Assembly (NCBI GenBank): GCA_943329845.2
Contig: CALQFM020000025.1
Coordinates: 1 to 51,449, forward strand
Direction: 5' to 3'
Source of the DNA: Candidatus Kuenenia stuttgartensis
GTDB taxonomy: Bacteria > Pseudomonadota > Alphaproteobacteria > SMXS01
Length of the DNA: 51,449 bases
The translations under genes were made by a program, and so were the position numbers. Of the stretch, positions 1 through 51,449 are shown piece after piece (positions within the stretch are counted from its first letter, which is position 1; every line of letters begins with the position of its first letter). Below the pieces are notes generated by a model. That model saw only the letters and a program-made list of their open reading frames with translations. It was not told the DNA's origin and made no database searches.

Positions 1-120
1 AAAGCCGTGACCGCTGAACAGATGGAGATCGCGCGGCTGAAGGCGGAGCTGTCGCGGGTGCGCATGGAGCGCGACATCCTAAAAAAAGCGGCGGTATACT
101 TCGCGAGGGAGTCGCGGTGA
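1..120 (+). pseudogene. IS3-family transposase OrfA, C-terminal end (cut by window start)
   Basis: Frame 1 is open from the first base and encodes about 39 residues ending in LKKAAVYFARESR. This is the usual C-terminus of the small helix-turn-helix OrfA protein of IS3-family elements, including its leucine-zipper-like LKAELSRVRMERDIL stretch. The N-terminal DNA-binding part lies before the window, so whether the complete gene is intact cannot be judged. Only a stub of OrfB follows, so this copy is not a functional element to its right. Confidence 0.75.
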
Positions 121-191
121 GGTATGCCTTTATCGAGCGACATCGTGGCGCCTGGCCCAGTTTTATGGTCGTGTCCCTGGACGTGGTGTAA
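117..191 (+). pseudogene. IS3-family transposase OrfB, truncated N-terminal stub
   Basis: A GTG overlaps the OrfA stop in a different frame, as in IS3 elements where OrfA and OrfB are joined by programmed frameshifting. It opens a reading frame whose first residues, VRYAFIERHRGAWP, match the typical OrfB N-terminus. Similarity then degenerates and a stop follows after 24 codons. The whole integrase (DDE) domain is missing, so this is a remnant. Identification is from recognisable family sequence only. Confidence 0.6.
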
Positions 192-329
192 CTTGCCGGC
201 GGTAGCAGCGCCGCTCGCGCAGCGCGCCCATCACGGGGCGCCGTAGCGAGTGAGCGGGGCTGCGGTGGTCATCCACGGTCTTCGGTAGGGTTGGGTTTAT
301 GGACTCAAACCTGAACCAAGGAACCGAAG

Positions 330-569
330 ATGACCGACGAGATCATGGCCCTGCGCGGGTTGATGGAGAAGAGCGCCGACGCCGGTATTTTGCGCGAGAT
401 GATCGGCTTCGCCGCCGAGCGACTGATGGAGCTGGAGGTGGGCGGGCTGACCGGGGCCGCTCATGGCGAGAAGAGCCTTGAGCGGGTTGTGCGGCGCAAT
501 GGCTACCGGGATCGCGACTGGGAGACCCGGGCTTACAGCACTGCAACGCGGTATATGGCTTGTAGGTGA
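330..569 (+). pseudogene. IS256-family (mutator-type) transposase, internally deleted
   Basis: The first 70 or so residues (MTDEIMALRGLMEKSADAGI and onward through GYRDRDWETRA) are the standard N-terminus of alphaproteobacterial IS256-family transposases, which are usually about 400 residues. After about position 530 the sequence jumps to what looks like the extreme C-terminus: one frame reads ALQR and the next reads RYMACR then stop, together resembling the ALQRRYM motif near the end of the full protein. About 1 kb including the DDE catalytic core is missing, and a one-base shift lies at the C-terminal fragment. This is a non-functional deletion derivative. Confidence 0.7.
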
Positions 570-1081
570 TGGTGCGGAGTGTCCGGCGTCAAGGGTGACG
601 CCCGCAAGGAGGCCATAGCGTTGTACAACGCTGATCAAGCGCACCCGGTGTGGCTTGTCCCGGCGTTAAGGCACCAAGCCCTCCCACCCCGACGGGATGC
701 GCGCCACTCCCATGGTGGCTGGCGTTCTGCCTCCGGTAAAGCCCACAGGCCCCTGCGCGCGCTGTGCGCCTCCTCTTCCAACACCAGAAGGTCCGGATCA
801 CGGCTATATCGCTTAAGTGATAACCGCAATCCGCTCTTCCTTAGCGCAATCCGTCACAAACGGTTCGGCAGAGGGGAAGCCAGAAAACCCTGGAAATCCG
901 TCACTTTTGGTGACCGAACCTTTTCCGATGAGGTTCGGGTGAAAAGAGACAAAAGCCCTTCAGAGACCGATTTTGGTATTTTCAGCAGTCTCCGAGGTTC
1001 TGTCGCGACCGGTAAAACCTCGCGGAAGCTGGGGATTTTTGCCCCATCAAAGGGCCATCTCATTGATTCGCAATAAGATGT
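570..1081. other. Gene-free stretch with mobile-element debris and a hairpin
   Basis: I find no reading frame with a recognisable product here. The open frames have no plausible start site or family signature. The left part directly follows the deleted IS256-type transposase and may include its terminal sequence. An inverted repeat at 914-921 and 931-938 (CCGAACCT / AGGTTCGG, 9-nt loop), with partly complementary CTTTT/AAAAG flanks, is the clearest structure. It is not followed by a T tract on either strand. Confidence 0.5.
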
Positions 1082-1173
<92 letters not shown>

Positions 1174-1255
1174 TGGGGTAGGCTTGTCTCGATGCGGCGG
1201 GAAACTAGCGTCACGGACGGGTAATGTAAATGCCCGCGTTGGCCGCCTGCTCGTA

Positions 1256-1283
1256 TTGACTTGAAAAGCCGAATCGCTATAGT
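1256..1283 (+). promoter_or_regulatory. Sigma-70-type promoter of rplU-rpmA
   Basis: TTGACT at 1256-1261 and TATAGT at 1278-1283 are separated by 16 bp, a near-consensus housekeeping promoter. It would start transcription near 1290 and give a leader of about 70 nt before rplU. Confidence 0.7.
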
Positions 1284-1293
1284 GCGCGCTCTT

Positions 1294-1345
1294 CCGAAGG
1301 GGTCCGCCCCATCGGACACGGAATCCATGCACGGGGTTCGCCCCG
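1294..1345 (+). promoter_or_regulatory. rplU leader with two GC-rich tetraloop hairpins
   Basis: The leader contains CCGA-A-GGGG-TCCG-CCCC-A-TCGG (1294-1315, one A/A mismatch) and then CGGGG-TTCG-CCCCG (1332-1345 region, UUCG tetraloop). Both lie between the predicted transcription start and the rplU start codon. Such structure is compatible with ribosomal-protein leader control but no specific ligand can be read from sequence. Confidence 0.45.
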
Positions 1346-1361
1346 CGGAAAGAGACGAGAA

Positions 1362-1676
1362 ATGTTCGCAGTAATCAAGACGGGCGGCAAGCAGTACCGG
1401 GTCGCCGCCGGCGACGTGATCAAGGTCGAGAAGCTGGAAGCCGAAGCCGGCGCCACGCTGACCTTCTCCGACGTGCTGGCGACGGGCGAGGGCGACAACG
1501 TCACCATCGGCGCTCCGCTGGTCGACGGCGCGTCGGTCACCGCCGAGGTGCTCGAGCAGACCCGCGCCAAGAAGATCATCATCTTCAAGAAGAAGCGCCG
1601 CCAGAATTACCGCCGCAAGAACGGCCACCGCCAGCACCTGACCGTGCTGCGCATCACCGGCGTTTCCGCCGCCTAA
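1362..1676 (+). CDS. rplU: 50S ribosomal protein L21
   Basis: This 104-residue protein is the normal length for bacterial L21 (bL21). It begins [20 protein letters not shown], the highly conserved N-terminus, and has the basic segment [21 protein letters not shown] near the C-terminus that contacts 23S rRNA. L21 is a large-subunit protein that binds domain I of 23S rRNA with L20. rpmA follows 17 bp downstream, the conserved rplU-rpmA pair, and obgE comes next as in most bacteria. A strong promoter and structured leader precede it. Confidence 0.98.
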
Positions 1677-1693
1677 GCTGAGGAGCACGACCC

Positions 1694-1951
1694 ATGGCAC
1701 ATAAGAAAGCAGGCGGCAGCTCGCGCAACGGTCGCGATACCGCCGGTCGCCGTCTCGGCGTCAAGAAGTTCGGCAGCGAAGCCGTCATCCCGGGCAACAT
1801 CATCATCCGCCAGCGCGGCACCAAGTGGCACCCCGGCGAGAACGTCGGCATGGGCAAGGATCACACCCTGTTCGCGCTGGTCCCGGGCAAGGTGAAGTTC
1901 TACGTCGCCCGCGACGACCGTCAGTACGTGAAGGTCGAGCCGACGATCTGA
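1694..1951 (+). CDS. rpmA: 50S ribosomal protein L27
   Basis: The 85-residue product begins [20 protein letters not shown], the signature of bacterial L27 (bL27). Its flexible N-terminal arm reaches the peptidyl-transferase centre and stabilises tRNA. The start directly gives the Ala-His-Lys-Lys arm, so no N-terminal cleavage motif of the Firmicutes type is present. It is co-transcribed with rplU and is followed by a strong intrinsic terminator, which separates the ribosomal pair from the obgE run. Confidence 0.98.
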
Positions 1952-1976
1952 ATATCGACACATGGTTGTCCGACCG

Positions 1977-2006
1977 AAGGGGAATGGATGACCATTCCCC
2001 TTTTTT
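1977..2006 (+). terminator. Intrinsic terminator after rpmA
   Basis: A perfect 9-bp stem, GGGGAATGG (1979-1987) with CCATTCCCC (1992-2000), encloses the loop ATGA and is followed by six T (2001-2006). This is a textbook rho-independent terminator. Confidence 0.93.
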
Positions 2007-2030
2007 CGTATCGGCTCCGGACCCATCTGA

Positions 2031-3080
<1,050 letters not shown>

Positions 3081-3081
3081 G

Positions 3082-4221
3082 ATGGCCGCCATGCAGTACG
3101 ATTTTGCCGGCGCGCGGCGCATCGTCATCAAGATCGGCTCGGCCACCCTGGTCGACCGGCGCACGGGCCTGCGCCGCGGCTGGCTGGCGTCGCTGGCCGA
3201 GGACATCATCGCGCTGAGGGCGCGCGGCACCCAGGTGATCATCGTGTCATCGGGCGCGGTGGCGCTGGGATCGCCTCACCTGGGCCCCGAGTTCAACCGG
3301 GCCCGCCTTGCCGACAGCCAGGCCGCCGCCGCCGTGGGACAGATCAAGCTGGCGCACGCCTACCAGGAAACCATGGCGCGGCATGACATCACCGTGGCCC
3401 AGATCCTGCTGACCCTGGACGACACCGAGGTGCGACGCCGCTACCTCAACGCCCGAGACACCATCGAGGCGCTGGTGCATCTGGGCGCCCTGCCCGTCAT
3501 CAACGAGAACGACACGGTGGCGACCACCGAACTGCGCTACGGCGACAACGACCGTCTGGCGGCGCGCGTGGCGCAGATGATCTCGGCCGACTGCCTGGTC
3601 ATCCTGTCCGACGTGGACGGCCTCTATTCGGCCGATCCGGGGATCGATCTCGATGCCACCATGCTGAGGCATATCCCGCGCATCACCCCCGAAATCGAGG
3701 AGATGGCGGGCGACACCAAGGCCGACGGCGTCGGCCGGGGCGGCATGGTCACCAAGATGGCCGCCGCCAAGATCGCCGTGCCGTCGGGTTGCCATGTGCT
3801 GATCGTCAATGGCGGGCCGGACCATCCCATCGGCCGCTACCGCGACACCGGCAACGGCACCTGGTTCGAGGCCCACGAGGCGCCGCTGACCGTGCGCAAG
3901 CAGTGGATCGCGGGCACCTTGCGGCCGACCTCGGTGCTGACCATCGATGCGGGCGCCGAGGATGCGTTGCGCCAGGGCAAGAGCCTGCTGGCGGCAGGCG
4001 TCACCGACATCAGGGGCGTGTTCGAGCGCGGCGACACGGTGACCGTGCAGGGCGGCGACGGCCGCGATCTGGCGCGCGGCCTTGTCGCCTATTCAAGCGA
4101 CGAGGCGCGCCGTATCATGGGCCGGCGCAGCGCGGCCATCGAGGAACTGCTGGGTTACAAGGGACGCGGGCCGCTGATCCACCGGGATCATCTGGTGCTG
4201 CTGCAGGAGACAAGGTCATGA
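3082..4221 (+). CDS. proB: Glutamate 5-kinase
   Basis: ProB phosphorylates glutamate in the first step of proline synthesis. From the ATG at 3082 the protein is 379 residues. An ATG at 3058 inside obgE and another at 3091 are also in frame. I prefer 3082 because it lies directly after the obgE stop. The amino-acid kinase domain shows [11 protein letters not shown] near the N-terminus, [16 protein letters not shown] and the ATP-site segment [16 protein letters not shown] domain occupies roughly the last 100 residues, the usual bacterial arrangement. Its stop overlaps the proA start (ATGA), so the two are translationally coupled. Confidence 0.95.
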
Positions 4222-5504
4222 GCGTCGCCGGAATGCGCAGGCAGGACAGCGAGATCGACACCGTCATGCAGGCGATCGGCACGGCGGCGAAGGAAGCCGC
4301 CCGCCAGCTCGCCACCGTCCCGACCGAGAAGAAGAACGCGGCGCTGCGCTTCGCCGCCCAGGCCGTGCGCGCCCGCTCGGCGGAGATCCTCGCGGCCAAT
4401 GCCAGGGACCTGGCGTCGGCGAAGGAGCGGGGTCTGGGCAAGGCGCTGCTCGACCGGCTGACGCTCAATCCCGACCGCATCGAAGGCATGGCCAAGGGCC
4501 TCGACGAGGTGGCGGCGCTGGCCGATCCGGTCGGCGAGACCATCGCCGAATGGGACCGGCCCAACGGCCTGCACATCGCCCGCGTGCGCCAGCCGCTGGG
4601 CGTTATCGGCATCATCTACGAATCCCGTCCCAACGTGACCGCCGACGCGGGCGCGCTGGCGCTGAAGGCGGGCAACGCCGCCATCCTGCGCGGCGGCAGC
4701 GAGGCCGTGAACTCCAACCGGGCGATCATGGCGTGCCTCGACGAAGGCCTGGCGAAGGCCGAGATGCCCGCCGCATCGATCCAGCTCGTGCCCACCCAGG
4801 ACCGCGAAGCCGTCGGCATCATGCTCGGCATGGCCGGCACCATCGACGTCATCGTGCCGCGCGGCGGCCGCTCGCTGGTCGAGCGGGTGCAGAACGAGGC
4901 GCGCGTGCCGGTATTCGCCCATCTCGACGGCATCTGCCACACCTATGTCCACAGCGCCGCCGATCCCGACATGGCGCGCAGCATCGTGGTCAACGCCAAG
5001 ATGCGCCGCACCGGCGTCTGCGGCGCCACCGAGTGCCTGCTGATCGACCGGGCGGTGCTCGGCACTCACCTGAAGCCCATCGTCGACGATCTGCTCGCCA
5101 GGGGCTGCGAGGTGCGCGGCGACGCCGAGGCGCGCAAGGCCGATCCGCGCATGCTGGCCGCCACCGACGCCGACTGGGGCGTGGAGTTCCTCGACGCCAT
5201 CATCGCCGTGCGAACGGTCGGCGGGCTGCAGGAGGCCATGGACCACATCGCCCGCTACGGATCGAGCCACACCGAGGCGATCATCACCGGTGACGCGGCG
5301 GCCGCCGCCAGATTTCTCAACGAGGTTGGCTCTGCCATCGTGCTGCACAATGCCTCGACCCAGTTCGCCGACGGCGGCGAGTTCGGCATGGGCGCCGAGA
5401 TCGGCATCTCGACCGGCAAGATGCACGCGCGCGGGCCGGTCGGCGTCGAGCAGCTCACCACCTTCAAATATGTGGTCAAGGGTGACGGCCAGATCCGTCC
5501 CTGA
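4218..5504 (+). CDS. proA: Gamma-glutamyl phosphate reductase
   Basis: ProA reduces gamma-glutamyl phosphate to glutamate semialdehyde with NADPH, the second step of proline synthesis. The frame is open far upstream into proB, but the ATG at 4218, which overlaps the proB stop, gives 428 residues, close to the family length. The aldehyde-dehydrogenase-like fold is evident from [15 protein letters not shown] and [17 protein letters not shown]. The catalytic Cys lies in [14 protein letters not shown]. The proB-proA pair sits between obgE and nadD, the usual alphaproteobacterial order. Confidence 0.96.
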
Positions 5505-6132
5505 ACCGCACCCCATCAACCCGCTGTCGCCCATCTGGAAGGGGCGCAGGATCGGGCTGCTGGGCGGCTCGTTCAACCCGGCGCACCGGGCGCACCTGCT
5601 GGTGAGCCAGACCGCGATCAACCGGCTGGGCCTCGACGAGGTGTGGTGGCTGGTGTCGCCGCAGAACCCGCTGAAATCATCCGAGGACATGGCGCCGCAG
5701 GCCGAAAGGCTGGCCGAGGCGCGGCGCGTGGCGGCCGGACAACGCATCCGGCCCACCGACATCGAATCGGCGCTCGGCACCCGATTCACCGTCGATACCC
5801 TGGCCGCGCTGCGCCGCCGCTTCCCGCTGACCAAGTTCGTCTGGCTGATGGGAGCCGATAATTTACAGCAGGTTACGCGCTGGAAACGGTGGCCGGACAT
5901 CTTTCGGCTCACTCCGGTTGCGATTTTCGGCCGGCCAAACTATTCTTTGTCGGCAATGTCCAGCACGGCGGCGAAAAGATTCGGCACGCGGCGCATCCCG
6001 GTGGATCGTGCGCGCGATCTGGCGGGGATGGTTCCCCCGGCATGGACCTTCATCCATTTGAGGCACGAACCCACCTCGGCGACCGCGATCCGCGCGGCCC
6101 GGCGTGCCCACAACAGGAGCAGTGTAGATTAG
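5482..6132 (+). CDS. nadD: Nicotinate-nucleotide adenylyltransferase
   Basis: NadD adenylates nicotinate mononucleotide in NAD synthesis. I choose the GTG at 5482, inside the 3' end of proA, which gives 216 residues. An in-frame ATG at 5470 is a close alternative and neither has a strong ribosome-binding site. The nucleotidyltransferase core starts [15 protein letters not shown]. The family HxGH signature here reads HRAH (His35 to His38), with Ala for Gly. The C-terminal SATAIR stands in for the ISxTxxR motif. The stop overlaps the proposed rsfS start. Confidence 0.92.
6115..6119 (+). promoter_or_regulatory. Ribosome-binding site AGGAG deciding the rsfS start
   Basis: AGGAG lies 8 nt before an ATT at 6128, an ideal spacing. 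No ATG, GTG or TTG occurs in the rsfS frame between the upstream stop at 6125-6127 and the conserved core, so this site points to AUU initiation. Confidence 0.6.
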
Positions 6133-6499
6133 TACACAGCAACGCCCGACTTCCACGGACCCGCTACTTTCGCTGATCCAGAAGTCCCTCGATGACGACC
6201 AGGCATCCGAAGTCGTCACCATCGATCTCCGAGGCAAGACCAGTCTGGCCGACTACATGCTGATCGCCACGGGGCGCTCGGCCCGCCACGTCACGGCCGT
6301 CGCCGAGCACCTGGGCGAGAGCCTGCGCGCCAGCGGCCACAAGCATTTCCAGATCGAGGGCCTGCCGGCCGCCGACTGGGTGCTGATCGACGCCGGCGAC
6401 GTGATCGTGCACCTGTTCCGCCCGGAGGTCCGTTCGTTCTACAATCTGGAAAAGATGTGGTCGCCCGCGTTGATCGACGAGCTCGAGACTGCGTCCTAG
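6128..6499 (+). CDS. rsfS: Ribosomal silencing factor RsfS, apparent AUU start
   Basis: RsfS (Iojap/YbeB/DUF143) binds L14 and blocks subunit joining when nutrients are scarce. The conserved core reads LIQKSLDDDQASEVVTIDLRG then TSLADYMLIATGRSARHV and ends with VIVHLFRPEVRSFYNLEKMW. The first in-frame ATG (6257) would remove the first third of the fold. The frame opens only after a stop at 6125-6127 and the only well-placed start is ATT at 6128, preceded by AGGAG, giving 123 residues, a normal length. A CTG at 6173 is the weaker alternative. It lies between nadD and rlmH, its usual neighbours. Confidence 0.9.
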   Translation: MSTQQRPTSTDPLLSLIQKSLDDDQASEVVTIDLRGKTSLADYMLIATGRSARHVTAVAEHLGESLRASGHKHFQIEGLPAADWVLIDAGDVIVHLFRPEVRSFYNLEKMWSPALIDELETAS

Positions 6500-6505
6500 G
6501 CACTC

Positions 6506-6967
6506 ATGAACCTGGCCATCCTCGCGGTCGGCCGTGCCAAGCCGGGCGCGGAGCGCGATCTGTTCGAGGATTACCGCAAGCGCCTGCCCTGGAAGCTCGA
6601 CATGATCGAGGTCGAGGAAAAGCGCCCGCTGGACGCCGCCACCCTGCGCGATCGTGAAGCCGCCCTGCTGCTGGCCAAGGTGCCCGACGGCGCGCTGGTC
6701 GTCGCCCTCGACCAGCGCGGACAGGCGGTCACCAGCGAAGTCCTGTCACAGAAGATGACGGCCTGGCGCGACGCCGGGAAATCCCGCGTCTGCTTCCTGA
6801 TCGGCGGCGCGACCGGGCACGGCGACGCGGTGCGCGAACGGGCGGATTTCCTGTTTTCATTGGGCAATTTGACATGGCCGCACATGCTGGTTCGCGCTAT
6901 GTTGGCCGAGCAATTGTACCGGGCCTGGAGCATATCGGCGAACCACCCCTACCACCGGGCCGGCTGA
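6506..6967 (+). CDS. rlmH: 23S rRNA (pseudouridine1915-N3)-methyltransferase RlmH
   Basis: RlmH is a small SPOUT-class methyltransferase that modifies pseudouridine 1915 in helix 69 of 23S rRNA on the assembled 70S ribosome. The 153-residue length is normal. The knotted AdoMet site is visible as CFLIGGATGHG, followed by LTWPHMLVRAMLAEQLYRAW and the C-terminal HPYHRAG. The gene follows rsfS by 6 bp and, with nadD and rsfS, forms the conserved nadD-rsfS-rlmH cluster. Start ATG at 6506 gives the canonical MNLAILAVG N-terminus. Confidence 0.96.
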   Translation: MNLAILAVGRAKPGAERDLFEDYRKRLPWKLDMIEVEEKRPLDAATLRDREAALLLAKVPDGALVVALDQRGQAVTSEVLSQKMTAWRDAGKSRVCFLIGGATGHGDAVRERADFLFSLGNLTWPHMLVRAMLAEQLYRAWSISANHPYHRAG

Positions 6968-7003
6968 CGCCTATTTACGGTAACAACGATCCTAGAAAGA
7001 CCG

Positions 7004-8578
7004 ATGACCGAAACGACCCCTCCTGCTAACCGGCGGCCGCGTCCCGCCGTTCTGTGCATCCTGGACGGCTGGGGCCACCGGACCGAACGCGAGAACAACG
7101 CGTTCCTGCTGGCGCGCACGCCCAACCTGACCCGGCTGTTCGCGACCGAACCGCACGCCCTGCTCGATACCTCGGGGCAGGCGGTGGGCCTGCCCGACGG
7201 CCAGATGGGCAATTCGGAAGTGGGCCACATGAACCTGGGCGGCGGCCGGGTGCTGGTGCAGGATCTGCCGAAGATCGACGTCGCCATCCTGAACGGCTCG
7301 CTGGCGCGCAACCAGCTGCTTGTGGACGGCATCGCGAAGGTCAAGGCATCGGGCGGCGCGTTCCACGTCATGGGCCTGCTGTCGCCGGGCGGCGTCCATT
7401 CCCACCAGGACCATCTGGTGGCGCTGGCGAAAATCATCAGCGAGGCGGGCGTGCCCGTGGTGCTGCACGGCTTCCTTGACGGCCGCGACACGCCGCCGTC
7501 AAGCGGGCGGGGGTTCGCCGCCGAGGTCGAGGCCGCCATCGCGCCGCTGGGCAAGGTGTCGTTCGGCACCGTCGGCGGCCGGTTCTACGCCATGGACCGC
7601 GACAAGCGCTGGGACCGGGTCGAGAAGGCCTACGCGGCGCTGGTACGCGGCGAAGGCGAGCGGGCGGCCACGGCGGACGCGGCCATCGCCGCCAGCTATG
7701 ACGCCGGCGTGACCGACGAGTTCATGCTGCCGGCCGCCATCGGCCCCTATGCGGGCATGAACGACGGCGACGGCCTGATCATGGCCAATTTCCGCGCCGA
7801 CCGGGCCCGCGAGATCCTCACCGCGCTGGTCGATCCGGCGTTCGACGGCTTCGACCGGCATCCGCTGGTGCACTTCGCCTCGGTGCTGGGCATGGTGGAA
7901 TATTCCTCGGCGCTCAGTGCCTTCGTGCCGGCCCTGTTCCCCGCCGAGAAGGTGGCGAACACACTGGGCGAGGTTGTTTCCCGGGCCGGGCTGAAGCAGC
8001 TGCGCATCGCCGAGACCGAGAAATATGCCCACGTCACTTTCTTCTTCAACGGCGGCGAGGAAGCGGTGTTCGAAAACGAGGACCGCATCCTGGTCCCGTC
8101 GCCCAAGGTCGCCACCTACGACCTGCAGCCCGAGATGTCGGCCGGCGAAGTCACCGACCGGCTGGTCGAGGCCATTGCCTCGGACAAGTACGACCTGATC
8201 GTCGTCAACTTCGCCAACCCGGACATGGTCGGCCACACCGGCATCCTGTCCGCCGCCATCAAGGCCATGGAGGCGGTCGACACCGCCGTCGGCCGGCTGG
8301 ACGCGGCGGTGCGTGCCAGGGGCGGCGTGCTGCTGATCACCGCCGACCACGGCAACCTGGAGATGATGACCGATCCTGACAGTGGCGAGGCCTTCACCCA
8401 GCACACCACCTTCCAGGTGCCGGTGCTGCTGGCAGGTGCCGGCAACGTGGCGCTGCATGACGGCGTGCTCGCCGACGTGGCCCCCACCATGCTGGCGCTG
8501 ATGGGCCTGAAGCAACCCGCCGAGATGACCGGCCGGCCTCTTGTCTCGGTTCCGCGGGAGGCCCGTGCGCGCGCCTGA
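7004..8578 (+). CDS. gpmI: 2,3-bisphosphoglycerate-independent phosphoglycerate mutase
   Basis: This 524-residue enzyme interconverts 3- and 2-phosphoglycerate in glycolysis and gluconeogenesis using Mn ions. Metal ligand Asp21 lies in LCILDGWG and the phosphorylated Ser71 in GNSEVGH. The second half carries ADHGNLE, a metal-binding motif of the alkaline phosphatase superfamily. Length matches the family. It follows rlmH by 36 bp and its end overlaps the start of the envC-like gene by 14 bp. This rlmH-gpmI-envC-ctpA order is widespread in Alphaproteobacteria. Confidence 0.97.
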   Translation: MTETTPPANRRPRPAVLCILDGWGHRTERENNAFLLARTPNLTRLFATEPHALLDTSGQAVGLPDGQMGNSEVGHMNLGGGRVLVQDLPKIDVAILNGSLARNQLLVDGIAKVKASGGAFHVMGLLSPGGVHSHQDHLVALAKIISEAGVPVVLHGFLDGRDTPPSSGRGFAAEVEAAIAPLGKVSFGTVGGRFYAMDRDKRWDRVEKAYAALVRGEGERAATADAAIAASYDAGVTDEFMLPAAIGPYAGMNDGDGLIMANFRADRAREILTALVDPAFDGFDRHPLVHFASVLGMVEYSSALSAFVPALFPAEKVANTLGEVVSRAGLKQLRIAETEKYAHVTFFFNGGEEAVFENEDRILVPSPKVATYDLQPEMSAGEVTDRLVEAIASDKYDLIVVNFANPDMVGHTGILSAAIKAMEAVDTAVGRLDAAVRARGGVLLITADHGNLEMMTDPDSGEAFTQHTTFQVPVLLAGAGNVALHDGVLADVAPTMLALMGLKQPAEMTGRPLVSVPREARARA

Positions 8579-9761
8579 CATCGCCCGCGCCGCCGGCCTC
8601 GCGGCCGTCATGACGCTCGCCGCGTCAACGGCGGCGTTTGCCGCCAGGGACCAGGCCGGCGCCCAGGACCAGCTCAAATCCATCAAGCAGGAGATCGGCG
8701 AGGCCGCCGCCAGGAAGAAGCAGCTCGAGCAGCAGGCCGCCGCCCTCCGGCTGGAGGAAAAGAAGCTGTCCTCCGCCCTGGTCGAGGCCGCCGCCCGGAC
8801 CCGCGCCCACGAAGCGCGCATCCAGAAACTCGAGGACGATCTCGCCAGGCTGAAGGCACAGGAAGCCGAGGCCGCCGAGACCCTGCGCCGGAAATCCAAC
8901 GACCTGGCCTCGTCGCTCGCCGCCATGCAGCGCCTGTCGCGCCAGCCGACCGCGGCGCTGGTGCTGCGCCCGGCCAGCGTCGAGGACACCGCCCGCACCG
9001 CCATCGTGCTCGACCGGGTGCGTGACGCCCTGCTCGGCCAGGCGGCCGATTTGCGCCACCGCATGGCCGAGCTGCACACATTGCGCGGCGACATCGAGGT
9101 CCAGCAGGCCGCGCTGAAAACCGAGCTTGAGGAGCTTTCCGCCCGCCAGCAGGACGTGGACCGGCTGCTGGGCGAGAAGAAGGCCAACCGCGCGGCTACC
9201 GAGAGCCAGGCGCAGAAGGAAGCCGAGCGCGCCCGCAAGCTCGCCAAGGACGCCAAGTCCATCGAGGCACTGCTGAAAAAGCTCGAGGAAGAAGCCCGCA
9301 AGGAGCGCGAGCGCCAGAAGGCGCTGAAGCAGAAGCCGCCGGAAGGCCCGTCCTTCTCCGGCGCCGAGGGCAAGCTGCCGCTGCCGGTGCAGGGCAAGAT
9401 CATCCGCCGCTTCCAGGAGCGGGACGACCTCACCAACCGTGAATCCAACGGCATCTTCGTCGAAGCGCGCGCCGCCTCGCAGGTGATCGCGCCCCATGAC
9501 GGCAAGGTGGTGTTCGCCGGTCCGTTCCGCGACTATGGCCAGCTATTGATCATCGATCACGGCGAGGGATATCATACGCTCCTCGCGGGAATGGGCCACA
9601 TCGACGCCACCGTGTCGCAGTGGGTCCTCGCCGGCGAACCCGTTGGACAGATGGGACCCGAACGCGCGGGATCTGCGCGTGACTCCAAACCCAGACTATA
9701 TATTGAATTGCGGCGCAACGGCCGCTCGATAAACCCGCTGCCATGGCTGGCGGGGCGGTGA
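8565..9761 (+). CDS. EnvC-like murein hydrolase activator (degenerate LytM domain)
   Basis: The GTG at 8565, preceded by GGGAGG and overlapping the gpmI end, gives 398 residues with a signal peptide (about residues 1-26, ending AFAA). A TTG at 8541 is also in frame. A long Glu/Lys/Ala-rich coiled coil follows to about residue 260, then a C-terminal LytM/M23 domain. The zinc-ligand motifs of active M23 peptidases are not preserved (GIFVEARA replaces HxGxD and the usual HxH is absent), as in E. coli EnvC. So it probably activates periplasmic amidases during cell separation rather than cutting peptidoglycan. The ctpA gene follows closely. Confidence 0.88.
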   Translation: MRAPDIARAAGLAAVMTLAASTAAFAARDQAGAQDQLKSIKQEIGEAAARKKQLEQQAAALRLEEKKLSSALVEAAARTRAHEARIQKLEDDLARLKAQEAEAAETLRRKSNDLASSLAAMQRLSRQPTAALVLRPASVEDTARTAIVLDRVRDALLGQAADLRHRMAELHTLRGDIEVQQAALKTELEELSARQQDVDRLLGEKKANRAATESQAQKEAERARKLAKDAKSIEALLKKLEEEARKERERQKALKQKPPEGPSFSGAEGKLPLPVQGKIIRRFQERDDLTNRESNGIFVEARAASQVIAPHDGKVVFAGPFRDYGQLLIIDHGEGYHTLLAGMGHIDATVSQWVLAGEPVGQMGPERAGSARDSKPRLYIELRRNGRSINPLPWLAGR

Positions 9762-9778
9762 TCAAGAAAGGTGTGTGG

Positions 9779-11215
9779 ATGAATTCGAAGCTGCTTACCC
9801 GGTTCGGCCTGACGGCCGCCGTCGGCATCGCGATCGCGGCCGCCGGGTTTTCGTCCACCCAGGCTGCGGACAGGTCAGAGACCTATCGCCAGCTCAACCT
9901 GTTCAGCGACGTGTTCACCCGCATCCGCGCCAATTACGTGGAAGAGGTCGACGACAAGAAGATGATCGAGGCGGCCATCAACGGCATGCTGACGTCGCTT
10001 GATCCGCATTCCAGCTACATGAATGCCGAGAACTTCGAGGACATGCAGGTCCAGACCAAGGGCGAGTTCGGCGGCCTGGGCATCGAGGTCACCATGGAGA
10101 ACGGGCTGGTCAAGGTGATCTCGCCCATCGACGGCACGCCGGCCGACAAGGCCGGCGTCCAGTCCGGCGACTACATCACCGCACTCGACGGCGAGCAGGT
10201 CATGGGCCTGACCCTGAACGAGGCGGTCGAGAAGATGCGCGGCGCGCCCGGCGCGAAGATCGTCGTGTCCATCGCCCGGCGCGGCGAGCAGGCCCAGTTC
10301 GACCTGGAGATCATCCGCGACATCATCAAGATCCAGTCGGTGAAATCGCGGGTCGAAGGCGACAGCGGCTATATCCGCATCTCCAGCTTCAACGAGCAGA
10401 CCGAGCCTGGCCTGAAGAAGGCGATCGACGAGATCAAGAAGCAGGCCGGTCCCAAGCTCAACGGTATCGTGCTCGACCTGCGCAACAACCCGGGCGGGTT
10501 GCTCGACCAGGCCGTCGCCGTCGGCGACGCGTTCCTCGATCATGGCGAGGTGGTGCAGACCCGCGGCCGCGATCCCGAGGACGTGCAGCGCTATCACGCC
10601 CACAGTGGCGACAGCATCAACGGTCTGCCGATCATCGTGCTGATCAACGGCGGCTCGGCCTCGGCGTCGGAAATCGTCGCCGGCGCACTGCAGGACTATC
10701 ACCGCGCGATCATCGTCGGCACCAAGTCGTTCGGCAAGGGATCGGTCCAGACCATCATCCCGCTGGGCCAGGGCAACGGCGCCATGCGGCTGACCACGGC
10801 GCGCTACTTCACGCCGTCGGGCCGGTCGATCCAGGCCGAGGGCATCGAGCCCGATATCCTGATCGAGCAGGCCAGGATCGAAAAGATCGCCGACGCCTCG
10901 GCCAGTCGCGGCCCGACGCGCACCGAGGCCTCGCTGCGCGGCCATCTGGATAACCCGAACGCCAAGAAGGACGACGAGAAGAAAGACGGAGCCAAGAAGG
11001 ACGACAAGAAGGCGCCCGCCAAGGCCGCGCCGCCGCCGTCGTCCGAGGATGACGAAGAGGAAGCGCCGCTGCCGCCGATGAATCCCAAGGCCAAGGACGG
11101 CAAGAAAAGCAGCACCGACGCGGCCGAGGACGACTACCAGCTCGCCTACGCGCTCGACCTGATCAAGGGCCTGGCGCTGACCCAGAAAAAGCCGGCCGCC
11201 CCCGCGGTGCCGTAA
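9779..11215 (+). CDS. ctpA: S41-family C-terminal processing peptidase (CtpA type)
   Basis: This periplasmic serine protease is 478 residues from the ATG at 9779, which has AAAGG upstream. An in-frame ATG at 9743 overlaps the preceding gene and would only add residues before the signal peptide. After the signal peptide (through STQA) there is an N-terminal helical region, a PDZ domain (FGGLGIEVTMENGLVKV) and the S41 domain with the Ser-Lys dyad in GSASASEIVAGAL and GTKSFGKGSVQT. Residues about 390-455 form a charged Lys/Asp/Glu and Pro-rich low-complexity segment before a conserved C-terminal helix. CtpA proteases control peptidoglycan hydrolases, consistent with the adjacent envC-like gene. 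Confidence 0.93.
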   Translation: MNSKLLTRFGLTAAVGIAIAAAGFSSTQAADRSETYRQLNLFSDVFTRIRANYVEEVDDKKMIEAAINGMLTSLDPHSSYMNAENFEDMQVQTKGEFGGLGIEVTMENGLVKVISPIDGTPADKAGVQSGDYITALDGEQVMGLTLNEAVEKMRGAPGAKIVVSIARRGEQAQFDLEIIRDIIKIQSVKSRVEGDSGYIRISSFNEQTEPGLKKAIDEIKKQAGPKLNGIVLDLRNNPGGLLDQAVAVGDAFLDHGEVVQTRGRDPEDVQRYHAHSGDSINGLPIIVLINGGSASASEIVAGALQDYHRAIIVGTKSFGKGSVQTIIPLGQGNGAMRLTTARYFTPSGRSIQAEGIEPDILIEQARIEKIADASASRGPTRTEASLRGHLDNPNAKKDDEKKDGAKKDDKKAPAKAAPPPSSEDDEEEAPLPPMNPKAKDGKKSSTDAAEDDYQLAYALDLIKGLALTQKKPAAPAVP

Positions 11216-11219
11216 ACCC

Positions 11220-11705
11220 ATGGCCGAGCCGACCGCCTACCGGCCCAATGTGGGGGTGATCCTGGTCAACCGGGACGGCTTGGTGTTCGTGGCCGCGCGC
11301 CTCGACAACCCGGCCGACGCCTGGCAGATGCCGCAGGGCGGCATCGACAAGGGCGAGGATCCCCGCGCGGCGGCGCTGCGCGAGCTGGAAGAGGAGATCG
11401 GCACCGGCAAGGCCGAGATCGTCGCCGAGAGCGAGGGCTGGCATGTCTACGACCTGCCGCCCGAACTGGTCGGCAAGATGTGGGGCGGCAAGTACCGCGG
11501 CCAGAAGCAGAAATGGTTCGTGCTGCGCTTCCTGGGCAAGGATGAGGATATCGACCTCGACACCAGGCACCCCGAGTTCCGCGACTGGAAATGGGTGCCC
11601 TTCGAGCAGGTCCCCGACCTGATCGTCCCGTTCAAACGGGAACTGTATCAGGAGCTGGTCGGGACGTTCGGGGATGTGGTGAAGGGCATCGCTACCCAAC
11701 CATAG
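11220..11705 (+). CDS. rppH: RNA pyrophosphohydrolase (Nudix)
   Basis: RppH removes pyrophosphate from 5'-triphosphorylated RNA and so starts 5'-end-dependent mRNA decay. The 161-residue protein has the Nudix box GGIDKGEDPRAAALRELEEEIG in the standard GX5EX7REUXEEXGU form, preceded by WQMPQGG typical of RppH. KYRGQKQKWFVLRF is also characteristic of this subfamily rather than of diadenosine hydrolases of plants. The gene starts 4 bp after ctpA, so it is probably the last gene of the long plus-strand run. A palindromic repeat follows. Confidence 0.94.
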   Translation: MAEPTAYRPNVGVILVNRDGLVFVAARLDNPADAWQMPQGGIDKGEDPRAAALRELEEEIGTGKAEIVAESEGWHVYDLPPELVGKMWGGKYRGQKQKWFVLRFLGKDEDIDLDTRHPEFRDWKWVPFEQVPDLIVPFKRELYQELVGTFGDVVKGIATQP

Positions 11706-11707
11706 CC

Positions 11708-11806
11708 GTCATACCGCCGAAGGGCGGTATCCAGGCTCTCTTCGCAAGGAAAGACAGCGCTTCACGCTGACTGCCAGGTCTGGATCCCGGCCGTCGCCGG
11801 GATGAC
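11708..11806. repeat. REP-like intergenic palindromic repeat, copy 1
   Basis: Two hairpins face each other: ATACCGCC-GAAG-GGCGGTAT at the left and ATCCCGGC-CGTC-GCCGGGAT at the right, bounded by GTCAT and ATGAC. A related element lies at 39955-40036. It sits between the convergent ends of rppH and the ferritin-like gene, where it may also act as a barrier to transcription. Confidence 0.75.
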
Positions 11807-11834
11807 GATGCATTTTGGTGTTCAGGGCGGGCCC

Positions 11835-12671
11835 TCAGGCCACCGCCAGCCGGCCCAGCTTCTTCTGCTTGCGGCGAATGAGGTGCCAGGCGACGGGGAG
11901 GCTGACCTTCACCACCGGGCTGGCGGTGTTGAAGCCGACGGCGCGCAGCATCATCCGCACGCCCTTCTCCACATGCGCACGCCGGTACAGGCCGTAGGCG
12001 CCGCTCTCGTAGGCCGCCGCGCAGCGCTCGCGCTCGTAGGGCTCACGGCTGACCGGCGCGATGTTGGCCGCATAGTAGGCGTAACCGAACTCGTCGTCGC
12101 CGACCTCGGCGATCCGCTCGCCCAGGATCTTCAGCCGCGCCATGCGGGTGATGCTGTCGCCGCGCGCCTCGTAGGCGTCAAGGTGGCTGCGGAACAGCTT
12201 GTAGTGGCGCACCTCGTCGGCGGCGATGTTGCGGGCGATCTGCTTGAGCACCGGCTCGTCCGCCGTGTCGTGCATGGCGGAATAGAACGAGGTGGTGCCG
12301 CTTTCGACGATGCAGCGGGCGAACAGCTCACCCGGCCTGGAGCCGCGCGTCGACTGGTCGCCTTCGAGCGGCACCTGCTGATAGCCGGCGCGGAAGGTCG
12401 CCAGCGCCGCGTCCAGGTCATAGGACGGATCGGCAAGCGCCGCCCAGCGGGCCAGCGCCCGGCCGTGCTGGACTTCCTCGTCGCCCCACAGGCGCACGGC
12501 GTCGCACAGCGCGTCGTCGCCGCGGAAGACGTTGCACAGATAGGTCACGTAATCGGGAGCGTTGGCCTCGACCAGCGACGCGGCCTTGATGGTCGCGAGC
12601 AACTGCTGGTCCACCAGTTCGGGACGGAACGCGCTCCAGTCGATATCGTCGAGAGTCCAATACCGGCTCAT
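11835..12671 (-). CDS. Ferritin-like di-iron protein of unknown function
   Basis: This 278-residue protein contains a four-helix ferritin-like fold with two sets of putative iron ligands: Glu35, Glu66-x2-His69, Glu123 and Glu153-x2-His156 (DEEVQH and DEVRHY). This is the E...ExxH...E...ExxH pattern of soluble di-iron enzymes such as acyl-ACP desaturases, COQ7 and rubrerythrin relatives. The C-terminal 80 residues are basic (HLIRRKQKKLGRL) without an obvious membrane segment. It lies 36 bp downstream of atpC on the same strand and could be read with the atp operon. I do not recognise the exact family, so substrate and role are unknown. Confidence 0.75.
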   Translation of the reverse strand: MSRYWTLDDIDWSAFRPELVDQQLLATIKAASLVEANAPDYVTYLCNVFRGDDALCDAVRLWGDEEVQHGRALARWAALADPSYDLDAALATFRAGYQQVPLEGDQSTRGSRPGELFARCIVESGTTSFYSAMHDTADEPVLKQIARNIAADEVRHYKLFRSHLDAYEARGDSITRMARLKILGERIAEVGDDEFGYAYYAANIAPVSREPYERERCAAAYESGAYGLYRRAHVEKGVRMMLRAVGFNTASPVVKVSLPVAWHLIRRKQKKLGRLAVA

Positions 12672-12707
12672 GCCACCCCGTTTCGCTGCTGCTGGCGGAA
12701 TTGGGCG

Positions 12708-13115
12708 CTATTCTACGGCGCTGAGCAATTCGTTCAAGCTGTCATGCAGCGCCTGGGCGCGGGCACGGTCGGCGTCGGTCTTGGCCAGCGAGACATCCTC
12801 GGCGGCGTTGCGCACTTCCTGGGCCAGCGCGGCGCGGTCCAGTTCGGCAAGATTGGTCGCGTGCTCGGCGAGCAGGGTTATCCGGTCGCCGGTCACGTCG
12901 ACGAAGCCGCCGCGCACGAAGATGCGGGTGCTGGGCGCCCCACCCCATGTCGCATAGACGTCGACGACGGCAGGACGCAGGGTGGAGATGAGCGGCATGT
13001 GGCCGGGCATCACCGTCATGTCGCCTTCGGTGCCGGGCACCATCACCGCTTCCACGTCCGCCGACATCAGCAGGCGGTCGGGGGAGACCAGTTCGAACGA
13101 TAGTGTGTCTGCCAT
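12708..13115 (-). CDS. atpC: ATP synthase F1 subunit epsilon
   Basis: The 135-residue product starts with the family pattern FELVSPDRLLMSADVEAVMVPGTEGDMTVMPGHMPLIS. It has the beta-sandwich domain and a C-terminal helical hairpin. Epsilon is part of the central rotor stalk and inhibits ATP hydrolysis. It is the last F1 gene, 24 bp after atpD, in the order atpH-A-G-D-C. The F0 genes are not in this window, as in many Alphaproteobacteria where F0 is encoded elsewhere. Confidence 0.96.
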   Translation of the reverse strand: MADTLSFELVSPDRLLMSADVEAVMVPGTEGDMTVMPGHMPLISTLRPAVVDVYATWGGAPSTRIFVRGGFVDVTGDRITLLAEHATNLAELDRAALAQEVRNAAEDVSLAKTDADRARAQALHDSLNELLSAVE

Positions 13116-13139
13116 GATGGTGCTCTCCGGCGGCTGTTA

Positions 13140-14567
<1,428 letters not shown>

Positions 14568-14585
14568 CTAGCTCCCGTTCGGGGT

Positions 14586-15476
14586 CTACAGCGCTTCGGC
14601 GCCGGCGATGATTTCGATCAGTTCCGTCGTGATGACGGCCTGCCGGGTACGGTTGTAGGTCAGCGTGAGGCCGTTGATCAGCTCGCCGGCGTTCCGCGTC
14701 GCGTTGTCCATGGCGGACATGCGCGCGCCCTGCTCGGAGGCCGCGTTCTCCTGCAGCGCCCGCAGCACCTGGACGGCCAGGTTTCGCGGCAGCAGCTCGC
14801 GCAGGATGGTTTCCTCGTCCGGCTCGAACTCGTAGACGGCGAGGCCGAGGCCTTCGTTGATCGAACCCGCTGGGACTTCCGGGATCTGCGCCGGAATGAG
14901 CTGGATCTCGGTGACGATCTGGCTGATCACCGACTGGAACCGGTTGTAGAACAGGCTGCACACGTCGAACTCGCCCGCCTCGAACATGGCGATGATCCGC
15001 TCGGCCACCGGCTGCGCCTGGGCGAAGCCGATCTGGCGCAGGCCCGGGTACTCGATGACGTCGACGATCAGGTTGCCGTAGTTGCGGCGCAGCTGGATGG
15101 CGCCCTTGCGGCCGACGGCGAGGATCTTGACCGTCTTGCCCTCGCGCTTCAGCCGCTCGATCTTCTGGATCGCCGCCCGAACGATGGACGAGTTGAACGC
15201 GCCGCACAGGCCGCGCTCCGCGGTGGCGACGACGATCAGGTGCACGTCGTCCTTGCCGTTGCCGACGAGCAGGCCGGGCGCGCCCGGCTGGCCGAGCAGC
15301 GAGCCGGCCAGCGACGCGAGCACCTTTTCCATGCGCTGGGCATAGGGGCGTCCCGCTTCCACCGCTTCCTGCGCGCGGCGCAGCTTCGAGGCCGCCACCA
15401 TCTGCATGGCGCGGGTGATCTTCTGCGTCGACTTGACGCTCTTGATCCGGTTCCTCAGGTCCTTGAGGCTAGCCAT
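14586..15476 (-). CDS. atpG: ATP synthase F1 subunit gamma
   Basis: The gamma subunit is the rotating central shaft. The 296-residue protein starts [20 protein letters not shown], the conserved N-terminal helix, and ends with [20 protein letters not shown], the conserved C-terminal helix that inserts into the alpha/beta hexamer. [12 protein letters not shown], typical of the central domain, is present. It lies 31 bp downstream of atpA in the F1 operon. Confidence 0.98.
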
Positions 15477-15507
15477 TCAATGGGTCCCGCCGCTGTTCGT
15501 TCAGGGC

Positions 15508-17036
<1,529 letters not shown>

Positions 17037-17037
<1 letters not shown>

Positions 17038-17597
17038 CAGCCAATCCCTTTCATGGCAAGCTGCATATTGGAAAGCTTCGTGCGAAGCGAATTGTCGATC
17101 ATGCGCGACCCGACACGGACCACGAGGCCGCCCAGCAGGCTGGGATCGACGGTGGTCTCGAGCTGAATCTTGCGGCGGAGCTGGGCCGACAGGGTGTCGC
17201 GCAGCTCCTCGGTCTGGGTCGCGGTCAGCGGATAGGCCGAGCTGACCTGGGCGGTCATCTCGCCGCGGAAGTCGGCCAGCAGTACCGAGAAGGCGTCGAT
17301 CATGCCGCGCAGGGCGAACAGGCGGCGGTTCTTCGCGACCACGGACAGGAAGCGCTTGGTGAGGTCGCTGGCACCGGCCTTGTCGAGCACCGCGCCGATG
17401 GCCCGGGTCTGCTCGTCGCGGGAGAACAGCGGGCTGCGCACCAGCTCCGACAGATCGGCGCTTTCGCCGAGCAGGCGCTTCAGGTCGGTCAGGTCCTGGT
17501 GGACGGTGTCCAGCGTCCCGGCGTCCTTGGCCAGGTCGAACAGCGCGGCGGCGTATCGCCCCGCCACACCCGATGTCATGGAACTGTTGGCTGCCAA
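17037..17597 (-). CDS. atpH: ATP synthase F1 subunit delta
   Basis: Delta links F1 to the peripheral stalk. Family similarity starts at [19 protein letters not shown] and continues through AALDELA-type helices to [21 protein letters not shown], the typical C-terminal motif. I choose the TTG at 17597, which has GAAGAG 8 nt upstream and gives 186 residues, the usual length. An ATG at 17579 is the alternative (180 residues). The open frame continues upstream but without a family match. It is the first gene of the F1 operon. Confidence 0.93.
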
Positions 17598-17710
17598 GTT
17601 GGCGACTCTTCGTTGAGACGTTCTTCGGGGTGGAATGACCGCCAGAGCGGCGGATTTCCTCATATTTCATAGGCACTCGCAGGGCATTCGCACCCGCGAG
17701 ACGGCCGGAG

Positions 17711-17738
17711 TGTTAACACAGCGGTATGCTCCATGCAA
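17711..17738 (-). promoter_or_regulatory. Candidate promoter of the atpHAGDC operon
   Basis: On the minus strand TTGCAT (17738-17733) and TTAACA (17716-17711) are 16 bp apart, between priA and atpH. The fit to the consensus is moderate and transcription from upstream of priA is also possible. Confidence 0.35.
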
Positions 17739-17776
17739 CCGAGTCAGGGCGGCATTTTTGAAGGGCTGACCAGCGT

Positions 17777-19978
17777 TCAGAGAAAGCTGTAGGGGTCGAT
17801 GTCGACGGCGACCCGAACACTACTTTTTTCAGGCACTTGCGCCAGCCAGTCGCGTATCAGGCCCTGCAGATCGACGCTCCGTCTGGCCCGGATCAGGAAG
17901 CGGTGGCGGAAGCGTCCGCGCAGCCTTGCGTAGGGCGCGGGCGCCGGGCCCAGCACGGTGAAATCCGCCCCGCGCGGGGCGCGCGACGACAACGCCCGGG
18001 CATGGGCCGCCACATCGGCCTCGTTGACGCCCGACAGAATCAACGCGGCCAGCCTGCCATAGGGAGGCCAGCCCGCCATCTCCCGCTCGGCGGCCTCGTT
18101 GCGGTAGAACGCCGGGCCGTCGCCGCCGATCAACGCCTGCATCACCGGATGCTCGGGCATGTAGGTCTGCACGAGTACTCGCCCGGGCCGCTCGGCGCGG
18201 CCGGCGCGGCCCGCCACCTGCCAGAGCTGCTGGTAGGTGCGCTCGCCCGCCCGCAGGTCGCCGCCCGACAGGCCCAGGTCGGCATCGACGATGCCAACCA
18301 GCGTCAGCATGGGGAAGTGGTGGCCCTTGGTGACCAGCTGGGTGCCGATGACGATGTCCAGCTGGTGCTTCTCGATCCGTTCGATGAAGGCCTGCGCCTC
18401 GCGGGCGGTGCGCACCGTGTCGCTCGCCATGATCGCGACCCGCGCCCCGGGGAAAAGCGCTTCCACTTCCTCGGCCAGGCGCTCCACGCCCGGGCCATAG
18501 GCGATGATGGTGCCTTCCGCGCCGCATTTCGGGCATTGCTTCGGCATGGGCATGGTGAAGTCGCAATGATGACATTGAAGCCGGTTGCCGAAGCGGTGGA
18601 CCACCAGCGGCGCCGAGCAGTTCTCGCGCATCACCCGGTTGCCGCACGCCCTGCAGATGGCGGCGGGCGCATAGCCCCGCCGGTTGAGGAACAGCAGCGA
18701 CTGCTCGCCCGCTGCCAGGTTGGCGCGCAGGTCGGCCTCGAGCCGCGGCGAGATCCAGCGCCCGCGCGGGGTTTCCTCGCGCCGCATGTCGACCGCCTCG
18801 ATCAGCGGCATGGTCGCGCCGCCGTGCCGCGTCGGCAGGTGGACCCGCTCGTATTTGCCGGACCAGCAGTTGACCATGGTTTCCAGCGACGGCGTCGCCG
18901 ACACCAGGACGATCGGGCACTTCATCAGCGACGCGCGGACCACGGCCATGTCGCGGGCATGATAGATGACCTGCTCCTCCTGCTTGTAGGCAGGGTCGTG
19001 CTCCTCGTCGACGACGACCAGCGACAGGGCTTTGAACGGCAGGAACAGGGCCGAGCGGGCGCCGACCACGACCCGCGCGGCGCCCGAGGCCGCGCCCATC
19101 CAGGCGGCGCGGCGCGCCCGGCCCGTCAGGTCCGAATGCCAGGCCATGGGCTTGGCGTCGAATCGGGTTTCGAACCGGTCGAGCAGCTGGTTGGTCAGCG
19201 CGATCTCGGGAACCAGCACCAGCACCTGGCCGTCGGGGTCGCGCCTCAGCGCCTCGGCGATGGCCTCGAAATACACTTCGGTCTTGCCCGAGCCGGTGAC
19301 GCCCTCGAGCGCCAGCGCCGCGAAGCCGCCGCCGATCCTGGCCATCAGCGCCGATGCCGCCGACTGCTGCTCGGCCGACAGCACCGGGCCTTGTGTGTCC
19401 GGATCGGGCGGCGGCTCCATGAAGCCGGCGTCCGGATCGTTCTCGATCGCCAGCAGCACGCCCTGCTCGGCCAGCCCGCGCACCACGCCGTCGCCGACCG
19501 CGGCGGCCTCGGCGATATCGGCGACCGTCCGCGGCGGCCCGTCCCGCAGCAGGTCGATGACCCGCTGGCGCGCGCCGGTGATTCGCTCCGGCTCCACGCC
19601 GCTCAGCGCGTAGGTGATGACCGGCCTGGACGGCTGGAACAGCGACGGCGTGGCGATCGCCATGCGCAGCACCGACCCCAGCGGCGCCATGGTGTAGCGC
19701 GACACCCAGTCGATGAACCGCCGTGTCGACGCCGGCAGCGGCGGCAGATCGATGCGCCCATGCACCGTCCGCAGTTTTTCCGGATCGGCCGGCGGCGCGG
19801 CGTCATCGCCGTCCCAGACCACGCCGATCCGGCGTTTCGTGCCCAGCGGCACCTCGACGAAATCGCCCGGTTGCAGGTTCATCTCTGGCGGAGGCCGGTA
19901 GTCATATGCTAGGTCGAGGCCCAGCGGCAGCAGCACGCGCACGGTCGCGGTACTCTCCGACCTCCCGGCCTCCGGCAA
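17777..19978 (-). CDS. priA: Primosomal protein N' (replication restart helicase PriA)
   Basis: PriA restarts stalled replication forks. The 733-residue protein has an N-terminal 3'-DNA-binding domain, a superfamily 2 helicase core with GVTGSGKTE (Walker A) and DEEHD (Walker B), and a C-terminal domain with QVAGRAGR (motif VI). The cysteine-rich insert normally has eight zinc ligands. Here the first cluster reads C442-x2-C445, then Arg451 where the third Cys is expected, then Cys454, while the second cluster (CHHC, CPKCG) is intact. The gene is divergent from the aldolase gene and lies upstream of atpH, a common alphaproteobacterial arrangement. Confidence 0.95.
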   Translation of the reverse strand: MPEAGRSESTATVRVLLPLGLDLAYDYRPPPEMNLQPGDFVEVPLGTKRRIGVVWDGDDAAPPADPEKLRTVHGRIDLPPLPASTRRFIDWVSRYTMAPLGSVLRMAIATPSLFQPSRPVITYALSGVEPERITGARQRVIDLLRDGPPRTVADIAEAAAVGDGVVRGLAEQGVLLAIENDPDAGFMEPPPDPDTQGPVLSAEQQSAASALMARIGGGFAALALEGVTGSGKTEVYFEAIAEALRRDPDGQVLVLVPEIALTNQLLDRFETRFDAKPMAWHSDLTGRARRAAWMGAASGAARVVVGARSALFLPFKALSLVVVDEEHDPAYKQEEQVIYHARDMAVVRASLMKCPIVLVSATPSLETMVNCWSGKYERVHLPTRHGGATMPLIEAVDMRREETPRGRWISPRLEADLRANLAAGEQSLLFLNRRGYAPAAICRACGNRVMRENCSAPLVVHRFGNRLQCHHCDFTMPMPKQCPKCGAEGTIIAYGPGVERLAEEVEALFPGARVAIMASDTVRTAREAQAFIERIEKHQLDIVIGTQLVTKGHHFPMLTLVGIVDADLGLSGGDLRAGERTYQQLWQVAGRAGRAERPGRVLVQTYMPEHPVMQALIGGDGPAFYRNEAAEREMAGWPPYGRLAALILSGVNEADVAAHARALSSRAPRGADFTVLGPAPAPYARLRGRFRHRFLIRARRSVDLQGLIRDWLAQVPEKSSVRVAVDIDPYSFL

Positions 19979-20001
19979 CTCGCTTTTGATGGGATGCGGC
20001 C

Positions 20002-20029
20002 TTGGCAGGGTACTGCGCCTCTCTTAGAA
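20002..20029 (+). promoter_or_regulatory. Candidate promoter of the aldolase-DUF484-xerC-SET run
   Basis: TTGGCA (20002-20007) and TTAGAA (20024-20029) are 16 bp apart in the divergent gap between priA and the aldolase gene. The match is moderate. Confidence 0.4.
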
Positions 20030-20071
20030 TCGCCCTGACGGGCCCAACAACCGAACCGAGGAATACCCTTC

Positions 20072-20728
20072 ATGAAGTTCTTCGTCGACACCGCCGACAT
20101 CGCGGAGATTCGCGATCTCGCCGAAAGCGGTTTGCTGGACGGCGTCACGACGAACCCGACGCTGGTCGCCAAGGCCGGACGCGACTTCAACGACATCCTG
20201 CGCGACATCTGCGCCGTGGTCGATGGCCCGGTGAGCGCCGAGGTCACCGCCACCGACGCCAAGGGCATGATCGCCGAGGGCGAGAAGCTGGCGCTGATCG
20301 CCGACAACATCACCGTGAAGGTGCCGCTGACCATCGACGGCCTGAAGGCCTGCCGCCACCTCACCTCCAATGGCACCATGGTCAACGTCACCCTGTGCTT
20401 CTCGGCGGTCCAGGCGCTGATGGCCGCCAAGGCAGGCGCCACCTTCATCTCGCCCTTCGTCGGCCGGCTCGACGACATCTCCCAGGACGGCATGGCGCTG
20501 ATCCATGACATCCGCCAGATCTATGACAACTACGATTCGTTCGACACCGAGATCCTGGTGGCGAGCGTACGCAACCCGACCCATGTGCTGCGCGCCGCGC
20601 TGATCGGCGCCGACGTCTGCACCATCCCGCCGGCGACCTTGCGCCAGCTGGTCAAGCATCCGCTGACCGACGCGGGCCTTCAGGCGTTCCTCGCCGACTG
20701 GGCGAAGACCGGCCAGACGATCGGCTGA
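20072..20728 (+). CDS. Fructose-6-phosphate aldolase / small transaldolase (TalC-like)
   Basis: This 218-residue TIM-barrel protein belongs to the short transaldolase subfamily that includes FSA and TalC. It begins [20 protein letters not shown] and carries [13 protein letters not shown] and the Schiff-base lysine in ITVKVPLT. The family contains both true transaldolases and fructose-6-phosphate aldolases, and sequence alone does not settle which activity applies. In Alphaproteobacteria it may provide the transaldolase step of the pentose phosphate pathway. A DUF484 gene starts 3 bp downstream. Confidence 0.9.
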
Positions 20729-20731
20729 GCC

Positions 20732-21430
20732 ATGGCAGGCGGCAAGCATACGAGGGAATCGGTTCTCGCCTGGCTCGACAAGCACCCGGACGTGCTCGCC
20801 GAGCTGCTGCCGGGGACGGCGGAGAAGGACCCCGGCGTCGTCGACTTCCAGCGCCATCTGATCGACCGGTTGCGCGGCACCCTGTCGCAGCGCACCGCCG
20901 ACCGGGACGCGCTGGTCGAGACCTCGCGCGGCAACCTTGCCAGCCAGCACCAGGTGCATGAGGCGACCCTGGGCCTGATCCGCGCCAACACCTTCGACGA
21001 ACTGGCCTGGTTCATCAGCCGGGAGCTGCATGACTATCTGCATGTGGACGTGGCGGTGCTGTGCCTCGACCACCGCAGCGTCTGGCCCGAGCGCAAGATG
21101 GAGTCGGTCCTGCTGCTGCCGGCCATGCTGCTGGAAAGTCCGTTCGCGCCCGGCCAGACCGTGAACCTGGGGCCGCTGCGCGATGAATCCGAGGAGTTCT
21201 TCGGCCCCGCCACCAGCCTGATCCGCTCGCAGGCCATGGTGAAGCTGGAACTGGGTGCGAACATGTCCGGCCTGCTGGCGCTGGGAGACCGGGATCCGGC
21301 GACGTTCGAGGCCGGCCATGCCACCCAGCTGGTGCGCTTCATGGGCGACGTGATGGCGGTGCGCCTGCGGCAGTTGCTGCCCCAGAGCCAGGCGCCGGAG
21401 GCGGCACGGTGGTCGCGCCCGGAGAGCTGA
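20732..21430 (+). CDS. DUF484 family protein
   Basis: The 232-residue protein matches the DUF484 pattern: an N-terminal helical segment VLAWLDKHPDVLAELLP, a predicted coiled coil around residues 35-75 and a GAF-like domain with RSQAMVKLELGANMSGLLALGDRDPATFEAGH. Its biochemical role is unknown. DUF484 genes lie directly before xerC across Proteobacteria, as here, where the two reading frames overlap by 22 bp, so a link to chromosome-dimer resolution has been guessed but not shown. Confidence 0.88.
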   Translation: MAGGKHTRESVLAWLDKHPDVLAELLPGTAEKDPGVVDFQRHLIDRLRGTLSQRTADRDALVETSRGNLASQHQVHEATLGLIRANTFDELAWFISRELHDYLHVDVAVLCLDHRSVWPERKMESVLLLPAMLLESPFAPGQTVNLGPLRDESEEFFGPATSLIRSQAMVKLELGANMSGLLALGDRDPATFEAGHATQLVRFMGDVMAVRLRQLLPQSQAPEAARWSRPES

Positions 21431-22401
21431 CCGCCAGGGAACTGGTCGACAGGCTGCTGGTCGACAGGCTGCTCGCCTCCCTTGCCGCCGACGACACGGC
21501 CGCGCCGCTGGCCCGTGACTGGGTGAGGCACATGGCGAGCGAACGGCGCCTCGCCGACAATACCCTCACCTCCTATCTGCGCGACCTGCAGGACTTCTTC
21601 GCCTTCCTGCAGCGCCATCACGGCGGCGCCGTCAGCAAGCCCATGCTGGAGGGCCTGGGCGTGCCCGATTTCCGCGCCTGGCTGGCGACCCGCCGAAAGG
21701 ACGGCCAGTCGTCTCGCTCGTCGGCGCGGGCACTGTCGGCGGTGCGCAGCTTCTACCGCTTCCTGGGACGCGCCGGCATCCTGGCCAATGGCGCGGTGCA
21801 GGCCGTCTCCACCCCGAAGATTCCCCATTCCGTGCCCAGGCCGCTTTCCGTGGTCAGCGCCCTCGCGGTCGTCGACGAGGTCGGCTCGCTGAGCGACGAG
21901 CCCTGGGTCGCCGACCGGGACACCGCCATCATCACCCTGCTCTATGGCTGCGGCCTACGCATCTCCGAGGCGCTGGGTCTGAAGCGCCGCGAGGCGCCCA
22001 CCGGGCAATCCATGGTCGTCAAGGGCAAGGGCGGCAAGCAGCGGCTGGTGCCGGTGCTGCCGGTGGTGCAGAGCGCCATCGCCGCCTATGTGGCCGCCTG
22101 TCCTTACACGCTTGACCCCGAAGGCCCGCTGTTCATCGGCGTGCGCGGCAAGCAGCTCAACCCCGGGATCATCCAGCAGCGCATCCGCATGCTGCGCGGC
22201 GCGCTGGGATTGCCCGATTCGGCCACGCCGCACGCCCTGCGCCATTCCTTCGCCACCCATCTGCTGGCATCGGGCGGCGATCTGCGCACCATCCAGGAAC
22301 TGCTGGGCCACGCATCGCTGTCCACCACCCAACACTACACCGAGGTGGACACGGCGCGGCTGCTGTCCATTTATGATGCAGCGCATCCGCGCGCGGGCTG
22401 A
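21409..22401 (+). CDS. xerC: Tyrosine recombinase XerC
   Basis: XerC, with XerD, resolves chromosome dimers at dif during division. From the GTG at 21409 the protein is 330 residues. The N-terminal SAM-like core-binding domain (RDWVRHMASERRLADNT) is followed by the catalytic domain with Arg in GCGLRISEAL, Lys in VKGKGGKQR, HxxR in HALRHSFATHLL, then LGHASLSTTQHYT with the nucleophilic Tyr. Just after the start there is a perfect 15-bp tandem repeat (21442-21456 and 21457-21471) encoding LVDRL twice, in frame. It is translationally coupled to DUF484, supporting XerC over XerD. Confidence 0.94.
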   Translation: MVAPGELTARELVDRLLVDRLLASLAADDTAAPLARDWVRHMASERRLADNTLTSYLRDLQDFFAFLQRHHGGAVSKPMLEGLGVPDFRAWLATRRKDGQSSRSSARALSAVRSFYRFLGRAGILANGAVQAVSTPKIPHSVPRPLSVVSALAVVDEVGSLSDEPWVADRDTAIITLLYGCGLRISEALGLKRREAPTGQSMVVKGKGGKQRLVPVLPVVQSAIAAYVAACPYTLDPEGPLFIGVRGKQLNPGIIQQRIRMLRGALGLPDSATPHALRHSFATHLLASGGDLRTIQELLGHASLSTTQHYTEVDTARLLSIYDAAHPRAG

Positions 22402-22412
22402 GGGCAGCATCC

Positions 22413-22808
22413 ATGAAGCACCAGATTCCACGAACTCATGCACTCTATGTGGGCCCGTCGCGGCTGGGCGGCCGCGGCCTGTTCGCCGGCGCGCGGATCC
22501 CGCAAGGCGATCTCGTCACCTCGGCCAGCGTGATGCTGGTCCCGCCGGAGCAGACCGGCCACGTGGACGACGGCCTGATGCGCCACTACGTGTTCGACTG
22601 GACGCCCGACGCCGAGACCACCCGGTACGCCGTCGCCTTCGGGGAGATCTCGTTCTGCAACCACAGCGCCCAGCCAAACTGCGGCTTCGAACTGGACCGC
22701 GAGCGCCTGTGCATCTGTCTCTACGCGGCACGCGACATCAAGCAAGGCGACGAGTTGACCATCGACTACGGCTATGACGAATTCCCGTTCGACGTGGTCG
22801 AGGGCTGA
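22413..22808 (+). CDS. SET-domain protein (putative protein lysine methyltransferase)
   Basis: This 131-residue protein consists almost only of a SET domain. The motifs are present in order: LGGRGLFAGARIPQGD (motif I, AdoMet site), FCNHSAQPNCGFEL (NHS motif) and IKQGDELTIDYGYDEFP with the catalytic Tyr. There are no pre- or post-SET cysteine clusters. SET proteins of this small type occur in many Proteobacteria, and their substrates are largely unknown. It starts 11 bp after xerC and is the last gene before a shared terminator with the convergent lpdA. Confidence 0.88.
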   Translation: MKHQIPRTHALYVGPSRLGGRGLFAGARIPQGDLVTSASVMLVPPEQTGHVDDGLMRHYVFDWTPDAETTRYAVAFGEISFCNHSAQPNCGFELDRERLCICLYAARDIKQGDELTIDYGYDEFPFDVVEG

Positions 22809-22820
22809 ACGCCGAACATG

Positions 22821-22862
22821 AAACCGCCGTCACCCACGCCTGCGCGCGAGGACGGCGGCTTT
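22821..22862. terminator. Bidirectional terminator between SET gene and lpdA
   Basis: AAACCGCCGTC (22821-22831) and GACGGCGGCTTT (22851-22862) form an 8-bp GC-rich stem flanked by A on one side and T on the other, with a 19-nt loop. It lies between convergent genes and could end both transcripts. Confidence 0.7.
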
Positions 22863-22879
22863 GAACCGGTCTACGGAAC

Positions 22880-24286
22880 CTAGAAGTTCAGCGTGCGGCC
22901 GGAAACGCCCAGCGCCGCTTCCTTCATGGATTCCGACAGGGTCGGATGTGCATGGCAGGTCATGGCGATGTCCTCGGCCGAGGCGTCGAACTCCATGGCC
23001 AGCACGGCCTCGGCGATCAGGTTGCCCGCGTCGGCGCCGATGATGTGCACGCCCAGCACCCGGTCGGTCCTGGAATCCGCCAGGATCTTGACGAAGCCTT
23101 CCGTGTGCAGGCCCACCTTGGCCTTGGCGTTGGCCATGAACGGGAACTTGCCGACCTTGTACTCGATGCCGTCCTTCTTCAGTTCCTCTTCGGTCTTGCC
23201 GACCGACGCGACTTCCGGAGAGGTGTAGATCACGCCGGGAATCGCGTTGTAGTTCACGTGGCCGACCTTGCCGGCGATCAGGTCGGCAACCGCGGCGCCC
23301 TCTTCCTCGGCCTTGTGGGCGAGCATGGGGCCGGCGATGACGTCGCCGATCGCGTAGATGCCGGGCACGTTGGTGCGCCAGTGGTCGTCGGTGATCACCA
23401 GGCCACGGTCGGTCGCCTTGACGCCAACCACATCGAGGCCGAGGCCGTCGGTGTAGGCCTTGCGGCCCACCGAGACGAGGACGTAGTCCGCCTCGAGCAC
23501 CTCGGCGTCGCCGCCCTTGGCCGGCTCGACGCTGACCTTCAGACCCGCGTTTGTCTGCTCGACCTTGGTCACCTTGGTGCCGGTCTTGATGACGAAGCCC
23601 TGCTTGCGCAGAATCTTGTCGAATTCCTTCGCCACTTCGTCGTCGACACCGGGCACGATGCGGTCGAGGAACTCGACAACGGTGACCTTCGAACCCAGGC
23701 GCTGCCAGACCGAGCCCAGCTCGAGCCCGATCACGCCGCCGCCGATGACCACCAGATGCTTGGGAACCTCGCCGAGCGCGATGGCGCCGGTGGACGACAC
23801 GATGCGGTTCTCGTCGATGGTCACGCCGGGAATCGAGGCCGGCTCCGAACCCGTGGCGATGACGATGCTCTTGCCGGTCACCGTCGAGGTCGAGCCATCG
23901 GGCGCCTTGACCTCGATGGTGTTCTTGTCCTTGAACGTGCCCCAGCCCTTCACGTAGTCGATCTTGTTCTTCTTGAACAGGAACTCGATGCCGCGCGTCA
24001 GGCCCTTAACGGTATCGTCCTTGTAGGCCATCATGGCGGGCAGATCGAGCTCCACGCCGCCCACCTTGATGCCGATCTTGGCGAAGCTATGGTTGGCGTC
24101 ATCGAACATTTCCGATGCATGCAGCAACGCCTTGGAGGGAATACAACCGACATTGGTGCAGGTGCCGCCCAGCGTGCCGCGCCCTTCGATGCAGGCCGTC
24201 TTCAGGCCGTTCTGCGCCGCGCGGATCGCCGCGATGTAACCGCCGGGGCCGCCGCCGATCACCACAACATCATATTCGCTCATCAT
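22880..24286 (-). CDS. lpdA: Dihydrolipoyl dehydrogenase (E3)
   Basis: E3 reoxidises the dihydrolipoyl group of 2-oxoacid dehydrogenase complexes with NAD. The 468-residue flavoprotein has the FAD Rossmann motif VVVIGGGPGGYIAA near the start and the redox disulphide Cys43/Cys48 in GGTCTNVGCIPSK. A second NAD-binding GGGVIGLELGSVW motif follows, and the C-terminal dimer interface has the catalytic His-Glu in CHAHPTLSE. It is the last gene of the odhA-odhB-lpdA group, so it most likely serves the 2-oxoglutarate dehydrogenase complex. Confidence 0.96.
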   Translation of the reverse strand: MMSEYDVVVIGGGPGGYIAAIRAAQNGLKTACIEGRGTLGGTCTNVGCIPSKALLHASEMFDDANHSFAKIGIKVGGVELDLPAMMAYKDDTVKGLTRGIEFLFKKNKIDYVKGWGTFKDKNTIEVKAPDGSTSTVTGKSIVIATGSEPASIPGVTIDENRIVSSTGAIALGEVPKHLVVIGGGVIGLELGSVWQRLGSKVTVVEFLDRIVPGVDDEVAKEFDKILRKQGFVIKTGTKVTKVEQTNAGLKVSVEPAKGGDAEVLEADYVLVSVGRKAYTDGLGLDVVGVKATDRGLVITDDHWRTNVPGIYAIGDVIAGPMLAHKAEEEGAAVADLIAGKVGHVNYNAIPGVIYTSPEVASVGKTEEELKKDGIEYKVGKFPFMANAKAKVGLHTEGFVKILADSRTDRVLGVHIIGADAGNLIAEAVLAMEFDASAEDIAMTCHAHPTLSESMKEAALGVSGRTLNF

Positions 24287-24319
24287 TTCCCTCGTTTATT
24301 CGTTGCCCGCTGGCCGATG

Positions 24320-25639
24320 CTACAGATCGAGCAGCATCCGGTGCGGGTCTTCGAGACATTCCTTGACGCGGACCAGGAAGGTAACCGCCTCGCGCCCATC
24401 GACAATACGGTGATCGTACGACAGGGCAAGGTACATCATGGGCCGCACCACGATCTGGCCGTCCACCACCACGGGCCGGTCCTGGACCTTGTGCATGCCG
24501 AGGATGCCGGACTGGGGCGGGTTGAGGATCGGCGTTGACATCAGTGATCCAAATACGCCGCCGTTCGAGATCGTGAAGGTGCCGCCCTGCAGATCAGCCA
24601 AGGCGAGTTTGCCGTCCCTCGCCTTCAACGCCATCTCACCGATGGCCTTCTCGATGCCGGCCAGGCCGAGCGTATCCACGTCGCGGATCACCGGCACGAC
24701 CAGGCCGCTCGGCGCCGACACGGCGACGCCGATGTCGTAATGGTTCTTGTAGATGATGGCGTCGTCGTCGACCTCGGCGTTGACCGAGGGAATCTCGTGC
24801 AGCGCCATCACACAGGCCTTGGCGAAGAACGACATGAAGCCGAGGCGGACGCCGTGCTTCTTCTCGAACAGGTCGCGGTATTCGTTGCGCATGGCGATCA
24901 GCGCGCTCATGTCGACCTCGTTGAACGTGGTCAGCATGGCGGCGGTGTTCTGTGCTTCCTTCAGCCGCGAGGCGATGGTCTTGCGCAGGCGGGTCATCTG
25001 CACCCGCTCCTCACGCTCGCCGGGCTGTCGCGGCGGCGTAACAGGACGGGCGGCGGGCGGCGCTGCCGGAGCCACGGCGGCGGGAGCGGCAGGCGCGGTA
25101 ACCGCGGGCGCCTCCATGGCCTTCAGCACGTCGCCCTTGGTGATGCGGCCGCCGCGGCCGGTGCCGTCGATGGTGCTGGGATCGAGCTTGGCTTCCTCGA
25201 TCAGGCGGGCGGCCGACGGCGCCATGGAGGCGGCTTCCCGCGCCATCTCCTCGGGATCGTGCTCTTCGGCGGGCGGCTCGGGCAGGGGCGATGGCTGGGC
25301 CGCCGGCTTGGCGGCCGCGGCCTTCGGCGCCGGCTTGGCTTCGGCTTTGGGCACCGGCTTGGGTTCGGGCCGGGCTTCGGCCTTTGGGGCCGGACGGGCG
25401 CCGTCACCCGCGCCGATTGAGCCGATCACGGCGCCGACCTGTACGGTCTCGCCCTCATTGACCTGCAACTCGCCCAGCACGCCGGCGGCGGGCGCGTTCA
25501 CCTCGACGGCGACCTTGTCGGTCTCGAGCTCGACGAGCGGCTCGTCCTGCGCCACGGTGTCACCGGGCTTCTTGTACCATTTGGCGACGGTCGCCTCGGT
25601 GATCGACTCACCCAGCGTCGGGACGACAATATCGGTCAT
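24320..25639 (-). CDS. odhB: 2-oxoglutarate dehydrogenase E2, dihydrolipoyl succinyltransferase
   Basis: This 439-residue E2 transfers the succinyl group to CoA. It has one N-terminal lipoyl domain with the lipoylated Lys42 in [10 protein letters not shown] long Ala/Pro/Lys-rich linker (about residues 80-120) follows, then a peripheral subunit-binding domain ([20 protein letters not shown]) and a second Ala/Pro linker. The catalytic core ends with [16 protein letters not shown], which contains the HxxxDG active site. The family-specific [20 protein letters not shown] segment supports the succinyl rather than acetyl type. It lies between odhA and lpdA. Confidence 0.96.
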
Positions 25640-25654
25640 GCGGCCTGTCCTTTC

Positions 25655-28561
25655 CTAACCCATCAACGCTTCGTGGACGATCCGCGTCTGCTGTTCCTTG
25701 TGGCGCGACAGCAGACCGGTCGCGGGAGACGCGGCCGCCGCCCTGCCCACATAGACAGGCCGCTTCACGAAATGGTCGAGATCCTCGAGGGTCTTTTCGA
25801 TGAACGGCTCGACGAAGGTCCAGGCGCCCATGTTCTGCGGCTCTTCCTGGCACCAGATGACCTTGGCCTGGGGGAATCGCTCCAGTTCCTCCAGCAGGGA
25901 GTCGCTGGGGAACGGATAGAGCTGCTCGACACGCATCAGGTAGACGTGGTGCAGTTTTCTCGCCTCGCGCTCTTCCAGCAGGTCGTAATAGACCTTGCCC
26001 GAGCAGATCACGACGCGGGTGATCTCGTCGTCGGGCTTCAGCTTGCCATAGCCTTCGCTCTCGGTCTGGGCGTGATCGGGCATGATGCGGTGGAACGAGG
26101 TGCCGCGCGCCATGTCCGACAGGTGCGAGACGCACAGCTTGTGCCGCAGCAGGCTCTTGGGCGTCATCAGCACCAGCGGCTTGCGGAACTCGCGGTGCAT
26201 CTGCCGGCGCAGGATATGGAAATAGTTGGCGGGCGTGGTGCAGTTCGCGACCTGCCAGTTGTCCTCGGCCGACATCTGCAGATAGCGCTCGAGACGGGCC
26301 GACGAATGCTCGGGTCCCTGGCCCTCGAATCCATGCGGCAGCAGCAGGACGAGGCCGCTCATGCGCAGCCACTTCAGCTCGCCGGCGGCAAGGAACTGGT
26401 CGATGATCACCTGGGCGCCGTTGGCGAAATCACCGAATTGGGCTTCCCACAGCACCAGTGCGTTCGGCTCGGCCAGCGAGAACCCGTATTCGAAGCCCAT
26501 GACAGCCGCTTCCGACAGCATGGAATCGAGGACCTCGAACTTGGCCTCGTTGCTCACATGGTCGAGAGGGGTGTAGCGGTCGCCGGTGACCTGGTCGGTG
26601 AACACGGCGTGCCGCTGCGAAAACGTGCCGCGGCCGGAATCCTGTCCGGAGAGGCGCACATGAAAGCCTTCGTCCAGCAGCGAGCCGAACGCCAGCGCCT
26701 CGGCGGTCGCCCAGTCGATGCCGGTGCCGCTTTCCAGCGTCTCGCGCTTGCGGTCGAGCTGCCGCTGCAGCGTCTTGTGGACATTGAATCCCTTGGGCGC
26801 CGTGGTCAGCACCTCGATCAGCCGGCGCAGCGTGTCTTCGTCCTCGGCGGTGCGACCGCGGCGCACCGTGCCGCGCGCCCGCTTCAGGCCGGCCCAGCGG
26901 CCTTCCAGCCAGTCGGCCTTGTTGGGCTTGAAGGATTCGGCGACCTCGAACTCCATCTCCAGCATGCCTCGGAACTCCGCCTGCATGCGCTTGAACTCGG
27001 TCTCGCCGACCAGTCCCTGCTGGGCGAGCCGGCGCGCATAGATATTGGTGACGGTCGGCTGGTCCTTGATCCGCTGGTACATCAGCGGCTGGGTGAACAT
27101 GGGCTCGTCGGTCTCGTTGTGGCCGAACCGGCGGTAGCAGAACATGTCGATGACCACGTCCTTCTTGAACCGCTGGCGGAATTCGGTGGCGAGCTTGGCC
27201 ACATGCACCACGGCTTCGGGATCGTCGCCGTTGACGTGGAAGATCGGCGCCTGGATGCCCTTGGCGATGTCGGACGGATAGGGCGACGAGCGCGAATACA
27301 TCGGCGACGTGGTGAAGCCGATCTGGTTGTTGACGATGAAATGGATCACGCCGCCGATGCGGTAGCCCTTGAGCTGGCTGAGGCCCAAACATTCCGGCAC
27401 CAGGCCCTGGCCGGCGAAAGCCGCGTCTCCATGCAGCAGCAGGCCCATGACCTGGCTACGGTCCTTGTCGCCGCGCTGGTCCTGCTTGGCACGCACCTTG
27501 CCCATCACGACGGGATCGACCGCTTCCAGGTGCGACGGGTTGGCCGACAGCGACAGATGCACCGAGTTGCCGTCGAATTCGCGGTCCGAGGAGCTGCCCA
27601 GATGGTACTTCACGTCACCCGAGCCCTCGACCTCGTCGGGTGTGGAAGAGCCGCCGCGGAACTCGTTGAAGATTGCCCGGAACGGTTTCGACATCACGTT
27701 GGCGAGCACGTTGAGACGGCCGCGGTGCGGCATGCCGATGGCGATCTCCTGCACGCCGAGCGCGCCGGCGCGCTTGATGATCGCCTCCAGCGCCGGGATG
27801 GTCGCTTCGCCACCGTCCAGGCCGAAGCGCTTGGTGCCGGTGTACTTGACGTTGAGGAACTGCTCGAAGCTCTCGGCCTCGATCACCTTCTGCAGGATCG
27901 CCTGCTTGCCCATGTCGGTGAACGACACGTACTTGTCATGGCCTTCGATGCGCTCCTGGATCCAGGCGCGTTCCTCCAGTTCGGCGATGTGCATGTACTC
28001 GACGCCGATGGAACCGCAATAGACGCGCTCCAGGATCTCGACGATCTGCCGCACCGTGGCGGTCTTCAGCCCCAGCGCGTCGATGTAGATCGGCCGATCA
28101 AGGTCTCGGTCGGTGAAGCCATAGCTTTCCGGGTCAAGCTCCGGATGGTCGGGCGACACCGCGAGGCCCAGTGGATCGAGCCTGGCGTGCAGGTGGCCGC
28201 GGACGCGGTAGGACCTGATCAGTGTGAGCGCCCGGATGGAGTCGATGGCGGCGGCGTGGAGCTGCTCCTGGCTGACGGCATCGCCCTTGCCTTTCGGCTT
28301 GGCGGCGCTTGGCGCCGGCGCGCCCGGATCGAGCGCGGCCGTCATGTCGCCATTGCCCAGCGGCGGCCAGTCCTTGCGCTGCCACGACGGCCCGCCATTG
28401 GCGCCAGCGGCGCGCGCGGCGCCGTCGGTCAGCGCGTCGAACCAGCCACGCCATTCCGGCTCGACCGCGTTGGGGTCTCGCTCGTAGCGCTGGTACAGGT
28501 TTTCCAGGAACGACGCGTTCGCGCCGTTCAGGATGGCGGACAGTCCGGGATCCAGGTCCAT
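25655..28561 (-). CDS. odhA: 2-oxoglutarate dehydrogenase E1
   Basis: The 968-residue thiamine-diphosphate enzyme decarboxylates 2-oxoglutarate in the TCA cycle. The N-terminus has SFLENLYQRYERDPNAVEPEW, the conserved E2-binding segment of OdhA/SucA. IGMPHRGRLNVLANVMSKP and LLLHGDAAFAGQGLVPE belong to the cofactor-binding domain, and QFGDFANGAQVIIDQFLAA to the transketolase pyrimidine domain. The long Ala/Gly region at about residues 45-100 varies between species. It follows sucD and precedes odhB by 15 bp. Confidence 0.97.
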   Translation of the reverse strand: MDLDPGLSAILNGANASFLENLYQRYERDPNAVEPEWRGWFDALTDGAARAAGANGGPSWQRKDWPPLGNGDMTAALDPGAPAPSAAKPKGKGDAVSQEQLHAAAIDSIRALTLIRSYRVRGHLHARLDPLGLAVSPDHPELDPESYGFTDRDLDRPIYIDALGLKTATVRQIVEILERVYCGSIGVEYMHIAELEERAWIQERIEGHDKYVSFTDMGKQAILQKVIEAESFEQFLNVKYTGTKRFGLDGGEATIPALEAIIKRAGALGVQEIAIGMPHRGRLNVLANVMSKPFRAIFNEFRGGSSTPDEVEGSGDVKYHLGSSSDREFDGNSVHLSLSANPSHLEAVDPVVMGKVRAKQDQRGDKDRSQVMGLLLHGDAAFAGQGLVPECLGLSQLKGYRIGGVIHFIVNNQIGFTTSPMYSRSSPYPSDIAKGIQAPIFHVNGDDPEAVVHVAKLATEFRQRFKKDVVIDMFCYRRFGHNETDEPMFTQPLMYQRIKDQPTVTNIYARRLAQQGLVGETEFKRMQAEFRGMLEMEFEVAESFKPNKADWLEGRWAGLKRARGTVRRGRTAEDEDTLRRLIEVLTTAPKGFNVHKTLQRQLDRKRETLESGTGIDWATAEALAFGSLLDEGFHVRLSGQDSGRGTFSQRHAVFTDQVTGDRYTPLDHVSNEAKFEVLDSMLSEAAVMGFEYGFSLAEPNALVLWEAQFGDFANGAQVIIDQFLAAGELKWLRMSGLVLLLPHGFEGQGPEHSSARLERYLQMSAEDNWQVANCTTPANYFHILRRQMHREFRKPLVLMTPKSLLRHKLCVSHLSDMARGTSFHRIMPDHAQTESEGYGKLKPDDEITRVVICSGKVYYDLLEEREARKLHHVYLMRVEQLYPFPSDSLLEELERFPQAKVIWCQEEPQNMGAWTFVEPFIEKTLEDLDHFVKRPVYVGRAAAASPATGLLSRHKEQQTRIVHEALMG

Positions 28562-28630
28562 GGTCGTGGCTGGCGCCGGCTTTTCACCAGCGCCCCTCTC
28601 ATAAACTCAGGCCGCCGGATCCCTTCCGGC

Positions 28631-29506
28631 TCAGCCCTTCAGAATTTCCATCAGCGTCGTGCCCAGCGCCGCCGGGGACTCCGACACGCGGATGCCCGCC
28701 GAGCGCATGGCGTCGATCTTGTCTTCCGCGCCGCCGCGACCGCCGGAAATGATGGCGCCCGCGTGGCCCATGCGGCGGCCCGGAGGCGCCGTACGGCCGG
28801 CAATGAAGCCTACCACGGGTTTCTTGATCTTTGATGACTTCAGGAAGTCGGCTGCTTCTTCCTCGGCCGAGCCACCGATCTCGCCGATCATGATGATCGA
28901 CTCCGTCTTCGGGTCGGCCAGGAACAGCTCGAGCACGTCGATGAAGTTGGTGCCGTTGACCGGGTCGCCGCCGATGCCGACGCACGAGCTCTGGCCCAGG
29001 CCGACCGCCGTGGTCTGCGCCACCGCTTCATAGGTCAGCGTGCCCGAACGGGACACGACGCCGACCGAACCGGGCTTGTGGATATGGCCGGGCATGATGC
29101 CGATCTTGCACTGGTTCGGGGTGATGACGCCCGGGCAGTTCGGGCCGACCAGGCGGGTGCCGCTGTTCTGCAGCGCGCGCTTCACCTTGATCATGTCCTG
29201 CACCGGGATGCCTTCGGTGATGCAGACGGCGAGACGGATGCCGGCATCGATGGCTTCCAGGATGGCGTCGGCCGCGAACGGCGGCGGCACATAGATCACC
29301 GAGGCGTCGGCGCCAGTCCTCTCGACCGCGTCCGCGACCGTGTCGAACACCGGCAGGTCCAGATGCAGCGTGCCACCCTTCCCGGGGGTGACGCCGCCGA
29401 CCATCTTGGTGCCGTAGGCGATCGCCTGTTCAGAGTGGAAGGTGCCCTGCGAGCCGGTGAAGCCCTGGCAGATGACCTTGGTGTTGCTGTCGACCAGAAT
29501 GGCCAT
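28631..29506 (-). CDS. sucD: Succinyl-CoA synthetase subunit alpha
   Basis: SucD and SucC convert succinyl-CoA to succinate with substrate-level phosphorylation. The 291-residue protein starts with the CoA-binding Rossmann domain ([20 protein letters not shown]) and ends with the ligase domain, where the phosphorylated His lies in [11 protein letters not shown]. The ATG at 29506 is 2 bp after the sucC stop, so the two subunits are translated in step. Confidence 0.97.
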
Positions 29507-29508
29507 GA

Positions 29509-30678
<1,170 letters not shown>

Positions 30679-30789
30679 GCTGCTGCTCTTTGCGTTTCCT
30701 CGCGGGCCCGGTTCAGGGAGGTGCTTATAGCACCGTGCGAATGAGTGACAACCGCGATCAGGTCACGACGCGATCGGATTTGGGCGCGA

Positions 30790-31866
<1,077 letters not shown>

Positions 31867-31869
<3 letters not shown>

Positions 31870-33036
31870 GTTAATCGCGCCACCGACCGCTGCCTCGAAA
31901 TATTCATGGCTCTGCATCTCCAGAAGACGCGAAACCGTGCGTTCGAACTCGAAGCTGCCGTCGCCGGCAACGTACAGCTCCTCCGGCCGCGCGGCGGCGG
32001 AGCAAACCAGCTTGATGCGCCGGTCGTAGAGCGTGTCGATCAACGTGACGAAGCGCTTTGCCTCGTTGCGCCGGTCGGGACCCATGCGCGGGATGCCCGA
32101 CAGCACCAGCGTATGGAAGTTGTCGGCGATGGCCAGGTAGTCCGCGGCGCCCAGCGGCCGGGCACACAAGTCCGGAAAGCTGAACCGCGCCACGCCCTTG
32201 GCGGCCTCGGGCACGGTCAGCATGCGGCCCTGCATGACGTCCAGGGTCAGTTCCTCGCCGTGCTTCTCGTCGGTGAGCGCCTCGAAGCTCTCGTCCAGTT
32301 CCCGGTCCGACTGGGCGCCCAGCGGCACGTGATAGACCGGCATGTCGTGGATCCGCTTCATCCGGTAGTCGGTGGGCGAGGCCAGGTGCAGCACATCGAG
32401 CTCGGTCTTCAGCATCTCGATGGACGGCAGAAAGAGCTGCCGGTTCAGGCCGTTCTTGTAGAGTTCGCCGGGTGCCCGGTTGGAGGTGATGACGATCACC
32501 ACGCCCAGCTCGAACAGCGCCCGGAACAGCCGGCCCAGAATCATGGCGTCGGCCACGTCGGTCACCTGGAACTCGTCGAAGCATAGCAGCATTGCTTCAC
32601 GCGCAACCTTGGCTGCCACCGGCGGGATCGGATCGTCGGCCTCGAAGCCTTCGGCGCGCCGGTCGGAGGGCGACAGCTTGCGCCAATGGTGCACGGTTTC
32701 GTGGACTTCCAGCATGAACGCGTGGAAGTGGACCCGGCGTTTGGGCGCGAAGCTGGTCGAGGCGAAGAACAGGTCCATCAGCATGGACTTGCCGCGCCCG
32801 ACGCCGCCATAGATGTATAGGCCTTGCGGCGCGTCCTGCTTTTCGCGGCGGAACAGGCTGCGCCAGCCGCCGTTGCGGCCCGGCTCATAGGTCTTCAGCC
32901 GCGTGTGCAGGATCTCCAGCTTCTCGGCCGCCAGCTCCTGCGCCTGGTCATGGGTCAGTGACCCGTCGCGCACAAGCGCGCGGTAGCCGTCGAGCGGACT
33001 GGAGAACCGGAGCGTGTTGGGGACTTGCGGCTTCAT
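31867..33036 (-). CDS. zapE: Cell division protein ZapE (AFG1-like ATPase)
   Basis: The 389-residue protein is an AAA-type ATPase of the AFG1/ZapE family. It has Walker A GGVGRGKS at residues 77-84, a Walker B LLCFDEFQVTDVADAM, and the family motifs RRVHFHAFM and VVIVITSNRAPGELYKNGLNR. ZapE in E. coli associates with the division ring under stress. The mitochondrial homologue helps respiratory-complex turnover, which fits its location between sdhB and mdh. It begins 13 bp after the sdh terminator. Confidence 0.93.
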
Positions 33037-33048
33037 TGGACCCTAAAC

Positions 33049-33076
33049 GAAACGGCGGCCCAAAAGAGCCGCCGTT
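33049..33076 (-). terminator. Intrinsic terminator after sdhCDAB
   Basis: AACGGCGGC (33051-33059) and GCCGCCGTT (33068-33076) form a perfect 9-bp GC-rich stem with an 8-nt loop. On the minus strand it is followed by TTTCGTTT, giving a plausible terminator downstream of sdhB and just before zapE. Confidence 0.65.
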
Positions 33077-33124
33077 CGCTATGTACAATCCAGTTTCCGG
33101 CGGCGCAACCGCCCGGCCGGCATG

Positions 33125-33904
33125 TCAGGCCCGCCGTTCGACCATCAGCTTCTTGATCTCGGCAATCGCCTTGGCCGGGTTCAGGCCTTTCGGGCAGGCG
33201 TGGGCGCAGTTCATGATGGTGTGGCAGCGGTACAGCCGGAACGGATCCTCGAGGTTGTCGAGGCGCTCGCCCGTGTGTTCGTCGCGGCTGTCGGCGATCC
33301 AGCGATAGGCCTGCAGCAGGATGGCCGGGCCCAGATAGCGGTCCTGGTTCCACCAGTAGGACGGACACGACGTGGAGCAGCAGGCGCACAGGATGCATTC
33401 GTAGAGGCCGTCCATCTTGCGGCGGTCGTCCTCGGTCTGCAGCCGCTCGCGGTCCGGCGCCGGGCTCTCGGTCTTCAGCCACGGCTCTATCGACGCGTAC
33501 TGGGCATAGAAGTTGGTGAGGTCGGGCACCAGGTCCTTGACGACTTCCATGTGCGGCAGCGGCGTGATCTTCACGTCGCCCTTCACCTCGTCCATGCCGG
33601 TGGTGCAGGCGAGGCCGTTCTTGCCGTTGATGTTCATGGCGCACGACCCGCAGATGCCCTCGCGGCACGAACGCCGGAAGGTCAGGGTCGAGTCCATCTC
33701 GTTCTTGATCTTGATCAGGGCGTCCAGGACCATAGGACCGCACTTGTCGAGATCGACGTCGTAGGTGTCCATGCGCGGGTTCTGGCCGTCGTCCGGATTC
33801 CAGCGATAGACCTGGAACTTGCGGACCCGCTTGGCGCCTTCCGGCGCCTTGTAGGACTTGCCTTTGCCGACCTTGGAGTTCTTCGGCAGGGTGAATTCGA
33901 CCAT
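33125..33904 (-). CDS. sdhB: Succinate dehydrogenase iron-sulfur subunit
   Basis: SdhB carries electrons from FAD to ubiquinone in complex II. The 259-residue protein has the plant-type ferredoxin 2Fe-2S motif [21 protein letters not shown] and the 4Fe-4S/3Fe-4S cysteines in [17 protein letters not shown] and [17 protein letters not shown]. It ends shortly after, as expected. It lies downstream of sdhA, separated by an unusual 116-bp spacer that holds inverted repeats. Confidence 0.97.
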
Positions 33905-33930
33905 CCCCGTGAATCCCTTATCCTGAGCTT

Positions 33931-34023
33931 AGAGCAGGTTCAGCAAGGACTGAACCGCTCTCGGTTGTTTTCGTCGCGGCTTTCGGGCGGCGCGGCGATT
34001 CCGCCTTGCCTGAAAGCGCTCTA
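33931..34023. repeat. Compound inverted repeat between sdhA and sdhB
   Basis: Hairpin one pairs AGAGC-A-GGTTCAG (33931-33943) with CTGAACC-G-CTCT (33950-33961). Hairpin two pairs GCTTTCGGGC (33979-33988) with GCCTGAAAGC (34008-34017), one mismatch. A further GCTCT near 34018-34022 can pair with the first AGAGC, and the repeat reaches into the sdhA stop codon. Its shape suggests a mobile palindromic intergenic repeat, possibly also a processing or attenuation site between the two genes. Confidence 0.6.
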
Positions 34024-35811
34024 GTAAACGCGAGCCTTGGGCTCGATATAGCTCACATCGTCGGTGAGCGTGTAGGTGTGCACCGGGCGGTAGTCGATGG
34101 TGACGTTGCCGGCGTCATCGAGCCACGACAGGGTGTGCTTCATCCAGTTGGCGTCGTCGCGGTCGGGGAAGTCCTCGCGGGCATGGGCGCCGCGGCTTTC
34201 CTTGCGGTTCTCGGCCGAATACATGGTCACCATGGCCTGGCGGATCAGGTTGTCGAGCTCGATGGTCTCGATCAAATCGCTGTTCCAAACCAGCGAGCGA
34301 TCGGTGACGCGGATGTCGGCCATCTGATCCCACACCTGCTTGATCAGCTCCTTGCCCTCGACCAGCACCTCGCCGGTGCGGAACACCGCGCAGTTGTTCT
34401 GCATGGTGCGCTGCATGTTGGCGCGGATCTGCGCCGTCGGCGTGCCGCCCTTGGCGTTGCGGTAGTGGTCGAGCAGGGCGATCGAGTTGTCGCCCGCGTC
34501 CTTGCCCAGGTCCTTGTGCTTGCTGCCCGCCTTGATGATCTCGCCGGCCCGGTGCGCGGCGGCGCGGCCGAACACGACAAGATCGATAAGGGAGTTGGAG
34601 CCCAGCCGGTTGGCGCCGTGCACCGACACGCAGGCGGCCTCGCCCACGGCCATCAGGCCCGGCACGACCGTGTCCGGCTCGCCGTTCTTCAGGGTCACGA
34701 CCTCGCCGTGATAGTTGGTCTGCAGGCCGCCCATGTTGTAGTGCACGGTCGGCAGCACCGGGATCGGCTCCTTGGTCACGTCGACGCCCGAGAAGATGCG
34801 GGCCGATTCCGAGATGCCCGGCAGGCGCTCGTGCAGGATCGCCGGATCGAGATGATCCAGGTGCAGGTAGATGTGATCCTTGTTGGGGCCGACGCCGCGG
34901 CCTTCGCGGATCTCGACCGTCATCGACCGGCTCACCACGTCGCGTGACGCCAGGTCCTTGGCCGAGGGCGCATAGCGCTCCATGAACCGCTCGCCCTGGG
35001 AGTTGACCAGATAACCGCCCTCGCCGCGGGCGCCCTCGGTGATCAGGCAGCCGGAGCCGTAGATGCCGGTCGGGTGGAACTGGACGAATTCCATGTCCTG
35101 CAGCGGCAGGCCGGCGCGCAGTGCCATGCCGCCGCCGTCGCCGGTGCAGGTGTGCGCCGAGGTCGCCGAGAAATAGGCGCGGCCATAGCCACCCGTGGCC
35201 AGCACCACCATGTGGGCACGGAAGCGGTGCAGCTCGCCGGTCGCCATGTCGAGGGCGATGACGCCGCGGCAGACACCGTCGTCCATGATCAGGTCGAGCG
35301 CGAAATACTCGATGAAGAACTCGGCGTCATGCTTCAGCGACTGCTGGTACAGGGTGTGCAGCATGGCATGGCCGGTGCGGTCGGCCGCCGCGCAGGTGCG
35401 CTGCGCCGCCGGGCCCTGGCCGAAATTGGTGGTCATGCCGCCGAAGGCGCGCTGGTAGATCTTGCCTTCCTCGGTGCGCGAGAACGGCACGCCGAAATGC
35501 TCAAGCTCGATCACCGCGGCGGGCGCCTCGCGGACCATGTACTCGATGGCGTCCTGGTCGCCCAGCCAGTCCGAGCCCTTGACGGTGTCGTACATGTGCC
35601 AGCGCCAGTTGTCCTCGCCCATGTTGCCGAGCGAGGCGGCGATGCCGCCCTGGGCCGCGACGGTGTGCGAGCGGGTCGGGAACACCTTGGTCAGGCACGC
35701 GGTGCGCAACCCCTGTTCGGCCATGCCCATGGTGGCGCGCAGGCCGGAACCGCCGGCGCCGACGACGACGACGTCATATGCATGGTCGATGAGCGGATAA
35801 GCCTGGCTCAT
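34021..35811 (-). CDS. sdhA: Succinate dehydrogenase flavoprotein subunit
   Basis: This 596-residue subunit oxidises succinate to fumarate. It has the FAD-binding motif [20 protein letters not shown] and His49, the covalent FAD attachment residue, in [11 protein letters not shown]. The catalytic regions [21 protein letters not shown] and the Arg in [14 protein letters not shown] are intact. The C-terminus [12 protein letters not shown] is typical. It follows sdhD by 6 bp in an sdhC-D-A-B operon. Confidence 0.98.
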
Positions 35812-35817
35812 GAGGGA

Positions 35818-36198
35818 TCAGCCTCCAAACGCGATCTTGAGGACGGCGAACACCGAGACGGCGCCGCCGGCGAAGCAGACGAACGTGTTCAGCAGGCTGG
35901 TCACCAACTTGGCGCCCTCGCCGTGCACGTAGTCTTCGAGAATGACCTGGATGCCCAGCTTCAAATGGTAGAAGCCGGCGATCACCAGCAGCAGCATCAG
36001 GATGGCCTGGAGGGGGCTGGACAGGAAGTCCAGTACCTCGTCGCGCCCGGCGCCCGTCAGGCACACGAGTTCGGCGACCAGCCAAAGGGTGAGCGGGATG
36101 AGCGCGACGGCCGAAACCCGCTGGACCCAGAAATGCTGCGTGCCTTCCTTGGCCGAACCGAGGCCGCGGACCTTGCCGAGAGGCGTGCGAAGGCTCAT
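35818..36198 (-). CDS. sdhD: Succinate dehydrogenase membrane anchor subunit SdhD
   Basis: From the ATG at 36198 the protein is 126 residues with three hydrophobic segments (about residues 28-48, 58-80 and 98-120). The haem-ligand region HLKLGIQVILEDYVHG in helix II is characteristic of SdhD. The frame is open further upstream but that part overlaps sdhC and has no family match. The start overlaps the sdhC stop (TGATG). Confidence 0.93.
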   Translation of the reverse strand: MSLRTPLGKVRGLGSAKEGTQHFWVQRVSAVALIPLTLWLVAELVCLTGAGRDEVLDFLSSPLQAILMLLLVIAGFYHLKLGIQVILEDYVHGEGAKLVTSLLNTFVCFAGGAVSVFAVLKIAFGG

Positions 36199-36593
36199 CA
36201 GAACGCTCCCATCATGCTCAGGCCGATGCCCCAGGCGACCAGCGCCAGCACCACCGCCAGGATGATCACCGTCCAGCCCGAGGTCGTGGCCGTCTTCACC
36301 TCGAAGCCGTGGCCCAGATCCCAGACCAGATGGCGGATGCCGTTGAGCAGGTGAAACATCAGCGCCAGGGTCACGCCGAACAGCAGGATCATGCCGATGG
36401 GTGAGGTGCTGAAGCCCTGCACGCACTCGAAGGCCTCGTCGCCGGACGCGGCGGCGATCAGCCACCACGCCAGCCACAGCGCGCCGGCCCCCAGCGCCAC
36501 GCCGGAAGCACGGTGCAGGATCGAGGTCGCCATGGTGACGGTCCAGCGATAGACCTGAAGATGTGGTGAGAGAGGGCGTTTTACTTGCGCCAT
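36198..36593 (-). CDS. sdhC: Succinate dehydrogenase cytochrome b556 subunit SdhC
   Basis: The 131-residue membrane subunit has the family signature RPLSPHLQVYRWTVTMATSILHRASGVAL near the N-terminus and HLLNGIRHLVWDLGHGFE, which carries the haem b histidine. Three membrane helices are visible. The ATG at 36593 has GGGGAG upstream at good spacing, so I reject longer starts. It is the first gene of the sdhCDAB operon, with a candidate promoter about 60-80 bp upstream. Confidence 0.95.
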   Translation of the reverse strand: MAQVKRPLSPHLQVYRWTVTMATSILHRASGVALGAGALWLAWWLIAAASGDEAFECVQGFSTSPIGMILLFGVTLALMFHLLNGIRHLVWDLGHGFEVKTATTSGWTVIILAVVLALVAWGIGLSMMGAF

Positions 36594-36651
36594 GAGCAGC
36601 TCCCCGTAGACGATCCCCGGTTGGCCTGGGCCCCGGTTGCAATGGCGCGCC

Positions 36652-36679
36652 ATCTTAGTCGTGCGACTAGTCAGGTCAA
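36652..36679 (-). promoter_or_regulatory. Candidate sdhC promoter with palindromic site
   Basis: On the minus strand TTGACC (36679-36674) and TAAGAT (36657-36652) are 16 bp apart. Within the spacer lies the inverted repeat TAGTCG-TG-CGACTA (36656-36669) and the overlapping palindrome GACTAGTC (36665-36672). A regulator binding there would block the promoter. Confidence 0.5.
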
Positions 36680-36830
36680 CGCCAGACTCCCGATATGTCC
36701 CGCTTATACTACCTTCATCCGTGCCGGACAGCGCATAACGGGTATGCACCGCCGGAATCCGGCTATCCTGTTGCGAGTCATTTGCGTTTTTCATGATTGG
36801 GTCTATCTTTGGAACTGGAGGGCAGGTCCT

Positions 36831-37346
36831 GTGATCACCCAGTCAGGCATCTCGATCCGGCGAGGCACCAGCGGCGACGCCGAAGGCATCGCCCGGGTTC
36901 ATGTGGAGAGCTGGCGCGAAACCTATGACGGCATTCTGCCGCCGCGCGTCCTGTCGGCGCAGACCTATGCCAGGCGCCTCGCCCTGTGGCGGCAGACGCT
37001 GGCCCGAGACACGGATCGGCTGGTGCTGGTCGCCGAGGCGGGCAAGCAGATCGTCGGCTTCGCCACCAGCGGCCGCAACCGCAACGCCGCCATCCCGTTC
37101 ACCGCCGAGATGTACACCCTCTACGTGCTGCCCGAATGGCAGGGCGAGGGCATCGGCCAGGAGCTTTTCCGGGACTCAAGCCGCCGGCTCTCGGCGGACG
37201 GCCACAAGAACCTGGCCACCTGGGTGCTGGCCGACAACCCGTCGGTCGGCTTCTACGAATGGCTCGGCGGCATCCCCGTCGCCGAAAGGGACGAACGCTT
37301 CGGCATGGCCGTGCTCAGGCAGCGGGCCTATGGGTGGTGGATTTAG
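36831..37346 (+). CDS. GNAT-family N-acetyltransferase
   Basis: From the GTG at 36831, preceded by GGAGG at 9-nt spacing, the protein is 171 residues. It has the GNAT fold: ISIRRGTSGDAEGIARVHVESW, a typical beta1-alpha1 start, then MYTLYVLPEWQGEGIGQELF containing the acetyl-CoA motif A (QGEGIG) and a C-terminal LADNPSVGFYEWLGG. The acceptor is unknown. It stands alone between divergent sdhC and convergent parE and may have its own promoter. Confidence 0.88.
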   Translation: MITQSGISIRRGTSGDAEGIARVHVESWRETYDGILPPRVLSAQTYARRLALWRQTLARDTDRLVLVAEAGKQIVGFATSGRNRNAAIPFTAEMYTLYVLPEWQGEGIGQELFRDSSRRLSADGHKNLATWVLADNPSVGFYEWLGGIPVAERDERFGMAVLRQRAYGWWI

Positions 37347-37621
37347 AGGCGCTTCGGCCAACGCCGGTTACCGTGAATCACCGCGTTGACTACAATCTCA
37401 TCGGTTCGCACACGGTAGACGACGATGTAGGGCGACACGACAAGTTCGCGCGTTCCTCTGATGCGTCCAGATCGGGCACGGTGTGAAAACTGAGTGAGGC
37501 TTTGCGCCCGCTGCCAGATTTTCTCGACCATGGCCAGCGCTGCCGCGGGATTAGCCTGCAAGATATGGGCGTCGATGTTCGCAAGGTCGACCAGCGCCTG
37601 CCGATCCCACGATACCTTCAC
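37343..37621 (-). CDS. RelE/ParE-type toxin
   Basis: The 92-residue protein begins MKVSWDRQALVDLANIDAHI and has the ParE pattern SGRIRGTRELVVSPYIVVYRV followed by VNAVIHGNRRWP. ParE toxins act on DNA gyrase, RelE members on mRNA in the ribosome. The GTRELVV...YIVVYRV form favours ParE. The start is a GTG separated by one base from the stop of the upstream antitoxin-like gene, a layout typical of type II toxin-antitoxin operons. It overlaps the 3' end of the GNAT gene by 4 bp on the other strand. Confidence 0.9.
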   Translation of the reverse strand: MKVSWDRQALVDLANIDAHILQANPAAALAMVEKIWQRAQSLTQFSHRARSGRIRGTRELVVSPYIVVYRVRTDEIVVNAVIHGNRRWPKRL

Positions 37622-37622
37622 G

Positions 37623-37874
37623 TCAGGATTTGCAAGTCAGATACTTGCTGAAGAACGCTTCAACTTCCTCGTCAGAAGCAATGTCCTCATTCGCGAGGCG
37701 CTCGCTCAAACCTTCGATCTGGGATTGAAGAATGTCCGGGGGCACGTCGGAAAAGTCCGGAACCTCCTCAATGGTAACCTCGACCTCGCGGTCGGGTCCC
37801 AGCGTCGGAACGAGCTTGGCCGCCTGCTCGGGCGGCAGGTCTCGGACCTTGATGCGGAAGGACACGGCGTTCAT
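37623..37874 (-). CDS. Putative antitoxin paired with the ParE-like toxin
   Basis: The protein is 83 residues from the ATG at 37874 (an ATG 6 bp upstream, 37880, is equally possible). It begins MNAVSFRIKVRDLPPEQAAK, is strongly acidic in the middle (EVEVTIEEVPDFSDVPPD) and ends with ASDEEVEAFFSKY. The last segment resembles the toxin-binding tails of ParD/Phd antitoxins, but I see no recognisable ribbon-helix-helix or Phd N-terminus. Position directly before the toxin gives the assignment. An AT-rich TATATTATG just upstream may be a -10 box. Confidence 0.7.
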   Translation of the reverse strand: MNAVSFRIKVRDLPPEQAAKLVPTLGPDREVEVTIEEVPDFSDVPPDILQSQIEGLSERLANEDIASDEEVEAFFSKYLTCKS

Positions 37875-37912
37875 GACCATAATATAGACGAGATCGGCCC
37901 GTCCGGCGAGCC

Positions 37913-38965
37913 TCACCCGCGCGGCATCAGCGCCCAGTAGTCCAGGTCGAGCACCACGGCGGGATGGTCCTTGCCATCCTCGCCCTTGTCGGGGAAATCG
38001 GTGGCCGGCTGGTTCTTGACGCCGACGGTGCGCAAGCGAAGGGCGCCCACGTCGGTGCGGCCCGGAATTTCAGCCTTATCGACCACTTCCGACCACGCGA
38101 AGATGGTGTCGCCGGCGAAGCTGGGCGCCACGTGGCGGCCGCCATTGAGCGCGGCGATGAAGCAGGCGTTGCCCAGGCCGTTGAAGCTGATGGCGCGGGC
38201 CAGCGAGATGATGTGGCCGCCATAGATCAGCCGCTTGCCGAACCGGCTTTCGGCCTGCATGACCTGGTTGAAATGCACCCGCGCCGTATTCTGGTACATG
38301 CGGGTGGCGAGCATGTGCTCGGCCTCCTCCATGGTGATGCCGTCCACATGGTCGATCTTTTCGCCCACCTGGTAGTCGTCCCACAGGTACGACGACCCGG
38401 CCAGCACCGTGTCGTAGGCGGAGAAGTCCATCGCGTCCGGCACCACCAGGTCGCGGGGGGCGACGGCTGCGGGCAGCTCGGGAATGACTTCCTTGGGCGC
38501 CTTGGCGGCGGGATCACCCTTGTTGACCATAACCCAGCGGACATAGTCGAGCACGACCTCGTCGGCCTGGTTCGTGCCCGTCGAGCGCACGTAGACGACG
38601 CCCGCCTTGCCATTCGACAGTTCGCGCAGGCCGATGACCTGGGAGACGGCCGTGAGCGTGTCGCCCGGATAGACCGGCTTCAGGAACCGGCCGTCGGCAT
38701 AACCCAGATTGGCGACCGCGTTGAGCGAGATGTCCGGCACGGTCTTGCCGAACACGAAGTGGAAGGTGAGGAAGTCGTCGAGCGGCGCAGCGGCGAGGCC
38801 CAGGTCCATGGCGAACAGGTCCGAACAGTTGACCGCGAAGCGCGAGCCGTAGAGCGCGGTGTAGAGCGCCACGTCGCCCTCGGTCACCGTCCGCGGCGTG
38901 GCGTGGACCAGTTCCTGGCCCAGCTTGAAGTCCTCGAAGAAGTTGCCGCGTGCCGTCTTGGTCAT
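37913..38965 (-). CDS. mch: MaoC-family dehydratase, probable mesaconyl-CoA hydratase
   Basis: From the ATG at 38965 the protein is 350 residues, a tandem hot-dog (MaoC-like) protein. It starts with GNFFEDFKLGQELVHATPRT and has VNCSDLF, FHFVFGKTVPDISLNAVANLGYA and VYPGDTLTAVSQVIGLRE. These match 2-methylfumaryl-CoA (mesaconyl-CoA) hydratase as I remember it from Rhodobacter. That enzyme interconverts mesaconyl-CoA and beta-methylmalyl-CoA in the ethylmalonyl-CoA pathway of acetate assimilation. The malyl-CoA lyase homologue ends one base before this start, which supports the role. No crotonyl-CoA carboxylase/reductase gene is in the window. Confidence 0.85.
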   Translation of the reverse strand: MTKTARGNFFEDFKLGQELVHATPRTVTEGDVALYTALYGSRFAVNCSDLFAMDLGLAAAPLDDFLTFHFVFGKTVPDISLNAVANLGYADGRFLKPVYPGDTLTAVSQVIGLRELSNGKAGVVYVRSTGTNQADEVVLDYVRWVMVNKGDPAAKAPKEVIPELPAAVAPRDLVVPDAMDFSAYDTVLAGSSYLWDDYQVGEKIDHVDGITMEEAEHMLATRMYQNTARVHFNQVMQAESRFGKRLIYGGHIISLARAISFNGLGNACFIAALNGGRHVAPSFAGDTIFAWSEVVDKAEIPGRTDVGALRLRTVGVKNQPATDFPDKGEDGKDHPAVVLDLDYWALMPRG

Positions 38966-38966
38966 G

Positions 38967-39845
38967 TCAGGCGGCCTGCAGGTTTTCGATGGCCTCGGCC
39001 AGCGCGACAACGCGCTTGGCGTTGTCCACATGCAGGTTCTCGACCAGCTTGCCATCGACCACGACGACGCCCTTGCCTTCCTTCTCGGCGGCGGCGAAGG
39101 CCTCGATGATGCGGCGCGACAGGTCCACCTCGGCGGCGTCGGGCGCATAGACCTCGTTGCACGGCTCCACCTGGCTGGGATGGATCAGCGTCTTGCCGTC
39201 GAAGCCGAACTCCAGGCCCTGGACGCAGGCGTTGCGGAAGCCTTCCGTGTCCTGCAGGTCGAGATAGACACCATCGAGCACCGCAAGGCCCTCGGCGCGC
39301 GCCGCCAGGATCGACAGCGACAGCGCGGTCAGCATGGGCAGGCGCAGGGGCGTGTGGCGGGCATGCACGTCCTTCACCAGGTCGGATGTGCCCATCACCA
39401 GCGCGCCCAGGCGGGTCGAGGCCGCGGCGATGTCGGCCACCTTCAGGATGCCGCGCGGCGTCTCGATCATGCACCAGATGGCGGTGGTGGCGAGGGCGCC
39501 CGAGGCCACCATCAGGCTCTCGACCTTGTGGACCATCTCGGCCGATTCGACCTTCGGCACCAGGATCGCGTCGGGCTGTACCGACACGGCGGCCTGCAGG
39601 TCTTCGAGGCCCCACGGCGTATCCAAGCTGTTGATGCGGATGATCATCTCGCGCCCGCCATAGCCGCCCTGCTGCACCGAGTTGCACACGGTCTCGCGCG
39701 CCGCCGACTTGGCGTCGGGCGCCACGGCATCCTCCAGGTCGAGGATGATGGCATCGGCCGGGATCGACTTGGCCTTCTCCTGCGCCCGGGCATTGGAACC
39801 CGGCATGTAGAGCACGCTGCGGCGAGGGCGGAAGGTGGCGGCCAT
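38967..39845 (-). CDS. HpcH/HpaI-family CoA-ester lyase (malyl-CoA lyase/thioesterase type)
   Basis: From the ATG at 39845 (MAATFRPRRSVLYMPGSNAR) the protein is 292 residues, a TIM barrel of the CitE-like group. Conserved features are ADAIILDLEDAVAPDAK, IRINSLDTPWG, the metal-site MIETPRGILKVADIAA and GFDGKTLIHPSQVE. The end reads VVVVDGKLVENLHVDNAKR. In length and terminal sequence it looks closer to Mcl2-type (3S)-malyl-CoA thioesterases than to the longer Mcl1 lyases. Either could work with mesaconyl-CoA hydratase. A more upstream in-frame start at 39878 adds 11 poorly conserved residues. Confidence 0.85.
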   Translation of the reverse strand: MAATFRPRRSVLYMPGSNARAQEKAKSIPADAIILDLEDAVAPDAKSAARETVCNSVQQGGYGGREMIIRINSLDTPWGLEDLQAAVSVQPDAILVPKVESAEMVHKVESLMVASGALATTAIWCMIETPRGILKVADIAAASTRLGALVMGTSDLVKDVHARHTPLRLPMLTALSLSILAARAEGLAVLDGVYLDLQDTEGFRNACVQGLEFGFDGKTLIHPSQVEPCNEVYAPDAAEVDLSRRIIEAFAAAEKEGKGVVVVDGKLVENLHVDNAKRVVALAEAIENLQAA

Positions 39846-39954
39846 GGACGATCCCCTTGGTGGTGTATTTCGCGCCAACCTAGTGAAGGTTCGTGGCGGC
39901 GGTAAAGTTCAATTTCCGCGCGGGTGCCACTTGCTGCACGCCATCCCGATTCCT

Positions 39955-40036
39955 GTCATCCCGGCGAAAGCCGGGACCCAGCGGGGCAAGGGCGGCACCC
40001 TACGATCTCCTGGGTCACGGCATTCGCCGGGATGAC
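39955..40036. repeat. REP-like intergenic palindromic repeat, copy 2
   Basis: GTCATCCCGGC-GAAA-GCCGGGACCCAG begins the element, and CTGGGTCACGGC-ATTC-GCCGGGATGAC closes it, so both ends are hairpins and the whole is a larger inverted repeat. It shares the GTCAT...GCCGGGATGAC boundary and CCAG/CTGG inner edges with the copy near 11.7 kb. It lies between mcl and asd. Confidence 0.8.
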
Positions 40037-40061
40037 AAAGAGAGGTAGCGCGGAATATCCC

Positions 40062-41087
40062 CTACGACGCCTTCTTCAGGTGCCGGCGGCCGAGCAGCTC
40101 GGCGATCTGGACGGCGTTGAGCGCCGCGCCCTTGCGCAGATTGTCGGACACGCACCACAGGGCCAGGCCGTGCTCGACCGTCGGATCCTTGCGGATGCGG
40201 CTGATGAAGGTGGCGTAGTCGCCAACGCATTCGATCGGGGTGATGTAGCCTTCGTCCTCGCGCTGGTCGACGACCATGATGCCGGGCGATTCGCGCAGGA
40301 TGTCGCGGGCGCGCTTCTCGTCGATCGGATTGTGGAACTCGACGTTGATAGCCTCGGAGTGACCGATGAACACCGGCACGCGCACACAGGTCGCGGTCAG
40401 CTTGATGTCCGGGTCGAGGATCTTGTTGGTCTCGGCCGACATCTTCCACTCTTCCTTGGTGTAGCCGTCGTCCATGAACACGTCGATATGCGGGATCACG
40501 TTGAACGCGATCTGCTTGGTGAACCGTTCCTTCTTGATCGGGTCATTGACGAAGATGGCGCGGGTCTGGGTGAACAGCTCGTCCATGGCCTCGTTGCCGG
40601 CGCCCGACACCGACTGGTAGGTCGAGACGACGACGCGCTTGATCTTCGCCAGGTCGTGCAGTGGCTTGAGCGCGACGACGAGCTGGGCGGTGGAGCAGTT
40701 GGGATTGGCGATGATGTTGCGCTTGGTATAGCCGTCGATGGCGTCGGCGTTCACTTCCGGCACGATCAGCGGCACGTCCGGGTCCATGCGGAAATACGAG
40801 CTGTTGTCGATGACGGTGCAGCCGGCGGCGGCGACCTTTGGTCCCCATTCCTTCGACACGGCCGAGCCGGCCGAGAACAGCGCGATGTCGGTGCCGCGGA
40901 AATCATAGTTCTCCAGCGACTGGCACTTGAGGATCTTGGTGTCGCCGAACGAGATTTCCTTGCCCTGCGACCGGCGCGACGCCAGCGCGACCACCTCGGA
41001 CACGGGGAACTGACGTTCGGCCAGGATCTGCAGCATCTCGCGGCCGACCACGCCGGTCGCGCCGACAACGGCTACCTTGTAGGCCAT
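40062..41087 (-). CDS. asd: Aspartate-semialdehyde dehydrogenase
   Basis: Asd reduces aspartyl phosphate to aspartate semialdehyde for lysine, threonine, methionine and diaminopimelate synthesis. The 341-residue enzyme has the NADP motif VAVVGATGVVGREMLQILAE and the catalytic Cys in NPNCSTAQLVVALKPL. The substrate segment TYQSVSGAGNEAMDEL is also present. It follows leuB by 17 bp at the end of the leu run, a common alphaproteobacterial order. Confidence 0.97.
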   Translation of the reverse strand: MAYKVAVVGATGVVGREMLQILAERQFPVSEVVALASRRSQGKEISFGDTKILKCQSLENYDFRGTDIALFSAGSAVSKEWGPKVAAAGCTVIDNSSYFRMDPDVPLIVPEVNADAIDGYTKRNIIANPNCSTAQLVVALKPLHDLAKIKRVVVSTYQSVSGAGNEAMDELFTQTRAIFVNDPIKKERFTKQIAFNVIPHIDVFMDDGYTKEEWKMSAETNKILDPDIKLTATCVRVPVFIGHSEAINVEFHNPIDEKRARDILRESPGIMVVDQREDEGYITPIECVGDYATFISRIRKDPTVEHGLALWCVSDNLRKGAALNAVQIAELLGRRHLKKAS

Positions 41088-41104
41088 ATTCGTCTCCTAA
41101 AGTC

Positions 41105-42220
41105 TTAAGCGGCGATCTTGTCGAGCGCCGCCAGGATGGCATCGCCCATGCCGGTGGTGGACGTCTTCGTCATCCCCGGCTGCATGATGTCGCCGGTGCG
41201 GAACCCGGCGGCGAGCACATCCTGCACCGCGTTCTCGACCAGATCCGCGTCGGCGCCCAGGTCATAGGAATAGCGCAGGGCCATGGCGAAGCTGAGGATC
41301 GTCGCGATCGGGTTGGCCAGGTTCTGGCCGGCGATATCCGGCGCGCTGCCATGGACCGGCTCGTACATGGCCCGGCGCTTGCCGTTCTCGTCGGCCGCGC
41401 CCAGCGAGGCCGACGGCAGCATACCCAGCGAGCCGGTCAGCATGGCGGCGATGTCCGACAGCACGTCGCCGAACAGATTGTCGGTGACGATGACGTCGAA
41501 CTGCTTGGGGTTGCGCACCAGCTGCATGGCGCAGTTGTCGGCGTACATGTGCGAGATCGGGATGTCGGCATATTCGTTGTCGTGCACCCACTGCGCTTCC
41601 TCGCGCCACAGGATGCCCGACTCCATGACGTTGGCCTTCTCCGAGCTGGTCACCTTGCCGTTCGGGCGCGCCCGGGCGATGTCGAAGGCGACCCGGACCA
41701 CGCGGCGGATTTCCTCGGTGTCGTAGACCTGGGTGTTGACGCCGCGGCGCTGGCCGTTGGGCAGGTTGGTGATACCGCGCGGCTCGCCGAAATAGACGCC
41801 GCCGGTGAGTTCGCGGACGATCAGGATGTCGAGGCCGGCGACCACCTCGCGCTTCAGCGACGAGGCGTCGGCCAGCGCGTCGAAGCAGACGGCCGGACGC
41901 AAATTGGCGAACAGCCCCAGGTCCTTGCGCAGGCGCAGCAGGCCGCGCTCGGGCTTGATCGAGAAGTCGATGTTATCCCACTTGGGACCGCCGACCGCGC
42001 CGAGCAGCACGGCATCGGCCTTGAACGCCTTGTCCATGACCGCGTCGGTGATCGGCACGCCATGCGTGTCGATGCTGACGCCGCCGACCAGGTCCTCGTC
42101 CAGGTCGAAGGACAGCGACCGGTTCTTCTCCAGCCAGGAAATGATGCGGCGGACCTGCGCCATGGCTTCGGCGCCAATGCCGTCACCCGGCAGGATCAGC
42201 AGGCTGCGATTGCTGGCCAT
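41105..42220 (-). CDS. leuB: 3-isopropylmalate dehydrogenase
   Basis: LeuB oxidatively decarboxylates 3-isopropylmalate in leucine synthesis. From the ATG at 42220 it is 371 residues, the normal length. The N-terminus [20 protein letters not shown] and the segments [27 protein letters not shown] and the metal-binding [14 protein letters not shown] are intact. The NAD-loop region [20 protein letters not shown] is present. The frame extends upstream into leuD without family similarity. It starts 14 bp after leuD. Confidence 0.97.
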
Positions 42221-42234
42221 GATGTGAATTCTCC

Positions 42235-42855
42235 TTAGACGGCCTGGCTGTAGAGCCAGGGCTGCGAGGCGTGCTGCTTCGCTTCGAAGCTGTCGATGCT
42301 GGCCTTCTTCTCCAAGGTCAGACCGATGTCGTCGAGGCCGTTCAGCAGGCAATGCTTGCGGAACGGATCGATGTCGAAGCGGATCTTGCCGCCGTCCGGG
42401 CCGGTGATCTCCTGGGCCTCCAGGTCGACCGACACGATGGCATTGGCGCCGCGCTCGGCGTCGTCCATCAGCTTGTCCACGTCCGACTGGGGCAGCACGA
42501 TGGGCAGGATGCCGTTCTTGAAGCAGTTGTTGTAGAAGATGTCGGCGAAGCTGGGCGCGATGACGCAGGTGATGCCGAAATCCAGGATGGCCCACGGCGC
42601 ATGCTCGCGCGATGAGCCGCAGCCGAAATTCTCGCCGGTCACCAGGATCTTCGCCTGGCGGTAGGCCGGCTGGTTCAGCACGAATTCCGGGATCTCCGAG
42701 CCGTCCTGGTTGAACCGCATCTCGTCGAACAGGCCGCGGCCGAGGCCGTCGCGGGAAATGACCTTCAGGAACTGCTTCGGGATGATCATGTCGGTATCGA
42801 CGTTGATCATGGGCAGCGGCGCCGCCACGCCCGTCAGCTTGGTGAACTTTTCCAT
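42235..42855 (-). CDS. leuD: 3-isopropylmalate dehydratase small subunit
   Basis: LeuD forms the isomerase complex with LeuC. The 206-residue protein starts [30 protein letters not shown] and has the conserved [17 protein letters not shown] loop. The length is typical of the bacterial type that pairs with a 470-residue LeuC. A 58-residue gene and a GC-rich hairpin separate it from leuC, whereas many genomes have leuC and leuD adjacent. Confidence 0.97.
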
Positions 42856-42878
42856 CGGTCTCTCCTCAATACCGAAGA

Positions 42879-42896
42879 GGGCCGGGAAACCGGCCC
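42879..42896 (-). promoter_or_regulatory. GC-rich hairpin upstream of leuD
   Basis: GGGCCGG (42879-42885) pairs perfectly with CCGGCCC (42890-42896) around a GAAA/TTTC tetraloop. On the minus strand it lies about 25 bp before leuD and is followed by TCTTCGG, with no T run, so it is more likely an RNA-stability or attenuation structure than a strong terminator. Confidence 0.45.
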
Positions 42897-42941
42897 CCTG
42901 TGGTGGTCGTGTTCGCGTCCGGCCGTGGCCGGAGCGGCAGG

Positions 42942-43118
42942 CTAGTCCGTCACCTTGATGATGCCGAACTCGCCCTTCAAGCCGTCGAAATCGTCGGCGA
43001 TGCCGAGGACGTGCAGCCTTTCCATGCGCGGCCTTTCCTCGGCCGATGCATGTTCTTTCGCCAGTTCGATCGCGCGGCGGAGCGTTGCAGCCCAGAGTTC
43101 GTCACTGATCAGCGCCAT
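42942..43118 (-). CDS. Small protein (58 aa) inside the leuC-leuD interval
   Basis: A 58-residue reading frame begins ATG GCG at 43118 with GGGGAG 9 nt upstream and ends TAG at 42942. The protein [20 protein letters not shown] continues as a predicted amphipathic helix rich in Ala, Glu and Arg, then [20 protein letters not shown] and a short tail. I do not recognise it. Its good ribosome-binding site, codon use like its neighbours and tight fit between leuC and leuD make it a credible gene co-transcribed with leucine synthesis. Confidence 0.65.
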
Positions 43119-43153
43119 GGTGTCATTCTCCCCTTTTCACCCGGTGCGAAAAA

Positions 43154-44563
43154 TTACTGGAAGTCGCGCACGTCGACCAGATGCCCGGCGATGGCGGCGG
43201 CGGCGGCCATGGCAGGGCTCATCAGGTGGGTGCGCCCGCCGCGGCCCTGGCGGCCTTCGAAATTGCGGTTCGACGTCGAGGCACAGCGCTCGCCCGGCTC
43301 GAGCCGGTCGGCGTTCATGGCCAGGCACATGGAGCAGCCCGGCTCGCGCCATTCGAAGCCGGCCTCGACGAAGATCTTGTCGAGCCCTTCGGCCTCGGCC
43401 TGTTCCTTCACCAGGCCCGAGCCCGGCACGACCATGGCGCTGGTCACGTTCGACGCGACCTTGCGGCCCTTGGCGATGACGGCGGCGGCGCGCATGTCCT
43501 CGATCCGGCCATTGGTGCACGAGCCGATGAACACGCGGTCGATCTGCACCTGGGTCAGCGGCGTGCGCGGCGTCAGGCCCATATAGTCCAGCGACCGTTC
43601 GGTGGCGTGACGGCGGCTGTCCTCGACGAAGTCTTCCGGCGCCGGCACGCTGCCGGTGATCGGCAGCACGTCCTGCGGGCTGGTGCCCCAGGTCACCTGC
43701 GGCACGATCTCGTTGCCGTCGAGGGTGATCTCCACGTCGAACTTCGCGCCCGGGTCGGTCTTCAGGTCACGCCAGGCGGCGACGGCCATCTCCCACGCCG
43801 CGCCCTTCGGCGACAGCGGGCGACCCTTGAAATACTCGAAGGTTTTCTCGTCGGCGCCGATCAGGCCGGCGCGGGCGCCCGCCTCGATGGTCATGTTGCA
43901 GACCGTCATGCGGCCTTCCATGGAAAGCGCCTCGATCACCGGCCCGGCGAACTCGACCACGTAGCCGGTGCCGCCGGCGGTGCCCAGCCTGCCGATGATG
44001 GCCAGCACCACGTCCTTGGCGGTGACGCCGACCGGCAGCGCGCCGGTGACGGTGACGCGCATGTTCTTCGAGCGCTTCTGGATCAGCGTCTGGGTGGCCA
44101 GCACGTGCTCGACCTCGGACGTGCCGATGCCGAACGCCAGCGCGCCGAACGCGCCATGCGTCGCGGTGTGCGAATCGCCGCAGACGATGGTCGTGCCCGG
44201 CAGGGTGAAGCCCTGCTCCGGACCGATGACGTGGACGACGCCCTGGCGGATATCGTCCATGCCGAAATAGGGAACGCCGAATTCCTTGGCGTTCTTCGCG
44301 AGCTGTTCGACCTGAATACGCGATTCGGGATCGGCGATGCCGTTGGCGCGGCCGAGCGTGGGCACGTTATGGTCCGGCACGGCGAGCGTGCCATCCGGAC
44401 GGTGCACCTTGCGGCCGGCCATGCGCAGGCCTTCGAAGGCCTGCGGGCTGGTCACCTCGTGAACCAGGTGGCGATCGATATAGAGGACACAGGTGCCGTC
44501 CTCCGCCTGATGCACCAGATGGCTATCCCAGATCTTGTCGTAGAGCGTCTTAGGTCCGCTCAT
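43154..44563 (-). CDS. leuC: 3-isopropylmalate dehydratase large subunit
   Basis: LeuC is the 4Fe-4S subunit of isopropylmalate isomerase. The 469-residue protein has [15 protein letters not shown] at the N-terminus and [20 protein letters not shown] with the first cluster Cys. [16 protein letters not shown] and [11 protein letters not shown] contain the other cluster cysteines and substrate contacts. It lies 20 bp after rplS, linking the ribosomal run to leucine synthesis. Confidence 0.97.
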
Positions 44564-44583
44564 CTGCAGGTCTCCTGCGGTCT

Positions 44584-44967
44584 TTATTCAGCGCTCTTCG
44601 AGCGGCTGAAGTCCTTCTTCTCGACGATACGCGCCGACTTGCCGGTGCGGCCGCGCAGATAGTACAGCTTCGCGCGGCGGACCTGGCCACGGCGGACCAG
44701 CTCGATGCTGTCGAGACGCGGCGAATACAGCGGGAACACGCGCTCCACGCCTTCGCCGTAGCTGATCTTGCGCACGGTGAACGACGAATGCAGGCCATCG
44801 TTCTTGCGGCCGATGCACACGCCCTCGAAGGCCTGCACGCGCTCGCGGTTGCCTTCGACCACGCGCACGTTGACGCGGACCGTATCGCCCGGGGCGAAAT
44901 CGGGAATGGTCTTGCCGGCCGACAGCTTGGCAACCTGTTCCTGGTCGATCTGTTCGATAATGTTCAT
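44584..44967 (-). CDS. rplS: 50S ribosomal protein L19
   Basis: The 127-residue L19 (bL19) begins [18 protein letters not shown] and has [26 protein letters not shown], the conserved SH3-like segment, and [22 protein letters not shown]. It sits at the 30S-50S interface. It is the last of the rpsP-rimM-trmD-rplS quartet. The C-terminal 15 residues ([15 protein letters not shown]) form a short charged tail. Confidence 0.98.
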
Positions 44968-44979
44968 TGCACCTGTTCC

Positions 44980-45702
44980 TTAGCCGCTCTTGTTGTTCTT
45001 CTCGGCCATGTGCCGGTCCCATAGGTCGGGCCGGCGCGACCGCGTTATATCCTCAGTCCTGCTTTTCCGCCAAGCCGCAATTTCTGCGTGATGACCGGAC
45101 TGCAGGACCGCGGGGATCTCTCGTCCTTCCCAGTTCTGCGGCCTGGTGTACTGGGGGTATTCCAGCAACCCGTCCGCGAAACTCTCCTCGTTCAACACCG
45201 CCTCGTCGCCGACGACGCCGGGGAGCAAGCGCACCACCGCGTCGATCATGACGATGGCCGCCGGCTCGCCTCCCGACAGCACGAAATCGCCGAGGCTCAC
45301 CTCTTCAACCTGCCGCGCCTCGAGCACCCGCTCGTCGACGCCCTCGAACCTGCCGCACACCAGCGTCACGCCGCCCGCATCGGCCCACCGCCGCGCCATG
45401 GCCTGGTCGAACACCCGGCCGCGCGGCGACAGATAGGCCAGCGGCCTGCCCGCCTTCACCGGATCCGCCAGCGCCGCGTCGATCGCGGCGGCCAGCACGT
45501 CCGGCCGCATCACCATCCCGGGACCACCGCCAGCCGGCGTATCGTCCACGGTGCGATGCTTCCCCAGTCCATGCGCGCGGATGTCCAGTACATCGAGCGA
45601 CCATGTGCCCCGTTCAAGGGCCTTGCCCGCCAGCGAAACGCCCAGCGGGCCGGGAAACATCTCCGGAAACAGGGTCAGCACCGTCGCCGCGAACGCAGGC
45701 AC
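44980..45702 (-). CDS. trmD: tRNA (guanine37-N1)-methyltransferase
   Basis: TrmD methylates G37 next to the anticodon and prevents +1 frameshifting. The 240-residue SPOUT enzyme has [20 protein letters not shown], the [18 protein letters not shown] loop, [11 protein letters not shown] and the knot segment [20 protein letters not shown]. Its start overlaps the rimM stop by one base, and rplS follows 12 bp downstream. Confidence 0.97.
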
Positions 45703-46241
45703 TATGCCGTCTCTCCTTCCGCCTCTTCGTCTTCCTCATCCAGGCGCACGACGATCCGTCCGCCCTTCACGTCGACCACCGGCACCGTCTCCCGCCGGAA
45801 CGGGACGAGCACCGACTTTCCGGCTTCGTCGAGGCGGACATCGAGCATGTCGCCCGCCCCGAACGCATGGACGGCGGTTACCGTCCCCAGCTTCCTTCCC
45901 GTCTCATCCTCGGCCGCCAGGCCGATCAGATCGACGTGGAAGAAGCTGTCCTCCTCGTCCGGGTCGCCCATGGCCGCGCGGCTCACGCACAGCCTGGTGC
46001 CCTTCAGCGCCTCGGCGGCGTCCCGGTCCTCGACGCCGTCGAGCCGGGCCACCACGCCGTCCTTCACCGTCCTGAGGCCCTTCAGCCGGAAGACCCTGCC
46101 GCCCGGATCGCCGGTCAGCGGTCCATAGGCGGCGATGGCCTCGGGCGTCTCGGTGAAGGTCTTCACCTTCACCTCGCCGCGCACCCCGTGCGCGCCGGCG
46201 ATGGCTCCCAGGACGACCAGACCCTCGGCCTGGCCGGCCAA
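45702..46241 (-). CDS. rimM: 16S rRNA processing protein RimM
   Basis: RimM binds S19 and helps mature the 30S head. The 179-residue protein has the N-terminal RimM domain ([22 protein letters not shown]) and the C-terminal PRC barrel ([45 protein letters not shown]). A short acidic tail ends the protein. It is placed between rpsP and trmD in the standard order with 3-bp and overlapping junctions. Confidence 0.96.
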
Positions 46242-46244
46242 GGC

Positions 46245-46652
46245 TTACTCCGACGCTTCGGCGGCGGCTTCGGCCGGAGCTTCCGCGGCCTTGGCGGCGG
46301 CGGCAGCAGCGGCTTCGGCGGCGGCTTCGTTGGCGCGTATACGCTCCTGCGCCTTCGCCTTCGGCTTGCCCTGGATCGGGTTGTTGCGCTGCGCCGGCGC
46401 GGCGATCAGCTCGGCCGAGGCCAGGAACTTGGCGACCCGGTCGGTGGGCTGGGCGCCCTGCTTCAGCCAGTACTGCATGCGCTCGCTGTCGAACTTCAGG
46501 CGCTGCTCGCTGTCCTTCGGCAGCAGCGGGTTGAAGCTGCCCAGACGCTCGATGAAGCCGCCGTCGCGCGCCGCGCGGCTGTCGGCCACCACGATGCGGT
46601 AGTAGGGACGCTTCTTCGCGCCACCGCGCGCCAGTCTGATCTTCAGTGCCAT
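46245..46652 (-). CDS. rpsP: 30S ribosomal protein S16, Ala-rich C-terminal extension
   Basis: S16 (bS16) is an early 30S assembly protein. The first 80 or so residues are the conserved core ([36 protein letters not shown]). The protein continues to 135 residues with a Lys-containing linker and an Ala/Glu-rich tail over the last 30 residues, which is low complexity and probably helical or disordered. Such extended S16 forms are known in Rhodospirillales-type genomes. It lies 34 bp after ffh. Confidence 0.97.
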
Positions 46653-46686
46653 TTTCGCTCCTTGTTCTTGGTCTTATGGTTCGTGG

Positions 46687-48039
46687 TTAGCGGGGCAGCA
46701 GGCCGTCGAAACCCGGCGGCAGCTGGGGCATGCCCTTGCCGCCCTTGCCCATCTTCTTCATCATGTCGGCCATCTGCTGATGCTGTTTCAGCAGCTTGTT
46801 GACCTCCTGCACCGAGGTGCCGGATCCCGCCGCGATGCGCTTCTTGCGCGAGGCGGCAATGATTTTGGTGTGCTCGCGTTCCTTCGGCGTCATCGAGTTG
46901 ATGATCGCGTCCTGGCGCACCAGCATGCTCTCGTCGATGTTCGCGCCGGCCAGCGCCTTCTTCAGCTTGCCGACACCCGGTAGCAGGCCGAGGATGCCCG
47001 ACATGCCGCCCATCTTGCGCATCTGCGCCAGCTGCTTCTGATAGTCGACGAGGGTGAACTGGCCCTTGCGCAGGCGCTTGACCATCGCCTCCGCGTCCTG
47101 CTCGCTGACCATCTCCTGGGCCTTTTCGACCAGGGAGACAACGTCGCCCATGCCCAGGATGCGCGAGGCGACGCGCGAGGGATGGAAATTGTCGAGCTCG
47201 TCCAGCTTCTCGCCGGTACCCACCAGCTTGATCGGGCGGCCGGTGACGGCGCGCATCGACAGCGCGGCACCGCCGCGGCCGTCGCCGTCCATGCGGGTCA
47301 GCACGATGCCGGTGACGTTGAGCCGGTCATTGAACTGCCTGGCGACATTGACCGCGTCCTGGCCGGTCAGCGCGTCGGCGACCAGCAGGATTTCGGTCGG
47401 CATGGTGGAGAACTTCACCGAGTCCAGCTCGGTCATCAGGCCCTCGTCCACATGCAGGCGGCCGGCGGTGTCGAGCATCACCACGTCGTAGCCGCCGAGA
47501 CGGGCGGCTTCCATGGCCCGCTTGGCGATATCCAGCGGCATCTGGCCCGGGATGATCGGCAGGGTCGGCACGTTAATCTGGGTGCCGAGGATTTTCAGCT
47601 GCTCCTGGGCTGCCGGGCGGCGCGTGTCGAGCGACGCCATCAGCACCCGCTTGCGGTCGCGGCCGGCCAGCCGCTTGGCGATCTTGGCGGTCGACGTGGT
47701 CTTGCCCGAGCCCTGCAGGCCGACCATCATGATGGCGACCGGCGGCACGGCGTTGAGATTGATGTCCTCGGAGTCGCCGCCCAGCATGGCGACCAGCTCG
47801 TCGTTGACGATCTTGACGACCATCTGGCCGGGCGTGACCGAGCGCAGCACTTCCTGGCCGACGGCGCGCTCACGCACCTTCTCGACGAAGTCCTTGACCA
47901 CCGACAGCGCCACGTCGGCCTCGAGCAGCGCCACGCGCACCTCGCGCATGGCCGCGCCCACGTCGGATTCATTCAGAACCCCGCGGCCCCGCAGCTTGTC
48001 GAAGATGTCGCCTAAACGGCCTGACAGCGTCTCGAACAT
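46687..48039 (-). CDS. ffh: Signal recognition particle protein Ffh
   Basis: Ffh binds SRP RNA and targets membrane proteins co-translationally. The 450-residue protein has the N domain (MFETLSGRLGDIFDKLRGRG), the G domain with GLQGSGKTTSTAKIAKRL, DTAGR and a TRMDGDGRGGAAL closing motif. The Met-rich M domain carries GMGDVVSLVEKAQEM and a signal-peptide groove with MRKMGGMSGILGLLPGVGKLK. It ends MPQLPPGFDGLLPR. It is the first gene of the ffh-rpsP-rimM-trmD-rplS unit and has a structured leader. Confidence 0.98.
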   Translation of the reverse strand: MFETLSGRLGDIFDKLRGRGVLNESDVGAAMREVRVALLEADVALSVVKDFVEKVRERAVGQEVLRSVTPGQMVVKIVNDELVAMLGGDSEDINLNAVPPVAIMMVGLQGSGKTTSTAKIAKRLAGRDRKRVLMASLDTRRPAAQEQLKILGTQINVPTLPIIPGQMPLDIAKRAMEAARLGGYDVVMLDTAGRLHVDEGLMTELDSVKFSTMPTEILLVADALTGQDAVNVARQFNDRLNVTGIVLTRMDGDGRGGAALSMRAVTGRPIKLVGTGEKLDELDNFHPSRVASRILGMGDVVSLVEKAQEMVSEQDAEAMVKRLRKGQFTLVDYQKQLAQMRKMGGMSGILGLLPGVGKLKKALAGANIDESMLVRQDAIINSMTPKEREHTKIIAASRKKRIAAGSGTSVQEVNKLLKQHQQMADMMKKMGKGGKGMPQLPPGFDGLLPR

Positions 48040-48344
48040 TTTCCAAACACCAACGCCACCCGTGGGCGAACCTTCGCTGACGGGTGGGTATCCTCGGACA
48101 CGAAAACACAGCGCTTTCGTTGAGCGGCGCGGAACCTAGGCGCGACGCGGCGGAGAGTCAAGCGTGGAGGGGCCGGACGGGGTCGATGACGACGCCGGGA
48201 TGGTGACCGTTTGGACGGTCGGTCCGCGGCTTCGGTCGTGGATTGTTGGAGTTCAGCCTCGTTTCGGTGCTAATGTACCGTTCCGGACAGACCCTATGAT
48301 GTCGATCGATTGGCAATGGAAGCTCGAAGCCGGCAGGACGCTCA
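48040..48344. other. Divergent intergenic region between ffh and the HWE kinase gene
   Basis: This 305-bp region holds the ffh leader hairpin described separately and must contain the divergent promoters of ffh and the kinase gene. I find no protein-coding frame with family similarity and no clear near-consensus promoter on either strand. Confidence 0.5.
48056..48087 (-). promoter_or_regulatory. Structured hairpin in the ffh leader
   Basis: CCACCCGT (48056-48063) and ACGGGTGG (48080-48087) form a perfect 8-bp stem, and inside it GCGAA (48066-48070) pairs with TTCGC (48073-48077) after a 2x2 internal loop. It lies 17 bp upstream of the ffh start codon. I recall that an alphaproteobacterial ffh leader RNA motif has been catalogued, but I cannot confirm that this is a member. 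Confidence 0.5.
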
Positions 48345-49397
48345 ATGCCAAACAAGGTCAACAAGTCTGAGGATCAACAGGACGCGGAAGCCGAGGTCAA
48401 AGGCTTTCATGACGACCTGGGTCCATTCGTGGTCGCGGCGGAGGCGACGCGTATGGAGATGGTGTTTGCCGACGCGGGTCAGCCCGGAAATCCGATCATT
48501 TTTGCCAACGATGCCTTTCTCTCCCTGACCGGATACGCCAGGGAAGAGGTACTGGGCCAGAGCTTCAATTTCCTGATGGCTCAGGGCGCCGACGCCGAGG
48601 CACTGGGACAGGTCGCGGAAGAGTTCGAGGGGCATGGGACCGGCGGTTCGGAAATCCTCTACCGCCGGAAGGATGGCAGTGAGTTCTGGGCCGCTCTGTT
48701 CATTTGCCCCGTTCGCGATCAGGACGAAAAGATCGTTCAGTATTTCGCGTCGTTCGTGGACCTGACCAGGCATCGGGACGAAGAAACCCGATCCAAAATG
48801 CTGATCGACGAGTTGAACCACCGGGTCAAGAATACCCTCGCTACGGTACAGGCCATCGTCTGGCAGGCTCTGCGAACCGCGAATGATCCATTGGTCATCC
48901 GGCAGGCGATAGGGTCTCGGCTGTTTGCGCTTTCCCGGTCACATGATCTGCTGACGCGCGAAAACTGGCAGGGCGCGGGACTCCATGATCTGATCCGCGA
49001 TACGCTGGAGCCGTTCGGGGTGACGCATGACCGCAGAGACCGCATCGTGATTGCTGGCGAGAACGTACGCTTTCCCCCCAAGGAGGCATTGGCTCTCAGC
49101 ATCGCCTTCAACGAACTTGCCACCAACGCCGTCAAATATGGCGCTCTGGCGAACGAGACGGGATCGATCCTTGTCGATTGGAGCGTCGAGACGACACAGG
49201 GCGGCCCCCGGTTGCTCCTGCAGTGGCGGGAGAAGGGCGGCCCGGCCGTTACGCCGCCTGCGAGGAAAGGGTTCGGCACGCAGATGATCGAGCGGGGTCT
49301 TGCACACGAGCTGAGAGGCACCGTCCACCTCGATTATCGCGAGGAAGGCTTGGCGGTCACGATGGACATTCCCGCACCGGGCGCGCGCGATGGATAA
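48345..49397 (+). CDS. PAS-domain HWE-family sensor histidine kinase
   Basis: The 350-residue soluble kinase has an N-terminal LOV-like PAS domain (about residues 35-140, NPIIFANDAFLSLTGY) and a PAC segment ending ASFVDLTRHR. The HWE-type dimerisation region follows, with the phospho-accepting His159 in MLIDELNHRVKNTLATVQA. Its ATP-binding part has the N box FNELATNAVKYGAL and the family Trp-x-Glu in LLQWREKGGP (Trp294, Glu296). The LOV photoactive Cys position (GxNCRFLQ) reads GQSFNFLM, Phe74 for Cys, so it is unlikely to bind flavin as a photosensor. No membrane segments are visible. A response-regulator gene starts within its last codons. Confidence 0.93.
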   Translation: MPNKVNKSEDQQDAEAEVKGFHDDLGPFVVAAEATRMEMVFADAGQPGNPIIFANDAFLSLTGYAREEVLGQSFNFLMAQGADAEALGQVAEEFEGHGTGGSEILYRRKDGSEFWAALFICPVRDQDEKIVQYFASFVDLTRHRDEETRSKMLIDELNHRVKNTLATVQAIVWQALRTANDPLVIRQAIGSRLFALSRSHDLLTRENWQGAGLHDLIRDTLEPFGVTHDRRDRIVIAGENVRFPPKEALALSIAFNELATNAVKYGALANETGSILVDWSVETTQGGPRLLLQWREKGGPAVTPPARKGFGTQMIERGLAHELRGTVHLDYREEGLAVTMDIPAPGARDG

Positions 49398-49826
49398 TCT
49401 GCTTGCTGGACGCCGTGTCCTCGTCGTGGAGGACGAGACCCTCATCCTCATGATGATTGCCGTGTCCTCGTCGTGGAGGACGAGACCCTCATCCTCATGA
49501 TGATTGAAGCCATGCTGCAGGATCTCGGATGCGAATCCGTCACTTCTGCCGGTACCTGCAATCAGGCGATCTCGCTGATCGAGAGCCAGGTCTTCGATGC
49601 GGCGATGCTGGACATGAACCTGGATGGGCGTGACAGTCAGACTGTGGCCGACGCGCTTGCCACGCGGGGCGTGCCCTTCCTCTACTCGACCGGCAACACT
49701 ACCGGCCATGACCTGAAAAAGGGTTTCAATGGGCGCGCCGTGCTCCGCAAGCCGTTCAGCTTTGAGGAATTGACCGCCGCCCTGGCTCTTCTTCAGCCTG
49801 GTGAATCTCGGACCGCACGCGGTTAG
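49390..49826 (+). pseudogene. Single-domain response regulator, frameshifted by a 47-bp tandem duplication
   Basis: The original gene starts ATG at 49390, overlapping the kinase stop, with MDNLLAGRRVLVVEDETLIL as the first residues. A perfect 47-bp tandem duplication (49412-49458 and 49459-49505) shifts the frame, so translation from 49390 ends after about 37 codons. Removal of one copy restores a 129-residue CheY-like receiver with the acidic EDE, phospho-acceptor Asp in AAMLDMNL, Thr in LYSTGNTT and Lys in VLRKPFSF. A GTG at 49473 could start a 117-residue product, but that lacks the first beta strand. This may be a true mutation or an assembly error. Confidence 0.88.
49412..49505 (+). repeat. 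Perfect 47-bp tandem direct repeat in the response regulator gene
   Basis: The 47-bp unit starting GCCGTGTCCTCGTCGTGGAG and ending CTCATGATGATT occurs twice back to back, with no mismatch. Because 47 is not a multiple of three it changes the reading frame of the response regulator. Confidence 0.97.
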
Positions 49827-49935
49827 GTGCGAGGCGGACCGGCACCGCCAGAGCAATCAGCAGACGATCCTCTTCAACACGATCGACCCTTAGCCGTCGT
49901 TGGACACTACGAGGTTAAGTGGCAACGGGTTTGCC

Positions 49936-50115
49936 TCAATCGCTGCCGAGGCCCTTGCTGGCGGCCGACAGGTTCTTCAGCGTCGTCGCCTCGACGGCGT
50001 CGAACGTGGCGTGGGCGGTGGCCGCTACCGTGCCATCGGGGGAAATCGTCACGGCCAGCCAGGGAAACCCGGCTTCCGGGGGCTCGTAGACGGCGATGAT
50101 CGGCTGGTTGCTCAT
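49936..50115 (-). CDS. Small hypothetical protein (59 aa)
   Basis: From the ATG at 50115, preceded by AAGGAG at 8-nt spacing, a 59-residue protein begins MSNQPIIAVYEPPEAGFPWL and continues AVTISPDGTVAATAHATFDA to an acidic-basic C-terminal helix. I do not recognise it. An upstream in-frame ATG at 50166 has no ribosome-binding site. It runs toward the response regulator and sits beside the kinase pair. A stress-sigma-like promoter may precede it. Confidence 0.65.
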   Translation of the reverse strand: MSNQPIIAVYEPPEAGFPWLAVTISPDGTVAATAHATFDAVEATTLKNLSAASKGLGSD

Positions 50116-50211
50116 GAGTGTCGCTCCTTGCCCGGACCCGCGGATCGCCGCGCCCGGATGGGTCATTGTCGGTCGGTCCGGCGCAGCGCATCGCGGCCGG
50201 TCAAAAGCTCA

Positions 50212-50237
50212 AACGCTTCGACCGCGGTAGAGGTTCA
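50212..50237 (-). promoter_or_regulatory. Possible EcfG-type (general stress) promoter
   Basis: On the minus strand TGAAC (50237-50233) and CGTT (50215-50212) are 17 bp apart, one mismatch from the alphaproteobacterial EcfG promoter consensus GGAAC-N16-17-CGTT. It would drive the 59-residue gene with a leader of about 90 nt. Confidence 0.3.
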
Positions 50238-50399
50238 ACAGCATTGCCTATTTCCGTGACGGTGCATTCAATTGCCCCCGCTTCGGTCCAAACGCTCACT
50301 GACGGCAGGTTTTTCGGGAATCCCGCGCAACATCCATGCGCGTCGAACGGCCCGCCACCATGATACGGTTTGTGGCCCTTCGAACCTCGAGCGCCCGAC

Positions 50400-51281
50400 A
50401 TGCAGCACCTCAGCACCCTGGTCGACATCATGCGGCACCCGGCCAACGCCGCGACGCCGGTGCGTGGCGCGCTGCGATATCTGGCGTGGAACGTGGCGCG
50501 GCGGCTGATCGACACGCGGTTCGTGACCGAGCTGCCGGGCGGCGCGCGGATTCTCTATTCCAACCGGGAGAACTACGCGACGCTGATCTACTGCAACGGG
50601 CTGTTCGATTTCGAGACCATGCTGTTCGTCCTCCATTATCTCGCCGGGGACGACCTGTTCATGGATGTAGGCGCGAACATCGGCATGTACACGATCATCG
50701 CGAGCGCCGCCGCCGGGGCGCGGTCGATTGCAATCGAACCCGTACCCGCCACATTCGCCGACCTCGCCGGCAATATCCGCCTCAACGGGATCGAGGACCG
50801 GGTGGAGGCGCGGAACGTCGGCGTTGGCGACCGGCCCGGAATGGTGCGGTTCACCGCGGACAAGGGCGGGATGAACCACATCCTGCCGGTAAATGGCAGC
50901 GGCGGGATCGAACTGCCGGTGGTCACCATCGACAGCCTGCTGGCGGGCCGGGATTGCGCCGTGATGAAGCTGGACATCGAGGGCTACGAGCTGCCGGCGC
51001 TTCGCGGCGCGTCGGCCACGCTTGCCAACCCGTCGATGAGAGCTCTGATCGTCGAGATGAATGATTCCGGGCTGCGTTACGGGATTCCCGACAGCGAGGT
51101 GCATGCCTTCGTCCTCGACTTCGGCTTCAGGCCGTGCCGCTACGACCCCGCGACCCGGACGCTCACCGAGGTGGCGGGCCTGTCGCGGCACGGGTTGAAC
51201 GCCCTCTATGTCCGAGATCCGTCCGCCGGGGCCAGGCTCGCCGAGGGCCGGCGCGTGACCGTTGCCGGCAGACGCTACTGA
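50400..51281 (+). CDS. FkbM-family methyltransferase
   Basis: From the ATG at 50400 the protein is 293 residues; a TTG at 50370 is an alternative start. It has the AdoMet-binding motif MDVGANIGMYTIIAS (about residues 88-102), an acidic AIEPVPATFADL strand-2 motif and the FkbM signature VMKLDIEGYELPALRGA around residue 190. VIVEMND-type residues follow (ALIVEMNDSG). FkbM proteins methylate sugars, polyketides or lipids. The substrate here is unknown and no biosynthetic neighbours are present, although an IS3 element follows, so the gene could be part of a transferred segment. Confidence 0.88.
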   Translation: MQHLSTLVDIMRHPANAATPVRGALRYLAWNVARRLIDTRFVTELPGGARILYSNRENYATLIYCNGLFDFETMLFVLHYLAGDDLFMDVGANIGMYTIIASAAAGARSIAIEPVPATFADLAGNIRLNGIEDRVEARNVGVGDRPGMVRFTADKGGMNHILPVNGSGGIELPVVTIDSLLAGRDCAVMKLDIEGYELPALRGASATLANPSMRALIVEMNDSGLRYGIPDSEVHAFVLDFGFRPCRYDPATRTLTEVAGLSRHGLNALYVRDPSAGARLAEGRRVTVAGRRY

Positions 51282-51300
51282 TTTGGTGACAGTGCAGTTA

Positions 51301-51449
51301 TGGACTGCACCCGGTTTGTGAGACACGTCTAATTGAGTGACCTGGCGATATTGCCATGGTTAGCGCTGTTGACGGAATGGCCGCGTTCTTCTTCGAACTC
51401 GACCGGCGGCTTGTATCCGAGCGCCGAGTGGAGGCGCTGTGCATTGTAG
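51301..51449 (-). mobile_element. IS3-family insertion sequence, 3' end (cut by window end)
   Basis: The terminal repeat TGGACTGCACCCGGTTTGTG at 51301-51320 resembles IS3-family ends, which usually begin TGxACTGCACCC. Inward from it lies the end of a transposase OrfB. The element continues beyond the window. Confidence 0.8.
51329..51448 (-). CDS. IS3-family transposase OrfB, C-terminal fragment (partial at window end)
   Basis: The last 39 residues begin YNAQRLHSALGYKPPVEFEE and end IARSLN. The YNxxRLHSALGYxPPxxFE segment is the C-terminal integrase-core signature of IS3-family DDE transposases. The N-terminal part and catalytic residues lie outside the window, so intactness is unknown. It may belong to the same IS type as the remnants at 1-191. 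Confidence 0.88.
   Translation of the reverse strand, partial: YNAQRLHSALGYKPPVEFEEERGHSVNSANHGNIARSLN

Follow-up and report, generated by a model that had tools for sequence, protein, structure and literature searches.

Known regulators and known duplications

HWE histidine kinases are defined by a histidine in the N-box and a W-x-E motif in the G1 region. MrrA and SdrG are FATGUY single-domain response regulators that receive phosphate from several HWE/HisKA2 kinases, according to the available text of two papers (PMC5964349, PMC5898713). The accessible part of the former gives the FATGUY motif as PFxFATG(G/Y) and cites Sma0114 as a regulator associated with an HWE kinase (PMC5964349). The locus described here resembles those of Sma0114, SdrG and MrrA in that it contains a lone receiver adjoining an HWE kinase, with its best structure matches in this group. 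In contrast to them, its receiver gene is broken by a tandem duplication and is not situated at an ECF sigma factor locus.

Short tandem duplications have been described in several bacteria. Among Xenorhabdus variants, 3 of the 25 distinct lrp mutations are tandem duplications of 26–116 bp; phase variation was rejected by the authors for the lrp mutations, and none of the eight lrp mutants tested reverted genetically, the available text of the paper not stating which of these carried a duplication (PMC6786866). The E. coli topA R168C mutator produces head-to-tail duplications in galK that, in the part of the paper at hand, are independent of pre-existing repeats, as is the duplication reported here; they measure 2–19 bp compared with 47 bp in the present case (PMC6954433). 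Tandem repeats in M. tuberculosis promoters switch copy number at 1e-2 to 1e-3 per chromosome, and the one unit whose length appears in the accessible text, that at dop, measures 57 bp (PMC12817950).

The window, i.e., the whole stretch of DNA analysed (51,449 nucleotides), belongs to a draft assembly of 107 contigs. Its duplication can be regarded as an already known kind of event, with precedents in Xenorhabdus lrp: as far as the available text of that study goes, both are two-copy duplications of tens of base pairs within a regulator gene, although the lrp mutations come from isolates with a changed phenotype, whereas the present case was seen once, in one draft genome. The favoured reading, to which a probability of about 0.7 is assigned, is an ordinary chance tandem duplication that caused loss of function in a probably imported two-component pair.

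The kinase gene and the duplicated 47 bp

The kinase gene occupies positions 48345–49397 of the forward strand; its open reading frame is intact and encodes a 350-aa protein with a PAS domain and an HWE histidine kinase domain. The PF07536 (HWE_HK) match scores 90.6 bits, against a cut-off of 22.8, and the PAS_9 match scores 65.2 bits, which agrees with the preliminary description of this DNA, where an HWE-type kinase had been recognised beside a response regulator. The ELNHR...NTL motif is common to the kinase and its three aligned relatives, and the WRE of the G1 region is present (W294, E296). The N-box, encoded at 49107–49130, reads FNELATNA, while the other three of the four alignment rows have (F/L)HEL. 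The asparagine presumably stands at the N-box histidine position of the family and, judging from the alignment, could mean a changed or weaker kinase activity.

Two units on the forward strand, 49412–49458 and 49459–49505, are identical at 47 of 47 positions and are followed by one extra matching base at 49506 (a 1-bp junction homology, G). Tandem Repeats Finder reports the same stretch, 49412–49506, with a period of 47, 2.0 copies and a 100% match. This is the sole perfect tandem duplication with a period above 15 bp in the window (periods of 10–600 bp were scanned), and chance falls far short of explaining a perfect repeat of a 47-mer. The additional 47 bp cause a frameshift, and the response regulator translated from ATG 49390 ends after 36 residues at a double stop, TGA TGA, at 49498 and 49501 (remnant at 49390–49500, forward strand), and no complete receiver is now encoded from the gene's own start. 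When one of the copies is removed, this ATG opens an unbroken 129-aa receiver that continues up to TAG 49824; the ATG overlaps the kinase stop TAA (49395–49397) by 8 nt. The preliminary description had claimed two identical 47-bp units, a frame shift with loss of the regulator next to the kinase, and restoration of a complete receiver overlapping the kinase stop when a single copy is kept; both Tandem Repeats Finder and a script bear this out, and every coordinate checked was correct.

After the duplication, the receiver sits in the frame of the kinase, which is open from just past the kinase TAA. The complete receiver reading frame (RVLVVEDE..., 49461–49826, forward strand), recognised by the Response_reg match in the read-through product, lacks a start codon of its own (ATG, GTG or TTG) ahead of strand 1. 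Further downstream, the stop TGA 49498 of the truncated frame and a receiver-frame ATG at 49497 share bases (ATGATGA). The receiver is now one TAA away from forming a hybrid kinase, a point that the preliminary description had missed.

Relatives, receiver family and genomic slot

A contig search found eight relatives of the kinase, and the neighbourhoods of three (L010, L011 and L012) were compared. The nearest related pair, in L010 (a Sphingomonas MAG), has a kinase 64% identical and a receiver 54–55% identical to those of the window; its single intact receiver (118 aa), which starts at an ATG overlapping the kinase gene's end, contains one copy of the duplicated stretch. In L011 (Aurantimonas; kinase 49% identical), an overlapping gene has an intact N-terminal receiver, also with one copy. 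The L011 gene (4058–5431) encodes 457 aa, in which the receiver is fused to an apparent second PAS-HWE kinase. No receiver was found in the stretch available behind the kinase of L012 (38% identical). Since both relatives that have a receiver carry a single copy, the duplication is derived, and the earlier view that one copy is the ancestral state holds in this comparison. The repeat tract is not kept in these homologues (two of the three relatives compared, eight having been found).

Ten genomes of the order, two of them 78% and 84% complete, were searched with the kinase, and at E ≤ 1e-70 the nine other than that of the window gave no match; the same ten genomes were also searched at 1e-80. 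When 385 genomes of the class were searched at E ≤ 1e-75, the window itself was the only hit among the matches listed, with no more than five candidates scored. At the DNA level, a search of the genus with the pair returned, apart from the window itself, short matches of 50–179 bp only. The receiver was also sought in viral contigs, where 26 pattern stretches were found and none was confirmed.

PF00072 is the only Pfam family matched by the receiver frame and no output domain was found, so the protein is a single-domain regulator. By sequence, the best solved-structure matches are 2lpm/2m98 (5.7e-20), entered under the title 'Two-component response regulator' and taken here to be Sma0114 of Sinorhizobium meliloti, followed by SdrG, 5ieb (5.8e-19). 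The modelled chain that includes strand 1 also has 5ieb as its top Foldseek match (E 5.7e-08, TM 0.79). The motif in the window, PFLYSTGN (PFVFSTGY in both L010 and L011), matches the FATGUY motif partially, with three departures: Y for F, S for A and N for G/Y.

Residues E2, D3, D47, T73 and K93 (numbering of the GTG open reading frame) are invariant in the receiver alignment, and we take them to be the key receiver residues by role; their intact state would also fit continued use. In the comparison with L010, pN and pS are 0.293 and 0.686 for the receiver part after the duplication, and 0.215 and 0.635 for the kinase; as synonymous sites are near saturation, these values allow nothing finer. 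Over the greater part of its history, the receiver was constrained. No additional stop or frameshift was found in it, and a frame with no further damage fits either a young event or a frame still in use.

The pair is located in a variable slot next to ffh (48172–49933, unstranded), delimited by divergence from six congeners. Homology with all six stops just upstream of ffh, at 48162–48175 (within 14 bp); G005 aligns again from 49934 and G004 from 50343. Over the roughly 1.5 kb upstream of ffh that was compared, none of the six congeners contained any of the pair. The GC content of the slot is 60.3%, whereas genome samples of the same size average 65.9% (sd 2.3), which places the slot at their 1.9th percentile. 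Given the low GC content and the divergence of all six congeners at this place, the pair looks imported and is probably dispensable in the genus. The counterpart of the slot in G005 is a 166-residue open stretch (L134:688–1185), and G004 has about 90 bp there, followed by a methyltransferase region.

Elsewhere in the genome, an intact single-domain regulator (C6:86848–87183) is flanked by an ECF-type sigma factor on one side and a further HWE kinase on the other, and this is the probable core general stress response locus. The ECF-type sigma factor on C6 (L148:802–1851) also matches PhyR_sigma2, and a similar arrangement was seen in G006.

Origin and consequences of the duplication

No microhomology beyond 1 bp was found at the duplication junction. 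DNA folding of the one- and two-unit stretches was similar to that of shuffled sequences (z −0.53 and −0.77, respectively), and hairpin-driven slippage was rejected as a cause. The 1-bp homology and ordinary folding disfavour simple slippage between existing repeats and favour a break-repair or replication accident. A topA-type mutator was also considered and rejected. TopA was compared with that of five congeners (G005, whose only match was a weaker one of 801 aa, was left out), and its 11 private columns, five of which form one insertion, all lie from residue 604 on, the congeners having 1–37; as the first 603 residues have no private change at positions common to the five congeners, there is no sign of such a mutator. 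The preliminary description held that the duplication must be recent. The identity of the 47-bp units and the undamaged frame behind them are compatible with a recent event but give no date for it, and 'must' is too strong.

An error by which the assembly wrongly repeated 47 bp, one of the options raised earlier, is unlikely, even though the genome is a draft. Perfect tandem duplications were sought in 1,189,335 bases of the same genome (60 stretches), which together with the window amount to 1.24 Mb, or 34% of the genome. Besides the 47-bp case, periods of at least 30 bp comprised one of 30 bp within an array of 15-bp units where a contig begins, one of 35 bp and one of 54 bp in a repetitive stretch. 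A fixed-k joining error would be expected to recur, and no second 47-bp duplication was present in the 1.24 Mb, so a systematic artefact of this type was rejected. The contig of the window ends in an IS-like end (51300–51449) common to five other contigs near their ends; these have about 139–149 bp in common with it, a mismatch being present in one case, and one runs 13 bases further, which suggests assembly overlaps well above 47 bp. On the other side stands the 35-bp duplication (C5:37415–37485, L051:17415–17485), which is likewise exact and two-copy with 1-bp junction homology and is absent from all six congeners; this private case in the same draft leaves room for a technical cause shared by both. 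The control relative, G003 (two contigs), has no perfect duplication with a period of at least 30 bp in 660,000 bases (0.66 Mb), which also speaks for an artefact. The scan and the contig-end overlaps make an artefact less likely without removing it. As to its position, the 35-bp duplication lies between hrcA-like and grpE-like genes (named by eye) and duplicates the start region of the grpE-like gene, the gene-proximal copy keeping the ATG.

Continued production of the receiver, whether from GTG 49473, through a restart at ATG 49497 or as a read-through kinase–receiver hybrid, is decidedly improbable, although an open frame exists for each route. When the kinase TAA is read as a residue, the product has 493 aa with PAS, HWE_HK and a full-length Response_reg domain (45.6 bits over profile positions 1–110), joined by a 21-codon stop-free linker; read-through of TAA is rare. 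Restart at ATG 49497 after TGA 49498 would give a product lacking the first strand and the acidic pair, and the receiver frame has no ATG, GTG or TTG between the kinase TAA and GTG 49473. The frame of the GTG restart in the second copy, suggested by the preliminary description, does exist (49473–49826, forward strand, 117 aa; PF00072 41.9 bits, profile from position 4), but its product is without strand 1 and is predicted to fold much less well. It was modelled alongside a chain with four more residues, each with the same two relatives, in three-row alignments that make a weak but matched comparison: the GTG product reaches a mean pLDDT of 56.0 and a pTM of 0.48, compared with 78.3 and 0.73 for the longer chain. 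In the GTG model, strand 1 is missing, strand 2 is not formed and the acidic pair is drawn into the first helix. Even so, Foldseek aligns this low-confidence model with receivers (5ieb, E 5.0e-05, TM 0.68), giving 4 matches at E ≤ 0.001 versus 392 for the longer chain. The landing of the receiver in the kinase frame is not taken as design, since a frame-shifting insertion has a roughly even chance of it (two frames). It is hardly to be expected that the locus has been caught midway between a two-gene pair and a hybrid kinase, in a state from which contraction could return two genes.

A reversible on/off switch, in which loss of one of the two copies by contraction brings the receiver back at a useful frequency, is very improbable. 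Identical neighbouring copies are in principle able to contract, the remaining frame is intact and the M. tuberculosis promoter repeats, as described in the available text (PMC12817950), do switch. Against this, there are only two copies, the two compared relatives that have a receiver (L010 and L011) have it in single copy, the kinase is in no other of the ten genomes of the order at E ≤ 1e-70, and the eight Xenorhabdus lrp mutants showed no genetic reversion in the part of that paper at hand (PMC6786866). With two copies only and no repeat in the relatives compared, the earlier suggestion of an evolved switch is not upheld. The same applies to an adaptive loss of function: nothing tested points to selection, and the pair sits where all six congeners diverge beside ffh. 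Apart from the general ability of tandem duplications to contract, nothing supports switching or adaptation.

In the preferred reading, a chance 47-bp tandem duplication with 1 bp of junction homology would have frameshifted an accessory single-domain response regulator of the Sma0114/SdrG type (FATGUY-like), whose gene overlaps that of the PAS-HWE kinase and is presumably co-transcribed with it. We infer that the organism truly carries the duplication, that the event is recent and that it arose through a repair or replication accident; selection for it was probably not involved. The regulator would be lost, its own start giving rise to a 36-aa peptide. The kinase, left without a neighbouring receiver, may act on other receivers of the genome, and cross-talk of the orphaned kinase is possible.

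The locus appears as a clear single case of decay in a probably imported two-component gene. It also calls for caution, since an exact tandem duplication alone, without reads, should not be taken as a phase switch. If the locus switched or fused, it would illustrate a route by which overlapping gene pairs can give rise to hybrid HWE kinases, through a single mutation and the loss of a stop.
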